Shown: one piece after another, positions 1-64,000 of the stretch
Layout: every line of letters starts with the position of its first letter
Position numbering within the stretch: position 1 is the first letter of the stretch
Assembly: GCA_021790895.1 (NCBI GenBank)
Contig: JAJYFM010000002.1
Span: 1 to 64,000 of the forward strand
Length of the DNA: 64,000 nt
Origin: a bacterium
GTDB taxonomy: Bacteria > Vulcanimicrobiota > Vulcanimicrobiia > Vulcanimicrobiales > Vulcanimicrobiaceae
Direction: 5' to 3'
Position numbers and translations under genes: made by a program
Notes under the pieces: generated by a model
What the model was told of the DNA's origin: nothing
The model's database searches: none
What the model saw: the letters and a program-made list of their open reading frames with translations, nothing else

Positions 1-130
1 GTCGGTCGCCAATCTCGATAACGGGCTCGAGGCCCGAGGCGCCTTCGGCGTGGCCGACAGTGGACTTCACCCCAGATTCGAGGCGAAGCCGCCGGATTTC
101 CCGGCCAATCCCAACATATCAGGCGCGCCT

Positions 131-488
131 GTCACGCCGAGTAGCGGCCGAAGGCCGCGTATCGAGGCGCGCGCAAAGCGATCCCTCGATACGCGGCCCT
201 ACGGGCGGCTACTCGGGATGACAAAACTGGCGCGATCCCTCGATACGCCGTCTACGGCGGCTACTCGGGATGACAAAACCGGCGCGATCCCTCGATACGC
301 CGCCTACGGCGGCTACTCGGGATGACAAAACCGGCGCGATCCCTCGATACGCCGTCTACGGCGGCTACTCGGGATGACAAAACCGGCGCGATCCCTCGAT
401 ACGCCGCCTACGGCGGCTACTCGGGATGACAAAACCGGCGCGATCCCTCGATACGCCGCCTACGGCGGCTACTCGCGATGACGGAGTG
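131..488. repeat. 52-bp tandem direct repeat array (about 5 good copies plus 1 degenerate), preceded by one inverted copy
   Basis: GGCGCGATCCCTCGATACGCCGCCTACGGCGGCTACTCGGGATGACAAAACC starts at 229, 281, 333, 385, 437 (exact 52-bp period); degenerate copy about 177-228; inverted copy at 131-167 (GTCACGCCGAGTAGCGGCCGAAGGCCGCGTATCGAGG). Core GCCGCC-TAC-GGCGGC is palindromic. Confidence 0.95.
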
Positions 489-493
489 CTTCC

Positions 494-1828
494 TTACTTA
501 CGGACGGGGGTTGGAAAGACGCCGACGCTGCGGAGGCCCTTTGCGTCGACGCTGCGGACCGCAAAGAGATCGTCGTCGTAGCTGATGGGGAGCGTCACCG
601 TGGTGACGTTGCCGACCGCGCGTACGTGCTGCCAGGTTGCGGCATCGGTTTTGCGCCAGAGAACTTCGTAGCCGACGGCGTCGGCCGAGCGGCGCCACCG
701 GAGCGTCGTCGTGTAGCCGAGGTGCGCGAGCACGATGTGCACGTGCGTCGGCGCAGCCGGGCCGAGGGCGAGCGTGGCGAGTGCCGCAACGTTGGCGCGC
801 GTCGACTGTGCGAGGTACTGCGGGTCGATATATTGCGGCAGGTCACCGTACTGGATTCCATTTTGTACGCGAACATTTTGATGCTGATGTTCGAAGACTT
901 CACTTGCCTCGGTGAAGCGAATCGCCGGATAGCCGACGCCCTGAAACGATTCTTGATCGCCGCCACGCAAAAAACGGTCGGCGCGGAAAATCTCCTGGAT
1001 GTGCAGGTGTGGGAGATAGATCTTATCGGTCGAGACGATAAAGCGTGCGAGTTCGCGCGACGGCGAATCGTTCTCGGTGCCGAGCAGGTTGACGAGCTTG
1101 CGCTTCGCGCCGAGCGGGAGCGCTTCGCTGAAAATGCGGAGCGTATGAAAGACGCTGCGCCCCGTATGCGTCTTCGAATTTCCGACGATATCGTTATTGA
1201 GATCGGCGAGAATCGGCGCGTGCTTCGCCGCCATCTCCTTTGCAAAGTGGTTGGAACCCCACAACCCGAGCTCTTCACCGTCGAAACACGCGAAGATAAT
1301 CGTGCCGCGAAAATGCGTTGCGGCCATGACGCGTGCGGCCTCCAGCACCGCCGAGGTTCCCGAACCGTTATCGTCGGCACCAGGCGCGACGCCGAGCCCG
1401 TCGGTACAGTTTCCATTACAGTCGTCGTAATGGCTCGACATTACGTAGATGCGCCCCGGCTCGCTGCCGCGTAAGGTCGCGATGACGCTCGATTCGGTCA
1501 CCGCGCGCGGCGTGTATTTGAGTTTCGGCTGCACGTAGGTATCGAGACGCACCGTCATGCGCCCGCCGGTCGTCGCCGCAATCTTTCGAAACTGCGCAAC
1601 GATCCAATCGCGCGCCGCGAAAACGCCCTGCGTTTTCGTCGAATGGATCTCCGAAAAATCGTTGCGCGTGCGAAAACCGACGAGTCTCTCGTCGATCGCG
1701 CGCAGGTGGCTCGCCGAGACGGCGCGCACCATAGCGAGAATGCGTGGATCGGGGCGTACGGAGGGGGCCGAGGCGGCGGTTGCTGTGAGGGCAACGGCGG
1801 CGGCAAAGGCGATCGATCGTGCAAGCAT
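494..1828 (-). CDS. M28-family zinc aminopeptidase, secreted
   Basis: N-terminal signal-like segment; SSHYDD, GADDNGSG, FDGEELGLWGS metallopeptidase motifs. Confidence 0.85.
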   Translation of the reverse strand: MLARSIAFAAAVALTATAASAPSVRPDPRILAMVRAVSASHLRAIDERLVGFRTRNDFSEIHSTKTQGVFAARDWIVAQFRKIAATTGGRMTVRLDTYVQPKLKYTPRAVTESSVIATLRGSEPGRIYVMSSHYDDCNGNCTDGLGVAPGADDNGSGTSAVLEAARVMAATHFRGTIIFACFDGEELGLWGSNHFAKEMAAKHAPILADLNNDIVGNSKTHTGRSVFHTLRIFSEALPLGAKRKLVNLLGTENDSPSRELARFIVSTDKIYLPHLHIQEIFRADRFLRGGDQESFQGVGYPAIRFTEASEVFEHQHQNVRVQNGIQYGDLPQYIDPQYLAQSTRANVAALATLALGPAAPTHVHIVLAHLGYTTTLRWRRSADAVGYEVLWRKTDAATWQHVRAVGNVTTVTLPISYDDDLFAVRSVDAKGLRSVGVFPTPVRK

Positions 1829-1874
1829 CCTTCAGACTTGCACCTCGCTACGACAAATCCCGCAGCGCGGAACC

Positions 1875-2177
1875 CCCGTCGTCTACGTGCTGGAGTGCGC
1901 CGACGGCGCGCTCTATACCGGCTGGAGTAACGACCTCGCGAGCCGAGTGCGCGCGCATCTCCGCGGCCGTGCCGCCAAGGCGACGCGACGGGCGCCGCCG
2001 GTTCGCTTGCATGCTTGGTGGCAGACCGATTCCGCGACGAATGCGCGTTCGACCGAGGCCCGCTTCAAGCGCCTTTCTCGGCACGAAAAGCTCGCGTTAT
2101 TGGCACGGGCGGAGGCCTTTGGGTATCGGGTTATCGAATCGCCGTTCGTTCCACGAGCCGTCCAGGGGGGAAAATCG
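1875..2177 (+). CDS. GIY-YIG nuclease domain (UPF0213/YhbQ-like), start unresolved, reads in frame into downstream cyclophilin
   Basis: VVYVLECADGALYTGWSNDLASRVRAH...RLSRHEKLALL matches the GIY-YIG small-protein pattern. Confidence 0.65.
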
Positions 2178-2666
2178 ATGGCCACACCACCGCAGCCGGA
2201 GGAGCGCGATGCGCTCTTAGAAACGGCACGCACGCACGTCGTTCGAATCGAAACGCCGAAGGGCGATATGCTGCTCTCACTCAATTCGGAGGCCGCACCG
2301 AATCACGCGGCGGCATTCGTCAAACTCGTTCAAGCGGGTTTTTACGACGGCCTGAATTTTCATCGTGTCGAACCGGGATTCGTCATTCAGGGCGGTTGCC
2401 CGGATGGCGACGGAACCGGTGGCCCCGGCTATCGCCTCAAGGCGGAGTTCAGCACGCTTCCGCACGTGCGCGGGACCCTGGCGATGGCACGCTCCTCGCA
2501 TCCCGATTCTGCCGGCTCGCAGTTTTACATCTGCTTGGATGATGCGCGCTTTCTCGACGGGCAATATACCGTCTTCGGGCAGTTAATTGACGGATTCGAG
2601 ACGCTCGACGCTATTCGCCGCGGTGACGCGATGACGCGCGTAACGATGGAACCTCGCGCAGCCTAG
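2178..2666 (+). CDS. Cyclophilin-type peptidyl-prolyl cis-trans isomerase
   Basis: FHRVEPGFVIQGGCPDGDGTGGPGY...GTLAMARSSHPDSAGSQFYI; ATG with G-rich SD upstream. Confidence 0.9.
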   Translation: MATPPQPEERDALLETARTHVVRIETPKGDMLLSLNSEAAPNHAAAFVKLVQAGFYDGLNFHRVEPGFVIQGGCPDGDGTGGPGYRLKAEFSTLPHVRGTLAMARSSHPDSAGSQFYICLDDARFLDGQYTVFGQLIDGFETLDAIRRGDAMTRVTMEPRAA

Positions 2667-3457
2667 GAACCCGTTCCCTGATAGCGGTTGAGTCCGAATC
2701 TCCAGAATACGTAGGAGATGCCGCTCCAGAGCAGGCCGATCAGCGGCGTGAGGAGCCCGACTTCGGGAGAGAGTCCAAACGCCGTATCGTGCTTTCCGAG
2801 GAGATAGCTCGCCGGAAAATAGTTCATGAAGGCAAACGGCAAGACGTAGGCGAGGACGATCCGCACTGCGCGCGTGTAGATACTGATCGGGTAGCGCGTA
2901 AAATCTTGCTCTAACGACATGACCGCCCAGCGCAACGTGTCGACGCGAATCAGCCAGAATGAGAGCGACGCGACGAAGAGCGAGATGCCGAGGTCGATAC
3001 CCGCACCGCCGCAGACGACGGCGGCGATGACGAGTATCGTTAGCGCCGAGATATGAATTCCCGCAACCCCGGTGGCGATCGCGAGCGTCACGCAACCGAG
3101 AATGAAGCCGTCCGGGAACGTGCGCGAGGGAACGGTGAGAACTTGAAAAAGCGTATCGAACGGGCGAACGAAGAACCGGTCGAAGCGTCCTTCGCGGATA
3201 TATTCTGGAACGTAGACGACGTTATAGAAGAGTGCGTTGTGAAGTTCGTGCGCCGTCATCCAAAGCGCGTAGAGAAAGAACATTTCACGAAGGTTCCAGC
3301 CGTTCATTGACGGGAAGCGCATCATCGTTACGGCAAGCGCGGCGAGCGCCGTCCCGTGGTAGACGATCGTAAAACCGAGCCACATAAAAAAGTCGGCGCG
3401 GTACTCGGCCATCGTGAGAAGATTGATTTTCCAATACTGCAGGTAAGCGGCGAGCAT
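2663..3457 (-). CDS. ABC-2 type transporter permease
   Basis: Six-TM-like hydrophobic protein, FFVRPFDTLFQV and NYFPASYLLGK, typical of ABC2_membrane_6 family; adjacent paralogous permease and ATPase. Confidence 0.8.
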   Translation of the reverse strand: MLAAYLQYWKINLLTMAEYRADFFMWLGFTIVYHGTALAALAVTMMRFPSMNGWNLREMFFLYALWMTAHELHNALFYNVVYVPEYIREGRFDRFFVRPFDTLFQVLTVPSRTFPDGFILGCVTLAIATGVAGIHISALTILVIAAVVCGGAGIDLGISLFVASLSFWLIRVDTLRWAVMSLEQDFTRYPISIYTRAVRIVLAYVLPFAFMNYFPASYLLGKHDTAFGLSPEVGLLTPLIGLLWSGISYVFWRFGLNRYQGTGS

Positions 3458-3462
3458 CTCGG

Positions 3463-4257
3463 TTAGCCCCCCTGCACGACGACGTGCCGGGCCGCGGCGC
3501 GCCAGAGAAGAAACGATGCGCCGGCGGTCGCCACAAGCCACGCTGCTTGAACGACCAGTGCAGTCGCCCACTGCTGCGGTGGAATGATGCCGATGTAGAT
3601 GAGCAGCGGCGTCGAATAGATCGCCGCGAACGGCAGCGCGAAGACCGCGCGCCCGAACCACCCGGGGAAGAACGCAAGCGGCAGAATCTGCCCGCTGAGA
3701 AGATCGGAGATCCAGCGCACGATCAGTTGGAGCCCGAAGGTCTCGAGCGTCCAGAAGGCCACTCCGTTCATGAGGAAGTTTACGAAAAAGTTCACCCCGT
3801 ATCCGAGTGCGAACGAGAGCACGAAGGCCGCGAGCGTCGTTGCCGACGGCACGTCGATATGAACCAGGAGCAACGAAAAAAGCAGCGACGGAAGAATCGC
3901 CAGGGCGTGTACCATCGTTTGGCCGACGCCGTCGCTGAAGTAGGCAAAGGGAACGACGATCGGTTTCATGAGGTCGAGCGCGATGCCGCCTTCGCGTAAT
4001 TTTTCGCGAATCACGCGCGTGCCGTCAACCTCCAAAACGAGCGACATGAGCATCGCCACCGTCGCATAGGTAATCATCGCGTGGAGCGGCAGCCCCGTCG
4101 GCGCGATGTTGTGCGCGTAGAGCGCCGTCCAGAGCGAACGCAAGAGGTAGACGCGGAGCACCACCGACCCGACCTCGGCGAGCAGTTCGATACGATAGGT
4201 GGCTTCGCGCGCGAATGCTTTGCGCGCGTACTCGATGTAGGGCGCGAATACGGTCAC
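3463..4257 (-). CDS. ABC-2 type transporter permease
   Basis: Hydrophobic protein, LDLMKPIVVPFAYFSDGVGQ, PLAFFPGWFGRAVFALPFAAIYSTP; operon with ABC ATPase. Confidence 0.8.
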   Translation of the reverse strand: MTVFAPYIEYARKAFAREATYRIELLAEVGSVVLRVYLLRSLWTALYAHNIAPTGLPLHAMITYATVAMLMSLVLEVDGTRVIREKLREGGIALDLMKPIVVPFAYFSDGVGQTMVHALAILPSLLFSLLLVHIDVPSATTLAAFVLSFALGYGVNFFVNFLMNGVAFWTLETFGLQLIVRWISDLLSGQILPLAFFPGWFGRAVFALPFAAIYSTPLLIYIGIIPPQQWATALVVQAAWLVATAGASFLLWRAAARHVVVQGG

Positions 4258-5012
4258 GAAGGCGGGCGTTTTTTGGTCGCTTCTTTTCGACGCTGCTCCA
4301 TCTCTTGGAGCTCGAGCATCATCGCATCGACGACGCCGCCGACATCGGCGACCTGCTGCTGCGGCGGCTCCTCGCCGGCTCGGCGCGCGACCGGTTTGGT
4401 GCTGCGCTCGCTATCGATACGCGCATCGGTAGCGTGGAATGCGCGCAGGAAGCGCGAGTAGGCGGCCGCGGCTTTCGCGCGCGCCGAGGAACCGGCCTCG
4501 ATATTAAAGACCGTCTCGAAGAAGTTGAGCCGCTCCGCAAGCTCGGCGGCTTTCTCCGGTCCAAAGATCGCCGCTGGGTTGCCGGCTGCGATGTGCTGCA
4601 TCGGGACGCTCGCACCGCGAGCGAGCCGTGCATTGACGTGCACGATGCCGCCGATCGCGACGCCGCTTCCGGCCTCCATATGCGCTCCGTTAAAGACCCG
4701 CGCGCCGGAAGCGATAAAGCATCCGTCGTCGATGCGGGCGCCGACCACGAAAGCACCGGGGCCGACGATGCAATCTTTCCCGATCTGCGTCGGGAATTGC
4801 AGCGCCTTCCCACCGCTGCTTTTCACGACCGCGTTCTCCATGATGACGGTACGCGCGCCGATCTCCAACGGCGCACCCTCGGCGGTCAGAACCGCTCCGT
4901 GCAAGATCGCGCAATCAGGGCCGACGACGACCTCACCGGAGAGAACGGCGCTCGGTGCCACGTAGGCGCTGGAATGAATCTTCGGTTTCCCTCCGCCGCT
5001 GCTGAATATCAT
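4254..5012 (-). CDS. Gamma-carbonic-anhydrase-like hexapeptide-repeat protein
   Basis: Left-handed beta-helix hexapeptide repeats (SSAYVAPSAVLSGEVVVGPDCAILHGAVL, IGKDCIVGPGAFVVG); charged C-terminal extension. Confidence 0.8.
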   Translation of the reverse strand: MIFSSGGGKPKIHSSAYVAPSAVLSGEVVVGPDCAILHGAVLTAEGAPLEIGARTVIMENAVVKSSGGKALQFPTQIGKDCIVGPGAFVVGARIDDGCFIASGARVFNGAHMEAGSGVAIGGIVHVNARLARGASVPMQHIAAGNPAAIFGPEKAAELAERLNFFETVFNIEAGSSARAKAAAAYSRFLRAFHATDARIDSERSTKPVARRAGEEPPQQQVADVGGVVDAMMLELQEMEQRRKEATKKRPPS

Positions 5013-6028
5013 GCGCTGCGTCCCTCCCCTGCATAGCCTTGCGTGTAGATGTGCCGGATGATTCCTTCGAGTTCCGGCTCTTCGATAGCGATATCCTCGA
5101 CGCTGTATCGCTCGCTGACCTCGCGCACCAGGCGATCGGCGCGTTGGGTGGCGCGGTCGAAAACGAAGCGCGCCGTCATGCCGTCGCTCTCTTCGAGGCG
5201 CGCACCCGGAATCGCCGGCGCCGATGTCGGCTCGGTAAATCGCACCACAAGCCTCCGTTCTCGCCCGTACTCGTCTTTGATCCGCTCGATCGGGCCGTCG
5301 AAAATAATTCGCCCGTGGTCGATGAGGACGATGCGTCGACAGAGGCGCTCGACGTCGGCGAGATCGTGCGTGGTGAGGATGACCGTCGTCGCCTGTTCGC
5401 GATTGATGCGCTCGACGAAGGTGCGAATCGCCTCTTTGGCCACCACGTCGAGCCCGATCGTCGGCTCGTCGAGGTAGAGGATCGGCGGCTCGTGCAGCAT
5501 CGCCGCGGCAAAATCGGCGCGCATGCGCTGGCCGAGCGAGAGCTGACGAACCGGCGTACGCAAAAAGTCACCCATCTCGAGCAACTCGACGAAGGCATCG
5601 AGCGAACGTCGATAGTGCGGAGTCGGGATACCGTAGATCGCGCGCAGCAATTCGAAAGAATCGATGAGCGGAAGATCCCAGTAGAGCTGCGTTCGCTGTC
5701 CGAAGACGACGCCGATATTGCGCGCGTTCTCGCGGCGCTTGCGGTGGGGAACGATACCGGCGACCTCGATCTCGCCGGCGCTGGGAACGAGGATGCCCGT
5801 CAGCATTTTAATCGTCGTCGATTTCCCCGCGCCGTTCGGCCCGATATAGCCGACGAGTTCGCCGCGTTCTATCTCCATCGAGACGCCCGCGACCGCAATG
5901 CGATCCTCGTAGACCGGCGAGAAGAGCCCGCGCAGCGCGCCGAGCGCTCCCGGAGAGCGCTTCGCACTGCGGAAGACTTTGCGGAGGTCGCGCGTGACGA
6001 TCAGCGGCATCTCGGCACTCTTCGCCAT
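5009..6028 (-). CDS. ABC transporter ATP-binding protein
   Basis: Walker A GPNGAGKST, signature LSLGQRMRAD, Walker B ILYLDEPTIGLD. Confidence 0.93.
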   Translation of the reverse strand: MAKSAEMPLIVTRDLRKVFRSAKRSPGALGALRGLFSPVYEDRIAVAGVSMEIERGELVGYIGPNGAGKSTTIKMLTGILVPSAGEIEVAGIVPHRKRRENARNIGVVFGQRTQLYWDLPLIDSFELLRAIYGIPTPHYRRSLDAFVELLEMGDFLRTPVRQLSLGQRMRADFAAAMLHEPPILYLDEPTIGLDVVAKEAIRTFVERINREQATTVILTTHDLADVERLCRRIVLIDHGRIIFDGPIERIKDEYGRERRLVVRFTEPTSAPAIPGARLEESDGMTARFVFDRATQRADRLVREVSERYSVEDIAIEEPELEGIIRHIYTQGYAGEGRSA

Positions 6029-6062
6029 GCGCGCTGCGGCTGCCCTCGCCGCGGTACTGCAG

Positions 6063-6094
6063 AAAAAAAACGAGCCGCGGGGGGCGGCTCGTTT
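6063..6094 (-). terminator. Rho-independent terminator after histone-like gene
   Basis: AAACGAGCCGC-GGGGG-GCGGCTCGTTT perfect stem; poly-A on + strand (poly-U on - transcript). Confidence 0.85.
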
Positions 6095-6118
6095 CCTCGG
6101 AAAACAAAAACGCCGGGT

Positions 6119-6478
6119 TTAGGCTGCTGCCTTCTTCCGGCGTGCTGTCGCTTTCCGTGCGCGCGGTTTGCTCACTTTGCGAGCTACCTTGCGGGTCGCG
6201 CGCTTCGCGGTCTTGCGCTTCGTGGTCTTGCGTTTCGCGGTGGCGCGCTTTGCCGTTTTGCGCTTTGCCGTTTTACGCTTCGCCGTTTTACGCTTCGCCG
6301 TCTTGCGGGCCGGGCGCTTCGCTGCCTTGCGGCGGGTGGTTTTCTTGCGCGCGGTCGCTTTGCGGGCGGTCTTCTTGCGCGTCGCCTTCTTACGGGCGGG
6401 CGCCTTGCGAGCCGCCTTTTTCGGGGCGGCTTTCTTGGCGGCACGTTTCGGTGCAGCCTTGCTCTTTTTAACAGCCAT
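6119..6478 (-). CDS. Histone H1-like Lys/Arg/Ala-rich DNA-binding protein
   Basis: MAVKKSKAAPKRAAKKAAPKK... with AKRKT repeats; almost entirely K/R/A/T. Confidence 0.85.
   Translation of the reverse strand: MAVKKSKAAPKRAAKKAAPKKAARKAPARKKATRKKTARKATARKKTTRRKAAKRPARKTAKRKTAKRKTAKRKTAKRATAKRKTTKRKTAKRATRKVARKVSKPRARKATARRKKAAA
6246..6306 (-). repeat. 15-bp in-frame tandem repeats encoding (AKRKT)n
   Basis: GCGCTTTGCCGTTTT / ACGCTTCGCCGTTTT repeated every 15 bp. Confidence 0.8.
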
Positions 6479-6645
6479 CGTTCTTGTACGATGTCCTTTC
6501 TCCGGTCGTGTGACCGGGGTTATTGCCTTCCTTATACTCGATGCAGGATGTAAATGCAAGTTTTGTCGCAGTTCCAAGCGAATGGCAACCACCTCTGCGC
6601 GGATCGCCGCAGTCCGTTTGACCTCTCTGAAAGGCTCGCACCAAC

Positions 6646-7425
6646 ATGCATGTCGTCGTCGACGATATCGATCTCTATGCCGACGTTCGGGGTGACGGCG
6701 ACGCCGTCGTCCTGCTGCACGGCTTCCCATTCACGCATCGCATCTGGGATGAAACGGCGATCGCGCTTGCCGGCGAGTATCGCGTTGTCGCTCCGGATCT
6801 GCGCGGCATGGGCGCGTCGAACGGCACGGCGGGCCCGTACCTCATGGAACAACTCGCGGGGGATCTCGCCGCATTACTCGATGCGTTGGGAATCGAACGC
6901 GCGACGATCGTCGGGCATTCGCTCGGCGGGTACGTCGCGCTCGCGTTCGCGCGCATGTACGATGCTCGCGTTGCGAGATTGGCGCTCGTCACCAGTCGGC
7001 TCATCGCCGATACGCCGGAGATCGCCGCCTCCCGTCGCGAACTTGCCGCACAAATTGAAGTGCAGGGTACGATCGAACGAGCACTCGACGAACTCGTGCC
7101 GCGGCTCATCGCGTCGCGACGTCGGGACGCGTTGCTCGATCGCGTGCGCGCGATCGCCGGCGAAAATCATCCGTCGGGGCTTGCGGCGATGATGCGCGGC
7201 ATGGCGTTGCGCGACGATGCCCACGATATTGCCGAGGAGCTCGCGATGCCGGTCGCGGTGATCGCCGGGGCGGAGGATCCGATTATCCCGATCGCCGAGG
7301 CCCGCGACATCGCGCGGAGCTTTCCGCATGCCGAACTCGTGGAGATCGAGGGGGTCGCCCACCTCCCCATGATCGAGGAACCGGTCGCTCTCGAGCGCGC
7401 GATTCGCGCGCTGCTCGCTCGATAA
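6646..7425 (+). CDS. Alpha/beta hydrolase
   Basis: VVLLHGFPFTHRIWDE, VGHSLGGYVAL nucleophile elbow, C-terminal GVAHLPMIEEP. Confidence 0.9.
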   Translation: MHVVVDDIDLYADVRGDGDAVVLLHGFPFTHRIWDETAIALAGEYRVVAPDLRGMGASNGTAGPYLMEQLAGDLAALLDALGIERATIVGHSLGGYVALAFARMYDARVARLALVTSRLIADTPEIAASRRELAAQIEVQGTIERALDELVPRLIASRRRDALLDRVRAIAGENHPSGLAAMMRGMALRDDAHDIAEELAMPVAVIAGAEDPIIPIAEARDIARSFPHAELVEIEGVAHLPMIEEPVALERAIRALLAR

Positions 7426-7442
7426 CCGAGCGTATGCTTGCT

Positions 7443-7631
7443 TTAGCGCAGCGTCGGAAGACGCCCGGAGCGGCTGAGCGCGCGCCAGATCAGGAGTCCA
7501 CCGAGCACGACCCCCGCGAGAATCGCGGCGACGATGGCGACCTTCAATAGAGCGAAGGCCACGATGATCGCAATAAAGAGAGCCGCGATGCCGATGGTGA
7601 GGCGAAGGTAGAGCGCGAGGGTCGGGTTCAT
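7443..7631 (-). CDS. Small membrane protein (62 aa)
   Basis: MNPTLALYLRLTIGIAALFIAIIVAFALLKVAIVAAILAGVVLGGLLIWRAL: predicted TM segments, clean ORF. Confidence 0.6.
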   Translation of the reverse strand: MNPTLALYLRLTIGIAALFIAIIVAFALLKVAIVAAILAGVVLGGLLIWRALSRSGRLPTLR

Positions 7632-7732
7632 GAAGGGTACTCCTTGTCCAGCGAGCCGAATTCCCGGGGAAGGGGCTTGAAGGTTCGTGTCGATTTACCG
7701 ATACTAGATAGGTAAAGTTTCGGGAGGTCTCT

Positions 7733-7888
7733 ATGGATATTGCTGCTCTCTCCAGCGCCGCCTCGGGCTCGGTCGGCGCCGCCATCAACGTCGCGCTGCT
7801 CAAAGCAACGCAGAATCTCGACCAGAACGAAGCCGCGCTGCTCTTCGCATCGATCGGCCTCGGCCAATCGGTGAATGCGCTTGCATAG
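7733..7888 (+). CDS. YjfB-like putative motility protein family (51 aa), absent from supplied ORF track
   Basis: Own translation: MDIAALSSAASGSVGAAINVALLKATQNLDQNEAALLFASIGLGQSVNALA; SD GGGAGGT upstream. Confidence 0.65.
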   Translation: MDIAALSSAASGSVGAAINVALLKATQNLDQNEAALLFASIGLGQSVNALA

Positions 7889-8035
7889 AGGACCAACGGC
7901 GGCACGTGCCGCGTTCGGTCGTGCACTGCTTGGTGCCGGCTCCGGAAACAAGCCGCTTCGGCGGCTCGTTTTTTTGTTTGACGCAATACCGGTGCAGCCG
8001 TCGACGATCGACGGCTCGACGGCCCCGAAGCGACC

Positions 8036-10636
8036 ATAGATTCTTTCGCTCGCCTGCACGGCTCCGTCGCTCGCTGGTGCTCGGAAAGGCTCGTCGAGGC
8101 GAGTGCACCGCAGCGCGAGGGAATCCCGGCAATACTCGACGGCCATCACGTTTTCATCTGCTCGCCGACCGGCACGGGGAAAACGTTGACGGCATTTTTG
8201 CCGATCTTTTCCGATCTCGCCGAACGACGAGATCGCGACGAGTTGTTCGCGCGCACCTTCGCTCTCTACGTTTCGCCGCTCCGAGCATTGGGATACGACG
8301 TCGAGCATAACGTCCGCCGCCCGTTGCGGGAAATGGGTTTACTCGAGCGCCCCAATTCAGAGCGTGCGCGCGTTCGTCGCGGGCGCATTCGCGAGCATTT
8401 CGTGCGTACCGGCGTTCGCACCGGCGATACCCCACCGGAAGAGCGGCGCCTCATGCTTTCGCGCCCACCGCATATCTTGATGACGACGCCGGAGTCGCTG
8501 GCGCTCATGCTGGCGATGGAGCGTTACCGCGTGACGCTGCGCGATATCCGTTTCATCGTTCTTGATGAAGTGCACGCGCTTGCCGGCAACAAGCGCGGCG
8601 CCCAGTTGAGCCTGCTTTTGGAGTCACTCGAAGCGTTCACTCGCGCACCGGCGCAACGAATCGGGCTCTCGGCGAGTGTCGCTCCGATCGAGCGCGCCGC
8701 CCGCTATCTCGTCGGTACGGATCGTCCTTACGCGGTGGTCGATACGCGCGCCTTGCGCGAGACACGTCTCGATATCCGCGCGCCGTTTACCGGCGCGATG
8801 GCTCCGCTAGCGACGCTCGCGCGCAGCGCAGCCTCGGCGATCGATCGCGCAGGTACGACGCTCGTGTTTACCAACGTGCGCAGCCAGACCGAGCGCATCG
8901 CCTACGAGTTGCGCCTCCTCGAAGGCGAGGGCGTTCCGATTGAGACGCTCGAAGGCGACGCCGCGCCGCGTCATTCCGATGCACGCATCGGCGTGCATCA
9001 CAGCGCGCTGGAGCGGAGCGTTCGCCATCGCACCGAAGCGCGATTGCGCGCGGGCGAACTGCGCGCGGTCGTTTGCTCCGCATCATTGGAACTCGGTGTC
9101 GATATCGGGGCGATCGAGCAAGTGCTTCTCATCGGCGGCGCGCGCGGCGTCGTTACAACGTTGCAGCGTATCGGTCGCGCCGGGCACCGCCCCGGCGATA
9201 TCGCGCGCGGCGTCGTTCTCGCCCAGGATCGCGACGACATCATCGAGGCGGCGGCGACGCGGCGTTGCATCGCCGATGCTGCGATCGAAGAGATCGCCGT
9301 TCCACGCGTGCCGCTCGACGTGCTCGCGCAGTGGATGGTTTCGTGCGTCGTTCCCGAGCGGCGCGTCGACCTCGATGAGCTCATGCAGGTCGCGCGGCGC
9401 GCGACGCCCTTCGCCGAGCTGGAGCGCGAGGATCTGTTCGCCTGCGCCGCCTATCTCGGCGGCGGCGGCGTCGCCGGCGAACCCGCGCACGTTCGACGGA
9501 TCGGATTCGATGGGCGAACGATCTGGGGTTTGGGGCGTGAGGCAAGCGCCGCATTCTTTGAAAACATCGGCACGATTCCCGACGAACGCAGCGTACCGGT
9601 CCGCATCGCCGGAGAGCGGTCCTTCGGACGACTCGAAGAGGATTTCGTCGACCGTTTGCGCGTCGGCGATATCTTCGTTCTTGAAGGACGCACGGTGCGG
9701 GTCGAATCGATCGATCGCTCGGGTATTACGACGCGCGCGCATCGCGGGCGACCGACGGTTCCGCAATGGAACTCGAATATTCGCGGCATTGAAACGCCGC
9801 TCGCAGATGAGATCGAGCGGTTGCGGGTCGGGGTCGCAGATCGCATAACGGCGGGAGAGCGCTTCGAAGCCACCGTCTGGCTGGAGCGGCGGTATGGACT
9901 GAGCGAAGATCTTCGCGAGCGGGTCGTCGCCTACATCGAACAACAGCTTGCGGTGAGCGCGATACCGCGGCGAGATCGCCCGATCGTCGAAATCTACCAC
10001 CTCGATGGATTGCAAAGCGCGGTCGTACTGACGGGAATCGGGCGAAAAGCGAACGAGGCGCTTGCGCGGGTCGCAGCGACGCGCATTGCGCGCATTGCGA
10101 GCGGTTCGGTGCGGATCCTCACCGACGATCTGGGAATCATGCTGCAACTCCCCCCGCGAACGCGCTTGCAGGATGCGCAGTGGGAACGGCTGCTCGAGGA
10201 GGAGGGCTTCGATGGCGACCTGCGCGAGGGGCTACTCGGCTCGACGCTCCTGCGAACGCATTTCCGCTACGTCGCCAACACCGGACTCCTGGTGCTGCGG
10301 CGCGCGAACGGCCGTTCGCTGCGCGCCTCCTCGCTCCGTTGGAACAGCGGCCGTATTCTCGATCGACTCGTTCGCGAAGATGCTCGCTTCCCGCTCGTGC
10401 GCGAAGCGTTTCGCAGCGTCTGCGAAGATGTTCTCGATGCGGAACGCGCGCGGAACTTTTGTGCCTCGTTGCTCGCTCCGCCGCGCATCCTGCACCCTCC
10501 GGTCGCATCGCCGATGAGTTTTGGGATCCTCACGTCATCGTTCGGCGACGATGTCGCGGTCGCCGACCGCAGCGAGTTGGTCGATGCACTCCACGAACGG
10601 GTGCTCGCCTATCTTGCGGGAGCGATCGCTCCGTGA
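8036..10636 (+). CDS. lhr: Lhr-family (large helicase-related) DEAD/DEAH helicase; N-terminus extends upstream of the track ORF start at 8186
   Basis: APQREGIPAILDGHHVFICSPTGTGKT upstream of 8186, VLDEVHAL, LSASVAPIERAARYL, VCSASLELGVDIGAIEQVLLIG, RIGRAGHRPG. Confidence 0.88.
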   Translation: MDSFARLHGSVARWCSERLVEASAPQREGIPAILDGHHVFICSPTGTGKTLTAFLPIFSDLAERRDRDELFARTFALYVSPLRALGYDVEHNVRRPLREMGLLERPNSERARVRRGRIREHFVRTGVRTGDTPPEERRLMLSRPPHILMTTPESLALMLAMERYRVTLRDIRFIVLDEVHALAGNKRGAQLSLLLESLEAFTRAPAQRIGLSASVAPIERAARYLVGTDRPYAVVDTRALRETRLDIRAPFTGAMAPLATLARSAASAIDRAGTTLVFTNVRSQTERIAYELRLLEGEGVPIETLEGDAAPRHSDARIGVHHSALERSVRHRTEARLRAGELRAVVCSASLELGVDIGAIEQVLLIGGARGVVTTLQRIGRAGHRPGDIARGVVLAQDRDDIIEAAATRRCIADAAIEEIAVPRVPLDVLAQWMVSCVVPERRVDLDELMQVARRATPFAELEREDLFACAAYLGGGGVAGEPAHVRRIGFDGRTIWGLGREASAAFFENIGTIPDERSVPVRIAGERSFGRLEEDFVDRLRVGDIFVLEGRTVRVESIDRSGITTRAHRGRPTVPQWNSNIRGIETPLADEIERLRVGVADRITAGERFEATVWLERRYGLSEDLRERVVAYIEQQLAVSAIPRRDRPIVEIYHLDGLQSAVVLTGIGRKANEALARVAATRIARIASGSVRILTDDLGIMLQLPPRTRLQDAQWERLLEEEGFDGDLREGLLGSTLLRTHFRYVANTGLLVLRRANGRSLRASSLRWNSGRILDRLVREDARFPLVREAFRSVCEDVLDAERARNFCASLLAPPRILHPPVASPMSFGILTSSFGDDVAVADRSELVDALHERVLAYLAGAIAP

Positions 10637-11364
10637 CCGCGGGGCCGCGCGCGCTCGCTCTCTCGCTCGGCGACGGCGCGACCGCGCTCGCCGGCGGATT
10701 GCTGTGGTTGGAAAGCTCCGCGTCGATCGTCGTCGCCGATCTCCACCTCGGCTACGAAGAAGCGATCGGCGGTGCGCTCCCCTTGTGGAGCCTCGACGAG
10801 AGCTTGCAACGCATCGCAACGGCGATCGACGCCCATCGCGCGCGCGAACTCGTCTTGCTCGGCGATGTCCTCCACCATTCCCGCCTCAGCGATGCTGCCG
10901 GCGATCGTGTCGTTGCCGCGATGCGGCATTTGCGGAGTATCTGCTCGCTAATCGTCGTTGCAGGTAATCATGAAGGGCCGACGCGCGGGAGCGCGTTGCT
11001 CGGCGATTCCGTCGAGGAGATCGAACGCGCAGGCATGCTGCTCCATCACGGAGATCACCCGCGGATCGGTGGATTCCGCCATATTATCGGGCACCTTCAT
11101 CCAAGCGTTGTCCTTGGCGGCGAACGCAGCGTTCCCGCATTTTTATCGGCGCGCGAGTTGATCGTCGTCCCCGCGGCGACTCCCTATTCGCGCGGTCTCA
11201 ATATCCTCACGCGCGATTGTCGTGATGCAATCGGTGCCTATGGTGCGCGTCCATCATCGACGCAGGTCATCGCAGCAACCGCCGAGCATTGCTATCCTTT
11301 CGGCAGCATCGGCGAACTCGCGCGTGCGGCGCGCGCGTTGCGGTTCCCCGAACGCAACGGCTAA
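10633..11364 (+). CDS. PdeM-like metallophosphoesterase (ligase-associated DNA repair type)
   Basis: VVADLHLGYEEA, LLGDVLHHS, VVAGNHEG, LHHGDHPRIGGFRHIIGHLHP; GTG start overlapping lhr stop. Confidence 0.8.
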   Translation: MTAGPRALALSLGDGATALAGGLLWLESSASIVVADLHLGYEEAIGGALPLWSLDESLQRIATAIDAHRARELVLLGDVLHHSRLSDAAGDRVVAAMRHLRSICSLIVVAGNHEGPTRGSALLGDSVEEIERAGMLLHHGDHPRIGGFRHIIGHLHPSVVLGGERSVPAFLSARELIVVPAATPYSRGLNILTRDCRDAIGAYGARPSSTQVIAATAEHCYPFGSIGELARAARALRFPERNG

Positions 11365-11906
11365 AAAACGCCGTGTGCCAAACCGATCGAAAAGGCGGAG
11401 AGCGAGGGCCCGGCGTGCATGCGGCGATCGCGCACGGCCGCGAACAATTCTTCGAGCGATAGCTCGGCCGCTTCGATCTGCTCGGTCGGCTCGAGGTTCG
11501 GGTCGGCGACGCGATGGGCGCCGTCGGCGAAGAAGAGATACGCAATGGAGGTCGAGCGCACGGGGTCGGGGCGAAATTCCCCGAGCAGTTGCCAGCTTGG
11601 AGCATCGTACCCCGTCTCTTCGCGCATCTCGCGTTTCGCACAATGCAACGGCTCTTCATCGTGCTCTAACGATCCGGCGACGAACTCGAGCCCTACATCG
11701 TCGGATGCGTAGCGGTACTGATCGATTGCAAGAAAGCGCTGCGTCGTGGTGCGAGCGATAACGATGGCGAAGCCTCGCGCTTCGCGAATGTAATAATCGG
11801 GGAGCACGGTTCCATTGGGAAGTTCGATCTCGTCTCGACGAATTTTCAGGTAGGTCGAGTCGATGAGGTAGGTGCTCCTGAGGCGTTTCCAGTGCGGACG
11901 ATCCAT
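11361..11906 (-). CDS. NUDIX hydrolase
   Basis: GSLEHDEEPLHCAKREMREETGYDA (Nudix-box-like). Confidence 0.85.
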   Translation of the reverse strand: MDRPHWKRLRSTYLIDSTYLKIRRDEIELPNGTVLPDYYIREARGFAIVIARTTTQRFLAIDQYRYASDDVGLEFVAGSLEHDEEPLHCAKREMREETGYDAPSWQLLGEFRPDPVRSTSIAYLFFADGAHRVADPNLEPTEQIEAAELSLEELFAAVRDRRMHAGPSLSAFSIGLAHGVF

Positions 11907-11958
11907 GCCGGGTAGGTGCGACGGGGCTTTGCGAAGCCCTTGCTCGAATGGGGCCGAT

Positions 11959-13557
11959 ATGGAGAGTACGTTTCTTGTTGTCGGTGCCGGTACGATGGGC
12001 CTCGGCATCGCCCTGCTCGCCGCAGAGCGCGGTGAAAATGTCGAACTCGTCGAGACCGATGCAGCCGCTCGAGCGCGAGCGGCCCAACGGATCGCCGGCA
12101 CATCGATTCAATTACTGGAAGCGGTTCCCGCGCAGAGCCTCGCGCAGATTGCGTTGGAAGCCGTTCCGGAACGCCTCACGCTCAAGCGCGATACGCTGCA
12201 AGCAATGGAGGCGGCGCTCGCACCGGATGCGGTCGTCGCGACGAATACCTCCTCGCTCGCTCTCGCCGAGCTGGCAAAAGGCTTGCATCGCCCGGAGCGA
12301 TTCGTCGGCATGCACTTCTTTAATCCACCGCAGCAGATGCCGTTGGTCGAAGTGGTTTTTACCGATTCGAGCGATAACGACGCCGTCGAACGCGTTCGCG
12401 CACTCGCCGAGCGGTTGGGAAAAACGGCGGTTGAGGCGAGCGACACGCCGGGCTTTATCGTCAATCGCGTCGCTCGGCCGTTCTATCTGCAAGCGTTACG
12501 TGCCGAGAACGACGCCGTCGCGACGGTCGAGGAGATCGACGAACTCGCGCTTGGAATCGGTTTTCCGATGGGTCCCTTTGCGCTGATGGACTTCATCGGT
12601 CTCGACATTAATTTAGCGACGAGCCGCTCGCTCTACGAACGAACGGGCGCTCCGCGCTTCGAACCGGTTGAATCGCAGGTCGCTCTCGTGGAATCCGGCG
12701 CGCACGGCCGCAAGAGCGGGAAAGGCTTCTACAACTACGAGCTCGGCGAGCGTCCGCCGCGATCGGTCGAGCCACCGGAGCGTGCCGACGAAGAAACGTT
12801 CGACGAGCGCATCTGCGTGCTGGGCTTCGGCGCGCTCGCCGACGACCTTGCAAGCGAAGCGGAGGCCGCCTTCGGATCGATCGATCGCATCGAGAACGAT
12901 GAATTTCTCGTCGACATCGACTCTTCGGTGAGTATCGCCTTCGATGCCGGGGATGGAACGACCGACCGTATCGAGGCCCTCCTAGAGATCGAAGGGCTCC
13001 TCGATGCGAGTTGCGCGATCTTTTTCGATGCTTATAGTACCGATAGCAAAGCGTTGTTCAAGCGCGCGCGCCATCCCGAGCGTTTTATCGGCTACGGTAT
13101 TTTGGGGCTCTTCGTTTCGCAACGCGCGATCGAGATCGTCGACCACGACGAACTCGACGACGATATGCTTGCGCTCGCGCAAGAGTTCTTCGAACGGCTC
13201 GGCAAACGGGTTGTTCTCGTTGCCTCTTCGCCCGGGCTCGTTCTCGGAAGACTCGTCGGATCGATCGTCAACGAGGCGGTGATCGCGGTGCACGAGGATG
13301 TTGCGAGTGCCGAAGATGTCGATCTCGCCATGCGCTTAGGCACGAATTATCCGCTCGGCCCGATCGCGTGGGGGCGCGAGATCGGCGGAGCGCGCATTGC
13401 GCGCATCTTGCGCGCCGTTGCCGCTGAGTACGGCCCCGACTTCGGCCCGCATCGCTCGCTCTGGTTGCTCGATATCGACGAAGAGGGCGAACTCCCCGAC
13501 GGTACGCCGCTCGCCGAGGATGGAAGCGACGCCGGAAGCGAAGGGGAGACGGAATGA
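11959..13557 (+). CDS. paaH: 3-hydroxyacyl-CoA dehydrogenase (PaaH/FadB-like)
   Basis: VVGAGTMGLGIALLAAERG, NTSSLALAEL, FVGMHFFNPPQQMPLVEVV, DTPGFIVNRV; duplicated C-terminal half. Confidence 0.85.
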   Translation: MESTFLVVGAGTMGLGIALLAAERGENVELVETDAAARARAAQRIAGTSIQLLEAVPAQSLAQIALEAVPERLTLKRDTLQAMEAALAPDAVVATNTSSLALAELAKGLHRPERFVGMHFFNPPQQMPLVEVVFTDSSDNDAVERVRALAERLGKTAVEASDTPGFIVNRVARPFYLQALRAENDAVATVEEIDELALGIGFPMGPFALMDFIGLDINLATSRSLYERTGAPRFEPVESQVALVESGAHGRKSGKGFYNYELGERPPRSVEPPERADEETFDERICVLGFGALADDLASEAEAAFGSIDRIENDEFLVDIDSSVSIAFDAGDGTTDRIEALLEIEGLLDASCAIFFDAYSTDSKALFKRARHPERFIGYGILGLFVSQRAIEIVDHDELDDDMLALAQEFFERLGKRVVLVASSPGLVLGRLVGSIVNEAVIAVHEDVASAEDVDLAMRLGTNYPLGPIAWGREIGGARIARILRAVAAEYGPDFGPHRSLWLLDIDEEGELPDGTPLAEDGSDAGSEGETE

Positions 13558-14759
13558 GCGCGCGCGAGGTCTGGGTGGTCGATGCCGTACGCACGCCGAT
13601 CGGTCGACTCGGCGGCGCGCTCGCCGGCGTGCGTCCGGACGATCTCGCCGCGACGGCGGTGCGCGCGTTGCTCGAGCGCACGAAAGTCGATCCGGCGGAG
13701 ATCGGCGACATCTATTTCGGAGCGGCAAACCAGAGCGGCGAGGATAATCGTAATCTCGCGCGGATGGCCGGATTGCTTGCCGGGTTGCCGGTCGAGGTTC
13801 CCGGCGTCACGTTCAACAGGCTCTGCGGCTCGAGTTTGCAAGCGATCAACAGCGCCGCGCATGCGATTGCGTGGGGCGAATGCGAGGCGATCGTCGCCGG
13901 CGGCGTCGAATCGATGACGCGAGCGCCCTACGTGCTGCCGAAGAACGCGCAACCCTTTGCGCGCGACGCGCGGCTCTATGATACGACGATCGGATGGCGC
14001 ATGGTGAACCCGAAGATGCCGGAGAAGTGGACGATTTCGCTCGGTGAAACCGCCGAACGTGTCGCCGATCTCGACGGGATACCGCGTGAGGCGCAAGATC
14101 GTTTCGCACTTGCGTCGCAAGAAAAATGCGCGGCAGCGGTTGCGCGCGGCGCATTCGACGATGAGATCGTCGAGGTAACAATCGCTGCGCGTGAGGGCGA
14201 GCGATCGGTAACGCGCGACGAACATCCACGCCCGGATACGCGCTACGAACGGCTCGCAGCGCTCGCTCCCGCATTTCGCCCAGGCGGTACGGTGACTGCC
14301 GGGAACTCCTCGGGAATGAACGACGGCGCCGCTGCGCTCTTACTCGTCGAGGCGCAATTTGCGCAACGACACGCGATGCAACCGCTCGCGCGGATTCGTT
14401 CGACCGGTGTCGCCGGCGTCTCGCCCGAGATCATGGGCGTGGGGCCGGTTCCCGCGACGCAGCGAGCGTTGCGCGCGGCCGGGCTGCGCATTGATGAGAT
14501 CGATCTCGTCGAGCTCAACGAAGCGTTTGCATCGCAATCGCTTGCCTGCGTCGCTCGGCTCGGGCTCGATTCTGCGCGCGTCAACGTCAACGGAGGAGCG
14601 ATTGCGCTGGGTCACCCCCTCGGTGCAAGCGGCGCGCGAATTGTGACGACGCTGCTCCACGAGATGCGGCGACGGCGGACGCGTTACGGATTGGCAACGA
14701 TGTGCATCGGTGTCGGACAAGGGATCGCGACGATCTTCGAAGGAATGGCCTCGAAATGA
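13554..14759 (+). CDS. Acetyl-CoA acyltransferase (thiolase)
   Basis: [69 protein letters not shown]. Confidence 0.93.
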
Positions 14760-16237
14760 ACGGCACGGAGCGCGCAACAAAACTGCTCGTCGGCGGAAAA
14801 TGGATCGAGAGCGAGCGCAGTTACATCGACTATAACCCTGCGACCGGGAAAGAACTCGCACGCATTGCCGATGCGTCGAAGGCCGATTGCGATGCCGCAG
14901 TCACCGCCGCCCGCACCGCGTTCGACGCCGGGAAGTGGTCGGGAATGCCCGCATCACGGCGCGCAAAAATACTCAATCGAATGGCAGCGCGCATCGGTGA
15001 GATGGCGAGTTCGATTATGGAGTCGGAGATTCGCGATAACGGAAAAGCATCGGCGACTGCGAAAGGCGAGATCGGCGCGATCGTCGACTGCTTCGAATTT
15101 TATGCCGGGGCGATTTTAACGTTCGGCGGGCAAACGCTCTCCGGCCCGCTCCCGAGCTATCTTTCCTACACGTTGCGCGAACCCGTCGGCGTCGTCGGCG
15201 CGATCGTCCCCTGGAATTTTCCGCTCCTGCTCGCGAGTTGGAAGGTCGCACCGGCGCTCGCCGCCGGCTGCGCCGTGGTGCTCAAACCGGCGCCTGCGAC
15301 ACCGTTAACGGCGCTCGCGCTCGGTGAAATTGCGCTGGAGTGCGGAGTCCCCGAAGGCATTCTCAACGTCGTCACCGGTGAAGGGCGCGAACTCGGGCAG
15401 TGGATCGTCGAACATCCGGGCGTCGACAAGATCGCGTTTACCGGCAGCACGCAGACGGGACGGATCGTCGCGGCAACCGCTGCACAGACGCTCAAGCGCG
15501 TGACGTTGGAGCTCGGCGGAAAATCGCCGACGCTGGTTTTCGACGATGCCGATATCGACGCCGCGGTCGCCGCATCGATCTATGCAATCTATTACAACAG
15601 CGGTCAGGCTTGTGAAGCGCGCTCGCGCGTACTCGTCCACGAATCGGTCTACGATCGCTTTCTCGAGATGTTTGCCGCAAGAAGCGCCGGGCTGCGTCAA
15701 GGCGATCCGCTCGACCCACAGACGCAGATCGGTGCGATCACGCTCCGCGAGCAGTTCGAAAAAATCGAACGCTATTGCGCGCTCGGAATCGAAGATGGTG
15801 CGCGCCTGATTTTCGGCGGAAAGGCGGCGCAGATCGATGGCGAGTTTTCCGAAGGGATGTTCTGGCAGCCGACGGCCTTCGAAGCCGATCCAAGCACGCG
15901 CATCGCGCGCGAGGAAATTTTCGGGCCGGTCGTTGTCTTCTCACGCTTTCGCGATGAACGCGAAGCGATTGCGATGGCGAACGATTCCGATTATGGGCTC
16001 GCCGCGAGCGTATGGACGCGCGATGTCGGGCGCGCCCATCGCGTCGTCCGCGCGCTACGGAGCGGCACCGTCGCGGTCAATGCGCCCTACTCCGTTTTCC
16101 CGGGCGTTCCGTTCGGTGGCTACAAGTCCTCAGGATACGGACGCGATCTTTCGGCCGATACGCTCTCGCTCTATAGCGAAACGAAAAGCGCGCTGCTCCA
16201 AATCGGAGAGCGCGCGATGAATCCGTTCGGCGTATAG
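14756..16237 (+). CDS. Aldehyde dehydrogenase family protein
   Basis: [40 protein letters not shown] (Cys), EEIFGPVVV. Confidence 0.92.
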
Positions 16238-16259
16238 CTGCGGCGCGCGGGCCGCGGGG

Positions 16260-16676
16260 CTAATTCCCCAGCGTCAGCGGATTGGCAGAGGAGGTGCTCT
16301 GCCAGTTCGACGTGCAGAGTTGATAGGTGGTCGTTGCACCCGATGCCGTCGACTGCGTGAAGAAGCAGTAGACGGTTCCCGGAGTCATCGCCGTAAATTC
16401 GACCTCTCCGGAGGCATTGGTGGTCAGTTGCTGGAGCACGTTGGCGGGAACCGCGCAGCCGCCGCTAGTGCAGAGTGAGACGCCGACATTGGGAACCGGC
16501 GTCGCTGAAACGATGACTTTCACGAACGCAGTGGTAACCGCGGGGTTCGCGGTCGGCGCCGTCGTCGGCGCCGTCGTCGGCGTGGAAAAAGCGGCCAGCC
16601 CATTATTGGAGTTACAGGCGACAACGGAGAGCGCGAGCGCGAGCAGCGCGCCGGCGATGATAAACGGTCGTGGCAT
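16260..16676 (-). CDS. Secreted lipoprotein of unknown function
   Basis: Lipobox LALSVVACNS followed by TTAPTTAPTA linker. Confidence 0.7.
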   Translation of the reverse strand: MPRPFIIAGALLALALSVVACNSNNGLAAFSTPTTAPTTAPTANPAVTTAFVKVIVSATPVPNVGVSLCTSGGCAVPANVLQQLTTNASGEVEFTAMTPGTVYCFFTQSTASGATTTYQLCTSNWQSTSSANPLTLGN

Positions 16677-16692
16677 AGCCGTCCAAAGTGCG

Positions 16693-18207
16693 CTATCCGG
16701 GCTGCGGCTTCCTCTCGTTCGCATCGCCGATCGGGAGAACGCGTGAGATGTGGGGCGGCAGGAGTCCCTTGCCGAGCCGCGCCCAGCGCGGATTCCCGTC
16801 GTCGAGGAGCACCGAGGCACCGCGCTCGCGGAGCAATTCGCCGATGCGACTCTCGGACTCGATAAATGCCGCATCGCAGTCCTGCGATCGCGCGAAGGCA
16901 ACGCTCGCTTCGTCGGTGTCGGCGAGGACGACGACGTAGCCCTCTTCCTCCAACTTGCGCGTACGCTCGGTGCTTGCGGGGTCGATGCCGGCGAGGACGA
17001 CGACGGGTCGGCGCAGCTTCAGCACGCGCGACGCGATGATCGAGAGCGCCGACGAGACGGAGACCGTGAACACGATAACGACAAAGAGCACCTCGGAGTA
17101 GCGGTTGCCGCCGCGGAAGCCCCAAGCCGTGAGTTGTGTTGCGTAGTAGGTTGCTAGCGAGACGGCGACGATGCCGCGCGGAAAGACGGTGCAGGCAAAG
17201 ATACGCTCGCGAATGTTGAGCGTCGAACGCGCCGTTGCAAAGGCGACGACGATAATGCGGAGGAGTACGAGCGTTCCCGAGATCGCCGCACCGACGCCGA
17301 CGAGTGGAAGCACCGAAGCGATCCGAATCTGCGATGCGAGCAGCACGAAGACCGTCGAGAGTGCGAGGATCGAGAGATCTTCTTTGTACGAACGAAGCAA
17401 TCGTTCGCTGGGAAGGCCGCGAAAATCGACGATCAATGCGCACGCGATGATCGCGGTCAAGCCGCTCTCTTGCGCGACGAACTCGCCGAGCGCATAGGCG
17501 CCGAATGCCAACGCAAGCAGCAAGAGTTTCGTAACATCGCTCGACCACGACCGAGCAAAACGGCGCAGCAAGAAGAGCCCGATCGAACCGATAACGAGGC
17601 CGACGATGGCGCCGGAACCGAGTCGTTCTATTGTCGCTAGTGCGGTGAGAAACGGGCCGCGCTCGCGCGTGGTGAACGAAGTGAAGGTCGCGGCCGCGAC
17701 GATCACGCCCATCGCGTCGAGAAGAATTCCCTCCGATTCGAGGAGATGGCGCAGCTCCGGGCGCAGCCGCAATCGCGCGAGCAGCGGCCCGGTAACGGTT
17801 GGGCCGGTGACGATACACGCCGATGCGAGCATCGCCGCGACGATCGTCGAGAGCCCGAATGCGCGGGCAAGATGCGGTATCACCAGCAGCGTGATGCCCG
17901 CGCCGCCGATGACGAGCAAAAAGAGCGGGCGTTTCGGCAGCCTTCCGATATCGATGCGGAGTGTCGCTTCAAAGAGCACGATGACCACGCAGAGCGAGAG
18001 TAACGCTCTCGTCGCCGGCGCAGCGAGGTCGAGATGGAGGAAGTTGAGGCCGCTGGGGCCGAGAGCGAGGCCGACCAAGAGTAACGTAATGATTGAAGGA
18101 ATACCGAAGCGTCGCGAGAGCGCTCGCGCGAGCATCGCTGCGACGAGCACCGCCGCGGCCCCGAATTCCACGACCAGTGCCGGGTAGTGTGTGAAGATCG
18201 AACTCAC
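16693..18207 (-). CDS. Monovalent cation:proton antiporter (CPA1/NhaP-like) with C-terminal nucleotide-binding RCK/TrkA-like domain
   Basis: Polytopic; LLLVGLALGPSGLNFL, ASACIVTGPTVTGPLL; C-terminal PVVVLAGIDPASTERTRKLEEEGYVVVLADTDEAS. Confidence 0.82.
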   Translation of the reverse strand: MSSIFTHYPALVVEFGAAAVLVAAMLARALSRRFGIPSIITLLLVGLALGPSGLNFLHLDLAAPATRALLSLCVVIVLFEATLRIDIGRLPKRPLFLLVIGGAGITLLVIPHLARAFGLSTIVAAMLASACIVTGPTVTGPLLARLRLRPELRHLLESEGILLDAMGVIVAAATFTSFTTRERGPFLTALATIERLGSGAIVGLVIGSIGLFLLRRFARSWSSDVTKLLLLALAFGAYALGEFVAQESGLTAIIACALIVDFRGLPSERLLRSYKEDLSILALSTVFVLLASQIRIASVLPLVGVGAAISGTLVLLRIIVVAFATARSTLNIRERIFACTVFPRGIVAVSLATYYATQLTAWGFRGGNRYSEVLFVVIVFTVSVSSALSIIASRVLKLRRPVVVLAGIDPASTERTRKLEEEGYVVVLADTDEASVAFARSQDCDAAFIESESRIGELLRERGASVLLDDGNPRWARLGKGLLPPHISRVLPIGDANERKPQPG

Positions 18208-19073
18208 GGACGAGCGTTCCGATCGAAGAAGCGATTCGAGCGATCGTGCAGTAGCGCGTAGTATTCGCGGAAGATCGCCGCTGCGACGCTTCCGGGCCAA
18301 TGTGCGGGAAGCAGCACGCTCGGCAGTGCGGGGTCGACGTAGGTGAATTTGCGATAATCGTGGACCAGCCAGAGCCGCTCGACGAATGCTTCGCGCTCGC
18401 CGAAGCGGTGCTCGCTCCGCTCCACGCTCAATCGCGGCCGATAGAGTTCGGTAAATCGCTGGTAGGCGGCGGCGATCCCAGGGAGGTCCCAACAGCGGGC
18501 GACGAGCGCGGCGTCGGTGTCCGGTCCGCGATGCGAGCTTTCGAAGATCGCGATGCTCTCGCTCGCCTCCGCCTCGCGAGCGGCCGCTGCGACGGCGGCG
18601 AGGTCGCCGTTCGGGGAGATCCAGGTCGCGGTTGCCAGCGGCGCCCAGCCGAGGACGGCGAGCTCCTTGCGTAGGCGGTCGCGACGGTCGCGAAGCCGTT
18701 CGTCGATGGAGTAGACGAGCATGCGCCAGAGACCGTCCCAGTCCACCAACGGGCCGTAAATACGCGGGCTCAGCTCCTCGATGCGTCGCCGACCCCGTTC
18801 GGTCACGCTGTAGAAGGCACGGTTGCCGCTGCGCTCCGCTCGCAGCCAACCTTGCCGGGCGAGGCGCGAGACCGACTGGCGGACGGCGGCTTCGGAGACG
18901 CCGAAGGCATCCATCAGGCGGACGAGCCCTGCGAGCGCGACCCGCTGATCGCCGGCGCGTCGGGTCACGATATCGCCGAAGATATTGAAAATGAAGGAAT
19001 TCGGGCGCGAAACCTCTCTGGTGAGACTTTTATCGTATATCACTTCTTGCACGGTATGCGATTCTTTTGTCAC
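18204..19073 (-). CDS. paaX: PaaX-family transcriptional regulator
   Basis: SFIFNIFGDIV...LVRLMDAFGVSEAAVRQSVSRLARQGWLRAERSGNRAFYSVTERGRRRIEE plus PaaX-like C-terminus; start codon uncertain. Confidence 0.85.
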   Translation of the reverse strand: MTKESHTVQEVIYDKSLTREVSRPNSFIFNIFGDIVTRRAGDQRVALAGLVRLMDAFGVSEAAVRQSVSRLARQGWLRAERSGNRAFYSVTERGRRRIEELSPRIYGPLVDWDGLWRMLVYSIDERLRDRRDRLRKELAVLGWAPLATATWISPNGDLAAVAAAAREAEASESIAIFESSHRGPDTDAALVARCWDLPGIAAAYQRFTELYRPRLSVERSEHRFGEREAFVERLWLVHDYRKFTYVDPALPSVLLPAHWPGSVAAAIFREYYALLHDRSNRFFDRNARP

Positions 19074-19095
19074 AATAGTCCTTGCCGGAGGGTGT

Positions 19096-20223
19096 ATGGC
19101 TGCGCGAATCTCGACTTTTGACGACTGGATCGACCTGCTTCAGTCATGGCAGAACGACATTGGGTTGGATCGTGAGCTGATCGAACGGTTTATGCCGGGG
19201 TATCGCTTCGAGGCAAAGTACGGTGAATTGCCGACCTCCGAGATCTATTTCGGTGATTTTAAGGGCGGGCGCCGTTGGGAGCGTGTGACCGAGATTCCCG
19301 ACCAGCGCATGCGCGATGCAGCGTTGAATATGATCGTCTATCAGGGCGATACGGAGTTTGCTTCGAACGAGCAGCAACGTTTCCTGGTGAATAACGCGCC
19401 GACGGAGTACGACCTCGCCGCACTCGTGCGCATTATGGTCGAAGAGACGCGACACGGTTATCAAATGTGCCATCTCCTCGTCGAACAGTTCGGGAGTGAA
19501 GGCAGGATCGAAGCGCAGAAGATGCTCGAGCGGCGCGCGTTCGGGAAAAAGAACCGCTTGCTCAATGCGTTTAACGAAGATGTGACGCACTGGCTCGACT
19601 TCTTTGCGTACACGAATTTTATGGATCGTGACGGCAAGTTTCAGTTGACGATGCTCTCACATTCGGCATTCGCTCCGCTCGCTGCTTCAATGGGCCCGAT
19701 GCTGCGGGAGGAGAGCTTCCACATGGGCACCGGCATCTCGGGCCTGCGCCGCATTGCGAAAGCCGGCGTTATTCCGGTGGAAATCCAGCAAAAATATTAC
19801 AATAAGTGGATCTCGGGATCGCTCGATCTCTTCGGCACCGATCACTCCGGCTCGGCGCAATGGGCCTATACCTGGGGCATCAAAGGGCGTGTCGACGAAG
19901 ATAAGCTTGACGGCGGAGCCGATAAAGAGACGCTCAACGAACGCGCGCGCGAGCAGTTCTACGACGAAGTCGTTCAGACGGTGCAACGCGTGAACGACGT
20001 CAATGTTAGTGAGAAGAAACTCTACGTTCCCGATATGAAATTCAATCGGAAGATCGGGCAGTATGCGGATCGGCATTTCTCGACCGACGGTCGGACGCTC
20101 TCGGAAGAAGAATGGAAGGCGTATGAAGCGAGCGTCCTCCCGTCGCCCGCCGACGATCGCTTGCTCAAGGAATACTTCAAAGACCCATCGTGGATCGCCG
20201 CTAAGGGCGACCTCCGCGCATAA
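19096..20223 (+). CDS. BoxB-like diiron oxygenase (benzoyl-CoA epoxidase family / PaaA-related)
   Basis: QGDTEFASNEQ, EETRHGYQM and EESFHMGTG ferritin-type ExxH motifs, DRDGKFQLTMLSHSAFAPLA, FNRKIGQYADRHFSTDGR, resembling recalled Azoarcus BoxB. Confidence 0.72.
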   Translation: MAARISTFDDWIDLLQSWQNDIGLDRELIERFMPGYRFEAKYGELPTSEIYFGDFKGGRRWERVTEIPDQRMRDAALNMIVYQGDTEFASNEQQRFLVNNAPTEYDLAALVRIMVEETRHGYQMCHLLVEQFGSEGRIEAQKMLERRAFGKKNRLLNAFNEDVTHWLDFFAYTNFMDRDGKFQLTMLSHSAFAPLAASMGPMLREESFHMGTGISGLRRIAKAGVIPVEIQQKYYNKWISGSLDLFGTDHSGSAQWAYTWGIKGRVDEDKLDGGADKETLNERAREQFYDEVVQTVQRVNDVNVSEKKLYVPDMKFNRKIGQYADRHFSTDGRTLSEEEWKAYEASVLPSPADDRLLKEYFKDPSWIAAKGDLRA

Positions 20224-20265
20224 TTCAACGCACCTCACACGTCAAGAAAGAAAAGAGAACGAACG

Positions 20266-21120
20266 ATGAGCGGAAACGGCAGCGCAACCCAGAGCACCCC
20301 TTTCGGCCGCGAGGAGCGCGCATTCGACGGTAAGCGCGTCATCAACTATCACGTTGACGGGCATATCGCCGTCGTCGAGATGGATGACCCGCCGGCAAAT
20401 ACCTACACGCACGAAATGATGCGTCAACTCGACGAAGCGTTCGTCGACGCGCGCTTCGATCCCAACGTCGAGGTCATTCTCATCATCGGGAAGGGCGAAA
20501 AATTCTTTTCAGCGGGCGCGAATATCGCAATGCTCAATTCGGTAACGCCGGAATTTAAGTATATGTTCTGCCTGCACGCCAACGAAACGCTCTCGCGTTT
20601 GGAGCAGACGCCGAAGCTGGTGATCGCAGCGCTCAACGGGCACTGCGTCGGGGGCGGTATGGAGATTGCAATGGCCGCCGACATCCGCATCGCGCGGAAG
20701 GACGCAGGGAAAATCGGTCTCCCCGAGGTTGCGCTCGGCGTTCTTCCCGGCACCGGCGGCACGCAGCGTCTTGCCCGACTTGTCGGGAAATCGCGGGCGA
20801 TTGAACTGATGGTGACCGGAAAGACCTTTAGCTTCGAACAAGCCGCCGATTGGGGAATCGTCAACGAGATCATCGAAGGCGATGCCGCGAGTTTTCGCGA
20901 GCAGATGCTCGCGTATGCGCGACAGTTCTGCACGCCGAACAAGGCTCCGATGGCGGTAGGACATATCAAGCGCGCGGTCCAAAGCGGCGCAGAGATGCCG
21001 TTGGAAGCCGGGCTGACCCTCGAACGCGAATTGCAATCGTTGCTCTTTAAGAGCGGTGACGCCAAAGAAGGCATCGCCGCCTACAACGAAAAGCGCGTGG
21101 CCCGCTTTAAAAACGGGTGA
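20266..21120 (+). CDS. Enoyl-CoA hydratase/isomerase
   Basis: SAGANIAML, AALNGHCVGGGMEIAMAADIRIA, GLPEVALGVLPGTGGTQRLARLVG. Confidence 0.92.
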   Translation: MSGNGSATQSTPFGREERAFDGKRVINYHVDGHIAVVEMDDPPANTYTHEMMRQLDEAFVDARFDPNVEVILIIGKGEKFFSAGANIAMLNSVTPEFKYMFCLHANETLSRLEQTPKLVIAALNGHCVGGGMEIAMAADIRIARKDAGKIGLPEVALGVLPGTGGTQRLARLVGKSRAIELMVTGKTFSFEQAADWGIVNEIIEGDAASFREQMLAYARQFCTPNKAPMAVGHIKRAVQSGAEMPLEAGLTLERELQSLLFKSGDAKEGIAAYNEKRVARFKNG

Positions 21121-21356
21121 AACGCTGGGAGACGCGGCTCGCCCTGCTCGCGGTGATCCTCGCGAGCCTCTCGGCGTTGAATATCCCGGGGCGTCTCCTG
21201 TTCGCGCTCACCGCGATGCTGCTGCTCTCAATCATTGCAAGCGCGCGACTGCGCGCCGCACTCTACGGTAAAAAAGAGCGCCCCACCGGCTTCGACGCTG
21301 CCTCCACGGCAGCGCGAATCCGCGAGGAGCGCTCGCACCGTTTTACCCGCCGCTAG
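21117..21356 (+). CDS. Small hydrophobic protein (79 aa)
   Basis: ATGA-type overlap with upstream gene; N-terminal TM-like segments. Confidence 0.45.
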   Translation: MKRWETRLALLAVILASLSALNIPGRLLFALTAMLLLSIIASARLRAALYGKKERPTGFDAASTAARIREERSHRFTRR

Positions 21357-21408
21357 CTGAGGGAAGCCGCGGCCGGGGCTTCCGAGCGCTTCGTCGAAAC
21401 GGAGCGCC

Positions 21409-21684
21409 ATGGTTACCGCTTTCATCCTCATGAACGTCGAGCGCCCACGTCTGAAATCGATCGCCGACGATCTCCTCGCCATCGACGGCATCGCCGAGGT
21501 CTACTCCGTCGCCGGACCCTTCGATCTCGTTGCGATTGCGCGCGTACGCGAGCACGGGCAACTCAACGATCTCGTCACCGAACGCATGAGTGCACTCGAG
21601 GGAATCGAGTCGACCGAGACGCTGATTGCCTTCCGATCTTTTGCGAAAAAAGATCTTGGCTTGCTCTGGGATATCGGAGAATAG
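21409..21684 (+). CDS. Stand-alone RAM (Lrp/AsnC ligand-binding) domain protein
   Basis: AFILMNVERPRLKSIADDLLAIDGIAEVYSVAGPFDLVAIARVREHGQLNDLVTERMSALEGI. Confidence 0.85.
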   Translation: MVTAFILMNVERPRLKSIADDLLAIDGIAEVYSVAGPFDLVAIARVREHGQLNDLVTERMSALEGIESTETLIAFRSFAKKDLGLLWDIGE

Positions 21685-21908
21685 CGCGCCGTCGTTTTCA
21701 TTGAGCGCGATGTCTGGATAGTGAGTTGAATGAGCCGCTCAACTGCTATTCGCCACCTGACTTCGCCGCGTTTTATTGCGTCAAGAACGCCGCATTTTTG
21801 GAGAAAGCCGAAGGCGATCGAGGGGTACAACTAGTCTGCATCATCGAGCCGAAATTTCGCCCAAAAAAGAACCGAGCTGTGGCGAGCGTAAAAACAACGG
21901 GCAAACGG

Positions 21909-22739
21909 TTACGCTATAATTGATTCAAAACCATCAGAGGCGCCCGTTTTGCGTTTTGAAGTTCGCGGAATTAGGAATCGCATTAAAACGGCCAAAAGAA
22001 CGAAAGATGCGCCCCCCAAGGTGTACCAGGTCAAGGGTTCGCGGCCAAACCAGCCGCCGAGAAGGAGCGCCAGCGCGCCAATAATTACGTCGGTATAGGC
22101 AGTTCTCTCTGCACCGATCGTCACGACTAAATACCCAAATATCAAGCTTCCAAAGCCCGTGACAGCGATTCCAAGGGTAATACCAACGCCGATTGAACCG
22201 AGGGAAGGATGAGGAGGGAGCACAAGCGCCGGGCTAAGGGCAGCTAAGGAAATCAAGCTCACGGGCACCATTGCCCCTCCGCCTCTGGACCACCGTTCTA
22301 AAAGCACATATCCAGCCGCATACGATATTACGCCGCCGATACAAATAGCCATTGCTAACGGCTGCGTTGCAATTGAGTGCGATCCTTGAACCATCAAATA
22401 AACACCGAAAATCGCAGCGGTAGAACAAAGGCCCATGACGATGCCGAAATTTTCCATTTTCAGAAGTGCTCTAATAATGCCGGCAGCCATTGGAGTCCCA
22501 GCGAAGCAAACCGCAACAAAACCTGTTGTAAGCAGATTGACGCTGCTATACATTATCACGCCTGGAATAAGATTTAAGAAGACCGCAACGATGCTCGCCT
22601 TTCTCCACGGTATCGCACCAGGGCGAAAATAGCGCAATAAAATAATGCTCCCCGCCGCCAGTCGTAGTGCGTATGCTGACCAGGGAGAAATGTCGGCGCC
22701 CTGGTACTTCATCAATAAGTAACTCGGACTCCACAACAA
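21909..22739 (-). CDS. EamA/DMT-family transporter; true N-terminus probably extends to about 22790
   Basis: Polytopic; first TM IIAIIAFLAIILLWSPSYLLMK runs upstream of the TTG start in the track. Confidence 0.8.
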   Translation of the reverse strand: MLWSPSYLLMKYQGADISPWSAYALRLAAGSIILLRYFRPGAIPWRKASIVAVFLNLIPGVIMYSSVNLLTTGFVAVCFAGTPMAAGIIRALLKMENFGIVMGLCSTAAIFGVYLMVQGSHSIATQPLAMAICIGGVISYAAGYVLLERWSRGGGAMVPVSLISLAALSPALVLPPHPSLGSIGVGITLGIAVTGFGSLIFGYLVVTIGAERTAYTDVIIGALALLLGGWFGREPLTWYTLGGASFVLLAVLMRFLIPRTSKRKTGASDGFESIIA

Positions 22740-22799
22740 TATGATCGCCAGGAAGGCGATAATGGCAATTATTTGTTTTCTAATAGCGCAGCCACCGCG

Positions 22800-23927
22800 T
22801 TAGAGGTTTTTTTCCATCCAGATGAATCGCCTGAATCCGCTTTTCTCTAAATTTTTAATGGACCTAACGTTGTCGTCGTAAACATCAGCGCGAAGTGTTT
22901 TTAGACCCATTTGAATGGCTTGTTTTTCTAAAAGCATCATGATTTGCCCGCCGTATGATTTCCCGCGCTCGTTTGGATGAACCAAGAATCCGAATGTGCC
23001 CATAAATTGGCTTTCACGGGTTATAGTAAACCCGCCGATTCGCTGGGCGTTTTGAAAAACCGTAAAAACAGTTCGTTTTCTCAAAAAAGACTTGAACTCA
23101 CTTAATGAGTCGATAGGAGCAGCGTACATTTGCCTGCGAACTTCTGGATCAGAATAGAGCGCCATCCAAAAAGGCATGTCCTCATCCACGACAGCGCGCG
23201 CTTCGAGTGTGCCGTGTATAAGTGGGGCATCCAGTGTAAAAGGCTGTTCGAGCGGCGCAAGTTGATACGTCTCGAAGAAAATGCTTGCCACGGCACCGTT
23301 GACATATCCCTTGCGAGTTTTTCGCCCCCGCACGAACTCCCAAAACGCGTGATGATAATCTTTTGACGTAAAGGCGTCTCTACAAAAATGCGCTCTCAAT
23401 GTTGGTTTGTTCAGTTGGTTAGCCAAGTAAATTTGCCACACGCGCCGCGATTCAACTCCTAAACTTAGCGTGGCAACAAAAATTTGTTCGTACGCAAGGC
23501 ATAGACTGCCCAACCATACTCGTTGTTCTGCCGTCAGTGAGTGCGGCGGATAAAGCGGCGGCGTATCTATACTGGGCGACGAGGGCTCAACAAGCATTTG
23601 TGCATAATCACTGTTGACAAGAGCCTGATCGTACAACTGCCCAAGGCGTGAAAGGGCAATGCTCCAACTGGTTGTTTCGCTTTGTCGGATTTGTGTAAGG
23701 ACGGCATAAGAGGTTCCGAGGAGGGCCAAGCCGCTTACAAAAATGCCCACCCAGCTCCCCCATCCTGACATTGCGTCGAAGCGTGAGTTGAGGCGTAAGG
23801 CTAGAGCAACGATTATTGAAATGGCCACGACAGTCAGGACTACAAAAAGCGGGATCCCAATCGTTCGGGAGCCTTCGATCAGGGTGCTGGCTGAACTGTA
23901 CTGGCGATCTTCCGGTGAAGACTTCAT
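22800..23927 (-). CDS. Membrane-anchored protein with C-terminal GNAT acetyltransferase domain
   Basis: Two N-terminal TM segments (IPLFVVLTVVAISIIVALAL; WVGIFVSGLALLGTSYAVL); C-terminal LVHPNERGKSYGGQIMMLLEKQAIQMGLKTLRADVYDDNVRSIKNLEKSGF. Confidence 0.78.
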   Translation of the reverse strand: MKSSPEDRQYSSASTLIEGSRTIGIPLFVVLTVVAISIIVALALRLNSRFDAMSGWGSWVGIFVSGLALLGTSYAVLTQIRQSETTSWSIALSRLGQLYDQALVNSDYAQMLVEPSSPSIDTPPLYPPHSLTAEQRVWLGSLCLAYEQIFVATLSLGVESRRVWQIYLANQLNKPTLRAHFCRDAFTSKDYHHAFWEFVRGRKTRKGYVNGAVASIFFETYQLAPLEQPFTLDAPLIHGTLEARAVVDEDMPFWMALYSDPEVRRQMYAAPIDSLSEFKSFLRKRTVFTVFQNAQRIGGFTITRESQFMGTFGFLVHPNERGKSYGGQIMMLLEKQAIQMGLKTLRADVYDDNVRSIKNLEKSGFRRFIWMEKNL

Positions 23928-24116
23928 AGGGGGCTCGATTCACCAATCGCCTCGTAGAGCCCCTTTACAAGAAGACGGGGTGGGGACACATTTTCTTGGT
24001 CTGGTGCGTCGGAGGGCACCTTGCCGCCACCATTCAGTCGGCAATAATCAGCAAGGGTACTTTTGCTCGGCAGTCAGTCGTCCTTTTCCCCGCTGCCACA
24101 AATCGTAATTGCTCAT
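23924..24116 (-). pseudogene. Small ORF (about 64 aa if joined) split by an apparent +1 frameshift, upstream of the GNAT gene
   Basis: Frame 1 MSNYDLWQRGKGRLTAEQKYPC* (24116-24048); next frame ...ADYCRLNGGGKVPSDAPDQENVSPPRLLVKGLYEAIGESSPL* ending in ATGA overlap with GNAT start. Confidence 0.45.
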
Positions 24117-24175
24117 CGCGTTCCGTTCTTTTGCGGAAAAAGATCTTGGCTTGCTCTGGGATATCGGGGAGTAGC
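24111..24175 (+). pseudogene. Remnant 3' end of a diverged RAM-domain gene allele
   Basis: Encodes LIAFRSFAEKDLGLLWDIGE*, matching the end of the 21409-21684 gene with mostly synonymous differences. Confidence 0.88.
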
Positions 24176-24190
24176 ATGCGGCGTGCGCTC

Positions 24191-25150
24191 CTAAAAAAAC
24201 GATAGTTGCGCGTGCTCTTCGAGATACTCGGCATCGATGCCGATCCGTCGCAGCCGGTGCGTGAAATCTTCGCGGCCGTGGACGAGCAAAACTTTGCGTG
24301 GCTGTACGAGTTCGATCGTTTTTAGCAATGATGGATAGTCGGCGTGGTCGGAGAGCGCGAACGTTCGGTCGACTCCATAGCGATAGCGCGCGCTGCGGTC
24401 GATCGCCCAACCGGTGAGCATGGCAGTTCGCGTGCGGCCTGCGCGCGGCGGCGCGTTCGATCGCCCCGGCGGGCGAATCTCGGCAAAGCCGCCGACGACA
24501 TCATCGTGCACTTCCTCGGGCAACGCCACGCCGCATGCGCGATAGACCTCGGCGATCTTCGCGACCGCCGAATGCAGGCGGATCGGGATTCCCGCCGCAC
24601 CGAGGATTGCCATCGCCTCCTGCGCCTTCCCGAGGGAGTAGGCGTAGAAGATCGGCGTCGCGTCGTCCTCAAGTGCCGCGCGCGCGAAACCGACAATCTC
24701 TGCCTCGATCTCCTCGCGTCGCGGAAAGACGTACTGCGGCGAGCCGAAGGTGCATTCCATCACCAGAACATCAGCGGCTTTGATCTCGGTCGCTTCGGCG
24801 GTTCGCGATGGCGCGAGTTTGAAATCGCCGGTGTAGACATGCCTTCCCGACGAACCTTCAACGAGCAGTTGTGCGCTTCCGAGCACGTGCCCGGCGGCGA
24901 AGAGCGTCAGGCGATGCTCGCCGATCTCCCACGGCTCGTTGAAGCGATGGGTTTCAAATACGCTGCGCTTGCGCGAGCGGAAACGCACCGCGCAGAGCGC
25001 CGCCGTCTCGGGGGTACAGATGACGACGTCGTGCTCGCGGGCATGGTCGGAGTGAGCGTGGGAGACATAGCTACGCTCGCGGCGTCGCGATGCATCGACC
25101 CAGAGATCGAGCGTCGGCAGGTAGAGACTTGCGTCGCGCTTGGCGAACAT
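24191..25150 (-). CDS. MBL-fold exonuclease-like protein (ligase-associated DNA exonuclease type)
   Basis: [49 protein letters not shown]. Confidence 0.82.
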
Positions 25151-25207
25151 ACGCCGAAGGCGCTTCGGTGCAACGCTCGTCCGTTCTTGCGCGTTGAAGG
25201 TGGAACT

Positions 25208-26182
25208 ATGGCTCGTATCTATGACTCGATTGTCGATACATTCGGCAACACGCCGCTCGTGCGGATCCCGCGGCTGAATGCCGATCTGCCCGGACAGGTT
25301 CTGGTAAAAGTCGAATCCTTTAATCCCGCGGGCTCGGTGAAAGATCGTATCGGCATCGCGATGATCGAAGCGGCGGAGGCCGATGGTCGCCTGCGCCCCG
25401 GAATGGCCATCGTCGAGCCGACGAGCGGGAATACCGGAATCGCGCTCGCTTTTGTCGCAGCTGCAAAAGGCTATCCGATTCTCCTCGTAATGCCGGAGAC
25501 AATGACGATCGAACGTCGGAGCCTGCTGAAAGCCTACGGCGCGCAACTCGTACTAACACCGGGGAGCGAAGGCATCAAAGGCTCGATCGCGCGCGCGGCG
25601 GCGATCCGCGAGAGTGCGCCGGAGCGCTACTTCATGCCGCAGCAATTTGAGAATCCAGCGAACCCGGAGATCCATTACCGAACGACCGCTGAAGAGATTT
25701 GGCGCGATACCGATGGAAGCGTCGACCTCTTTGTTGCCGCCGTTGGAACCGGCGGAACGTTAACCGGCGTCGGACGGCTGCTCAAGGAGCGGCGGCCGGG
25801 CGTGCGCGTCGTCGCGGTCGAGCCCGATGCCTCGCCGGTGCTCTCCGGCGGCGAACCCGGCTCGCATAAAATCCAGGGAACCGGCACGGGCTTTATCCCG
25901 CCGATTCTCGATACCGCAATCTACGATGAGATCGTGCGCGTGACCGACGGTGAGGCGATCGCGATGGCGCGCCGCGCGGCGCGCGAGGAAGGCCTGCTCG
26001 TCGGCATTTCGGCGGGCGCGAATATCCATGCCGCACTCGAAATTGCGGCGCGTCCGGAGATGCGTGGGAAGCGCATCGTCACTATCGGTTGCGACACCGG
26101 CGAGCGATACCTCAGCAATCCGGTCTTCTCCGAACTCGCAGCGGTCGTCGTCGACGAACGCGTTGCAGCGGAGTCTCCGTAA
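25208..26182 (+). CDS. cysK: Cysteine synthase
   Basis: [66 protein letters not shown]. Confidence 0.95.
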
Positions 26183-27220
26183 TTGGGAGCAGAGGAACTC
26201 GGCGGCGTTGCTGCCATCGAAGTCCGCCGCGGCGCATCGGTCGAGTCGTGGCATCGCATCGCGGCGTGCGCGTGCGACGCATCGGGACGAACGCTCTTTG
26301 CGATGGGAGCGATCGATCGCCCGGTCTATCTCCGTTCCGCTGCGAAACCGTTCATCGCCGCGACGGCGGTTGCGGCCGGCGTGCGCGAGGCATTCGGGCT
26401 GACGATGGAAGAGATCGCCGTCATGTCGGCCTCGCACAGCGGCGAACCGTTCCATGTCGCTGCGGTTCGTTCGATCCTGCATAAAATCGATCTCGATGAG
26501 TCGGCGTTGCAGTGCGGTACGCATCTTCCGCTCGACGAAAGCAGCGCCCACGAATTGATTCGCTCCGGGGTCGCGCCGAGTTCGGTGCACGATAATTGCT
26601 CCGGAAAGCATGCGGGAATTCTTGCGCTGACGCAACTCCTCGGCGCCGATGTTGCCGGCTATCGTGAGGCGAAGCACCCCGCACAGCGAGCGATTCTCGA
26701 TCTCTGCGCGCGAGCGTGCGATGACGACGCCGAGCGTTGGCCGATCGCACTCGACGGCTGCGGCATTCCGGTCTTCGCAACGCCGCTGCGGAACGCAGCG
26801 CTCGCCTTCGCTCGATTCGCGACGTTGACGGGGCTTCCCGATCGCGAGTTACAGGCGTTGCTCGTCGTACGCGATGCGATGCTCTCGCACCCGGAGTACG
26901 TTGCCGGGACGGGACAGTTCGATACGCGGTTGATGAGCGCTGCGGGCGGCGCGCTCGCGTCGAAGGTCGGCGCGGAGGGCGTCTCCGGCGTCGCCTCAAT
27001 GACGGCGGGATTGGGCTTCGCCCTCAAGGTTGTCGACGGCGCCTCGCGCGCGCGGCCGCCGGCGGTTCTCGCAGGATTACGGGTGCTCGGCGCACTCCCG
27101 CAGAGCGCTGAGGCAGAACTTACAGACCTCGCCGAACCGATCGTTTATACTCGGAAGGGAGCGCGGGCCGGTGAGATCCGCGCGCGCACAAACGATTTTA
27201 CGGAGGCATGTACGGGCTGA
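26183..27220 (+). CDS. L-asparaginase II family protein
   Basis: VYLRSAAKPFIAATAV, SASHSGEPFH, CSGKHAGILALTQ, DGCGIPVFATPL. Confidence 0.88.
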   Translation: MGAEELGGVAAIEVRRGASVESWHRIAACACDASGRTLFAMGAIDRPVYLRSAAKPFIAATAVAAGVREAFGLTMEEIAVMSASHSGEPFHVAAVRSILHKIDLDESALQCGTHLPLDESSAHELIRSGVAPSSVHDNCSGKHAGILALTQLLGADVAGYREAKHPAQRAILDLCARACDDDAERWPIALDGCGIPVFATPLRNAALAFARFATLTGLPDRELQALLVVRDAMLSHPEYVAGTGQFDTRLMSAAGGALASKVGAEGVSGVASMTAGLGFALKVVDGASRARPPAVLAGLRVLGALPQSAEAELTDLAEPIVYTRKGARAGEIRARTNDFTEACTG

Positions 27221-27221
27221 A

Positions 27222-30200
27222 TTGACCAGCTATCTCGACGCTCTTCAAGAGCGAGTTGTGCTGTTCGACGGCGCCATGGGCACGCAGCTCATGGCGTTGG
27301 ATTTAACGGCGGCCGATTTCGGCGGCGAACGTCAACTCGGCTGCAACGAGGCTCTGGTGCTCTCGCGTCCGGAACTCATTCGCTCGATTCACGAGCGCTA
27401 TTTCGAGGCGGGCGCCGATGTCGTCGAGACCGATACCTTTACCGCATCGCGACTCAAACTCGATGAGTTCGGAATCGGCGAGCATACCTATGCGGTCAAT
27501 CACGATGCGGCACAACTCGCGCGCAAGGCCGCCGACGCCTATAGCACGCCGAGCCGTCGGCGCTTCGTTGCGGGCTCGATGGGACCGACGGGAATGCTCG
27601 TATCGTCGAGCGATCCATCACTTTCGAAGATTACCTTCGCCGAACTCGCAGAAATCTACGGAGAGCAGGCGCGCGCACTCGTCGACGGCGGCGTCGATCT
27701 CTTGCTGCTGGAGACGATGCAGGATCTCTTAGAACTCAAAGCCGCGATCGTCGGCATCGGGCGCGTCTTTCGCGACGGAGTGCGCCGGGTTCCCATTCAG
27801 GCGCAACCGACGTTGATTACCGAAGGACGGATGTTGCTCGGTACCGATATCTCGGCGGTCTGCGCGGTTCTCGATGCGCTGCCGATCGATGTGATCGGAC
27901 TCAACTGCTCGACCGGCCCGACGCAGATGCGCGACTCCGTTCGGTATCTCGGCGAAAATTCGCGGTGCTACGTCAGCGTTATTCCAAACGCCGGCCTGCC
28001 CCTCATGGGGCCCAAAGGCGAGACGATCTATCCGGAGACGCCGAGCGAACTCACGGCAGAGCTCATGGAATTCGTTCGCGAGTTTGGTGTCCGAGCGATC
28101 GGCGGGTGCTGCGGCACGACTCCCGAGCATATCGTGTCATTGCGCGCGGCGCTCGACGCAAGTGCAGAGGCGCGGTTGCCCCATCGCGCCGCCCCCGCAC
28201 GCGCGGAGTTCGTTGCAAGCGCGATGACGGCGGTCTCGTTAGAGCAGGAACCGCGCCCGCTTATCGTCGGCGAACGCATCAATAGCCAGGGGTCGCGTCG
28301 GGTCAAGCGTCTGCTTCTCGCGGATGATTACGAAGCGATCGGGCAACTCGCCCGCGATCAAATTGAGGGCGGCGCGCACGTCCTCGATGTCTGCACCGCA
28401 CTCACCGAGCGTACCGACGAACCCGAACAGATGCGTGCCGTCGTTCGGCGGCTCGCACAATCGGTCGAAGCGCCGCTGATGGTCGATTCCACTGAAGCCG
28501 CGGTGCTGCGCAGCGCACTGGAGAACTATCCGGGGCGCGCGATCGTCAATTCCGTTCATCTCGAGAGCGGCCGCGCGAAGATCGATGCGATCTTGCCGAT
28601 GGCGATCGAGCACGGCGCCGCCGTCGTCGCACTCACAATCGATGAAGTCGGCATGGCAAAAACGGCGCAACGGAAGGCCGAGGTTGCCAAGCGCATCTAC
28701 GATATCGTCGTCGGCGAGTATGGCTTGCCGCCGCGGGCGCTCATTTTCGACGATCTTACGTTTACCCTCGCAACCGGCGATGTCGAATATATCGATTCGG
28801 CGCGCGAAACGATCGACGGCATTCGTGCGATCAAGGCGGCGCTTCCGGGCGTCCTCACCTCGCTTGGCGTCAGTAATGTCTCGTTCGGGCTCAAGCCCGC
28901 CGCCCGCGCCGCGCTGAACTCCGTCTTTCTGCATCACTGTGTTGAAGCGGGGCTCGACCTCGCGCTCGTTCATCCCAAAGAAATTACGCCGTATGCCGAG
29001 CTCGACGCCGAGGCGCGCGAGGCATGCGACGACTTGGTCTTCAATCGCCGCTCCGATGCGTTGGCGCGCTTCATCGAACGCTATGAAAACGTCGTCGTGC
29101 AAACCGAAGACGAGCGAGCGGCCGACGACGAGCAGACTCCCGCCGAGACGCGCATCCATCAAGCGATTCTGCGTCGTAAGAAAGACGGCATCGAAGCGAT
29201 GCTCGACGAGGTGTTGCAGCGCCACACCCCCGTCGAGGTACTCAACGAAGTGTTGTTGCCGGCGATGAAGGATGTCGGCGACCGATTCGGGGCGGGGGAA
29301 TTAATTCTCCCCTTCGTGTTGCAGTCCGCGGAGGTGATGAAACGCGCCGTTGCGCACGTCGAGCAATTTCTCGAGCGCCGCGAAGGCAGCACGAAAGGAA
29401 CGGTCGTGTTGGCGACGGTCTTCGGCGACGTTCACGATATCGGGAAGAACCTCGTCCATACGATTCTTTCCAATAACGGCTATACCGTCCACGACCTCGG
29501 CAAACAGGTGCCGATGAACGTCATTCTCGAGAAGGCAACCGAAGTGAATGCCGACGCGATCGGTCTCTCCGCGTTGTTGGTCTCGACCAGCAAGCAGATG
29601 CCGGTCTGCGTGCAAGAACAGGATGCGCGAGCGTTGAGCTTCCCCGTCATCGTCGGCGGCGCTGCCATCAATCGCGATTTCGGCAGGCGCATCGCGTTGC
29701 TCGATGACGGACAACGCCCCTTCGAGCCCGGAGTTTTTTACGCGAAGGATGCTTTCGAAGGGCTCGACATTATGGACGTCTTGACCGGCGACGGAGAGCG
29801 ACGCCGAAAATTCGTCGAACGCGTGAAAGCTGAGGCGATCGGCGCGCAAGCGAAGCTCCGCGAGGCGGCGAGCCCATCGGGAGAGCTTCGCATCTCCGCT
29901 GTGAAGCGCGTCGTCGTCGAGCCGCCGACGCCGCCGTTTTGGGGCGCACGGACGCTCGCCGAGATCGATGTGCGCGAGCTCTGGGACTGCTTCGATCTCA
30001 AGTCGCTCTACCGACTCTCGTGGGGCGCCGGCAATCAGAAGGGCGAAGCCTTTGAAACGACGGTACGCGAGGAGTTCGAACCGCGGCTTGCCCGCTATCG
30101 CGCCGAGGCCGAACGCGGCGAGATCATCCACCCGCGCGTTGCGTACGGCTATTTTCCGGTCGCCGGAATCGGCAACGATGTGCTTTTCTATGATCCGGAG

Positions 30201-30695
30201 GACCCAACGCGCGAAGTGGCGCGCATGGCGTTTGCTCGGCAACGCGGCGGCGAGCATCTCTCGCTCGCCGACTACCTGCGCGAGCCGATCGACGGAGCAG
30301 CCTCGGATCTCCTTGCGCTCCAAGTCGTCACCGTCGGCGCAGAGGTCGCCGAGCAGATCGAAGCGCTGCAAGCGCGCGGCGAGTTCAGCGAATCGTACTT
30401 TCTTCACGGGTTCTCGGTTCAATCTGCGGAGGCGTTGGCGGAGTGGAGCCATCGACGTATTCGCCGCGAACTTGCTTTGGATCCCGAGCGAGGAAAGCGT
30501 TACTCGTGGGGTTATGGAGCTTGCCCCGATCTCGCGCAGCATGAGATTGCGTTCGGCTTGCTCGACGCCGAGCGCAGAATCGGCGTACGCTTGACCGAGA
30601 GCTTCCAAATCGTTCCCGAGCAGTCGACGGCCGCGCTGGTGATCCACCATCCGAACGCGAGTTATTTCAACGCGGCAGCAACGATCGAGCGCTGA
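27222..30695 (+). CDS. metH: Cobalamin-dependent methionine synthase
   Basis: VLFDGAMGTQLMALDL, GGCCGTTPEHI, pterin-binding domain, DVHDIGKNLVHTILSNNGY B12-binding motif, activation domain RYSWGYGACPD; TTG start. Confidence 0.95.
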   Translation: MTSYLDALQERVVLFDGAMGTQLMALDLTAADFGGERQLGCNEALVLSRPELIRSIHERYFEAGADVVETDTFTASRLKLDEFGIGEHTYAVNHDAAQLARKAADAYSTPSRRRFVAGSMGPTGMLVSSSDPSLSKITFAELAEIYGEQARALVDGGVDLLLLETMQDLLELKAAIVGIGRVFRDGVRRVPIQAQPTLITEGRMLLGTDISAVCAVLDALPIDVIGLNCSTGPTQMRDSVRYLGENSRCYVSVIPNAGLPLMGPKGETIYPETPSELTAELMEFVREFGVRAIGGCCGTTPEHIVSLRAALDASAEARLPHRAAPARAEFVASAMTAVSLEQEPRPLIVGERINSQGSRRVKRLLLADDYEAIGQLARDQIEGGAHVLDVCTALTERTDEPEQMRAVVRRLAQSVEAPLMVDSTEAAVLRSALENYPGRAIVNSVHLESGRAKIDAILPMAIEHGAAVVALTIDEVGMAKTAQRKAEVAKRIYDIVVGEYGLPPRALIFDDLTFTLATGDVEYIDSARETIDGIRAIKAALPGVLTSLGVSNVSFGLKPAARAALNSVFLHHCVEAGLDLALVHPKEITPYAELDAEAREACDDLVFNRRSDALARFIERYENVVVQTEDERAADDEQTPAETRIHQAILRRKKDGIEAMLDEVLQRHTPVEVLNEVLLPAMKDVGDRFGAGELILPFVLQSAEVMKRAVAHVEQFLERREGSTKGTVVLATVFGDVHDIGKNLVHTILSNNGYTVHDLGKQVPMNVILEKATEVNADAIGLSALLVSTSKQMPVCVQEQDARALSFPVIVGGAAINRDFGRRIALLDDGQRPFEPGVFYAKDAFEGLDIMDVLTGDGERRRKFVERVKAEAIGAQAKLREAASPSGELRISAVKRVVVEPPTPPFWGARTLAEIDVRELWDCFDLKSLYRLSWGAGNQKGEAFETTVREEFEPRLARYRAEAERGEIIHPRVAYGYFPVAGIGNDVLFYDPEDPTREVARMAFARQRGGEHLSLADYLREPIDGAASDLLALQVVTVGAEVAEQIEALQARGEFSESYFLHGFSVQSAEALAEWSHRRIRRELALDPERGKRYSWGYGACPDLAQHEIAFGLLDAERRIGVRLTESFQIVPEQSTAALVIHHPNASYFNAAATIER

Positions 30696-30759
30696 TATCC
30701 CGAAAGGGAATCCCTCCGCGCCTACCTAATCGGCAAAGAAACTGCTGACGGGAGAACTT

Positions 30760-32217
30760 ATGGCAAAGCACGCCGCCGGCTTGCGGGCATCGAAGCCGCT
30801 CTCTATTCACGTTGACGAGCTCATGCGTCGGCTTTCCACGCGAACCGCGACCATCGGCGTTATCGGCCTGGGCTATGTCGGGCTGCCGCTCGCCGTTGAA
30901 TTTGCGACGAAGTTCCCGAAAGTGCTTGGTTTTGATATCAGCGACGAGCGCGTCTTGGTGTTAAACGCCGGGCGTTCGCCGATTCGCGATGTGCCTGAGG
31001 AGCGCGTTGGCGAGTTGGTCGCCGCCGGGCGCTTCGAATGCACCAGCGAATTTACGCGGCTTGCCGAGTGCGATGCGGTCGTCATCTGCGTTCCGACGCC
31101 GCTCGGGATCGGAAATCTTCCCGACCTCACCTGTATTTTCGACGCCGCCGAGCAGGTGGCTGGGGCATTGCGGCATGGGCAATTGGTCGTTTTGGAGTCG
31201 ACGACCTATCCGGGTACCACCGAAGAAGTACTCGTCCCGATTCTCGAGCGCTCGAACCTTCATGCGGATCGCGATTTTCTGGTGGCGTTCTCACCGGAGC
31301 GTATCGATCCCGGCCGCGACTTGCCGCTCCATTTGATCCCGAAGATTATCGGCGGCTGTAGCGAGCGCTCGGCCGACGCGGCGCGATTGTTGTACGGAGC
31401 GGTCTTCGACGAAACGCCGGTCGTCTCGTCGGCGCGTGCCGCTGAAACGGTAAAACTTCTGGAAAATACATTCCGCCTCGTCAATATCGGCTTCATCAAT
31501 GAGTTTGCACGGCTCTGCCGCCAGCTCAATATCGATTCAGGGGAAGTCATCGCGGCGGCGTCGACCAAGCCATTCGGGTTCATGCCCTTTCAACCCGGTC
31601 CCGGCGTCGGCGGACATTGCATACCACTCGACCCGCACTATCTTGCCTGGGAATCGAAACGGCAGGGCTTTACCTCGCGCTTCATCGAGCTCGCTGAAGA
31701 TATCAATTCGCAGATGCCGAGCTACGTCGTCGATCTTATTTCCGGAGCGTTGAACGAATCGAGAAAATCGCTGCGCGATGCCCATGTCCTCGTCATCGGC
31801 GTGGCCTACAAGCGAAATATCGACGATACGCGGCGTAGCCCCGCCGTTGCGGTGATCGATCGCTTGAGAATGCGCGGTGCCGTCGTCTCCTATCACGATC
31901 CCTACGTCGCCGAACTCGACGGAAGACACAATGATTGGCCGGAGTGGCGCCCGCGCGTCATCGTGCCCTACGAACGTCGCGCCGGGGAGCCGTCCGATGA
32001 AGCGAGCTCGCATCGGCGCCGCCGCGTCGATACGTTGACCAGCGTTCCGCTCGATCCCGGGCATCTGGCTCGTGCCGACTGTGTGGTCATTTTAACCGAT
32101 CACGACGTTATCGACTACCAGGCGATTCTCGACAACGCCACGCTCATTGTCGATACGCGACAGGCGATTTCCGCTGAAAAAGCGGCGGCATCGTCGGCAC
32201 GGGTATATGCGTTGTGA
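30760..32217 (+). CDS. Nucleotide-sugar dehydrogenase (UDP-glucose/UDP-GlcNAc/GDP-mannose DH family)
   Basis: GVIGLGYVGLPLAVEFA, ESTTYPGTTEEVL, PGPGVGGHCIPLDPHYLAW, GVAYKRNIDDTRRSPA. Confidence 0.93.
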   Translation: MAKHAAGLRASKPLSIHVDELMRRLSTRTATIGVIGLGYVGLPLAVEFATKFPKVLGFDISDERVLVLNAGRSPIRDVPEERVGELVAAGRFECTSEFTRLAECDAVVICVPTPLGIGNLPDLTCIFDAAEQVAGALRHGQLVVLESTTYPGTTEEVLVPILERSNLHADRDFLVAFSPERIDPGRDLPLHLIPKIIGGCSERSADAARLLYGAVFDETPVVSSARAAETVKLLENTFRLVNIGFINEFARLCRQLNIDSGEVIAAASTKPFGFMPFQPGPGVGGHCIPLDPHYLAWESKRQGFTSRFIELAEDINSQMPSYVVDLISGALNESRKSLRDAHVLVIGVAYKRNIDDTRRSPAVAVIDRLRMRGAVVSYHDPYVAELDGRHNDWPEWRPRVIVPYERRAGEPSDEASSHRRRRVDTLTSVPLDPGHLARADCVVILTDHDVIDYQAILDNATLIVDTRQAISAEKAAASSARVYAL

Positions 32218-33188
32218 GAGTTCTCGTTACGGGTGGAGCGGGCTTTATCGGCTCGCATCTCTGCGACGCGCTGCTCGATGCCGGCCACGAAGTAAGGGCG
32301 CTCGACGATCTCTCCACCGGTACTCTCGCGAACCTTACCGCCGCGCTCGCTCGCCCCGGTTGCGATTTTATTGAAGGAGATATTCGCAATACATCGCTCG
32401 TCGAGCGCGCCTTAGAACATTGCGATGCCGTCGTCCACCTCGCCGCGCGAATCGGCTTGCGCATTATCGTCGAGAGTCCGTTCGACACCCTCGACGTCAA
32501 TGCGCGCGGCACGGAGAGCGTCGTGCAGGCAGCATTAAAGAACAACACGCCGGTTCTCGTGGCTTCTACGTCGGAGGTCTACGGATATTCGACAAAGATC
32601 CCGTCGAACGAGGACGACCCGATCTGTTTCGGGTCGCCGACGATCGGGCGGTGGAGCTATGCCTGCGCCAAAGCATATGACGAGTTCTATGCGCTTGCGC
32701 TACATCGCGAGCGCGGACTGCCGGTCGTCGTCGTCCGCCTCTTCAACACGGTCGGTGCGCGACAAAGCGGTCGTTACGGCATGGTCATCCCGCGCCTTAC
32801 CGAGCAGGCACTCACCGGTAAGGCATTAACGGTCTATGGCGACGGAACGCAGACGCGTTGTTTTTGTTCGGTGCGCGATGTTACCGCTGCGCTTTCGACG
32901 ATCGTCTCGCGGATACACGCATTGGCCGGCGAGGTATTGAACATCGGAAATCCGGTTGAAATGACGATTTTGAATTTAGCCAAAGAGATTCTCGAGCGCA
33001 CCGCATCGACGTCAACGATCGAGTTCGTACCATTTTCACAAGCGTACCCTGTGGGGTTCGAAGAGATCATGCGCCGCGTTCCCGATATATCGAAAGCTCG
33101 ACAAGCGATCTCTTTCGATCCCAAGGTCCCGCTCGAAAGCATCCTCGACGACGTCATCGCGGGGCTACGCTCGACGGCGAAACGATGA
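32214..33188 (+). CDS. NAD-dependent sugar epimerase/dehydratase
   Basis: VLVTGGAGFIGSHLCDALLDAGHEV, ASTSEVYGYS, YACAKAYDEF. Confidence 0.93.
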   Translation: MRVLVTGGAGFIGSHLCDALLDAGHEVRALDDLSTGTLANLTAALARPGCDFIEGDIRNTSLVERALEHCDAVVHLAARIGLRIIVESPFDTLDVNARGTESVVQAALKNNTPVLVASTSEVYGYSTKIPSNEDDPICFGSPTIGRWSYACAKAYDEFYALALHRERGLPVVVVRLFNTVGARQSGRYGMVIPRLTEQALTGKALTVYGDGTQTRCFCSVRDVTAALSTIVSRIHALAGEVLNIGNPVEMTILNLAKEILERTASTSTIEFVPFSQAYPVGFEEIMRRVPDISKARQAISFDPKVPLESILDDVIAGLRSTAKR

Positions 33189-33970
33189 AGCGTTGGTTGG
33201 CGGTCGTGGCCGTAGCGTTCGCGGTCGGCATTCCGACCGGTGCCGACGCGCTCTGTCGCATCCCTCCGCCTCCGACGGAGCGAGTAACGGTGCAAGAAGG
33301 CGTATCGAGTGCAACGCTCACCAAAGGGCGGGGAACGTGGAGCAGCAGTTCGCTGCTGGTCGAGGAGCGCGACGGGAATAAACATTCCGCCTACATCCGC
33401 GCAGCCGATGACGTGCGCTTCGGGCAGAACGATAACGAATACGAAGGAGGTGCGTATCTGGCGCTCACTCCTCATGCAATCGCCGACGTCATCGGTTCGT
33501 TTAGCCCCCAGCACCACGTGTTGCCGGCCTCAAGCGTTCAAGGGGATATGGATTTTCGTGCCGGAGCCGGCTATGGGTATCAAGTGGGATACGTTGCCCG
33601 CCGGTACAGCGCGGTCGACGCCGCTATCGGGCACCTCGGGATGGATCGGTACTTTCGCGATCTTCGTCTCGCCGGAACGCTGACGTTTGCGCGCCTATCG
33701 AACGTTCCCGGCGTCGCGCTCTCCGAGGGAATCTCATTGGCGCGCTACCTGCCGTGCGATACCGAAAACATTTCGTTTTCAACCGGGCGCGACGTCGAGA
33801 ACGTCGGTTTCGGAACGCCGCCGGCGGTCTATCACAGCTTGGCGCTCTTTCTCGGTGATACGCACCGGCTCAGCTCTCACATCGGATTAAACATCGGCAT
33901 GGGCTGGTTTGGATTGACCGGCGCATACGATCGTTTCGAGGTACGCATTGCACTCCGCGAGCGCCTCTGA
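33185..33970 (+). CDS. Secreted beta-barrel-like protein (YaiO-like)
   Basis: Signal peptide; alternating beta pattern with aromatic residues; neighbour of GT2/HEAT genes. Confidence 0.55.
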   Translation: MKRWLAVVAVAFAVGIPTGADALCRIPPPPTERVTVQEGVSSATLTKGRGTWSSSSLLVEERDGNKHSAYIRAADDVRFGQNDNEYEGGAYLALTPHAIADVIGSFSPQHHVLPASSVQGDMDFRAGAGYGYQVGYVARRYSAVDAAIGHLGMDRYFRDLRLAGTLTFARLSNVPGVALSEGISLARYLPCDTENISFSTGRDVENVGFGTPPAVYHSLALFLGDTHRLSSHIGLNIGMGWFGLTGAYDRFEVRIALRERL

Positions 33971-35093
33971 GCCGCTGCTGTGGCTCATCGAACTCAGCGT
34001 CCTGTTTTCGTCGATCATGACCGCAGCGTTGGTCGTTGCGTTCGTTTTCTTACGCACGCGCAACTCCATCGTCAGGAAAAGACAGGAGCGCCTCACGGGG
34101 CGCTGGCGCTCGATTTTTAAAACGGCATATACCGGCGAGGCATTGCCCGAGGTCTTGCCGCGGGTGAGTCGGCGCGATTGGTTTACCGTGATGGGACTGT
34201 TTTCGCAGTTCCACCAACTCCGCGACAAAGATCGCGACCGAGCGCGCGAGGTGCTGCCGAAACTCGATAGCCTCGCCTACGATATCCGCCTCGACCGGCA
34301 CGCGCTCTACTGGCTCAATCGTGGTGACGATGCGGAGAAGATTCTTGCCTTGACCGCGCTCGGACAGTTGCGCGAATCGGCCGCTCTTGACGATGCGATA
34401 CGGCTCTCCGCCGACGAAGGGGCGGAGCTCTCGCGTGCTGCCGCACAATGTGCACTGCGGATCGACGCCCGTTTTACCGACGGAGTGCTGGAACTCGTTC
34501 GAGATCGCGACGATTGGGTTCGCTCGCGGGTCGAAACGATGTTAAAAGAGATCGATCAGGTCGATCTCGACGAAGCCTTGCGCGCCGCGATCGGAACTGC
34601 CGACGACGCGGGGAAGCGACGGCTCCTCGATTTCGTGCGCTTTTGTTCGCCATCTCCGGCGCGCGCGGTCTGCAAGCGCGTGCTCGAAGAATCGGAGGAT
34701 GAAGAGACGATCGCCGCCGCGCTACGTTCGCTCGCGCCGCTGGCATCTGAAGAAGATCGGGCGCTGGCGTTAAAATACTGCGCGCACGAATCGCCGATCG
34801 TCTTGCTCTCGGCATTGCGCGTCCTGCGGAAGTGCGTCCGTTACGATGACCGAGAAACACTGTTACGGTTGGCCTCGCACCGAGATTATTGGGTTCGTTT
34901 GCGCGCAGCCGAGGCAATTGTCGAACTCTATGGGGAGAGCGGCCTTATCGAAGAATTTCTCGAGGAGGTCGACGACCGTTATGCGCGCGATGCGATCGCC
35001 CAAGCGATCGCCGAACGAAAAATGATGGCCCACCGCTCGCGGTTGCGCGATCGTCGCGCGGCCTCACAAGGCGCTCCCGAGGCGCGGCTGTGA
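33948..35093 (+). CDS. Membrane-anchored HEAT-repeat protein
   Basis: N-terminal TM, then alpha-helical HEAT-like repeats (DDAIRLSADEGAELSRAAAQCALRI, LLRLASHRDYWVRLRAAEAIVELYGE). Confidence 0.78.
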   Translation: MHSASASEPLLWLIELSVLFSSIMTAALVVAFVFLRTRNSIVRKRQERLTGRWRSIFKTAYTGEALPEVLPRVSRRDWFTVMGLFSQFHQLRDKDRDRAREVLPKLDSLAYDIRLDRHALYWLNRGDDAEKILALTALGQLRESAALDDAIRLSADEGAELSRAAAQCALRIDARFTDGVLELVRDRDDWVRSRVETMLKEIDQVDLDEALRAAIGTADDAGKRRLLDFVRFCSPSPARAVCKRVLEESEDEETIAAALRSLAPLASEEDRALALKYCAHESPIVLLSALRVLRKCVRYDDRETLLRLASHRDYWVRLRAAEAIVELYGESGLIEEFLEEVDDRYARDAIAQAIAERKMMAHRSRLRDRRAASQGAPEARL

Positions 35094-36526
35094 GCGTCAA
35101 CGGCCACGCGACGATCGAGGCGATTGTCGTCTTTATCGAGTCGGGGCTCTTTCTGTATTTCCTGATTATCAACGGTTACTATGCTTTTACCGGCGGTGTC
35201 GCGCTTTTTCGATTGCCGAGTTTCGTAAAAATGCACCTTGCCGACCCCGTGCGCCGTTCGAACTCCACGCTCGATCGTCCGGTGACGATGCTTGTTCCGG
35301 CATATAACGAACGAGAGATCATCGTGACCTCGGTGCGCTCGATGCTCGCCTTAGAATATGTAAACTTCGAAATCGTCGTCATTAACGACGGTTCGAACGA
35401 CGATACCCTCGAGCGTTTGCACGAAGCGTTCGACCTCGAGCCGTACGAAGGAATCTATCGCGTCGAACTGCCGACGGAAGAAGTGCGGGAGGTCTACCAG
35501 TCGCGCCTGCACCCGGAACTGCGGGTAATCGACAAAGTCAACGGCGGGAAAGGCGACGCGCTCAATGCCGGCATCAATCTCTCGCGCTATCCGCTCCTTT
35601 TTACCGCCGATGCCGATTCCTATTATCATCGGCAGACCTTGCAGTGGATGGTGGAGCCGTTCCAGCGGGATCGCCGAACCGTGGTGGTCGGGGGCGCGGT
35701 TGCGGTCGGGAATGCGTCGACCCCGGTCGACGATAAGCCCTTCGAGCCGTCGCTGCCGAAGAATCTGATGCAGCTCTTTCAAGTGTTGGAGTACCTACGC
35801 GCGTTTTTAGCGACGCGCATGGGCTTTGCGCCGTTCAACGCGCTGGGCATCGTCTCGGGAGCCTGTGGACTCTGGCGTCGCGACATCATTATCGCGTGCG
35901 AAGGCTTTCGAACCGATACCATCTGGGAAGATATGGAGATGACGCTGCGCGTCCATAATTATTGCATCAACACGGGGCAACCATATCGCATCGCGTTCTC
36001 GCCGTTCCCGGTCTGTTGGACCGACGTACCGGCTTCGCCGAAGGTGCTCTACAATCAACGAAAGGGCTGGCACCGCCATCTTTCGGAGTGCGTGATCATC
36101 CATCGGAAATTGCTCTTCGGGCACGGCGGGATGTTTAGCTGGGTGACGATGCCTTATTTGGTATTTTTTGAGTGGCTCGCCCCGATCGTCGTGATCGGAG
36201 GGGTGATTTTTTCGGTGACGATGGCCGCCCTCGGGTTTCTCGATTGGAATACGCAATGGTGGCTGCTGGGGCTGGTCTTCGTCCTCGCGATGTTCGGATC
36301 GATCATCAGCATTTTGCTCGATGAAATTTCGTTCACCGCCTATCGGCTCAGCCAGGTCTGGGTGCTCTTCGCCGCCGCGCTTTTGGAGAATTTCGGCTAT
36401 CGCCAGTTCGTGATGGTCGCGAATTTTTCGGGCTTGATGGCATGGTTGTTCCGTCGGCCGGTTCGAGGAAGCACGAAGTATCCTGGACTTTTTGTCGCAC
36501 CCTGGGTTCCCAAGCGTCGCGACTGA
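35090..36526 (+). CDS. Family 2 glycosyltransferase, membrane-bound (PgaC/cellulose-synthase-like)
   Basis: VTMLVPAYNEREIIVTSVRSML, VVINDGSNDDT, DKVNGGKGDALNAG, TADADS, WEDMEMTLRV, QRKGWHRHL. Confidence 0.9.
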   Translation: MSVNGHATIEAIVVFIESGLFLYFLIINGYYAFTGGVALFRLPSFVKMHLADPVRRSNSTLDRPVTMLVPAYNEREIIVTSVRSMLALEYVNFEIVVINDGSNDDTLERLHEAFDLEPYEGIYRVELPTEEVREVYQSRLHPELRVIDKVNGGKGDALNAGINLSRYPLLFTADADSYYHRQTLQWMVEPFQRDRRTVVVGGAVAVGNASTPVDDKPFEPSLPKNLMQLFQVLEYLRAFLATRMGFAPFNALGIVSGACGLWRRDIIIACEGFRTDTIWEDMEMTLRVHNYCINTGQPYRIAFSPFPVCWTDVPASPKVLYNQRKGWHRHLSECVIIHRKLLFGHGGMFSWVTMPYLVFFEWLAPIVVIGGVIFSVTMAALGFLDWNTQWWLLGLVFVLAMFGSIISILLDEISFTAYRLSQVWVLFAAALLENFGYRQFVMVANFSGLMAWLFRRPVRGSTKYPGLFVAPWVPKRRD

Positions 36527-36579
36527 GGGAGCAGAAGCAGGAACCCCCAGGCCGACGGGAGGAGTACCTTTTGCTTCCC
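36527..36579 (+). promoter_or_regulatory. Candidate structured 5' leader RNA upstream of nucleotidyl cyclase
   Basis: GGGAGCAGAAG (36527-36537) pairs with CTTTTGCTTCCC (36568-36579), 11 bp with one bulge, enclosing a GC-rich loop; SD GGAGG follows at about 36587. Confidence 0.45.
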
Positions 36580-36598
36580 GAGATTTGGAGGATAGCGC

Positions 36599-37633
36599 AT
36601 GTCTCTCACCCCTCGTGGGATCCTACTCGCGGTCATCGCCGTGCTGCGATTTGCGTTGGGTCTCGTCGTTTGGGTCGCTTCCGTCGTTTTGCTGGGGCTT
36701 TTTGCGCTGGAATTCGTGCATGCGCCGCACCTCGAAACGACGGCGCTCGTGAAACTCGCGCATCGCCTTGGCGATGCCGACATTCGCATCGTCTCGCGGT
36801 GGTTCGGGCTCTCCTGGCCGAGCGGCGCGCGCATCAGCTACGTCCCGCTCGGGATGGCGATCGCGATCTGGATCGCCAAGGGCATTCTCGATTCGGTCTT
36901 ACAACGGCTCGATTATATCGTCCGTCATACCTTGAAGGCCTCGACGCGCAGCGGTCTGAGCGCATCGCATGGAGGTGGAGCCGACGGCGGAATCTCGATG
37001 CGGAAACTCGATGCCGAATCCGAGCATCATCGCAGCATCTTGCTCAAGCGCTATCGCGAGATTGAAGGCGCGCTCAAATCCTCGTCCCGCAAGCCGTGTA
37101 CCTTTCTTTCGATCGATATCGTCGGCTCCACGAAAATGAAGATCGGCGAGCGCCCGACGGCGGTCGCGGCGACCTTCCAGGCCTACGAAGAGATGGTGCG
37201 CAACACGTTCGATTCCTACAGCGTGTGGAAGCAGACATGGACACCCGACGGCGTCATGGCCTGTTTTCTCGACCGCGACCTTGGCGTCGCGGCGGGGCAG
37301 CGCGTTCTCGCCGAACTCGAGCCGTTCAATAAAAATGAAAATCAACTGCGAACGCCGATCGAGGTCCGTTGCGGGCTCAACGACGGCGAGGTGGTGATTT
37401 TCGAAGATAGCCAATTGGAGAAGGTCGCCGACCACGCGATCGATGTCGCCGGACACATGCAGAAGCACGCCGATATCAACGCGCTCTGGCTGAGCACCGA
37501 AGTATTCGGGCGCATGGAGAACAAGAGCGGTTTCGCGCCGGTCGAGGCCGAGGTCGATGGCTTTGCGGTGATGGAATGGAAGCCGACCGCCGGAGAAGCG
37601 TCGGCGCCAGGGGAGAGCGACCGGGCAGGCTAA
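36599..37633 (+). CDS. Membrane-anchored class III adenylate/guanylate cyclase
   Basis: N-terminal TMs; FLSIDIVGSTKMK (metal Asp), TPDGVMACF, AIDVAGHMQKHA. Confidence 0.85.
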   Translation: MSLTPRGILLAVIAVLRFALGLVVWVASVVLLGLFALEFVHAPHLETTALVKLAHRLGDADIRIVSRWFGLSWPSGARISYVPLGMAIAIWIAKGILDSVLQRLDYIVRHTLKASTRSGLSASHGGGADGGISMRKLDAESEHHRSILLKRYREIEGALKSSSRKPCTFLSIDIVGSTKMKIGERPTAVAATFQAYEEMVRNTFDSYSVWKQTWTPDGVMACFLDRDLGVAAGQRVLAELEPFNKNENQLRTPIEVRCGLNDGEVVIFEDSQLEKVADHAIDVAGHMQKHADINALWLSTEVFGRMENKSGFAPVEAEVDGFAVMEWKPTAGEASAPGESDRAG

Positions 37634-37643
37634 TCCGTCGAGC

Positions 37644-38864
37644 ATGAGATCGCCTCGCATCGCCGCGCTTGCGGCCCTTCTTTTGCTCGCCGCACCACTA
37701 ACCGCTTGCTCGAGCGGCCCGACCCCCGCCTCGACGACGATCGGGATTGGGGTCGATCTCCCGCTCTCCGGGGCCGATGCCTCGGTCGGCACCAGTACGC
37801 TCAACGGCATCAAACTCGCGGTCAACCGCGCAAACGCCAAGGGCGTCCCGGGCGGCTTCACCTTTGCCGTCCAGGCGCTCGACGATACGCAGCAGGGCGT
37901 GCATAATCCGCAGCAGGGTGCGAGCAACGTCCGCACGTTGATCGCCGATGACAGCGTGCTGGCGATTATCGGGCCCTACAACTCAAACGTCGCCGCTGCC
38001 GAGATTCCGATTACCAACGAAGCGGGGATCGTGCAGATCAGCCCGTCGGCGGTGAGCGACGGCCTCACGCTCGGCAAGGACGCCGCGATGCTGCGCCGCG
38101 CAAATCCGAGCGTCAACACCTTTTTCCGCGTCTGCACGACTGATTCGCGGCAAGGGTCGGCGGCGGCGCGCTTCGCGCTCGATCTCAAACTCAAACGCGT
38201 CTATATCGTCGACGACAACGAGACCTACGGGCTCGATCTCGCAAATGTTTTCGCCCACGACTTTGCAAAACTCGGCGGCACGGTGCTGGGGCGCGATCAC
38301 ATCGCTCCCGACACTCAAGATTTCAAAGCACTGCTCCTGAAGATCAAGGGATACCATCCCGACTTTATTTTCTTCGGTGGTACGACGAGCACCGGCGGTG
38401 GTTTGCTGCGCCGTCAGATGTTCGATGTCGGCATGGGGAAACTGCCGTTCATGGGCGGTGATGGCATCCCCGACATCGCCGAGGTTGCAAAGAAGCGGGC
38501 CGACGGTACCTATTACACGGTCGCCGCGCCGAACGCCGACTTGTTGCCCGCCGCAAAGAAATTCGTCGCCTCCTACAAAGCGAAGTTCGGGGGCGATGTC
38601 GGCCCATACAGCGCGAACGCCTACGCCGCGACCGAGGTCGCGATCTCGGCGATCGAACAAGCGATTATCGCGAACGGGAAGAAGATGCCGACGCGTGCAG
38701 AGGTGCTGGCGAAGATCCCGCGGAGTGCAAAGAACGAAGTGCATACGCCGATCGGTCCGATATCGTTCGATAAATACGGTGACGTTCGCAAACCGGTCAT
38801 CTCGCTGTATGTGATTCGGAACGGTCGCTCGTCATTTATCGAACAACTCAACCTAGGCGAATAA
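37644..38864 (+). CDS. livK: Branched-chain amino acid ABC transporter substrate-binding protein
   Basis: Lipobox APLTACSS; GVDLPLSGADASVGTSTLNGIKLAV; followed by livHMGF. Confidence 0.92.
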   Translation: MRSPRIAALAALLLLAAPLTACSSGPTPASTTIGIGVDLPLSGADASVGTSTLNGIKLAVNRANAKGVPGGFTFAVQALDDTQQGVHNPQQGASNVRTLIADDSVLAIIGPYNSNVAAAEIPITNEAGIVQISPSAVSDGLTLGKDAAMLRRANPSVNTFFRVCTTDSRQGSAAARFALDLKLKRVYIVDDNETYGLDLANVFAHDFAKLGGTVLGRDHIAPDTQDFKALLLKIKGYHPDFIFFGGTTSTGGGLLRRQMFDVGMGKLPFMGGDGIPDIAEVAKKRADGTYYTVAAPNADLLPAAKKFVASYKAKFGGDVGPYSANAYAATEVAISAIEQAIIANGKKMPTRAEVLAKIPRSAKNEVHTPIGPISFDKYGDVRKPVISLYVIRNGRSSFIEQLNLGE

Positions 38865-38868
38865 CGGC

Positions 38869-39780
38869 TTGCACGAGTTTCTCGCTCAACTAGCCAACGG
38901 CGTCGAGCTCGGCGCGATCTATGCTTTGATCGCACTGGGCTACACGCTGGTCTACGGCATTCTCGAGCTCATCAACTTCGCGCACGGCGATGTCTACACG
39001 TTCGGTTCATTTACCGCCCTTGTCGTGCTGGTCGCCCTGCGAGCGGCGCACGTCCTGCACGGGGTCGGTCTCATCCTCGGCATCGTTGCGGCGTTGCTCG
39101 TCGCAATTCTCGCGTGCGCGCTCCTCAATGCTGGCATCGAACGGCTTGCCTATCGGCGTTTACGGAAGGCGCCGCGTCTCGCGCCGCTCATTACCGCCAT
39201 CGGCGTCTCGTTCATGCTCGAAAACCTGATCGAACTCTGGCAGGGCTCGGCGCCGGTCCCCTTCCCCAATGTGATCCCGAATCCGGAGTTGAGATTCGGC
39301 GCGCTTCAGGTCGGCGTCCAACAGATCGTCGTCGTTGCACTCGCGATCGTGACGATGATCGCGCTGCACTATTTCGTGCAACGGAGCCGACTCGGGAAAG
39401 CCATGCGCGCAGTCGCCCAGGATCGTGACGCTGCATCGCTCGTGGGGATCAACGTCGATCGCACGATTGCGATTACCTTCCTCATCGCGGGAGCGCTCGC
39501 GGGCGTCGCCGGCTTCGTCGGCGGCGTCTCCTTCGGTTCGGCGTGGTTCCTCAACGGTTTCGGTGCCGGTCTACGCGCGTTTACCGCCGCCGTGCTCGGC
39601 GGAATTGGGAATATCGCCGGGGCGATGCTCGGCGGCTTTCTCATCGGCCTCCTCGAATCGTTCTCGACTTGGTTTATCGGCGGACAATGGAGCAACGTCG
39701 CGGTCTTCTCCGTGCTTATTCTCGTCCTCGTCTTTCGCCCGAGCGGGCTGCTCGGTGAATCGTTACCGGAGAAGGTGTGA
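38869..39780 (+). CDS. livH: Branched-chain amino acid ABC transporter permease
   Basis: GYTLVYGILELINFAHGDVYTFG. Confidence 0.93.
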   Translation: MHEFLAQLANGVELGAIYALIALGYTLVYGILELINFAHGDVYTFGSFTALVVLVALRAAHVLHGVGLILGIVAALLVAILACALLNAGIERLAYRRLRKAPRLAPLITAIGVSFMLENLIELWQGSAPVPFPNVIPNPELRFGALQVGVQQIVVVALAIVTMIALHYFVQRSRLGKAMRAVAQDRDAASLVGINVDRTIAITFLIAGALAGVAGFVGGVSFGSAWFLNGFGAGLRAFTAAVLGGIGNIAGAMLGGFLIGLLESFSTWFIGGQWSNVAVFSVLILVLVFRPSGLLGESLPEKV

Positions 39781-40853
39781 TTTACGCGTACGCCTTCGTC
39801 GCGATTGCGGCGTGCGTGGCGATCGAACGCTTTCACAACCGCCGTGCGAAGATCGCGATCGCGCTGGCGCTCGCCGCCTTTCTCGCCATCGCGCCACGTT
39901 TTTACGGGAACGAGGCGGTCTTCAGCATCCTTGCCGACGCGGCCGTCTATGTCATGCTCGCCCTCGGCCTCAATATCGTCGTCGGTTTTGCCGGCTTGCT
40001 GGACCTCGGTTATGCCGCCTTTTTTGCCATCGGCGCTTATACGTACGGGATGCTCGCAAGCCCGCAGTTCGGGTTGCACCTCCCGTTTTGGGTGCTGCTC
40101 TTTCTCGCCGCTGCGCTCGCCGCGCTCTTCGGTGCGCTGCTCGGCGCGCCGACGCTGCGCCTCCATGGCGACTATCTCGCGATCGTCACCTTGGGCTTCG
40201 GTGAGATCGTCCCGCAGATCTTTCAGAATCTCACGAAATATACCGGCGGCCCCAACGGCATCGCGGCACTCGATATCCCGAGCTTTTTCGGACATTCGTT
40301 CGGCGCATCGGTGATGCCGTATTACTATATCGCGCTCTTGGGGATCGTCGCTGCACTCTGGATCTCGCGCAACCTTCGTGAGAGCCGGCTAGGGCGCGCA
40401 TGGATGGCGATTCGCGAGGATGAGCTTGCAGCGAAACATGCGGGGATCAACGTTCTACGCTCCAAACTCGCGGCGTTCGCCATCGGCGCATCGTTCTCGG
40501 GAATCGGCGGCGTGCTCTTTGCCGCCAAACTCGCGCTCGTCTCCCCCGATCTCTTCGGCTTCCAGGTCAGCGTGTTGATCGTTTCGATGTTGGTGCTCGG
40601 CGGGATGGGAAATATCGTCGGCGTCGTCGTCGGAAGCCTGTTATTGACCATCGTCAACTCGGCGCTCTTACCGCAAATCAACTCGCTGGTCGACACGACC
40701 TTCCATACGACCATCGACCTCTCGAATATCCATTTTCTTATCTACGGCGCGATTCTCGTGGGCATTATGCTCTTCCGACCCGAGGGATTGCTTCCGAATC
40801 GCGAACGGCGTGACGAATTCCATCATAACGGGGAAGCCGAGGCCGAAGCATGA
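39777..40853 (+). CDS. livM: Branched-chain amino acid ABC transporter permease
   Basis: ALGLNIVVGFAGLLDLGYAAFFAIGAYTYG, TLGFGEI, TGGPNGI. Confidence 0.93.
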   Translation: MIYAYAFVAIAACVAIERFHNRRAKIAIALALAAFLAIAPRFYGNEAVFSILADAAVYVMLALGLNIVVGFAGLLDLGYAAFFAIGAYTYGMLASPQFGLHLPFWVLLFLAAALAALFGALLGAPTLRLHGDYLAIVTLGFGEIVPQIFQNLTKYTGGPNGIAALDIPSFFGHSFGASVMPYYYIALLGIVAALWISRNLRESRLGRAWMAIREDELAAKHAGINVLRSKLAAFAIGASFSGIGGVLFAAKLALVSPDLFGFQVSVLIVSMLVLGGMGNIVGVVVGSLLLTIVNSALLPQINSLVDTTFHTTIDLSNIHFLIYGAILVGIMLFRPEGLLPNRERRDEFHHNGEAEAEA

Positions 40854-41611
40854 GTCTGCTCGAGCTTTCTGGTGTGAGCAAACGCTTCGGGGCATTGACG
40901 GCCGTCGCGAACGTGACGCTCGGTGTCGAAGAAGGTGCGATCTTCGGCATCATCGGCCCCAACGGCGCCGGAAAATCGACCCTCTTCAATCTCTTGACGG
41001 CGATCTACCGATTCGACGAAGGATGTATTGCAATCGACGGTACGTCGCTTGCGGGGATGACGACGCAAGAAATCGCGCGCCTCGGCGTCGCGCGAACGTT
41101 CCAGAACCTTCGGCTACTCGGCAACGCATCGGCCCTAGCGAACGTGATGGTCGGCGAACACCTTTTACTGCGGGCGAATATTCTCGACGCCTTGTTGAAT
41201 ACCACGCGCGAGCGCCGCGAACGCGCGGAGGCGGAGCAGCGCGCTCGCGAACTGCTGCGTTTTGTCGGCATCGCCGGGATCGACGAACAATTTGCGCGCA
41301 ATCTTTCGTATGGCACGCAACGTCGCCTCGAGATCGCGCGAGCGCTCGCTGCTCGGCCGCGTTTGCTGCTGCTCGACGAACCCGCCGCCGGCTTGAACCC
41401 GTCAGAGAAGCGCGATTTGGTGGCCCTGATTCGCTCGATTCGCGATGGCGGCGCAACCGTGCTGCTGATCGAACATGACATGGGCTTGGTCATGAATCTT
41501 TGCGAGCGCATTGCGGTGCTCGACTACGGGGAGAAGATTGCCGAAGGAACGCCGAACGAGATTCGCGAGCATCCGCGCGTAATCGAAGCCTACTTGGGTG
41601 CCCCGGCGTGA
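40850..41611 (+). CDS. livG: Branched-chain amino acid ABC transporter ATP-binding protein
   Basis: Walker A GPNGAGKST, RTFQNLRL, LLLLDEPAAGLNPSE. Confidence 0.93.
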   Translation: MSLLELSGVSKRFGALTAVANVTLGVEEGAIFGIIGPNGAGKSTLFNLLTAIYRFDEGCIAIDGTSLAGMTTQEIARLGVARTFQNLRLLGNASALANVMVGEHLLLRANILDALLNTTRERRERAEAEQRARELLRFVGIAGIDEQFARNLSYGTQRRLEIARALAARPRLLLLDEPAAGLNPSEKRDLVALIRSIRDGGATVLLIEHDMGLVMNLCERIAVLDYGEKIAEGTPNEIREHPRVIEAYLGAPA

Positions 41612-42324
41612 ACGCGTTGCTCGATGTTCGTGGGCTTGAGGTACGATACGGCGGCATCGTCGCGTTGCGCGGCATCGACTTTCGCGTGGACGAGGGCGAA
41701 ATCGTCGCACTTCTCGGCGCGAACGGTGCGGGAAAGACGACGACACTGCGCGCGATCTCGGGCTTGCTGCCGATCCGCGCCGGCGATCTCACCTTCGCCG
41801 GAACGAATTTTCGCAAGCACGGCGCCGATGCGATTGCGCGGCTCGGCATCGCGCACGTACCGGAGGGTCGGCGCGTCTTTACGCGCATGACGGTTCGCGA
41901 GAACCTCGAGCTCGGTGGATATGCCGTCGCGGCGCGGCGCGAACTCGATGTCCGTATCGATGAGGTACTTTCAATTTTTCCGCGACTTCACGAACGCATC
42001 GCGCAGCGAGCCGGAACCCTTTCGGGGGGCGAGCAGCAGATGCTGGCGATCGGTCGCGCGCTCGTGGCGCAGCCGCGATTGCTGGTGCTCGACGAGCCGT
42101 CGCTTGGGTTGGCGCCGTTGATCGTCGCGCAGATCTTCGAGGTTCTGCGCGATATCCACCGCCGCGGGACGACAATCGTGCTCGTCGAACAGAACGCACA
42201 CGCGGCCCTGGCGCTTGCGGATCGGGGCTACGTTCTGCGCAACGGCGAGATCGCGCGCAACGATACGGCCGCCAACCTTGCGCGAGATCCGGCGGTGGTG
42301 GCGGCGTACTTAGGAGGGGAATAA
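41608..42324 (+). CDS. livF: Branched-chain amino acid ABC transporter ATP-binding protein
   Basis: Walker A GANGAGKTT, VPEGRRVFTRMTVRENLELG, LSGGEQQMLAIGRAL. Confidence 0.93.
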   Translation: MNALLDVRGLEVRYGGIVALRGIDFRVDEGEIVALLGANGAGKTTTLRAISGLLPIRAGDLTFAGTNFRKHGADAIARLGIAHVPEGRRVFTRMTVRENLELGGYAVAARRELDVRIDEVLSIFPRLHERIAQRAGTLSGGEQQMLAIGRALVAQPRLLVLDEPSLGLAPLIVAQIFEVLRDIHRRGTTIVLVEQNAHAALALADRGYVLRNGEIARNDTAANLARDPAVVAAYLGGE

Positions 42325-42325
42325 C

Positions 42326-42814
42326 ATGCCCGGTGGTTCGCTTCCATTTTCAATAGGGATGGCTCAAGGGACGCCGATTACCGCGATCATCGCACAGATG
42401 ATCGCGCCCGCCGTCTTTATTCTTGCCTGCGGGAATTTACTCAACGTGACGATGACGCGGGTGGTGCGAGCGGTCGATCGGGCGCGCGCCCTGTTTGTAG
42501 AGATTCACGCACTACCAACGGGAGGCGATAATCACCGCGAGGCGATTCTCGCCGAGTTGCGCCTCTACCAGACCCGTATCAACTACCTGCAACGCGCGCT
42601 TTCGGCATATCATTTGGCGATTGGGATCTTCGTTCTCGCAAGCCTTGCCGTTGCGCTCAACGCGCTCACGCGCGACGCGCTTCCGTGGTTGCCGACGGCG
42701 CTCACGGTCGGCGGAACGATTACCGTCCTTGTCGGGGCGATCGGCGTCTTTCTCGAAACGCGTGTGTCGACCGATGCGATGAAAGCAGAGATCGCGCGCG
42801 AACTCCAGTCGTGA
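42326..42814 (+). CDS. DUF2721-like membrane protein
   Basis: IAQMIAPAVFILACGNLLNVTMTRVVRAVDRARAL...RRINYLQ-type pattern. Confidence 0.75.
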   Translation: MPGGSLPFSIGMAQGTPITAIIAQMIAPAVFILACGNLLNVTMTRVVRAVDRARALFVEIHALPTGGDNHREAILAELRLYQTRINYLQRALSAYHLAIGIFVLASLAVALNALTRDALPWLPTALTVGGTITVLVGAIGVFLETRVSTDAMKAEIARELQS

Positions 42815-42821
42815 AGAAACC

Positions 42822-43967
42822 TTAGTTCGGAACGAGAGCCTCGGCGCGCCGGTAGACGAACTCGCCGCCGACCATCGTCGCCATCACTTCGTAACGGTCG
42901 TCCCAAAACGAGAGATCCGCGCGCATGCCGACCGCGATGCGCCCAATCTCGCTCTGTGCCCCAATCGTGCGCGCAGGCGCGTGCGAAGCCGCCACGATTG
43001 CTTGTGCGAACGGCAAACCGGTGAACGCCATATAGTTTCGCAGAGCGCGATCCATCGTGAGCGCGCTTCCGGCGATCGTGCCGTCGTCGGCGCGCATGAC
43101 GCCGCCTTCGACGCGATAGCCCGGCCCGGCCGGGGGCATAAAATCAGTGGTGAGCACGACGCGGTCGCCGAGCATACGGTAGAGCAAATCGACCATCGGC
43201 GGCGAGACGTGATGTCCGTCGCAGATGAGTTGCACGGTAGTGCGTCGATCTTGCATGAACGCTGCGAGCAAGGAGGGATCGCGGTGATCGAGCGGTCCCA
43301 TGCCGTTAAACGCATGCGTGAGGCTTCGGTAGCCGGTACCGATCGCGAGTAATCCCTCCGCATAGCGCGCTGCGGTATGGCCGGCGGAGCAAGCGACGCC
43401 GTTTTCGAGCATCGCGCGAACGAATTCGCTCGCACCTTCGACCTCCGGTGCGAGCGTCACCATGACGAGCGCTCCGCGACAGGCATCGACCATCTCTTGC
43501 GCGCGCACGCTCGATGCCGCAAGCAAACAATCGCCGCGATGAACGCGGCGGAACTTCGTATTGAGAAAGGGCCCCTCGAAATGGATGCCGAGGCAGCGCG
43601 CTCCCTGCGGTTCACTCTCCTCCAACACATGCGCGGCCTCGACGATCTCCGAGGCAGCGTGCAGCATCGATTCCCACGGCGCGGTCATGACCGAAGCGAC
43701 GAAGCCGGTCGCACCGGTCGCGGCATAGGCGCGCGAGGCGACCGGAACGGCGTATCCCTGATCGCGATTGAAGAGCATGTCATCGGCGCCGTTGGTGTGC
43801 AGGTCGACGAGCCCGGGTGCGACCGAGCAACCCTCCGGGCAGAGATACTCGCTGGAACCTTCGGCGGGAAGAATCGCTGCAATATGGCCGCGATCGATCG
43901 CAAGCCGCGCGTAAGCCGAACTGCCGTCGCCTAGGGCGAGGAAGGCCGGGCCGATGATGATAGGCAT
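42822..43967 (-). CDS. nagA: N-acetylglucosamine-6-phosphate deacetylase
   Basis: APGLVDLHTNGADD, GIHFEGPFLN, LTHAFNGMGPLDHRDP, LICDGHHVSP, TDFMPPAGPGYR. Confidence 0.92.
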   Translation of the reverse strand: MPIIIGPAFLALGDGSSAYARLAIDRGHIAAILPAEGSSEYLCPEGCSVAPGLVDLHTNGADDMLFNRDQGYAVPVASRAYAATGATGFVASVMTAPWESMLHAASEIVEAAHVLEESEPQGARCLGIHFEGPFLNTKFRRVHRGDCLLAASSVRAQEMVDACRGALVMVTLAPEVEGASEFVRAMLENGVACSAGHTAARYAEGLLAIGTGYRSLTHAFNGMGPLDHRDPSLLAAFMQDRRTTVQLICDGHHVSPPMVDLLYRMLGDRVVLTTDFMPPAGPGYRVEGGVMRADDGTIAGSALTMDRALRNYMAFTGLPFAQAIVAASHAPARTIGAQSEIGRIAVGMRADLSFWDDRYEVMATMVGGEFVYRRAEALVPN

Positions 43968-44010
43968 ACCGAAATACTGCTTCGACGGGCCCGGGTTACC
44001 CCCTCGGACA

Positions 44011-46740
44011 CTATCCTCCGAAGAGGCGACGCAGGAAGGCGGGCCCGGCTGCTCGGGCTACGACGGGTGCAGCGGGGCGTTGAACCTCGCGGCCGATCTC
44101 GGCGTTCGAGCGCTCGAGGCGGGCCAGGCGATCCATGTGCGCGGTCGCGTGTCCGTCGAGCGTCTCGCGCAGGGCGTCGAGTTCGTTCCAGCCGGCAGGG
44201 GCTCGCCCGGCTGCGCGCGCGCCTGCAAACTCTTGCGCCGAGACGGTAAAGATACGTGCCGCCGGAATCTTTCGTTCGGTAAGATAGCGGCGCGCAAGAT
44301 CGAGTACGTTCCGTCGTTCGCCCGCGCTTTCGTTGTCGGCCATCGTATGTGCGAAGAGCAGCGGTTTGCCGAGCTCGGCGATGCGTTCGAAGAGACTCAA
44401 TTCGCGCTCGGAGAGTTGACGAGAGAAGAGGCAGAGCACTTCGCTCGCGCTGCGCGCAGCCATGAGCGCGATATCTTCGGCATCGATATCGCCGGAATCG
44501 AACGCCGGCGCATGAACCAACACCAACTCGCGCGGAAACTTCCACGGAGTGAGGACGAGCACCGGTGATCTCCGCGCGGCCTCGCCGACCGTGGAGGGAT
44601 CGATCTCGCTCCACGATCCGTGGTGGTCGAGCGCAAAGGCTTCATTGCGTTCGCCGTAGCGGACGTGAATCGGGAAACGCGCCATGCCGGGAATCTCGTC
44701 GCCGAGTACGGCGTTCCCCGCGAACGCATCGATCAGCGAGGATTTTCCGCGCCGTAATGCTCCCAATACCGCGACGCGCCAGCGTTGCGGACGCAATCCG
44801 CGGGCGTATGCGTCAGCGTCGAGGCTCGGATCGCTGTGCGCGCGACGGAGCATCTCCGTGCCGGGGTCGACTGCGGCGATCTCCGGCTCTTCGCGAAGAA
44901 AGGCGTCGGCGATGCGCGCGATATCGGCGAGCTCCAATGCGATCTTCGCGCGCCGCGTACGCATGGCATCGGTAACGGCGGCGACGGATCCGGCGGCCGC
45001 CGCCTCGAGCGCGCGTTCGATGCTCCCGATCCCTGCGTCGCGTGCGCTGCGACCAGCCTCGATCAGCGCGGTATCGAGCGCCGCATCGACGCGATCGATA
45101 TTTTGTCCGATGCGTGTTCCTAAATCTTCGACGTCGATGCGCAGCGCCGGAAAGATCGAGGCGCGTAAATCGGCGATCAACTCTCGCTTCATGTACGTTT
45201 CGTTTGCGGCAGCGGCGAAACGCATCGAGATCGCGTGGACGAGGGCGATCGCCGGGCCGCCGATTGCGTCGAGCACGATCGTTGCCGCGATTGCGGTGGC
45301 GGGCTCGCCGCTCCAGAGGCTCGTGCCGGGCTGCCCCCCGAACGCGGCGGCAGCGGATTCGACGAGCGAGAAACGCAACGGGATATCGGTGCCGCCGCCG
45401 CGCTCGATCTCCTCGAGCGGTTCGACGGCAAGGAGGGCGATGCGCTTGGCGAAGGCCTCGACGGCTTGGGCGGTCACGCGGTCGACCAACACGTGCAACC
45501 GGGCACGATCGCGCAATTTCGCAATATCGGTGGTGTCGAACGCTTGCGCGAGGGCGAGCTCGAGCTCTTCGGCGAGTGCGGCGCTCTCCTTCGCAAGCAG
45601 TAGGCGGCGTTTTTCGCCCTCTTCGACGAGACGGCGGCGTTGCAGCGCAATGCGCTCGTCGAGGTCGACGAGTTGTGGTTTGCGCGCGACGAGTTCGCCT
45701 TGCAGCCGATCCTTCGGGAGCGCGAGCATCGCGAGGTCGCCGTCGATGTGAGCGATTGCGTCGCTGCCGACGCGCGCAGCGGCATCGCGTGCGCGGCGGA
45801 GGCGCGAACGCCCGGTGCGCGCGATCAACGATGCATCGAGCGCTTCGAGGAAGGGCTGGAAGCGACTCGATGCAACGCGCTCGGCGTTTTCATCGAAGGT
45901 CCCTTCGACGTAATCCCGCGCCGAGAGCGGATAGACGAAGGTTCCCGGCGCGTGAATCGCCGCGAGCCGTTCGATGCGTTCGGTGGCGTTCTGCCAGGCC
46001 GGGCGCCCGTCGGCGCTCAAACGGCTCCAAAGATCGATTTTCGTTTGAACGATAAAAATGCTGTCGATATGGCGCCGCACGATGCCCAAGAACGATGCAT
46101 CGCCTTCGCTAAACGGCTGTTGCGTATCGATGAGATAGAGCACCGCATCGGCACCGGGAAGAAAGCCGAGCGTCGCGCGACGGTGCGCGGGATTCGCCGA
46201 TGCGAGCCCCGGCGTGTCGGCGACGAGAAAACCGCGCGCGAGAAAATCCGATGGCGTCTTTACCCGGACGCGCGTCGGCGCATCGCTCTCATCGGTGGTT
46301 GCGGTATGCATGGTGCCGACATCACCGGAGCCGACGGCGATAAAGCGGTTCAGGCGGTCGAGCGGGATGCGTTCGGATCGGCCGCTTTCATAATAGGCGG
46401 TCGCTTCGTCTTTCTCGCCGTCTTCGAGTTCGGTAATCGTCGCTGTGGAGGGATTGATATCGACGGCGAGCAGGCCGACGAGGCGTCGCGCATCGCCGCT
46501 GCTCTCGCGTCGAAACTTTCCCAGCAGCGCGTTGAGAAGGTACGATTTTCCGCTCGAGAATTCGCCGACCACCGCCAAGACGAACTTCCCGCGCGCGAGC
46601 ATTTCCCGCGCGGAGCGTACCGGTGCGCATTCGTTGTCGCCGAGCGCTTCTTCAAGAACGAGGAGACGCGCGACGAGTTCGTCGCGCGTCCGGTCGTATC
46701 GCCGCATTGCATCGGCGCTGACGTTCTTGAATCCGCTCAA
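44011..46740 (-). CDS. Dynamin-family GTPase with two tandem GTPase modules
   Basis: P-loop 1 GEFSSGKSYLLNALLG with DTPGLASANPAHR; P-loop 2 GALRRGKSSLIDAFAG. Confidence 0.85.
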   Translation of the reverse strand: MSGFKNVSADAMRRYDRTRDELVARLLVLEEALGDNECAPVRSAREMLARGKFVLAVVGEFSSGKSYLLNALLGKFRRESSGDARRLVGLLAVDINPSTATITELEDGEKDEATAYYESGRSERIPLDRLNRFIAVGSGDVGTMHTATTDESDAPTRVRVKTPSDFLARGFLVADTPGLASANPAHRRATLGFLPGADAVLYLIDTQQPFSEGDASFLGIVRRHIDSIFIVQTKIDLWSRLSADGRPAWQNATERIERLAAIHAPGTFVYPLSARDYVEGTFDENAERVASSRFQPFLEALDASLIARTGRSRLRRARDAAARVGSDAIAHIDGDLAMLALPKDRLQGELVARKPQLVDLDERIALQRRRLVEEGEKRRLLLAKESAALAEELELALAQAFDTTDIAKLRDRARLHVLVDRVTAQAVEAFAKRIALLAVEPLEEIERGGGTDIPLRFSLVESAAAAFGGQPGTSLWSGEPATAIAATIVLDAIGGPAIALVHAISMRFAAAANETYMKRELIADLRASIFPALRIDVEDLGTRIGQNIDRVDAALDTALIEAGRSARDAGIGSIERALEAAAAGSVAAVTDAMRTRRAKIALELADIARIADAFLREEPEIAAVDPGTEMLRRAHSDPSLDADAYARGLRPQRWRVAVLGALRRGKSSLIDAFAGNAVLGDEIPGMARFPIHVRYGERNEAFALDHHGSWSEIDPSTVGEAARRSPVLVLTPWKFPRELVLVHAPAFDSGDIDAEDIALMAARSASEVLCLFSRQLSERELSLFERIAELGKPLLFAHTMADNESAGERRNVLDLARRYLTERKIPAARIFTVSAQEFAGARAAGRAPAGWNELDALRETLDGHATAHMDRLARLERSNAEIGREVQRPAAPVVARAAGPAFLRRLFGG

Positions 46741-46751
46741 ACAGGTAGTCG

Positions 46752-47270
46752 CTATGCGGTTCGCAGATGCGCTTCAAGCATCCAGAGGCTCTTGTCGGCA
46801 GCCCGACAGAGCTCGGTGTAGATATCCGCAGTGGCTTGGTCGCCAAGCTTCGCGCTCGCGTCGATCTGTTCGCGGAGATGGTTCGCGAAGATCGCCATGC
46901 GTTCGGCGAGTGCTTCGAGGTGCTGTTTCCCGTCGACGGCGTGGTGTGGGTACTCACCGAGGATCGATCGTTCGGCTGCGATTTTGGCGGTGCCGAGCGC
47001 GGTGCCGCCAAGCTGCAGGACGCGCTCGGCGACGAGATCGACGGCGGCCTCCGCTTCGGTTGCGAGGGTATCGAAAAATTCATGAAGCGCGATAAAGTGC
47101 GGGCCGGCAACATTCCAGTGCGCCTGCTTGATCTGCGTCTGAAAATCGAGTGCGGTCGCTAAGGTCGCGTTCAGCAGCGCGATGAGCCGCTCGCGGCCTT
47201 GCACCGGCAAATCGACGCGGGTGCGGTGGAGAAGTGAATTGGTTGCGGTCATTCTACGGTCGTCCTTCAT
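46752..47270 (-). CDS. dps: Dps/ferritin-like DNA-protection protein
   Basis: QIKQAHWNVAGPHFIALHEFFDTLATEAEAAVDLVAERV. Confidence 0.93.
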   Translation of the reverse strand: MKDDRRMTATNSLLHRTRVDLPVQGRERLIALLNATLATALDFQTQIKQAHWNVAGPHFIALHEFFDTLATEAEAAVDLVAERVLQLGGTALGTAKIAAERSILGEYPHHAVDGKQHLEALAERMAIFANHLREQIDASAKLGDQATADIYTELCRAADKSLWMLEAHLRTA

Positions 47271-47332
47271 GCTTTGGTCGAGGTGTGTAACTCCGCATCA
47301 ACCACGGTAGCGTGGCCGAGGTTTCGGCGCCG

Positions 47333-48685
47333 CTACTTTCCTCGAATGAGCCTCAGTGCGACGTCCCGCTCGCGCTCCATGCTCGCACGGTCGTCCGCCT
47401 CGACGTTCAGGCGCAGTAAGGGTTCGGTATTGGAGGGCCGGATATTCATCCACCAATGGGGGTAGGAGATGGTGAGGCCGTCGAGATGGTCGACCTCGGC
47501 GTCGGGATATGCCTCGGCGAGTCGGCGAAGCGTCTCTTGGGTATTCTCGACGTGGGTGTTGATCTCGCCGGAACGCACGCGCGTATCGATCGGCGCGATT
47601 GTCGCGCTGACCGTCGATCCACTCTCGCTCAAGAGTTCCAAACACGACATCAGGGCGATCATTCCGGAATCGGCATACCAGTTGTCGCGGAAATAAAAAT
47701 GCCCGCTATGTTCGCCGCCGAAGACGACATCATCGTCGCGCATGATTTTTTTAATAATCGAGTGTCCGACCTGCGAGCGGATGGGAACGCCGCCGTGCGC
47801 GAGGATCTGTTCGGGGACGCTGCGGCTGCAGATCAGGTTGTAGAGAATCTTTGCGCCGGGGTAGCGTTTGAGCGAGCTGATGGCAACGAGTGCAGTGACG
47901 GTGCTTCCATCGATAATCTCGCCGCGTTCGTCGACTAAGAACATGCGGTCGGCATCACCGTCGAACGCAACTCCGAGATCGCAGCCGTGCTTGCGCACCG
48001 CGGCCTGGAGATCGAGCATGTTCTCCGGCTCGATCGGGCTTGCGGGATGGTTCGGAAAGTTGCCGTCGAGTTCGAAGAAGAGCGGCACGACGGTGCATGG
48101 AAGGGCTTTGAAAACGTGCGGAACCGTCGCACCGGCCATGCCGTTCCCGGCGTCAATCGCAATTTTAAACGGTTTGATCTTCGAGCGATCGACAAAACTC
48201 AGGGCATGTTCGGCGAAATCGTCGAGGACGAAGCGCTCCGAGATCGTGCCGGGTCGCGCGGCCTTCGGCGGCAAATCATCGGCGAGAATGCGATCGCGGA
48301 TCTGCCGCAGGCCACCCTCGAAGGAGATCGCCTGGGCTTCGGAGCGCGTAAATTTCATTCCGTTGTATTTTGCCGGGTTATGCGACGCGGTAATCATCAC
48401 GCCGCCGTCAAAGCCGTACTTGCCGACGGCAAAATAGAGGGCATCGGTGGAGACCAGCCCGATCGAGACCACATCGGCGCCTGCCTCGGTCGCCCCACGA
48501 GCGAGCGCGGCGAAGAGATCTTCGCCGCTCGGGCGCATATCGCGGCCGACGACGATACGCTTCGCCCCAAGGAGCGGGACGAAGCAGCGGCCGATTTTGT
48601 AGGCTAAGTCGACGTTAATCTCGGATGGAAAGATCCCTCGGACGTCGTAGGATTTGAAAACGCTCTCAATCGCTGATTTTTCCAT
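47333..48685 (-). CDS. Phosphomannomutase/phosphoglucomutase
   Basis: FKSYDVRGIFPSEIN, ITASHNPAKYNGMKF, FDGDADRMFLVDE, GGEHSGHFYF. Confidence 0.94.
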   Translation of the reverse strand: MEKSAIESVFKSYDVRGIFPSEINVDLAYKIGRCFVPLLGAKRIVVGRDMRPSGEDLFAALARGATEAGADVVSIGLVSTDALYFAVGKYGFDGGVMITASHNPAKYNGMKFTRSEAQAISFEGGLRQIRDRILADDLPPKAARPGTISERFVLDDFAEHALSFVDRSKIKPFKIAIDAGNGMAGATVPHVFKALPCTVVPLFFELDGNFPNHPASPIEPENMLDLQAAVRKHGCDLGVAFDGDADRMFLVDERGEIIDGSTVTALVAISSLKRYPGAKILYNLICSRSVPEQILAHGGVPIRSQVGHSIIKKIMRDDDVVFGGEHSGHFYFRDNWYADSGMIALMSCLELLSESGSTVSATIAPIDTRVRSGEINTHVENTQETLRRLAEAYPDAEVDHLDGLTISYPHWWMNIRPSNTEPLLRLNVEADDRASMERERDVALRLIRGK

Positions 48686-48733
48686 GGCTCTAGGCGCTCT
48701 TCGGAGGGGCTCTTTACGAAACCTACCATTCGG

Positions 48734-50071
48734 TTGGCGGGAACGGTTGCTTCGACGCTCTTCATAGCGGTAGCGATTTTTTTCTCCTTGCGCGTCGCCA
48801 CGGTGACGAGAACGCGCCTGGCGATTCTTCTCGCGCGGGAGCACACCGTTACCGCCGCAGCGATGTTGATGAGTCGCGTCGCGCTCTCTCGCGTCGATAT
48901 CGTGGGTGCGCTGCAGATCGAGGGGCGTAAGCCGACTGCCGCGGCGCAAAAGACCTTTCAGAGAGCTGACGCGCTACGTCATAGGGAATTGAAGAAGGTC
49001 GAACGCGTCGTAACGGCCGAGCATCTTCGCGACGCCGCTGCGGCGTTGAACCTCTACGGCGGAGTCGATCGCGTGCTGCGTAAAGAGATCGCCGGGCCGA
49101 TGTTCGCCGGAAAGCTCGCCGCGACCGACGAGATCGAAGAGTCGATTCGCGTACTTTCTGAAGTCGAGGGGAACTACGAACGGAGCGTCACCATCGACCT
49201 TGCTCGCCGTGAAGATGCGCTCGACGCAGAAGTGCGGGCAACGATTGATTCGGCGATCTATCTGCGCTCGATCTGGCTCTTGGGGTTCGGTGTCCTTGCG
49301 CTCGGCGTCAATTTGTATAGCGCGCGTCTCTATCGACAACTCGCCGACGAACGCACCGTCACAAAAATTCTTCAACGTGCATTCATCAGCAGCCATGTAC
49401 CGCTGCCGAACTGCGAGATCGGCAGCGCTTATAAATCGGCCGACGCGCATGCCGCCGTCGGCGGCGATCTCTTCGACGTCTATCGGCTCTCGAACGAGCT
49501 CGCGCTTTTGCTCATCGCCGACGTCAGCGGGAAGGGCGTCGATGCGGCGGTCATCACCGCTTTCGTGAAATTCACCGTGCGTGGGATCGCGCTGCGCCGT
49601 CGTGACCCGGCGCAGATTCTCAGCGAGTTCAATGTCGCATTCGGACAGACCGTCGAAAATCCGTATCTCTTCGTCTCGATGTTCGTCGGAATACTCGACA
49701 CGACAAAAGGCGAGCTCACCTACGCCAGCGCCGGGCACGACTCGGCGTTCGTTCGACACGGCCACGACGTGCGTCAACTCAGCGTCACCGGACCGGTGAT
49801 CGGCGTCTTACTCGAACCCTACGAGACAAAATCGGCGATCTTCGATGACGGCGATTCTTTGGTGCTGGCGACCGATGGGCTGACCGAGGCGCGGAACCCG
49901 GCAGGCGATCTGCTCGGTGAGGAGGCAGCGATGGGGATCATCGCCGAGGCCCCCACCGAGCCGCAGCAACTCGCCGATTATATCGTCGAACGCATTCGCG
50001 AGCGTTGCGGCGGGCGGCTGCGCGACGATGTGGCGATTCTCGCGCTACGCATGCACGTACCGGACGCCTAA
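48734..50071 (+). CDS. SpoIIE/RsbU-type PP2C serine phosphatase with N-terminal membrane sensor
   Basis: TM segments; AVGGDLFDVYRLSNELALLLIADVSGKGVDAAVI, YASAGHDSAFV, VLATDGLTEARN. Confidence 0.9.
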   Translation: MAGTVASTLFIAVAIFFSLRVATVTRTRLAILLAREHTVTAAAMLMSRVALSRVDIVGALQIEGRKPTAAAQKTFQRADALRHRELKKVERVVTAEHLRDAAAALNLYGGVDRVLRKEIAGPMFAGKLAATDEIEESIRVLSEVEGNYERSVTIDLARREDALDAEVRATIDSAIYLRSIWLLGFGVLALGVNLYSARLYRQLADERTVTKILQRAFISSHVPLPNCEIGSAYKSADAHAAVGGDLFDVYRLSNELALLLIADVSGKGVDAAVITAFVKFTVRGIALRRRDPAQILSEFNVAFGQTVENPYLFVSMFVGILDTTKGELTYASAGHDSAFVRHGHDVRQLSVTGPVIGVLLEPYETKSAIFDDGDSLVLATDGLTEARNPAGDLLGEEAAMGIIAEAPTEPQQLADYIVERIRERCGGRLRDDVAILALRMHVPDA

Positions 50072-50084
50072 TCCCTTGCGATAG

Positions 50085-50855
50085 CTACGTATGCGCCGGA
50101 ACGACGATCGTTCGGCCATCTTCGGTGCGCGCCCGATGCATGGCGATGCCGTAGGCTTCGTCGAGCAGCGGGCTGGCGAGCACTTCGGCGGGCGGAGCGA
50201 GTGCGAGCATGCGTCCGCAGCCCAAGAGCAAAATGCGGTCGGCGACCGCCGCTGCTTCGTTGATGTCGTGAAGAACGCAGAGGACGCTCGTCCCGTTCTG
50301 CGTCCGTTCGCGGAGAAGCCCGAGGACGTTATGTGCGACGCGAACGTCGAGGTGGGTCGTCGGCTCGTCGAGTAAGAGCGAGGGCGCGCCCTGCGCGAGC
50401 GCCATCGCGATCCAGACGCGCTGCTGTTCGCCGCTGCTGAGATGGGTGAAAATTCGGTCGAGGTAGGCTTCGATATGCGTTGCCGCGACCGCCGCTTCAA
50501 TCGCGCGTTCGTCGGCGTCGCTCTCCGAAAATCGCCACCACGGGCGGTGGGGAAATCGACCGATCGCAACGACATCGCGAACGCGTAATTCATCGGCGAG
50601 CAACTCATCGGAGGAGAGCATTGCGATATGCCGAGCGCGTTGTGCGACGGCGAGACGGTGGACCGGTGTACCGTCGAGTTCGATCGTTCCCGTGGCCGGA
50701 GTATCGAAGCCCGCGCACGCGCGCAGCAACGTCGTCTTTCCGACGCCGTTGGGGCCGAGAAGCGCGACGAATTCACTGGGACGAAGCTCGAATTCGATGC
50801 CGTCGAGCACGCGCCGACCGCCGCGTTCGAGGGAAACTCCGCGAGCGCGAATCAT
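50085..50855 (-). CDS. btuD: ABC transporter ATP-binding protein (cobalamin/siderophore type)
   Basis: GPNGVGKTT, LSSGEQQRVWIAMAL, LLLDEPTTHLD; next to FecCD permease, TonB receptor and B12 riboswitch. Confidence 0.85.
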   Translation of the reverse strand: MIRARGVSLERGGRRVLDGIEFELRPSEFVALLGPNGVGKTTLLRACAGFDTPATGTIELDGTPVHRLAVAQRARHIAMLSSDELLADELRVRDVVAIGRFPHRPWWRFSESDADERAIEAAVAATHIEAYLDRIFTHLSSGEQQRVWIAMALAQGAPSLLLDEPTTHLDVRVAHNVLGLLRERTQNGTSVLCVLHDINEAAAVADRILLLGCGRMLALAPPAEVLASPLLDEAYGIAMHRARTEDGRTIVVPAHT

Positions 50856-51832
50856 CGCCGATGCTCGCGACGGAGATAGATGATGATGAAGATCGGGATT
50901 CCGGCGAAGGCCAAGACGATACCGAGAGGAAGTTCGCGCGGCGCGATGACCGAACGAGCGATCGCGTCGGCGGCAATCGCCATTGCCGCGCCGAGAAAAG
51001 CGCTCGCCGGCAAGAGCGCGCGTGCATCGCTGCCGACGACGCGACGCGCGAGGTGGGGAACAATGAGCCCGACGAAACCGACCATCCCGGCAAGCGATAC
51101 CGCCGCTGCGGTTAAGAGCGTTGCCGAGCCGAGGATCGACCATTGCGCGCGTTCGATATCGAGCCCGATACCGCGAGCGCGAACATCGCCGATGCGTAAC
51201 GCATCGAGCGAGCGGATGTTGCCGATCGCAACGACCGCTCCGACGACGGCGTAGGGAAGTGCAAAGCGAAGATCGTTCCAACCGCGTCCGGCGAGGCTGC
51301 CGATGAGCCACGCTTGCAGCGTTAATTGAAACGAGATGCTCCGCGCGAGGACGCTGAGCAGCGCGACCGATGCCGCGAGCAGTGCGGAGATCGCGACCCC
51401 GGCGAGAATTAGGCGCGTCGCATCGATCCCGCCGCCGCGCCGCGCGAGAGCGGCGACCAACAGCGATGCGCCGAGGCCGCCGAGAAAACCGATCGCGGGA
51501 AGCACGGAGAGCGCGATACCGAACGCAAGCGCAAAGGCGATCGCCACTGCGGCGCCGGCACTGGTACCAATGAGGTAGGGGTCGACGAGGGGATTGCGCA
51601 GCATCCCTTGCAGTTGTACGCCCGCGAGTGCGAGCGCCGAGCCGACGAGCGCCGCGCAGAGTACGCGCGGCATACGGAGTTGCCAGAGTATCGTGTGCGC
51701 GACGTCGTGTGCGTGCGGATTCGTAAGCGCCTGGAGGATTCGTGAAAACGGAAGTGCGTCTCCACCGACGGCGAGCCCAACGCCCGCAGCGAGCAGCGCT
51801 GCGAGTGGAGGGAGAAGCCGTCGGTAGAGCAT
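50852..51832 (-). CDS. btuC: FecCD-family ABC transporter permease
   Basis: LRMPRVLCAALVGSALALAGVQLQGMLRNPLVDPYLIGTSAGA. Confidence 0.9.
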   Translation of the reverse strand: MLYRRLLPPLAALLAAGVGLAVGGDALPFSRILQALTNPHAHDVAHTILWQLRMPRVLCAALVGSALALAGVQLQGMLRNPLVDPYLIGTSAGAAVAIAFALAFGIALSVLPAIGFLGGLGASLLVAALARRGGGIDATRLILAGVAISALLAASVALLSVLARSISFQLTLQAWLIGSLAGRGWNDLRFALPYAVVGAVVAIGNIRSLDALRIGDVRARGIGLDIERAQWSILGSATLLTAAAVSLAGMVGFVGLIVPHLARRVVGSDARALLPASAFLGAAMAIAADAIARSVIAPRELPLGIVLAFAGIPIFIIIYLRREHRR

Positions 51833-51841
51833 GTCCGCTCG

Positions 51842-53743
51842 CTACCTCGTCGAGATCTCGACCGAGAAGTTGCGACCGGGCATCGGGTAACCCGAGACGA
51901 GTGCGTAGCGTTCGTTGCCGAGATTATCGCCGCGCAACGTAATTGTGGTATGGCGGGCGAGATTCCAGCGGACGAACGCCGAGAGATCCGTGTAGCCGAT
52001 CGCTTGCGCGAACGGGGGGTTCGGCTGCGGGTTGCCGTTGATGTCGTAATAGACTTCGTTGGCGGGGTCGTTTCGCAAGCCGGCGGTGGTCGCCGTAATG
52101 CCCCATGACCGAAGTCCGGCGCGCATCGGATGTGCCGAGAGATAGTCGAGCGTGAGTCGCGACGAGATCACTGGGCCGCGCCCGTAAATACGCGCGTTCG
52201 TCGTGAGATCTTGCGCGCGATAGAGATCGGTAATCGAGGTGTTCACCCCGATGCCGTGGAGTCGCCGCGTCGCCGCGGTGAAGGTGAAGCCCTGGAGCGA
52301 CGCCTGGTCGACGTTCTCGGGAATAAAAAGCGGTGGAGCGTACACGATGAGGTTGTTTGCGCGCGTGTCGAAAAACGTGAGCGCGCTTCCACCGAGTATG
52401 CGTTCGTTCGAGAGCGTGAGATCGGCGACGCGGGCGCGCTCCGGTTGCAGGTTGGGGTTCGAGCACGGAAAGGTCGCGGGGCATGGGAAGTAGAGTTCGA
52501 AGATCGTCGGCGCGCGAAACGCCGTCGCGTAATTCGCACGGAGCACGGTGTCTCCGCCGAGCGCGAAGCGACCGCCGAGCGATGGTGAGAGCGAATTTCC
52601 GGCGCTGCCGTCGCGTTCACCGCGAACTCCAAGATAATACGAATCGCTTTTGCCGGCGAACCAGTGCTCTTGCACGTAGAGCGCACTCTGCGAAACGCTC
52701 GGCGCGGCGACGCCGCTGGGAGAATTATCGATGAGCGACGTTCCACGCGAGAGATCGATGCCGTAGAGAAGATCTGCGTTCGCTGCATGGACGATGTTGC
52801 GCAGGTCGAGACTTGTCGCAGCATAGCGCGAGACGGTTTGGCAGCCGGCCCCGATACAGGACGTATAGGCGAGGGCATCGGAGGAGGCGGCAAGTTGCGC
52901 GATGCTTTCGCTCTGCGCGCGTCGGTAGGCGAAACGACCATGAATGTAGCTGTCGACGGTATCTTGCCGCGAGGTCGGCGTGTAGTTGCCGTAGTTTCCG
53001 GGGACGCCGAGATGCTGCGAGGTAAGGCCGAGATTGAATCGAGCGGCAATTTTTCCGAAGTGGTGTGTGAAGTCGCTGCGGATGGTCGAACGTTCGACGT
53101 CGGCATTCACGCGGCTCGTTCCGTCGGGAAGCGCATAGGCGTTTCCGGCGACGTAGCGTTCGATACTCAGGTAGGGTAAATCGACGCGCAGGTCGTCGGT
53201 TCCGAATGAGCCCGTGCGAAGGTCGAAGCGCGTATGGCGTCGCGGAGCGGTAATGATGTTGATGACGCCGCCGATTGCGCCTGAGCCGAAGAGCGTCGAG
53301 CCGCCGCCTTCGACGACCTCGATGCGTTCGACACCTGCCGTCGAGACCGTCGAGAGGTCGGGTGCGCCGAGTTGCATGCCGCGTAACGGCGTGCCGTCGA
53401 GGAGCACGAGTGTCTCATCGGAGGTCGCTCCACGCATCGTAATCGATGCGCCGGCTCCGGGGCCATAGCGCGAAACGAACGCGCCGGGGATCGATGCGAT
53501 CGCTTGAGCGATGCTCGTCCAGCCACGTTGCGCAATCTCTGCGCGCGTGATGACGTAGGTGGTGCGAACCGCTTCATCGAGCGCTTCATTTGAACGGTCG
53601 GCGGTGACGACGTGCACGATCGTGCGCAGCGGTTTTGCCGAGGGCTTGGGAGTGGGAACGGCGGCGCGAGCGATCGCCGCGGAGGAGAAGAAAAATAGCG
53701 CGCACAACGCCGTGCGCGAAACAGCACGAAAAGAAGCGTGCAT
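51842..53743 (-). CDS. btuB: TonB-dependent receptor (BtuB-like)
   Basis: Plug domain RTTYVITRAEIAQRGWTSIAQAIASIPG, GVERIEVVEGGGSTLFGSGAIGGVINIIT; C-terminal barrel; SD AAAGGA before ATG at 53743. Confidence 0.88.
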   Translation of the reverse strand: MHASFRAVSRTALCALFFFSSAAIARAAVPTPKPSAKPLRTIVHVVTADRSNEALDEAVRTTYVITRAEIAQRGWTSIAQAIASIPGAFVSRYGPGAGASITMRGATSDETLVLLDGTPLRGMQLGAPDLSTVSTAGVERIEVVEGGGSTLFGSGAIGGVINIITAPRRHTRFDLRTGSFGTDDLRVDLPYLSIERYVAGNAYALPDGTSRVNADVERSTIRSDFTHHFGKIAARFNLGLTSQHLGVPGNYGNYTPTSRQDTVDSYIHGRFAYRRAQSESIAQLAASSDALAYTSCIGAGCQTVSRYAATSLDLRNIVHAANADLLYGIDLSRGTSLIDNSPSGVAAPSVSQSALYVQEHWFAGKSDSYYLGVRGERDGSAGNSLSPSLGGRFALGGDTVLRANYATAFRAPTIFELYFPCPATFPCSNPNLQPERARVADLTLSNERILGGSALTFFDTRANNLIVYAPPLFIPENVDQASLQGFTFTAATRRLHGIGVNTSITDLYRAQDLTTNARIYGRGPVISSRLTLDYLSAHPMRAGLRSWGITATTAGLRNDPANEVYYDINGNPQPNPPFAQAIGYTDLSAFVRWNLARHTTITLRGDNLGNERYALVSGYPMPGRNFSVEISTR

Positions 53744-53784
53744 ACCCGGTCCTTTCAACGCGAGGTGGTGATGCAAAACGCTCC

Positions 53785-53930
53785 GAGATCGGTATCCTGA
53801 CTCTGCGGATCATCGCCGTTTGGCCTTGGTCTTCCCGTCGCCGAAGCGACAGTGACGAAAGGCGGCTCCCCGCTAACAGTGGCGCGACCGTGCCGGATTC
53901 TCACCGGCTTCCCGCACCCGGGCGTAGCGG
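53785..53930 (-). ncRNA. Cobalamin riboswitch
   Basis: Reverse complement reads GGGAAGCCGGTGAGAATCCGGCACGGTCGCGCCACTGT...GTCACTG...GACGGGAAG...GAGTCAGGATACC, the canonical B12 element order. Confidence 0.93.
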
Positions 53931-53983
53931 CGCCTATTGGCCGACGCAGGCACGGGTTCCTGGTACTGCGAAGGTCGCTCGCT

Positions 53984-54805
53984 GTGCTTCACGTTCTTCG
54001 CGGTACGTTGCTCGCTGCAAGCCTGCTCGCTCCACACCGCATCGTCTCGCTACTGCCGTCGTTCACCGAAGATATCTGTGCGCTCGGGCTCCAGGCCCAA
54101 CTCGTCGCCGTCTCGGCGTATTCGCGCGATATTCCCTGCGCGAAGGGGCTACCGCGCATCGGCGACTACCAGAGTGTCGACAACGAACGCATCGTTGCAT
54201 TACACGCCGATCTCGTCATCGGCCTACCCTCGCAGGCAGAGCTCATCGCACCGTTACGCGGATTGGGCGTTCGGGTGGTCCTGCTGCACGACGAAAGTTA
54301 CCGGGATATTTTTCGCGATATTACGCGCATCGGAGCGGCGGCGGGGGTCTCGCAGCGCGCCGCGCGGCTCGTCGCCGGATTGCGGCGGCAGGCTGCGGCG
54401 CTGCACGCGCGCACGCGTTCGTTTCGCACGCATCCGCGCGTCTTCGTCACGTTGAGCGTCGAGCCGATCTGGACGGTCGGGCCGCAGAGTTATATCGCGA
54501 GCATGATCGAACTTGCGGGCGGCCGCCTTGCGGTGACGCAACTCGCGCAACCCTATGCGATGTTTAGCCCGGAGCGATTGCTCGCCGCGCGCCCGGACGT
54601 CATCGTCGCTACACGCGATAGCGGGATCGACAGCGTTCTCGCAAAAGCGCCGTGGCGCGATCTCCCGGCGGTACGCCTCCATCGCATTCTCATTCCGCCG
54701 AACGATGATATTCTCGTACATCCCAGTCCCCGTTTTATAGAAGGGCTCCGTTGGCTCATCCGTCAGTTCCAACCGATAGCAAACAGCAGCGCGCACTCGT
54801 CGTAG
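53984..54805 (+). CDS. btuF: Cobalamin/Fe-siderophore ABC transporter substrate-binding protein
   Basis: PHRIVSLLPSFTEDICALGLQAQLVAVSAYSRDIP...LPRIGDYQSVDNERIVALHADLVIGL; GTG start inferred. Confidence 0.82.
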   Translation: MLHVLRGTLLAASLLAPHRIVSLLPSFTEDICALGLQAQLVAVSAYSRDIPCAKGLPRIGDYQSVDNERIVALHADLVIGLPSQAELIAPLRGLGVRVVLLHDESYRDIFRDITRIGAAAGVSQRAARLVAGLRRQAAALHARTRSFRTHPRVFVTLSVEPIWTVGPQSYIASMIELAGGRLAVTQLAQPYAMFSPERLLAARPDVIVATRDSGIDSVLAKAPWRDLPAVRLHRILIPPNDDILVHPSPRFIEGLRWLIRQFQPIANSSAHSS

Positions 54806-55872
54806 CGGTCGATCTGCGCGACCCGAAACGTCCGCTCGAACCCGAGTTGGCGGAGTTCGAAGCGCTCGCTCGCGCCGTCGGGGTGACGATCTGCGAGCGC
54901 ATCGTACAGAAGCGCGATGCCCCCGACCCGGCCACGTTGATCGGCTCGGGATTGCTCGCCGAACTGCCGGCGCGCGCCGCGGCGCTCGATTGCAATCTTT
55001 TGCTTGTTTTCAACGAACTGCGCCCGCGCCAACGAAAGAATATCGAAAAGGCGCTCTCGCTGCCGATCGTCGACCGCACGATGTTGATTCTCGACGTCTT
55101 TGCACAGCGCGCGCGTTCGCATGAGGGGAAGCTGCAAGTCGAGTTGGCGCAGTTACGGTACCGTTCGACGAAGCTCGCCGGCAGCGGCGCCGATCTCTCG
55201 CGCTTGGGTGGCGGTGTCGGTACGCGCGGCCCCGGCGAGACGAAGCTCGAGGTCGATCGGCGGCGCATCGCCGCCCGCATTCTTTTGCTGGAGAAACGCA
55301 TGGCCGAGGTGCGCCGTGGGCGCGCGACGCGACGGCGCGAGGGTGGTGAGGAGTTGCGCGTCGCGCTCGTCGGTTATACGAACGTCGGAAAATCATCGTT
55401 GCTCAACGCGCTTGCGCGCAGCGATATCTTTGTTGCCGACCAACCCTTTGCGACGCTCGACCCGACGACGCGACGCGTCTATCTCGGGCCTGAGGTATTT
55501 GCGCGCATCAGCGATACCGTCGGCTTTATTACCGATCTGCCCAGCGAACTCGTCGAAGCGTTTCGCGCTACGCTCGAAGAGCTCAACGAGGTCGACCTGC
55601 TGCTCGAGGTGCTCGACGCATCGAACCCCGACACGCCGCGACAGCGCGCGGCGGTCGATACGATTTTGCACGAACTTCAACTCGATGCGACGCCGCGCTT
55701 CGTCGTTTTCAACAAAGGCGATGCGGCGCGCGACGATGTCGGCATCACCGCCGATGCATATGTCGTGAGCGCCCGTACCGGCGCGGGGATCGACGCCCTA
55801 CGGGGTGCTCTTAGCGAACGTGCATCGGGTGAGCGAGATCGCTTGCAGCGGGCTCGGCCAGCCACACCGTAA
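54751..55872 (+). CDS. hflX: GTPase HflX
   Basis: GVGTRGPGETKLEVDRRRIAARI, VGYTNVGKSSLLNALA, FATLDPTTRRVYL, DTVGFITDLPSELVEAFRATLEE. Confidence 0.95.
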   Translation: MAHPSVPTDSKQQRALVVAVDLRDPKRPLEPELAEFEALARAVGVTICERIVQKRDAPDPATLIGSGLLAELPARAAALDCNLLLVFNELRPRQRKNIEKALSLPIVDRTMLILDVFAQRARSHEGKLQVELAQLRYRSTKLAGSGADLSRLGGGVGTRGPGETKLEVDRRRIAARILLLEKRMAEVRRGRATRRREGGEELRVALVGYTNVGKSSLLNALARSDIFVADQPFATLDPTTRRVYLGPEVFARISDTVGFITDLPSELVEAFRATLEELNEVDLLLEVLDASNPDTPRQRAAVDTILHELQLDATPRFVVFNKGDAARDDVGITADAYVVSARTGAGIDALRGALSERASGERDRLQRARPATP

Positions 55873-56887
55873 CATCGGAGGCGAGCCAGAGTGCCATCTG
55901 TTCGAGATGGCCGCTATAAAAATGACGGATGCGCGAGAAGGCTGCGTAGGCTTCGTGTCGGTCGCGAATGGTATAGCCCGCGGTTTCGAGGCGCTCGCAT
56001 GCAACAAGGAAATGCTCCTCTTCGATGCGTTCGCCGGGAGCGTGTGGGAGCATGAAGTAGTTTGCAAGATCGCTGAGGAGGTGGCGCGCGGCGCCAAGGA
56101 GCGCGCGCGCTTCGGCTTGCGCGTAGGGCGCATCGACGGTCGTCACCGTGATTGCTGCCGCATCGAGCACCGCACCGAGCGAACTCATCCAGGAATGGTT
56201 ATCGTGGGCGGAGCGAAAGAGCGCGATCTGCGGATAGGCAAGCGTTTGGTCGAGCGTGCTGACGCACCACGATTCCGCTTCGCGCAAAAATGCCGCGAGC
56301 TCTTGCGGCGCTTTCGTGTCGGCACAAAAGAGCAACAAGCCGATGCCGCTCGGCGGCGCTCCCGCGCGCGCACTCAAGCGCACGACGAATTCTTCGCGTC
56401 GGTTGAACGCGGCGAGCATCGTCAACAGAAACGAGGCGAGAACGGCGATGATCGTCACACCGGTCGCTCCGGTTACGAGCGCGACGAGGCGGGTAACGCC
56501 GTTTCCAGGAACGATGTCGCCGAAACCGATCGTCAGCAAGGTGACGCCGGCGAAGTAGATCGAACCCGGGCCGCTGGGGTGCGGGTGGAGATGGTCGCGC
56601 AGCGCATAGAAGATGCCGCCGAAGCCGAGGATGAGCAGCGTGATCCAGATGCCGATCTGCACGAAGAGGTTGAACGGTGCGAAGAGTGAGAGAAATTCGT
56701 CGCGACGACCGTGTTCGTTCACGTTCGCGGCGATGCGTTTCCATATCGGCCAGCCGACGCGCGAGAGCGTGCCGCTCGCGCGCCACGTGCGATTCGATGC
56801 GCGTGGAATGACGGCGAGAAAAATATCGCGTAAGGACAGCGCCACGAGAAGAAGGCCGCCGAGGGCGGAGAGCGCATCGAGCCACAT
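55811..56887 (-). CDS. Potassium channel-like membrane protein
   Basis: Selectivity filter TIGFGD between TM segments (TLLTIGFGDIVPGNGVTR); cytosolic C-terminal domain. Confidence 0.78.
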   Translation of the reverse strand: MWLDALSALGGLLLVALSLRDIFLAVIPRASNRTWRASGTLSRVGWPIWKRIAANVNEHGRRDEFLSLFAPFNLFVQIGIWITLLILGFGGIFYALRDHLHPHPSGPGSIYFAGVTLLTIGFGDIVPGNGVTRLVALVTGATGVTIIAVLASFLLTMLAAFNRREEFVVRLSARAGAPPSGIGLLLFCADTKAPQELAAFLREAESWCVSTLDQTLAYPQIALFRSAHDNHSWMSSLGAVLDAAAITVTTVDAPYAQAEARALLGAARHLLSDLANYFMLPHAPGERIEEEHFLVACERLETAGYTIRDRHEAYAAFSRIRHFYSGHLEQMALWLASDVTVWLAEPAASDLAHPMHVR

Positions 56888-56992
56888 GGGCGCGCTCTTC
56901 GCCGTGGAAGCGGGTGGTTCCGCGAACGCAAGCGGGCGGTGCAGAGAAGCGGCGGTGTCGCACGACTCGAAGGCAGGGGAACAGCGTCGGCT

Positions 56993-59299
56993 ATGGGCTC
57001 GCAGCGCGCTTTTACGATGCTTGAAACGATCGCTGCTCTCGGAATCGTCGTGCTCGTGCTGCTCGCGGGACTGCGCATCGCGACGCTCGCTCGCAGCCCC
57101 GGCGCAACGGCGGATGCCGCCGCGCAACTCGATGGCGCGCTTGCCCTTGCCCGCTCGCTCGCCCGCGCTTCGGGGAACGGCGCGACGCTCGTCGTTCTGC
57201 CGCGCAACGACACGCACGGAAACAGGATCGTCGGTTTTCGCATCGTGATCTACCGGGGGCGCCCTACCGCTGCCGGAGCGGCGACCCTCGCGCGCGCGCT
57301 GCCGCTGGTCGCCGATGCAACCCTCCGTGAAGCGAGCCTCGGCGCGCCGCCGCTCGCGATATTCTTTCGGCGCGACGGCAGCGCGGTTGCGCTCGCGCAC
57401 CCGTCGCTCGGCGGAAGCGCGGCAGCGCCGCAACTTGCGACGATCGCCGCGGAGCCACCCTGCCCGAGCGCAACCGGAGTATCGCTGCTCGTCACGCGCA
57501 ACGGTGCGACCGCAACGCGCAGCATTCCGTGCCCCGTCGCCGAGGGCGCGGCTGCGGCACCACAGGCTTCGATGACGCCGAACCCGCCGACACTTTCACC
57601 GCGCACGTTGGTATTCGCATGGCCGAGCGCGCCGGTGCAATGGTTTGCGGTGGCGGAGTTCGGCTATCGGGGATGGTTCGCCGCGATGGGCGCTGCGATG
57701 CAAAATTTTACCTGTCGCGCGAACGCTACGACGGTGGTGATGTTTCCGAGTTCGCCGCCGTACTCCGGGCCGCAGTCGCTCGCCGATGCGCAGAGCTTTC
57801 CACCGCCGCCGAATGCGGTGCCGTATGCCTATGCGGCGAGTGCGAGTCGTACCGCCGGCGCGATGGACGATGCGCCGGCGCATTTCCCGGTGCATCCCGT
57901 CGCGGCGGGAATCTGCGCCGTTCCGATCGTCGATGCATTCGCGCAACACAGCGATCCGTGGGGAAACCCACTCGTCGTCGCGACGCAGGTCATGGGGTGG
58001 CTAACGCTCGCGAATCCTGCAACCGGCGCAATCGCAACGGCGAAGAGTGCGCCGCTGGTCGCAAACAGCGCGCCGCTTGCGTCGGGGAAGAGCGTCACGG
58101 TCGATGCGAGTAAAGGCTACGACAACGATGCGGCGGGAATTGTTTTTACGGCCCCGATCTGGAGTTCGACGAGTTGCGGTAGCGCGCTCACGTTCACTGC
58201 GGCGGGGAACAACACGGCGGGCAGCGCCCCGACCGGCACCGCGACACATGCCTTTATGATAACGAACGGCAACCCACCGAGCAGCGCGCTTACCTGCACG
58301 GGCACGATCACCGACCAGTACGGCGAACCGCGCGTCGCCTTTACGGTGAATGTTGCCGCATCGGCTGTGGCCTCGTTACTGACCTGGCCTGCTGGGGGCG
58401 TGGTCGAGGCGGCCTCGGGGGCGACGCTGGCGATGCTGCCGATGCACGAGCCGCTCATCGCACAGTTGTTCGGTGCAGAGATCGCCGATGCGACGCTGAC
58501 GCTTGGCTGCAAAGCCGTCGCGCTTCCACAGGGTGGAATCTATCCCGTAAACGCCGGGTACTACGCAAACGACGCGAATATCCCGACGCAAGTCCTCGGG
58601 ATACTGAAAAACCAGGGCTACAGCGTTGATGCGACCGGCTGCGTTTTGCAGAATAATGTGCCCGCCGCGCAAGCCCCGCTCGTCGCGTACGAACCGGGCG
58701 ACACAAGCGCGACGACACCGACGTATCAACCCACAGCGCAAAACTGTTCCAATATCGTCTCGCTCGGGCAGCCAACACCGTTAAACGCCCTCCGTGTACC
58801 ATTTGGCCCACAGGTGCTTATCCCGGTGATTCCCGGCACGAATGCGGGAAGTTGCTCGGTCACGGTCGCGACGACGCCCGCCCAGGCGAGCGCGCCTGCG
58901 AACGGCAGCGGACTCGTTCCGGTACAGGTGGTGGGGTCATGTGGCACAACGCTTGCGATTGGGCAATCGTGTTACCCGAGATTCAACTTTCCGCCATCGG
59001 TGAGCACGTTCTGCCTCCCCGATAATCCGCCGTCTTATCAAAGCGGTTACACCGGAGGGACTGAGTATATCGTGAGCAGTTCACCGACGAGCGGAGTGGT
59101 GCTTGTGAACGGAGCAACGTCACCAATGCTCGTGAAGAGCATGCCACTCATCACGCGGATTGGGGCGGGAACGATTAGCGTCGAAGGGCTCGCGCAGTAT
59201 CAATCAAACACAGTAGAGAAAAAGCCAGTTTCGGGTTCCACCTGTATAACGGTTAACTCCTACAAGCCTTTCCCCGGCAACATGCTGACCATCAACTAA
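56993..59299 (+). CDS. Large type IV pilin-like (prepilin N-methylation signal) secreted protein, 768 aa
   Basis: N-terminus MGSQRAFTMLETIAALGIVVLVLLAGL (class III signal with E+5-type residue) followed by a long exported region. Confidence 0.6.
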   Translation: MGSQRAFTMLETIAALGIVVLVLLAGLRIATLARSPGATADAAAQLDGALALARSLARASGNGATLVVLPRNDTHGNRIVGFRIVIYRGRPTAAGAATLARALPLVADATLREASLGAPPLAIFFRRDGSAVALAHPSLGGSAAAPQLATIAAEPPCPSATGVSLLVTRNGATATRSIPCPVAEGAAAAPQASMTPNPPTLSPRTLVFAWPSAPVQWFAVAEFGYRGWFAAMGAAMQNFTCRANATTVVMFPSSPPYSGPQSLADAQSFPPPPNAVPYAYAASASRTAGAMDDAPAHFPVHPVAAGICAVPIVDAFAQHSDPWGNPLVVATQVMGWLTLANPATGAIATAKSAPLVANSAPLASGKSVTVDASKGYDNDAAGIVFTAPIWSSTSCGSALTFTAAGNNTAGSAPTGTATHAFMITNGNPPSSALTCTGTITDQYGEPRVAFTVNVAASAVASLLTWPAGGVVEAASGATLAMLPMHEPLIAQLFGAEIADATLTLGCKAVALPQGGIYPVNAGYYANDANIPTQVLGILKNQGYSVDATGCVLQNNVPAAQAPLVAYEPGDTSATTPTYQPTAQNCSNIVSLGQPTPLNALRVPFGPQVLIPVIPGTNAGSCSVTVATTPAQASAPANGSGLVPVQVVGSCGTTLAIGQSCYPRFNFPPSVSTFCLPDNPPSYQSGYTGGTEYIVSSSPTSGVVLVNGATSPMLVKSMPLITRIGAGTISVEGLAQYQSNTVEKKPVSGSTCITVNSYKPFPGNMLTIN

Positions 59300-59316
59300 G
59301 AGTCTGCGCGAATCAG

Positions 59317-59352
59317 AACAAATACCGGAGCGTTTTCGCTCCGGTATTTGTT
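59317..59352. terminator. Strong bidirectional hairpin terminator
   Basis: AACAAATACCGGAGCG-TTTT-CGCTCCGGTATTTGTT, perfect 16-bp stem. Confidence 0.9.
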
Positions 59353-59365
59353 CCGTGGCACGTTC

Positions 59366-59440
59366 CTCGCGCCGTGTTTTTAGGGCCAAACCGGCACGTT
59401 GGGGTCGGTGAACGAACGCGGGTCGATGGGAAACTCCACC
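59366..59440 (-). pseudogene. Remnant 3' end of a diverged copy of the 60586-61554 lipoprotein gene
   Basis: Encodes VEFPIDPRSFTDPNVPVWP* on minus strand, nearly identical to the intact gene end at 60572-60646. Confidence 0.88.
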
Positions 59441-59518
59441 GTCTATTGGTCGGGATATGCATGACGCGTTGATTTCGTGTGCGGCAGGAGGTGCGCGTCT
59501 GTTTCGATAGGGGCACAA

Positions 59519-59554
59519 ATGACAAATGGCTTCTTTTCAAGTATACTATTGAAA
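59519..59554 (+). promoter_or_regulatory. Sigma70-like promoter with overlapping palindromic operator
   Basis: ATGACA (59519-59524), 17-bp spacer, TATACT (59542-59547); inverted repeat TTTCAA-N8-TTGAAA at 59535-59554. Confidence 0.6.
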
Positions 59555-59787
59555 TGATGATGCGCCATCGCCATCTCGTCGATCACGATTACTGGAGCAA
59601 GCCGAAAATTGATGACGTGCTCGAACGCGGCACGCTTGCCGATTGGGATGCCTTGCGTGTCGCCGTCGAGCAAGATCGCACCGTAGCAGCGGACACATTG
59701 GTTGTCGTGAGAGCGAATCGGCGCTACGGAACATCGCCGCTTTGGGAGCGGTTTATCCTTCGGCAATACCCGGAGTTCATTGAATGA
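59554..59787 (+). CDS. Small protein, candidate antitoxin/partner of nucleotidyltransferase
   Basis: MMMRHRHLVDHDYWSKPKIDDVLERGTLADWDALRVAVEQDRTVAADTLVVVRANRRYGTSPLWERFILRQYPEFIE; ATGA overlap with next gene. Confidence 0.65.
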   Translation: MMMRHRHLVDHDYWSKPKIDDVLERGTLADWDALRVAVEQDRTVAADTLVVVRANRRYGTSPLWERFILRQYPEFIE

Positions 59788-60509
59788 TTCATCGACTTAC
59801 AAGTGTTCAAACGCAAGACGATTGGGAACGGGTACTCTCCGCCGCTGCTTACGTTCAACAAATTGTCCCCGACGCAATACTTGTTGGTGGAAGCGCAGCA
59901 GCGATCTACGCCAAGCATCGTTTTTCAGCCGACGACGATCATGTCGTTGCGGATCTCAAGGATCGCTTCGCACGAGTGCTTTCCGATCTCGAAACTGTTT
60001 CGGGTTGGCAAACATCTCGCATCCAACCGCCAGTGCTTATCCTTGGAAATTTTGAAGGCGTCGATACAGGCATACGTAATCTCATTCGGTCGGAGCCACT
60101 AGAAACAACACGCGTCACGACGACTGCTGGCGATATTATTATTCCGACGATTGAAGAGATGTTTCGCATCAAATCGTGGTTGGTGGTGAAGCGTAACGCC
60201 ATGCGTGATTATATCGACACGGTGGCGCTCGCCGATAAGATTGGTGACGAACGCGCCGTCGAAGCATTGCGAGGATTAGATACGCTCTATCCGCAACCAG
60301 GTCAATCGACGCTTATGCAGTTAGCGAAGCAACTTGCCGAGCCCCATCCATACGATGATGCTGCCGATCTACGTATTTACAAGAGTTTACGATCTCCATA
60401 CACGAATACCTCATACTTGATACAACGATCGCTCGATCTTGCCGAAGGAATTGCGTTCGATCGTTGTCGCGCGCAAGAAGTCGAACGCGATCGTGGATTT
60501 GCGCGTTAA
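59784..60509 (+). CDS. Nucleotidyltransferase, AbiEii/AbiGii toxin-like
   Basis: ILVGGSAAAIYAKHRFSADDDHVVADL (GG[S]...DxD), TIEEMFRIKSWLVVKRNAMRDYIDTVALADKIG. Confidence 0.75.
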   Translation: MIHRLTSVQTQDDWERVLSAAAYVQQIVPDAILVGGSAAAIYAKHRFSADDDHVVADLKDRFARVLSDLETVSGWQTSRIQPPVLILGNFEGVDTGIRNLIRSEPLETTRVTTTAGDIIIPTIEEMFRIKSWLVVKRNAMRDYIDTVALADKIGDERAVEALRGLDTLYPQPGQSTLMQLAKQLAEPHPYDDAADLRIYKSLRSPYTNTSYLIQRSLDLAEGIAFDRCRAQEVERDRGFAR

Positions 60510-60522
60510 TCGTTCAAAGAAG

Positions 60523-60563
60523 AAAAAAAAAAGACCCGGGGTGGTACGCTCGGGGTCTTTTTT
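60523..60563. terminator. Bidirectional hairpin terminator
   Basis: AAAAAAGACCC...GGGTCTTTTTT. Confidence 0.8.
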
Positions 60564-60585
60564 AAGCGCCTCTCGCGCCGTGTTT

Positions 60586-61554
60586 TTAGGGCCAAACCGG
60601 CACATTGGGGTCGGTGAACGAACGCGGGTCGATGGGGAATTCCGCACTCTCCATCGTTGTGCTCGAAATTGTTCCCGGAAGGTACTGCCCTGCGAACCAC
60701 AACGTCTGCGGGTTGACCGCGTAGGCGTTGGCACCGGGCGCGAATGAACTTGCGACCCCACTTAGGCAACTCACTCCGCCCTCTTGCCATTCGTTTCCGG
60801 TCGTAATAGATCCGAACGCATTATTCGGCCACGGTGCGTTGTAGTAGTTCGGGCTCTGGTGGAACATATTCGTTGCCCGCACGTTCTCCAACAGCCACTC
60901 GTCGATGCTCCCTGCGGGCAGGTTGTTCGATGCGCGCTCTTGCTGCCAATCGACGAAGCACGGCGTCTCGGTCGTCGGATTCAGCGTTGCGAGCCGATAC
61001 TCGCCGTTGGTCTCCCACGGTTGCGGGGTAATCGTCGGCACGGGCGGCAACGTCGGTGCAAGCAGCGTTTGATTGCCACCTGTCAGCGTCACGTTGTCGT
61101 GAACGGTCGCCTGCACCGGGTCGGTATCGCTCGTGCTGTCGTTGCCGATGACGAGCAGGTAGTGCCCGTTGGGCGCGCCGTTGAGCGTGAACTGCCCGCT
61201 CGCGTTGGTCGTCGCCTGCGGCGAGGGCAGCGGGGTCGGGCAGCCGTCGTTCTCCGGGGTGATTTGCGCGGTCGGTGGCGGGGTGCCGCAGGTGCCGGGG
61301 CCGTTGCCCCAGGGCATCAGCACGACGCGGACGCCGGAGAGTGGCGAGCCGTTGGCGTCGTTCACCACGACGCCCGAGGCGTTGGTGGTCAATGACGAGC
61401 CAGGGGTCGAGACCGGGCTGGAGACCGGCGTGGGGCTTGCGCCGCCGCCAGCCGGCAACGGGGTCGAGCCGCCACCCCCACCGCCGCAGGCGACGAGTCC
61501 CCCAACCATAGCAAGAGCGACGAATGCATAGAGGCTCTGTTGAGTCTTCATCAC
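60586..61554 (-). CDS. Secreted lipoprotein with carboxypeptidase-regulatory-like domain
   Basis: Lipobox VGGLVACGGGGGG; ASGVVVNDANGSPLSGVRVVL, ATTNASGQFTLNGAPNGHYLLVI. Confidence 0.7.
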   Translation of the reverse strand: MMKTQQSLYAFVALAMVGGLVACGGGGGGSTPLPAGGGASPTPVSSPVSTPGSSLTTNASGVVVNDANGSPLSGVRVVLMPWGNGPGTCGTPPPTAQITPENDGCPTPLPSPQATTNASGQFTLNGAPNGHYLLVIGNDSTSDTDPVQATVHDNVTLTGGNQTLLAPTLPPVPTITPQPWETNGEYRLATLNPTTETPCFVDWQQERASNNLPAGSIDEWLLENVRATNMFHQSPNYYNAPWPNNAFGSITTGNEWQEGGVSCLSGVASSFAPGANAYAVNPQTLWFAGQYLPGTISSTTMESAEFPIDPRSFTDPNVPVWP

Positions 61555-61714
61555 CGTGCTCTCTCCGAAGTTGCCGCGCGGTTTCCTTCCGAAAGAGGCG
61601 GCGCACGCAGAAATTGAGATCGTCGTTCGAATGTGTCACGACGCTCGCATTTCGTCAGGTGCCTCGACTCGGCGAATCGCGCAACGAGGGTGGCGATGCA
61701 TCGCCGCGCAGAGC

Positions 61715-62335
61715 TCAGTCGTCGTTATCGCCTGGCGCTCGATGTGTTTCTAGAACGTAATTCCAGTCCGGGCTCGTGACGGGAAATCCGTCGCTTCGTA
61801 TGCGCCACGCAATGTTCCGTGCCGTCGGGTCCCATTGCTCATCGTTCAGTTCGGTTTCTCCGATGATAAAGCCGGGGGGTTGGATGGCGCGTGCGGTATC
61901 GAGGCAAAAAGTGCGTATATGCGCGTCGTAGGGTACCCATTGAGCGTGCTGTTCTTCGTGGTATCCGAGTTCGGCCCGTTCGATCGTATAAAACTGGTAC
62001 AACGTCTCAGGAACCACGGTGTTTCCGGGCATGGAGTGTTCGCGTTTTTTGTATCTCATGAACGTTTTGTGCAGTGAGCGAAGCACGTTCTCGAGTTCTT
62101 TTGGCGCCGAATAGAGCCGAAGTCCACGGCGGACCACGATATCGAGCTGCGCGGGCTTCGCACCGATTTCGCTAAATTTCACCGTTGGCTTTACACGGAA
62201 AGAATAAAGAAAAGCTGTTTGATAGTCGATGCCCGATTCGATGTTGATTTCAAGGGTAACCGGATCGCGGCTACAGGTATTGATGTGGTGGAGAACATCG
62301 AAGGAATATTCTTCAATAGGCAAATCAACGAGCAC
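61715..62335 (-). CDS. Hypothetical protein (206 aa)
   Basis: Clean ORF with GTG start and balanced composition; no family recognised. Confidence 0.6.
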   Translation of the reverse strand: MLVDLPIEEYSFDVLHHINTCSRDPVTLEINIESGIDYQTAFLYSFRVKPTVKFSEIGAKPAQLDIVVRRGLRLYSAPKELENVLRSLHKTFMRYKKREHSMPGNTVVPETLYQFYTIERAELGYHEEQHAQWVPYDAHIRTFCLDTARAIQPPGFIIGETELNDEQWDPTARNIAWRIRSDGFPVTSPDWNYVLETHRAPGDNDD

Positions 62336-62454
62336 AGGAACGCTCCTTCCGAGGGTCGTTTTTGGGGCTCTGTTGCTTCGACGTTTGCGAAGAAAAATCC
62401 TGTCGTATGAATGGCGCTATGCGAATGCGCATCGGTTCATACGCGCGTCGAAAA

Positions 62455-62934
62455 TTACGCCCCCGGCGTCGGTGTCGGTGCAGTCGTCGGCGTTGATGTC
62501 GGAGCCGGGCTCTGGCTCGCCGCGGCGCTTGCCGAGGGTGCGGGGCTCGGGCTCGGTGTCGCCGGCGGCGGAAGCGTTGCCTGGCCGGCTGGTAACGCTG
62601 CGGGAACCAGGCGAATGTAGCGAGCATTCGCCGTCTTGTTTTGTAACACGAAGATGCGCTTCGACACGAAGGTGTAACCTGGGGCGTGAACCTCCACTAC
62701 CTGGTTGCCGATCGGTACCCCGGTAAGGACGAAACCGCCCTGTTTGTCGGCGTTTGCCGTAAAGAGCGATCCAACCGACACGAGGGCCTGGGGAATCGGC
62801 CGATTGGTCGTTGCGTCGAGTACGCGGCCGACGATCGTCCCGTACGACTGGACGCCTACGACATTTGGCGGTGGCGAGCAACTGCTGCCGATCGCGGTAA
62901 GAACGAGTAAGGCGATGACGAGCGTACGTTGCAT
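62455..62934 (-). CDS. Lipoprotein with carboxypeptidase-regulatory-like domain and Pro/Thr-rich tail
   Basis: Lipobox LTAIGSSCSP; GTIVGRVLDATTNRPIPQALVSVGSLFTANADKQGGFVLTGVPIGNQVVEVHAPGY; tail PTSTPTTAPTPTPGA. Confidence 0.75.
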   Translation of the reverse strand: MQRTLVIALLVLTAIGSSCSPPPNVVGVQSYGTIVGRVLDATTNRPIPQALVSVGSLFTANADKQGGFVLTGVPIGNQVVEVHAPGYTFVSKRIFVLQNKTANARYIRLVPAALPAGQATLPPPATPSPSPAPSASAAASQSPAPTSTPTTAPTPTPGA

Positions 62935-63000
62935 ATTTACGACGATACGCCGCCATTCGCCAGGGTTCCCTGGGGGGCTCGCCAAAAACATGAGTTTGCA

Positions 63001-63354
63001 ATGAATCCGTACCTACCGGTCGCGATCTTTCTGGCAGTCGCGCTCGCTGCAGCCTTGCTCTTTACCGTGCTTCCCGGGCTGCTCGCGCAGCGGAAGCCCA
63101 ATCCACTCAAACTCGAAGCCTATGAATGCGGCGTCGAACCGACCTCGTCGGTATCGGGGCGCTTCCCGGTTCGCTTCTACCTCATCGCGATGCTCTTCGT
63201 CATCTTCGATGTCGAAGCGGCATCCTTCTATCCGTGGGCGGTCGAGCTACACGCACTCAAACTCTTCGGTCTGCTCGAGATGGCGGTTTTTATCGTCGTC
63301 CTCGGTATCGGATACGCGTATGTTTGGAAGCGTGGAGGTTTAGCGTGGAAGTAG
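63001..63354 (+). CDS. nuoA: NADH-quinone oxidoreductase subunit A
   Basis: [44 protein letters not shown]. Confidence 0.95.
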
Positions 63355-63824
63355 GGCCCGGGCACTTTCTTTTAACGAAGCTCGATGACGTTGCGCGCTG
63401 GGCGCAGAGTTCGAGCGTTTGGCCGTTGACGATGGGCCTTGCCTGTTGCGCGATCGAAATGATGACCGTGACGGCGCCGGAGTACGATATCGCGCGCTTG
63501 GGCTCCGAGGTCTTTCGGAGTTCGCCGCGTCAGGCCGATCTAATGATCGTCTCGGGGCGCGTCGCGCAAAAGATGGCTCCGGTCGTCAAGCGCTTGCACG
63601 ACCAGATGGCCGATCCGAAGTGGGTCATCTCGATGGGCGCCTGCGCGAGTTCGGGCGGCGTCTTCGATAACTACGCCGTCGTGCAAGGCGTCGATACGAT
63701 CATTCCGGTCGATGTCTACGTGCCCGGTTGCCCGCCGACCCCCGACGGCTTGCTCTACGCCGTCAACCTCATTCAACAGCAGATTCGCGAAGGCGGGCGC
63801 GGCGGCGTCCTCGCGCGCGGTTAG
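63345..63824 (+). CDS. nuoB: NADH-quinone oxidoreductase subunit B
   Basis: [72 protein letters not shown]. Confidence 0.96.
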
Positions 63825-63855
63825 CACACGTTCGAGCGCAAGAAGAAAGGCCCGA

Positions 63856-64000
63856 ATGCCGAGCACACAAACGCCTTCGATTACGGGGTTGGCAACCGAT
63901 CCGACGAGTCTCCGCGCCGATGTCGGCGATGCCGAGGTGCGTCGCGTCGATCGTGCCGCGTTGCGCGCAACGATGGAGGAACTTCACGCGCAGGGATACT
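63856..64000 (+). CDS. nuoC: NADH-quinone oxidoreductase subunit C, N-terminal part (truncated by window)
   Basis: ATG at 63856, MPSTQTPSITGLATDPTSLRADVGDAEVRRVDRAALRATMEELHAQGY; position directly after nuoB. Confidence 0.65.
   Translation, partial: MPSTQTPSITGLATDPTSLRADVGDAEVRRVDRAALRATMEELHAQGY

Follow-up and report, generated by a model that had tools for sequence, protein, structure and literature searches.

Gene content of the locus

The window, a 64,000-nt stretch of DNA, lies within one contig (C38) of a fragmented 2.1-Mb genome. An intact minus-strand gene (60586–61554) encodes a 322-aa lipoprotein with a lipobox and a carboxypeptidase-regulatory-like domain. Its convergent neighbour on the plus strand (56939–59299) encodes a large pilin-like protein with a weak N-methylation motif and is kept beside the lipoprotein gene in relatives. 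Between them lie two plus-strand genes that overlap by 4 nt: the first (59554–59787) encodes a 77-aa helical protein, a candidate antitoxin whose motif HRHL..DD..RG..DW is conserved in its homologues, and the second (59784–60509) a 241-aa nucleotidyltransferase of AbiEii/MenT type, a candidate toxin carrying GGS, S48-x-D50, K130 and D145. A plus-strand sigma-70-like promoter, ATGACA-17-TATACT (59519–59547), ends 6 nt ahead of the start codon of the small gene, and a message from this promoter-like site would be leaderless. The palindrome TTTCAA-N8-TTGAAA (59535–59554), read by eye from the sequence, overlaps it. Two terminator-like sequences frame the pair: a perfect 17-bp inverted repeat (59316–59353) in the native 3' flank of the site, and an A-rich/stem/T-rich sequence (60527–60566) where the nucleotidyltransferase and lipoprotein genes converge.

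An earlier reading, made from the sequence only, had proposed that the last ~75 bp of the lipoprotein gene recur at 59366. The repeat is real. The in-frame 3' end of the intact gene (proximal copy, 60572–60650, minus strand) recurs 1206 bp away as an orphan (distal copy, 59366–59444, minus strand) over 79 nt at 92% identity; in self-comparison, the best stretch covers 72 nt at 95.8% (E = 3e-26). With the exception of one circular-contig end-overlap, this is the strongest non-tandem direct repeat in the ~450 kb of the genome that we sampled, and the genome holds no third copy of the tail. Each copy runs through the stop codon into 14 further bases that are identical in the two, and a lipoprotein-like 3' flank is present behind both. 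The codon differences were described as mainly synonymous, and indeed GAG/GAA, TTT/TTC and AAC/AAT are silent while GTG/GCG exchanges Val and Ala. The reading was also right that only the tail is present at the distal position: its frame is closed by TAG just upstream, at its start, and no lipoprotein sequence could be traced beyond the tail. Both flanks are unique and the longest exact match between the tails is 32 nt; a repeat-induced join, and hence an assembly error, is therefore unlikely. No recombinase gene was found in or next to the module, and neither a transposase nor terminal inverted repeats within it; the tail copies do not form a short identical duplication.

A candidate toxin–antitoxin pair

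The interior had been called an AbiEii-like pair, a description that fits the nucleotidyltransferase and fails for its partner. The score of the nucleotidyltransferase against the Pfam family AbiEii (PF08843) was sub-threshold (15.9 bits, cut-off 22.5), its NCBIfam score was also under the cut-off, and the PADLOC AbiEii match was weak (E = 0.0023). Motifs of the MenT/AbiEii superfamily are nevertheless present (G-S ... (S/T)-x-D-x-D, K, RDYxD), residues G36, S48, D50, D52, K130, R141, D142 and D145 are invariant in five homologues, and the annotation of a 49%-identical relative, from a conjugative plasmid of Pseudomonas putida, reads 'nucleotidyl transferase AbiEii/AbiGii toxin family protein'. 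Given the sub-threshold Pfam score, we base the AbiEii assignment on the active-site motifs and the annotated relatives. The AlphaFold model of the nucleotidyltransferase was poor (pLDDT 63) and gave weak Foldseek matches, MenT1 and MenT3 among them, none with E <= 0.001. The partner comes from a separate family of small proteins. Profile searches returned no family match for it, and the AbiEi winged-helix (COG5340) did not match. It was modelled as a helical bundle of four to five short helices (pLDDT 85), for which a structure search returned no PDB relatives; sequence searches of the PDB gave nothing meaningful. The operon thus resembles AbiE (AbiEi/AbiEii) in having two genes, one of them an AbiEii-type nucleotidyltransferase under the Pfam cut-off, and differs from it in lacking the AbiEi winged-helix antitoxin.

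Another parallel in layout is MenAT1 of Mycobacterium tuberculosis, whose toxin is blocked by a protein of 68 aa that has no relation to AbiEi (PMC10435456). The published active-site residues of MenT1, T39, D41, K137 and D152 (PMC11375011), match S48, D50, K130 and D145 in order, with the same 15-residue spacing between K and D. In both systems a small non-DNA-binding protein is encoded upstream of a compact nucleotidyltransferase (PMC10435456, PMC11375011). The two pairs show no significant sequence match, however, and MenA1 consists of a long helix and a short one, whereas the model of the present partner has four to five short helices. By analogy with MenAT1 we infer the order candidate antitoxin then candidate toxin, the latter probably adding nucleotides to tRNA as MenT does; the nucleotidyltransferase would be toxic and the 77-aa protein would neutralise it.

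The pair could instead consist of an RNA-modifying or housekeeping nucleotidyltransferase and a small partner outside toxin–antitoxin biology, whatever its route into the locus. The Pfam and NCBIfam scores under their cut-offs would suit such a function, as would a partner that is unlike AbiEi and whose model has no PDB relative. We consider it unlikely, given the patchy distribution of the pair, its carriage on plasmids, the overlapping operon, the conservation of MenT-like residues in the active site and the toxin-family annotation of the 49%-identical relative.

Among 149 genomes of the phylum, 11 had any match to the nucleotidyltransferase, six of them near full-length. Five genomes of the family, G006, G007, G022 and G026 among them, have it together with the 77-aa protein, and the same pair occurs in other phyla, on plasmids of P. 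putida and Acidiphilium. Of nine congeners, seven lack the nucleotidyltransferase and two carry it at a different place in the genome. None of the other matching genomes carries it at the lipoprotein locus, where that locus could be read, and in G006, G007, G022 and G026 no tail duplication surrounds it. The copy in G007 (L041, G007:C27, 9279–10649) sits between a transposase fragment and a broken, truncated pilin-like gene, so the pair again adjoins a relative of the lipoprotein/pilin-like locus. Phage origin was considered and dropped, as there was no match among 50,697 phage records.

Empty and occupied sites in relatives

In this genus, the lipoprotein and pilin-like genes are convergent neighbours beside nuoA/nuoB. 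In G007 and G005 no insert separates them, and their stop codons are 91 and 72 bp apart, respectively; here, 80 bp separate the stop of the distal tail from that of the pilin-like gene, which is the gap that would be left if the 1206-bp unit were removed. Empty sites, whose presence in relatives the earlier reading had suggested looking for, thus exist with the predicted length. Conservation of the pair at this locus throughout the lineage would have spoken against a gain; the pair is absent there in every congener with a readable locus. In G009, read across a contig join, the lipoprotein gene is followed by a short stretch of different sequence, and the nucleotidyltransferase pair is absent; the lipoprotein tail is present there on two contigs with an exact 99-nt end in common, which we read as an assembly-graph overlap and not as a duplication. 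From the empty sites in close relatives we conclude that the insert at the lipoprotein site is a gained cassette.

Other relatives have filled the same gap differently. The order in G004, which lacks the nucleotidyltransferase, is lipoprotein gene, hicA, hicB, second full lipoprotein gene, hicA fragment, pilin-like gene, the lipoprotein repeat extending over 928 bp at 91% identity. In G015, from another genus, hicAB stands directly behind the lipoprotein gene. Pfam confirmed the HicA and HicB of G004. These modules share with our candidate pair the toxin–antitoxin type and the lipoprotein/pilin-like gap, in G004 also the position between lipoprotein repeats; they differ in toxin family and in being co-oriented with the lipoprotein gene, and the repeats of G004 are whole genes. 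About a dozen lipoprotein loci could be read, a small set picked for similarity, and three of them held a toxin–antitoxin module, ours counted as a candidate. We conclude that the lipoprotein/pilin-like gap repeatedly receives toxin–antitoxin modules. As a separate observation, the two full-length lipoprotein genes of G004 (L043, G004:C19, 2631–5060) differ in their signal-peptide regions.

The arrangement in G004 bears on the origin of the orphan tail. The tail could be the stump of a tandem duplication, in which two full lipoprotein genes once stood around the module and the downstream copy lost all but its tail. G004 looks like such a precursor, lipoprotein genes are multicopy in several relatives, and the lipoprotein-like 3' flank behind both tails would follow naturally. 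A deletion would, however, have had to remove the gene body and halt at the tail, leaving nothing of the lipoprotein beyond it. We regard a stump as somewhat unlikely, yet as the main rival at this site.

A companion module at an Lrp/AsnC gene

The module had been announced as the second of its kind in the window, and the first proved genuine. A plus-strand gene with an Lrp/AsnC ligand-binding domain (21409–21684; PF01037) ends in a proximal tail copy (21621–21685, plus strand), and 65 nt of this tail recur at 89% identity as a distal orphan (24111–24175, plus strand). The two copies bracket minus-strand genes for an EamA-family transporter (21909–22739) and a GNAT acetyltransferase (22800–23927); as at the lipoprotein site, the module contains no recombinase gene.

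In six congeners (G001, G003–G007) the site is empty, the Lrp gene lying ~20 bp or less from the next gene. By inspection, that gene is metallo-beta-lactamase-like and is the same gene that follows the distal Lrp copy here; the sequence past the distal stop aligns with the native Lrp junction of the congeners. The ancestral state of the Lrp site was therefore empty, and it is the distal tail that has kept its connection to native sequence and the native downstream gene. Collapse of a tandem duplication is without support here, since the Lrp gene is single copy in congeners, and would leave this second case unexplained. No recurrence of the tail duplication was seen at the Lrp site of G002 and G008, which hold other DNA behind Lrp without a second tail. 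The insert in G002 (L092, G002:C39, 6931–7857) measures 1 kb and carries a single 308-aa gene, so the 3' side of Lrp has received insertions more than once.

Origin of the tail copies

The GC contents of the two interiors are 51.0% and 50.2%, compared with 64% for the lipoprotein and pilin-like genes. The tails themselves differ at 11 coding positions when both pairs are taken together, nine synonymous and two not. Had the copies been identical at insertion, drift would have changed the orphan at all kinds of sites and the gene mainly at synonymous ones. With the small site counts available, the probability under drift of a fresh identical copy was P = 0.10 for the lipoprotein tails (three synonymous, one not) and P = 0.011 for the Lrp tails (six synonymous, one not). 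The synonymous excess therefore favours an imported, already diverged tail over drift of a fresh copy. Probably, one of the tail copies came from a relative that had diverged; the pattern is suggestive for the two pairs and weak for the lipoprotein pair alone.

Copies identical at birth would be expected from a transposon-like insertion with a long target-site duplication, or from copying of nearby DNA during end joining. Either would place a direct repeat around the cargo, as seen in both modules, and this genome does contain a small part of a gene copied to a second place (L122, G000:C1): a 61-nt internal gene piece at 9801–9861 recurs at 15727–15787, 5.9 kb apart, at 95% identity and outside any matching gene. 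The modules, however, show no transposase and no terminal inverted repeat, their differences are mainly synonymous, both repeats end near a stop codon, and known target-site duplications are far shorter than such tail repeats. We hold this origin to be highly improbable.

We give about even chances to the interval being a horizontally gained cassette of toxin–antitoxin type that recombined into the chromosome at the lipoprotein gene's 3' end. On this account, the cassette would have reached the gap between the two convergent genes with its own diverged copy of the lipoprotein tail. After the exchange the gene would read on into one tail copy and stay intact, and the other copy would end up across the insert, next to the native terminator. 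In its simplest form, this would take a single reciprocal exchange within the tail that the chromosome has in common with a circular (or equivalent) donor; we infer both this route and the circularity of the donor. An integrase may have been lost, as in a CIME-like remnant, may act in trans, or may be unneeded if RecA can work over ~70 bp of 92–96% identity. The earlier idea of a gained module is supported by the empty sites of predicted length, the second case and the atypical GC; site-specific integration, excision and circularisation are conjectural, given that no recombinase lies inside and that the layout in G004 allows the stump of a tandem copy. Three tyrosine recombinases are encoded elsewhere in the genome, none with a demonstrated link to either tail site. 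The contig with one of them (L124, G000:C3, 1–9401) has a 146-bp, 98.6% terminal overlap and carries ParA, primase/replication-like and tyrosine-recombinase genes; it is probably a closed 9.25-kb circle, a resident plasmid.

Comparison with known integrative elements

Cis-mobilizable elements (CIMEs) and certain integrative elements target gene 3' ends (PMC5704250), and SGI1 does so at trmE (PMC8409611). Like a CIME, the module at the lipoprotein gene has cargo between imperfect direct repeats that correspond to the target gene's 3' end, leaves that gene intact and carries no integration genes; its repeats are attL/attR-like, one of them forming the 3' end of the target, and target sites are empty in relatives. 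It differs in that the unit spans only ~1.2 kb and an att role for its repeats is conjectural. We found no parental element with an integrase for either the lipoprotein or the Lrp target gene.

The same genus offers a canonical case for comparison, an integrative element at the 3' end of a tRNA-Thr gene in G002 (L179, G002:C3, 1282–7813). Its end repeats are of similar length (58 nt, 95%) and the gene 3' end is likewise doubled at the far end. Unlike the modules described here, it has its own tyrosine integrase (a Phage_integrase gene) and other genes over 6.4 kb, and its target is a tRNA.

Insertion at a gene 3' end without a recombinase is of a kind already known, and our modules are not categorically new. 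The second example in the window and the repeated toxin–antitoxin modules at the lipoprotein site make the case more interesting. If recombination was the route, 1–3 kb of cargo such as a toxin–antitoxin pair can enter behind a protein gene, the gene being unharmed and no recombinase being carried. The pair occurs both in this phylum and on plasmids of Pseudomonas and Acidiphilium, and its partner protein represents a family that is distinct from AbiEi and cannot be recognised as MenA1; the pair therefore offers a way to examine how antitoxins of different kinds control the nucleotidyltransferase toxin fold. A broader proposal is that lipoprotein and other gene 3' ends of this lineage are landing pads for small integrase-less cassettes, often toxin–antitoxin pairs, that are swapped between strains, each with its own copy of the target tail as portable homology or attachment site; we offer it as a speculation that is quite doubtful at present.

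We scanned ~450 kb of this genome, 450 kb of G007 and 340 kb of G002 for a genome-wide habit of this type and saw no further clear tail duplication of a protein gene; tail duplication is therefore not general in the sampled DNA. The scan otherwise returned the tRNA element of G002, tandem arrays, weak matches and one internal gene fragment. Near the start of the window, positions 152–534 hold a head-to-tail array of nearly identical 52-nt units.
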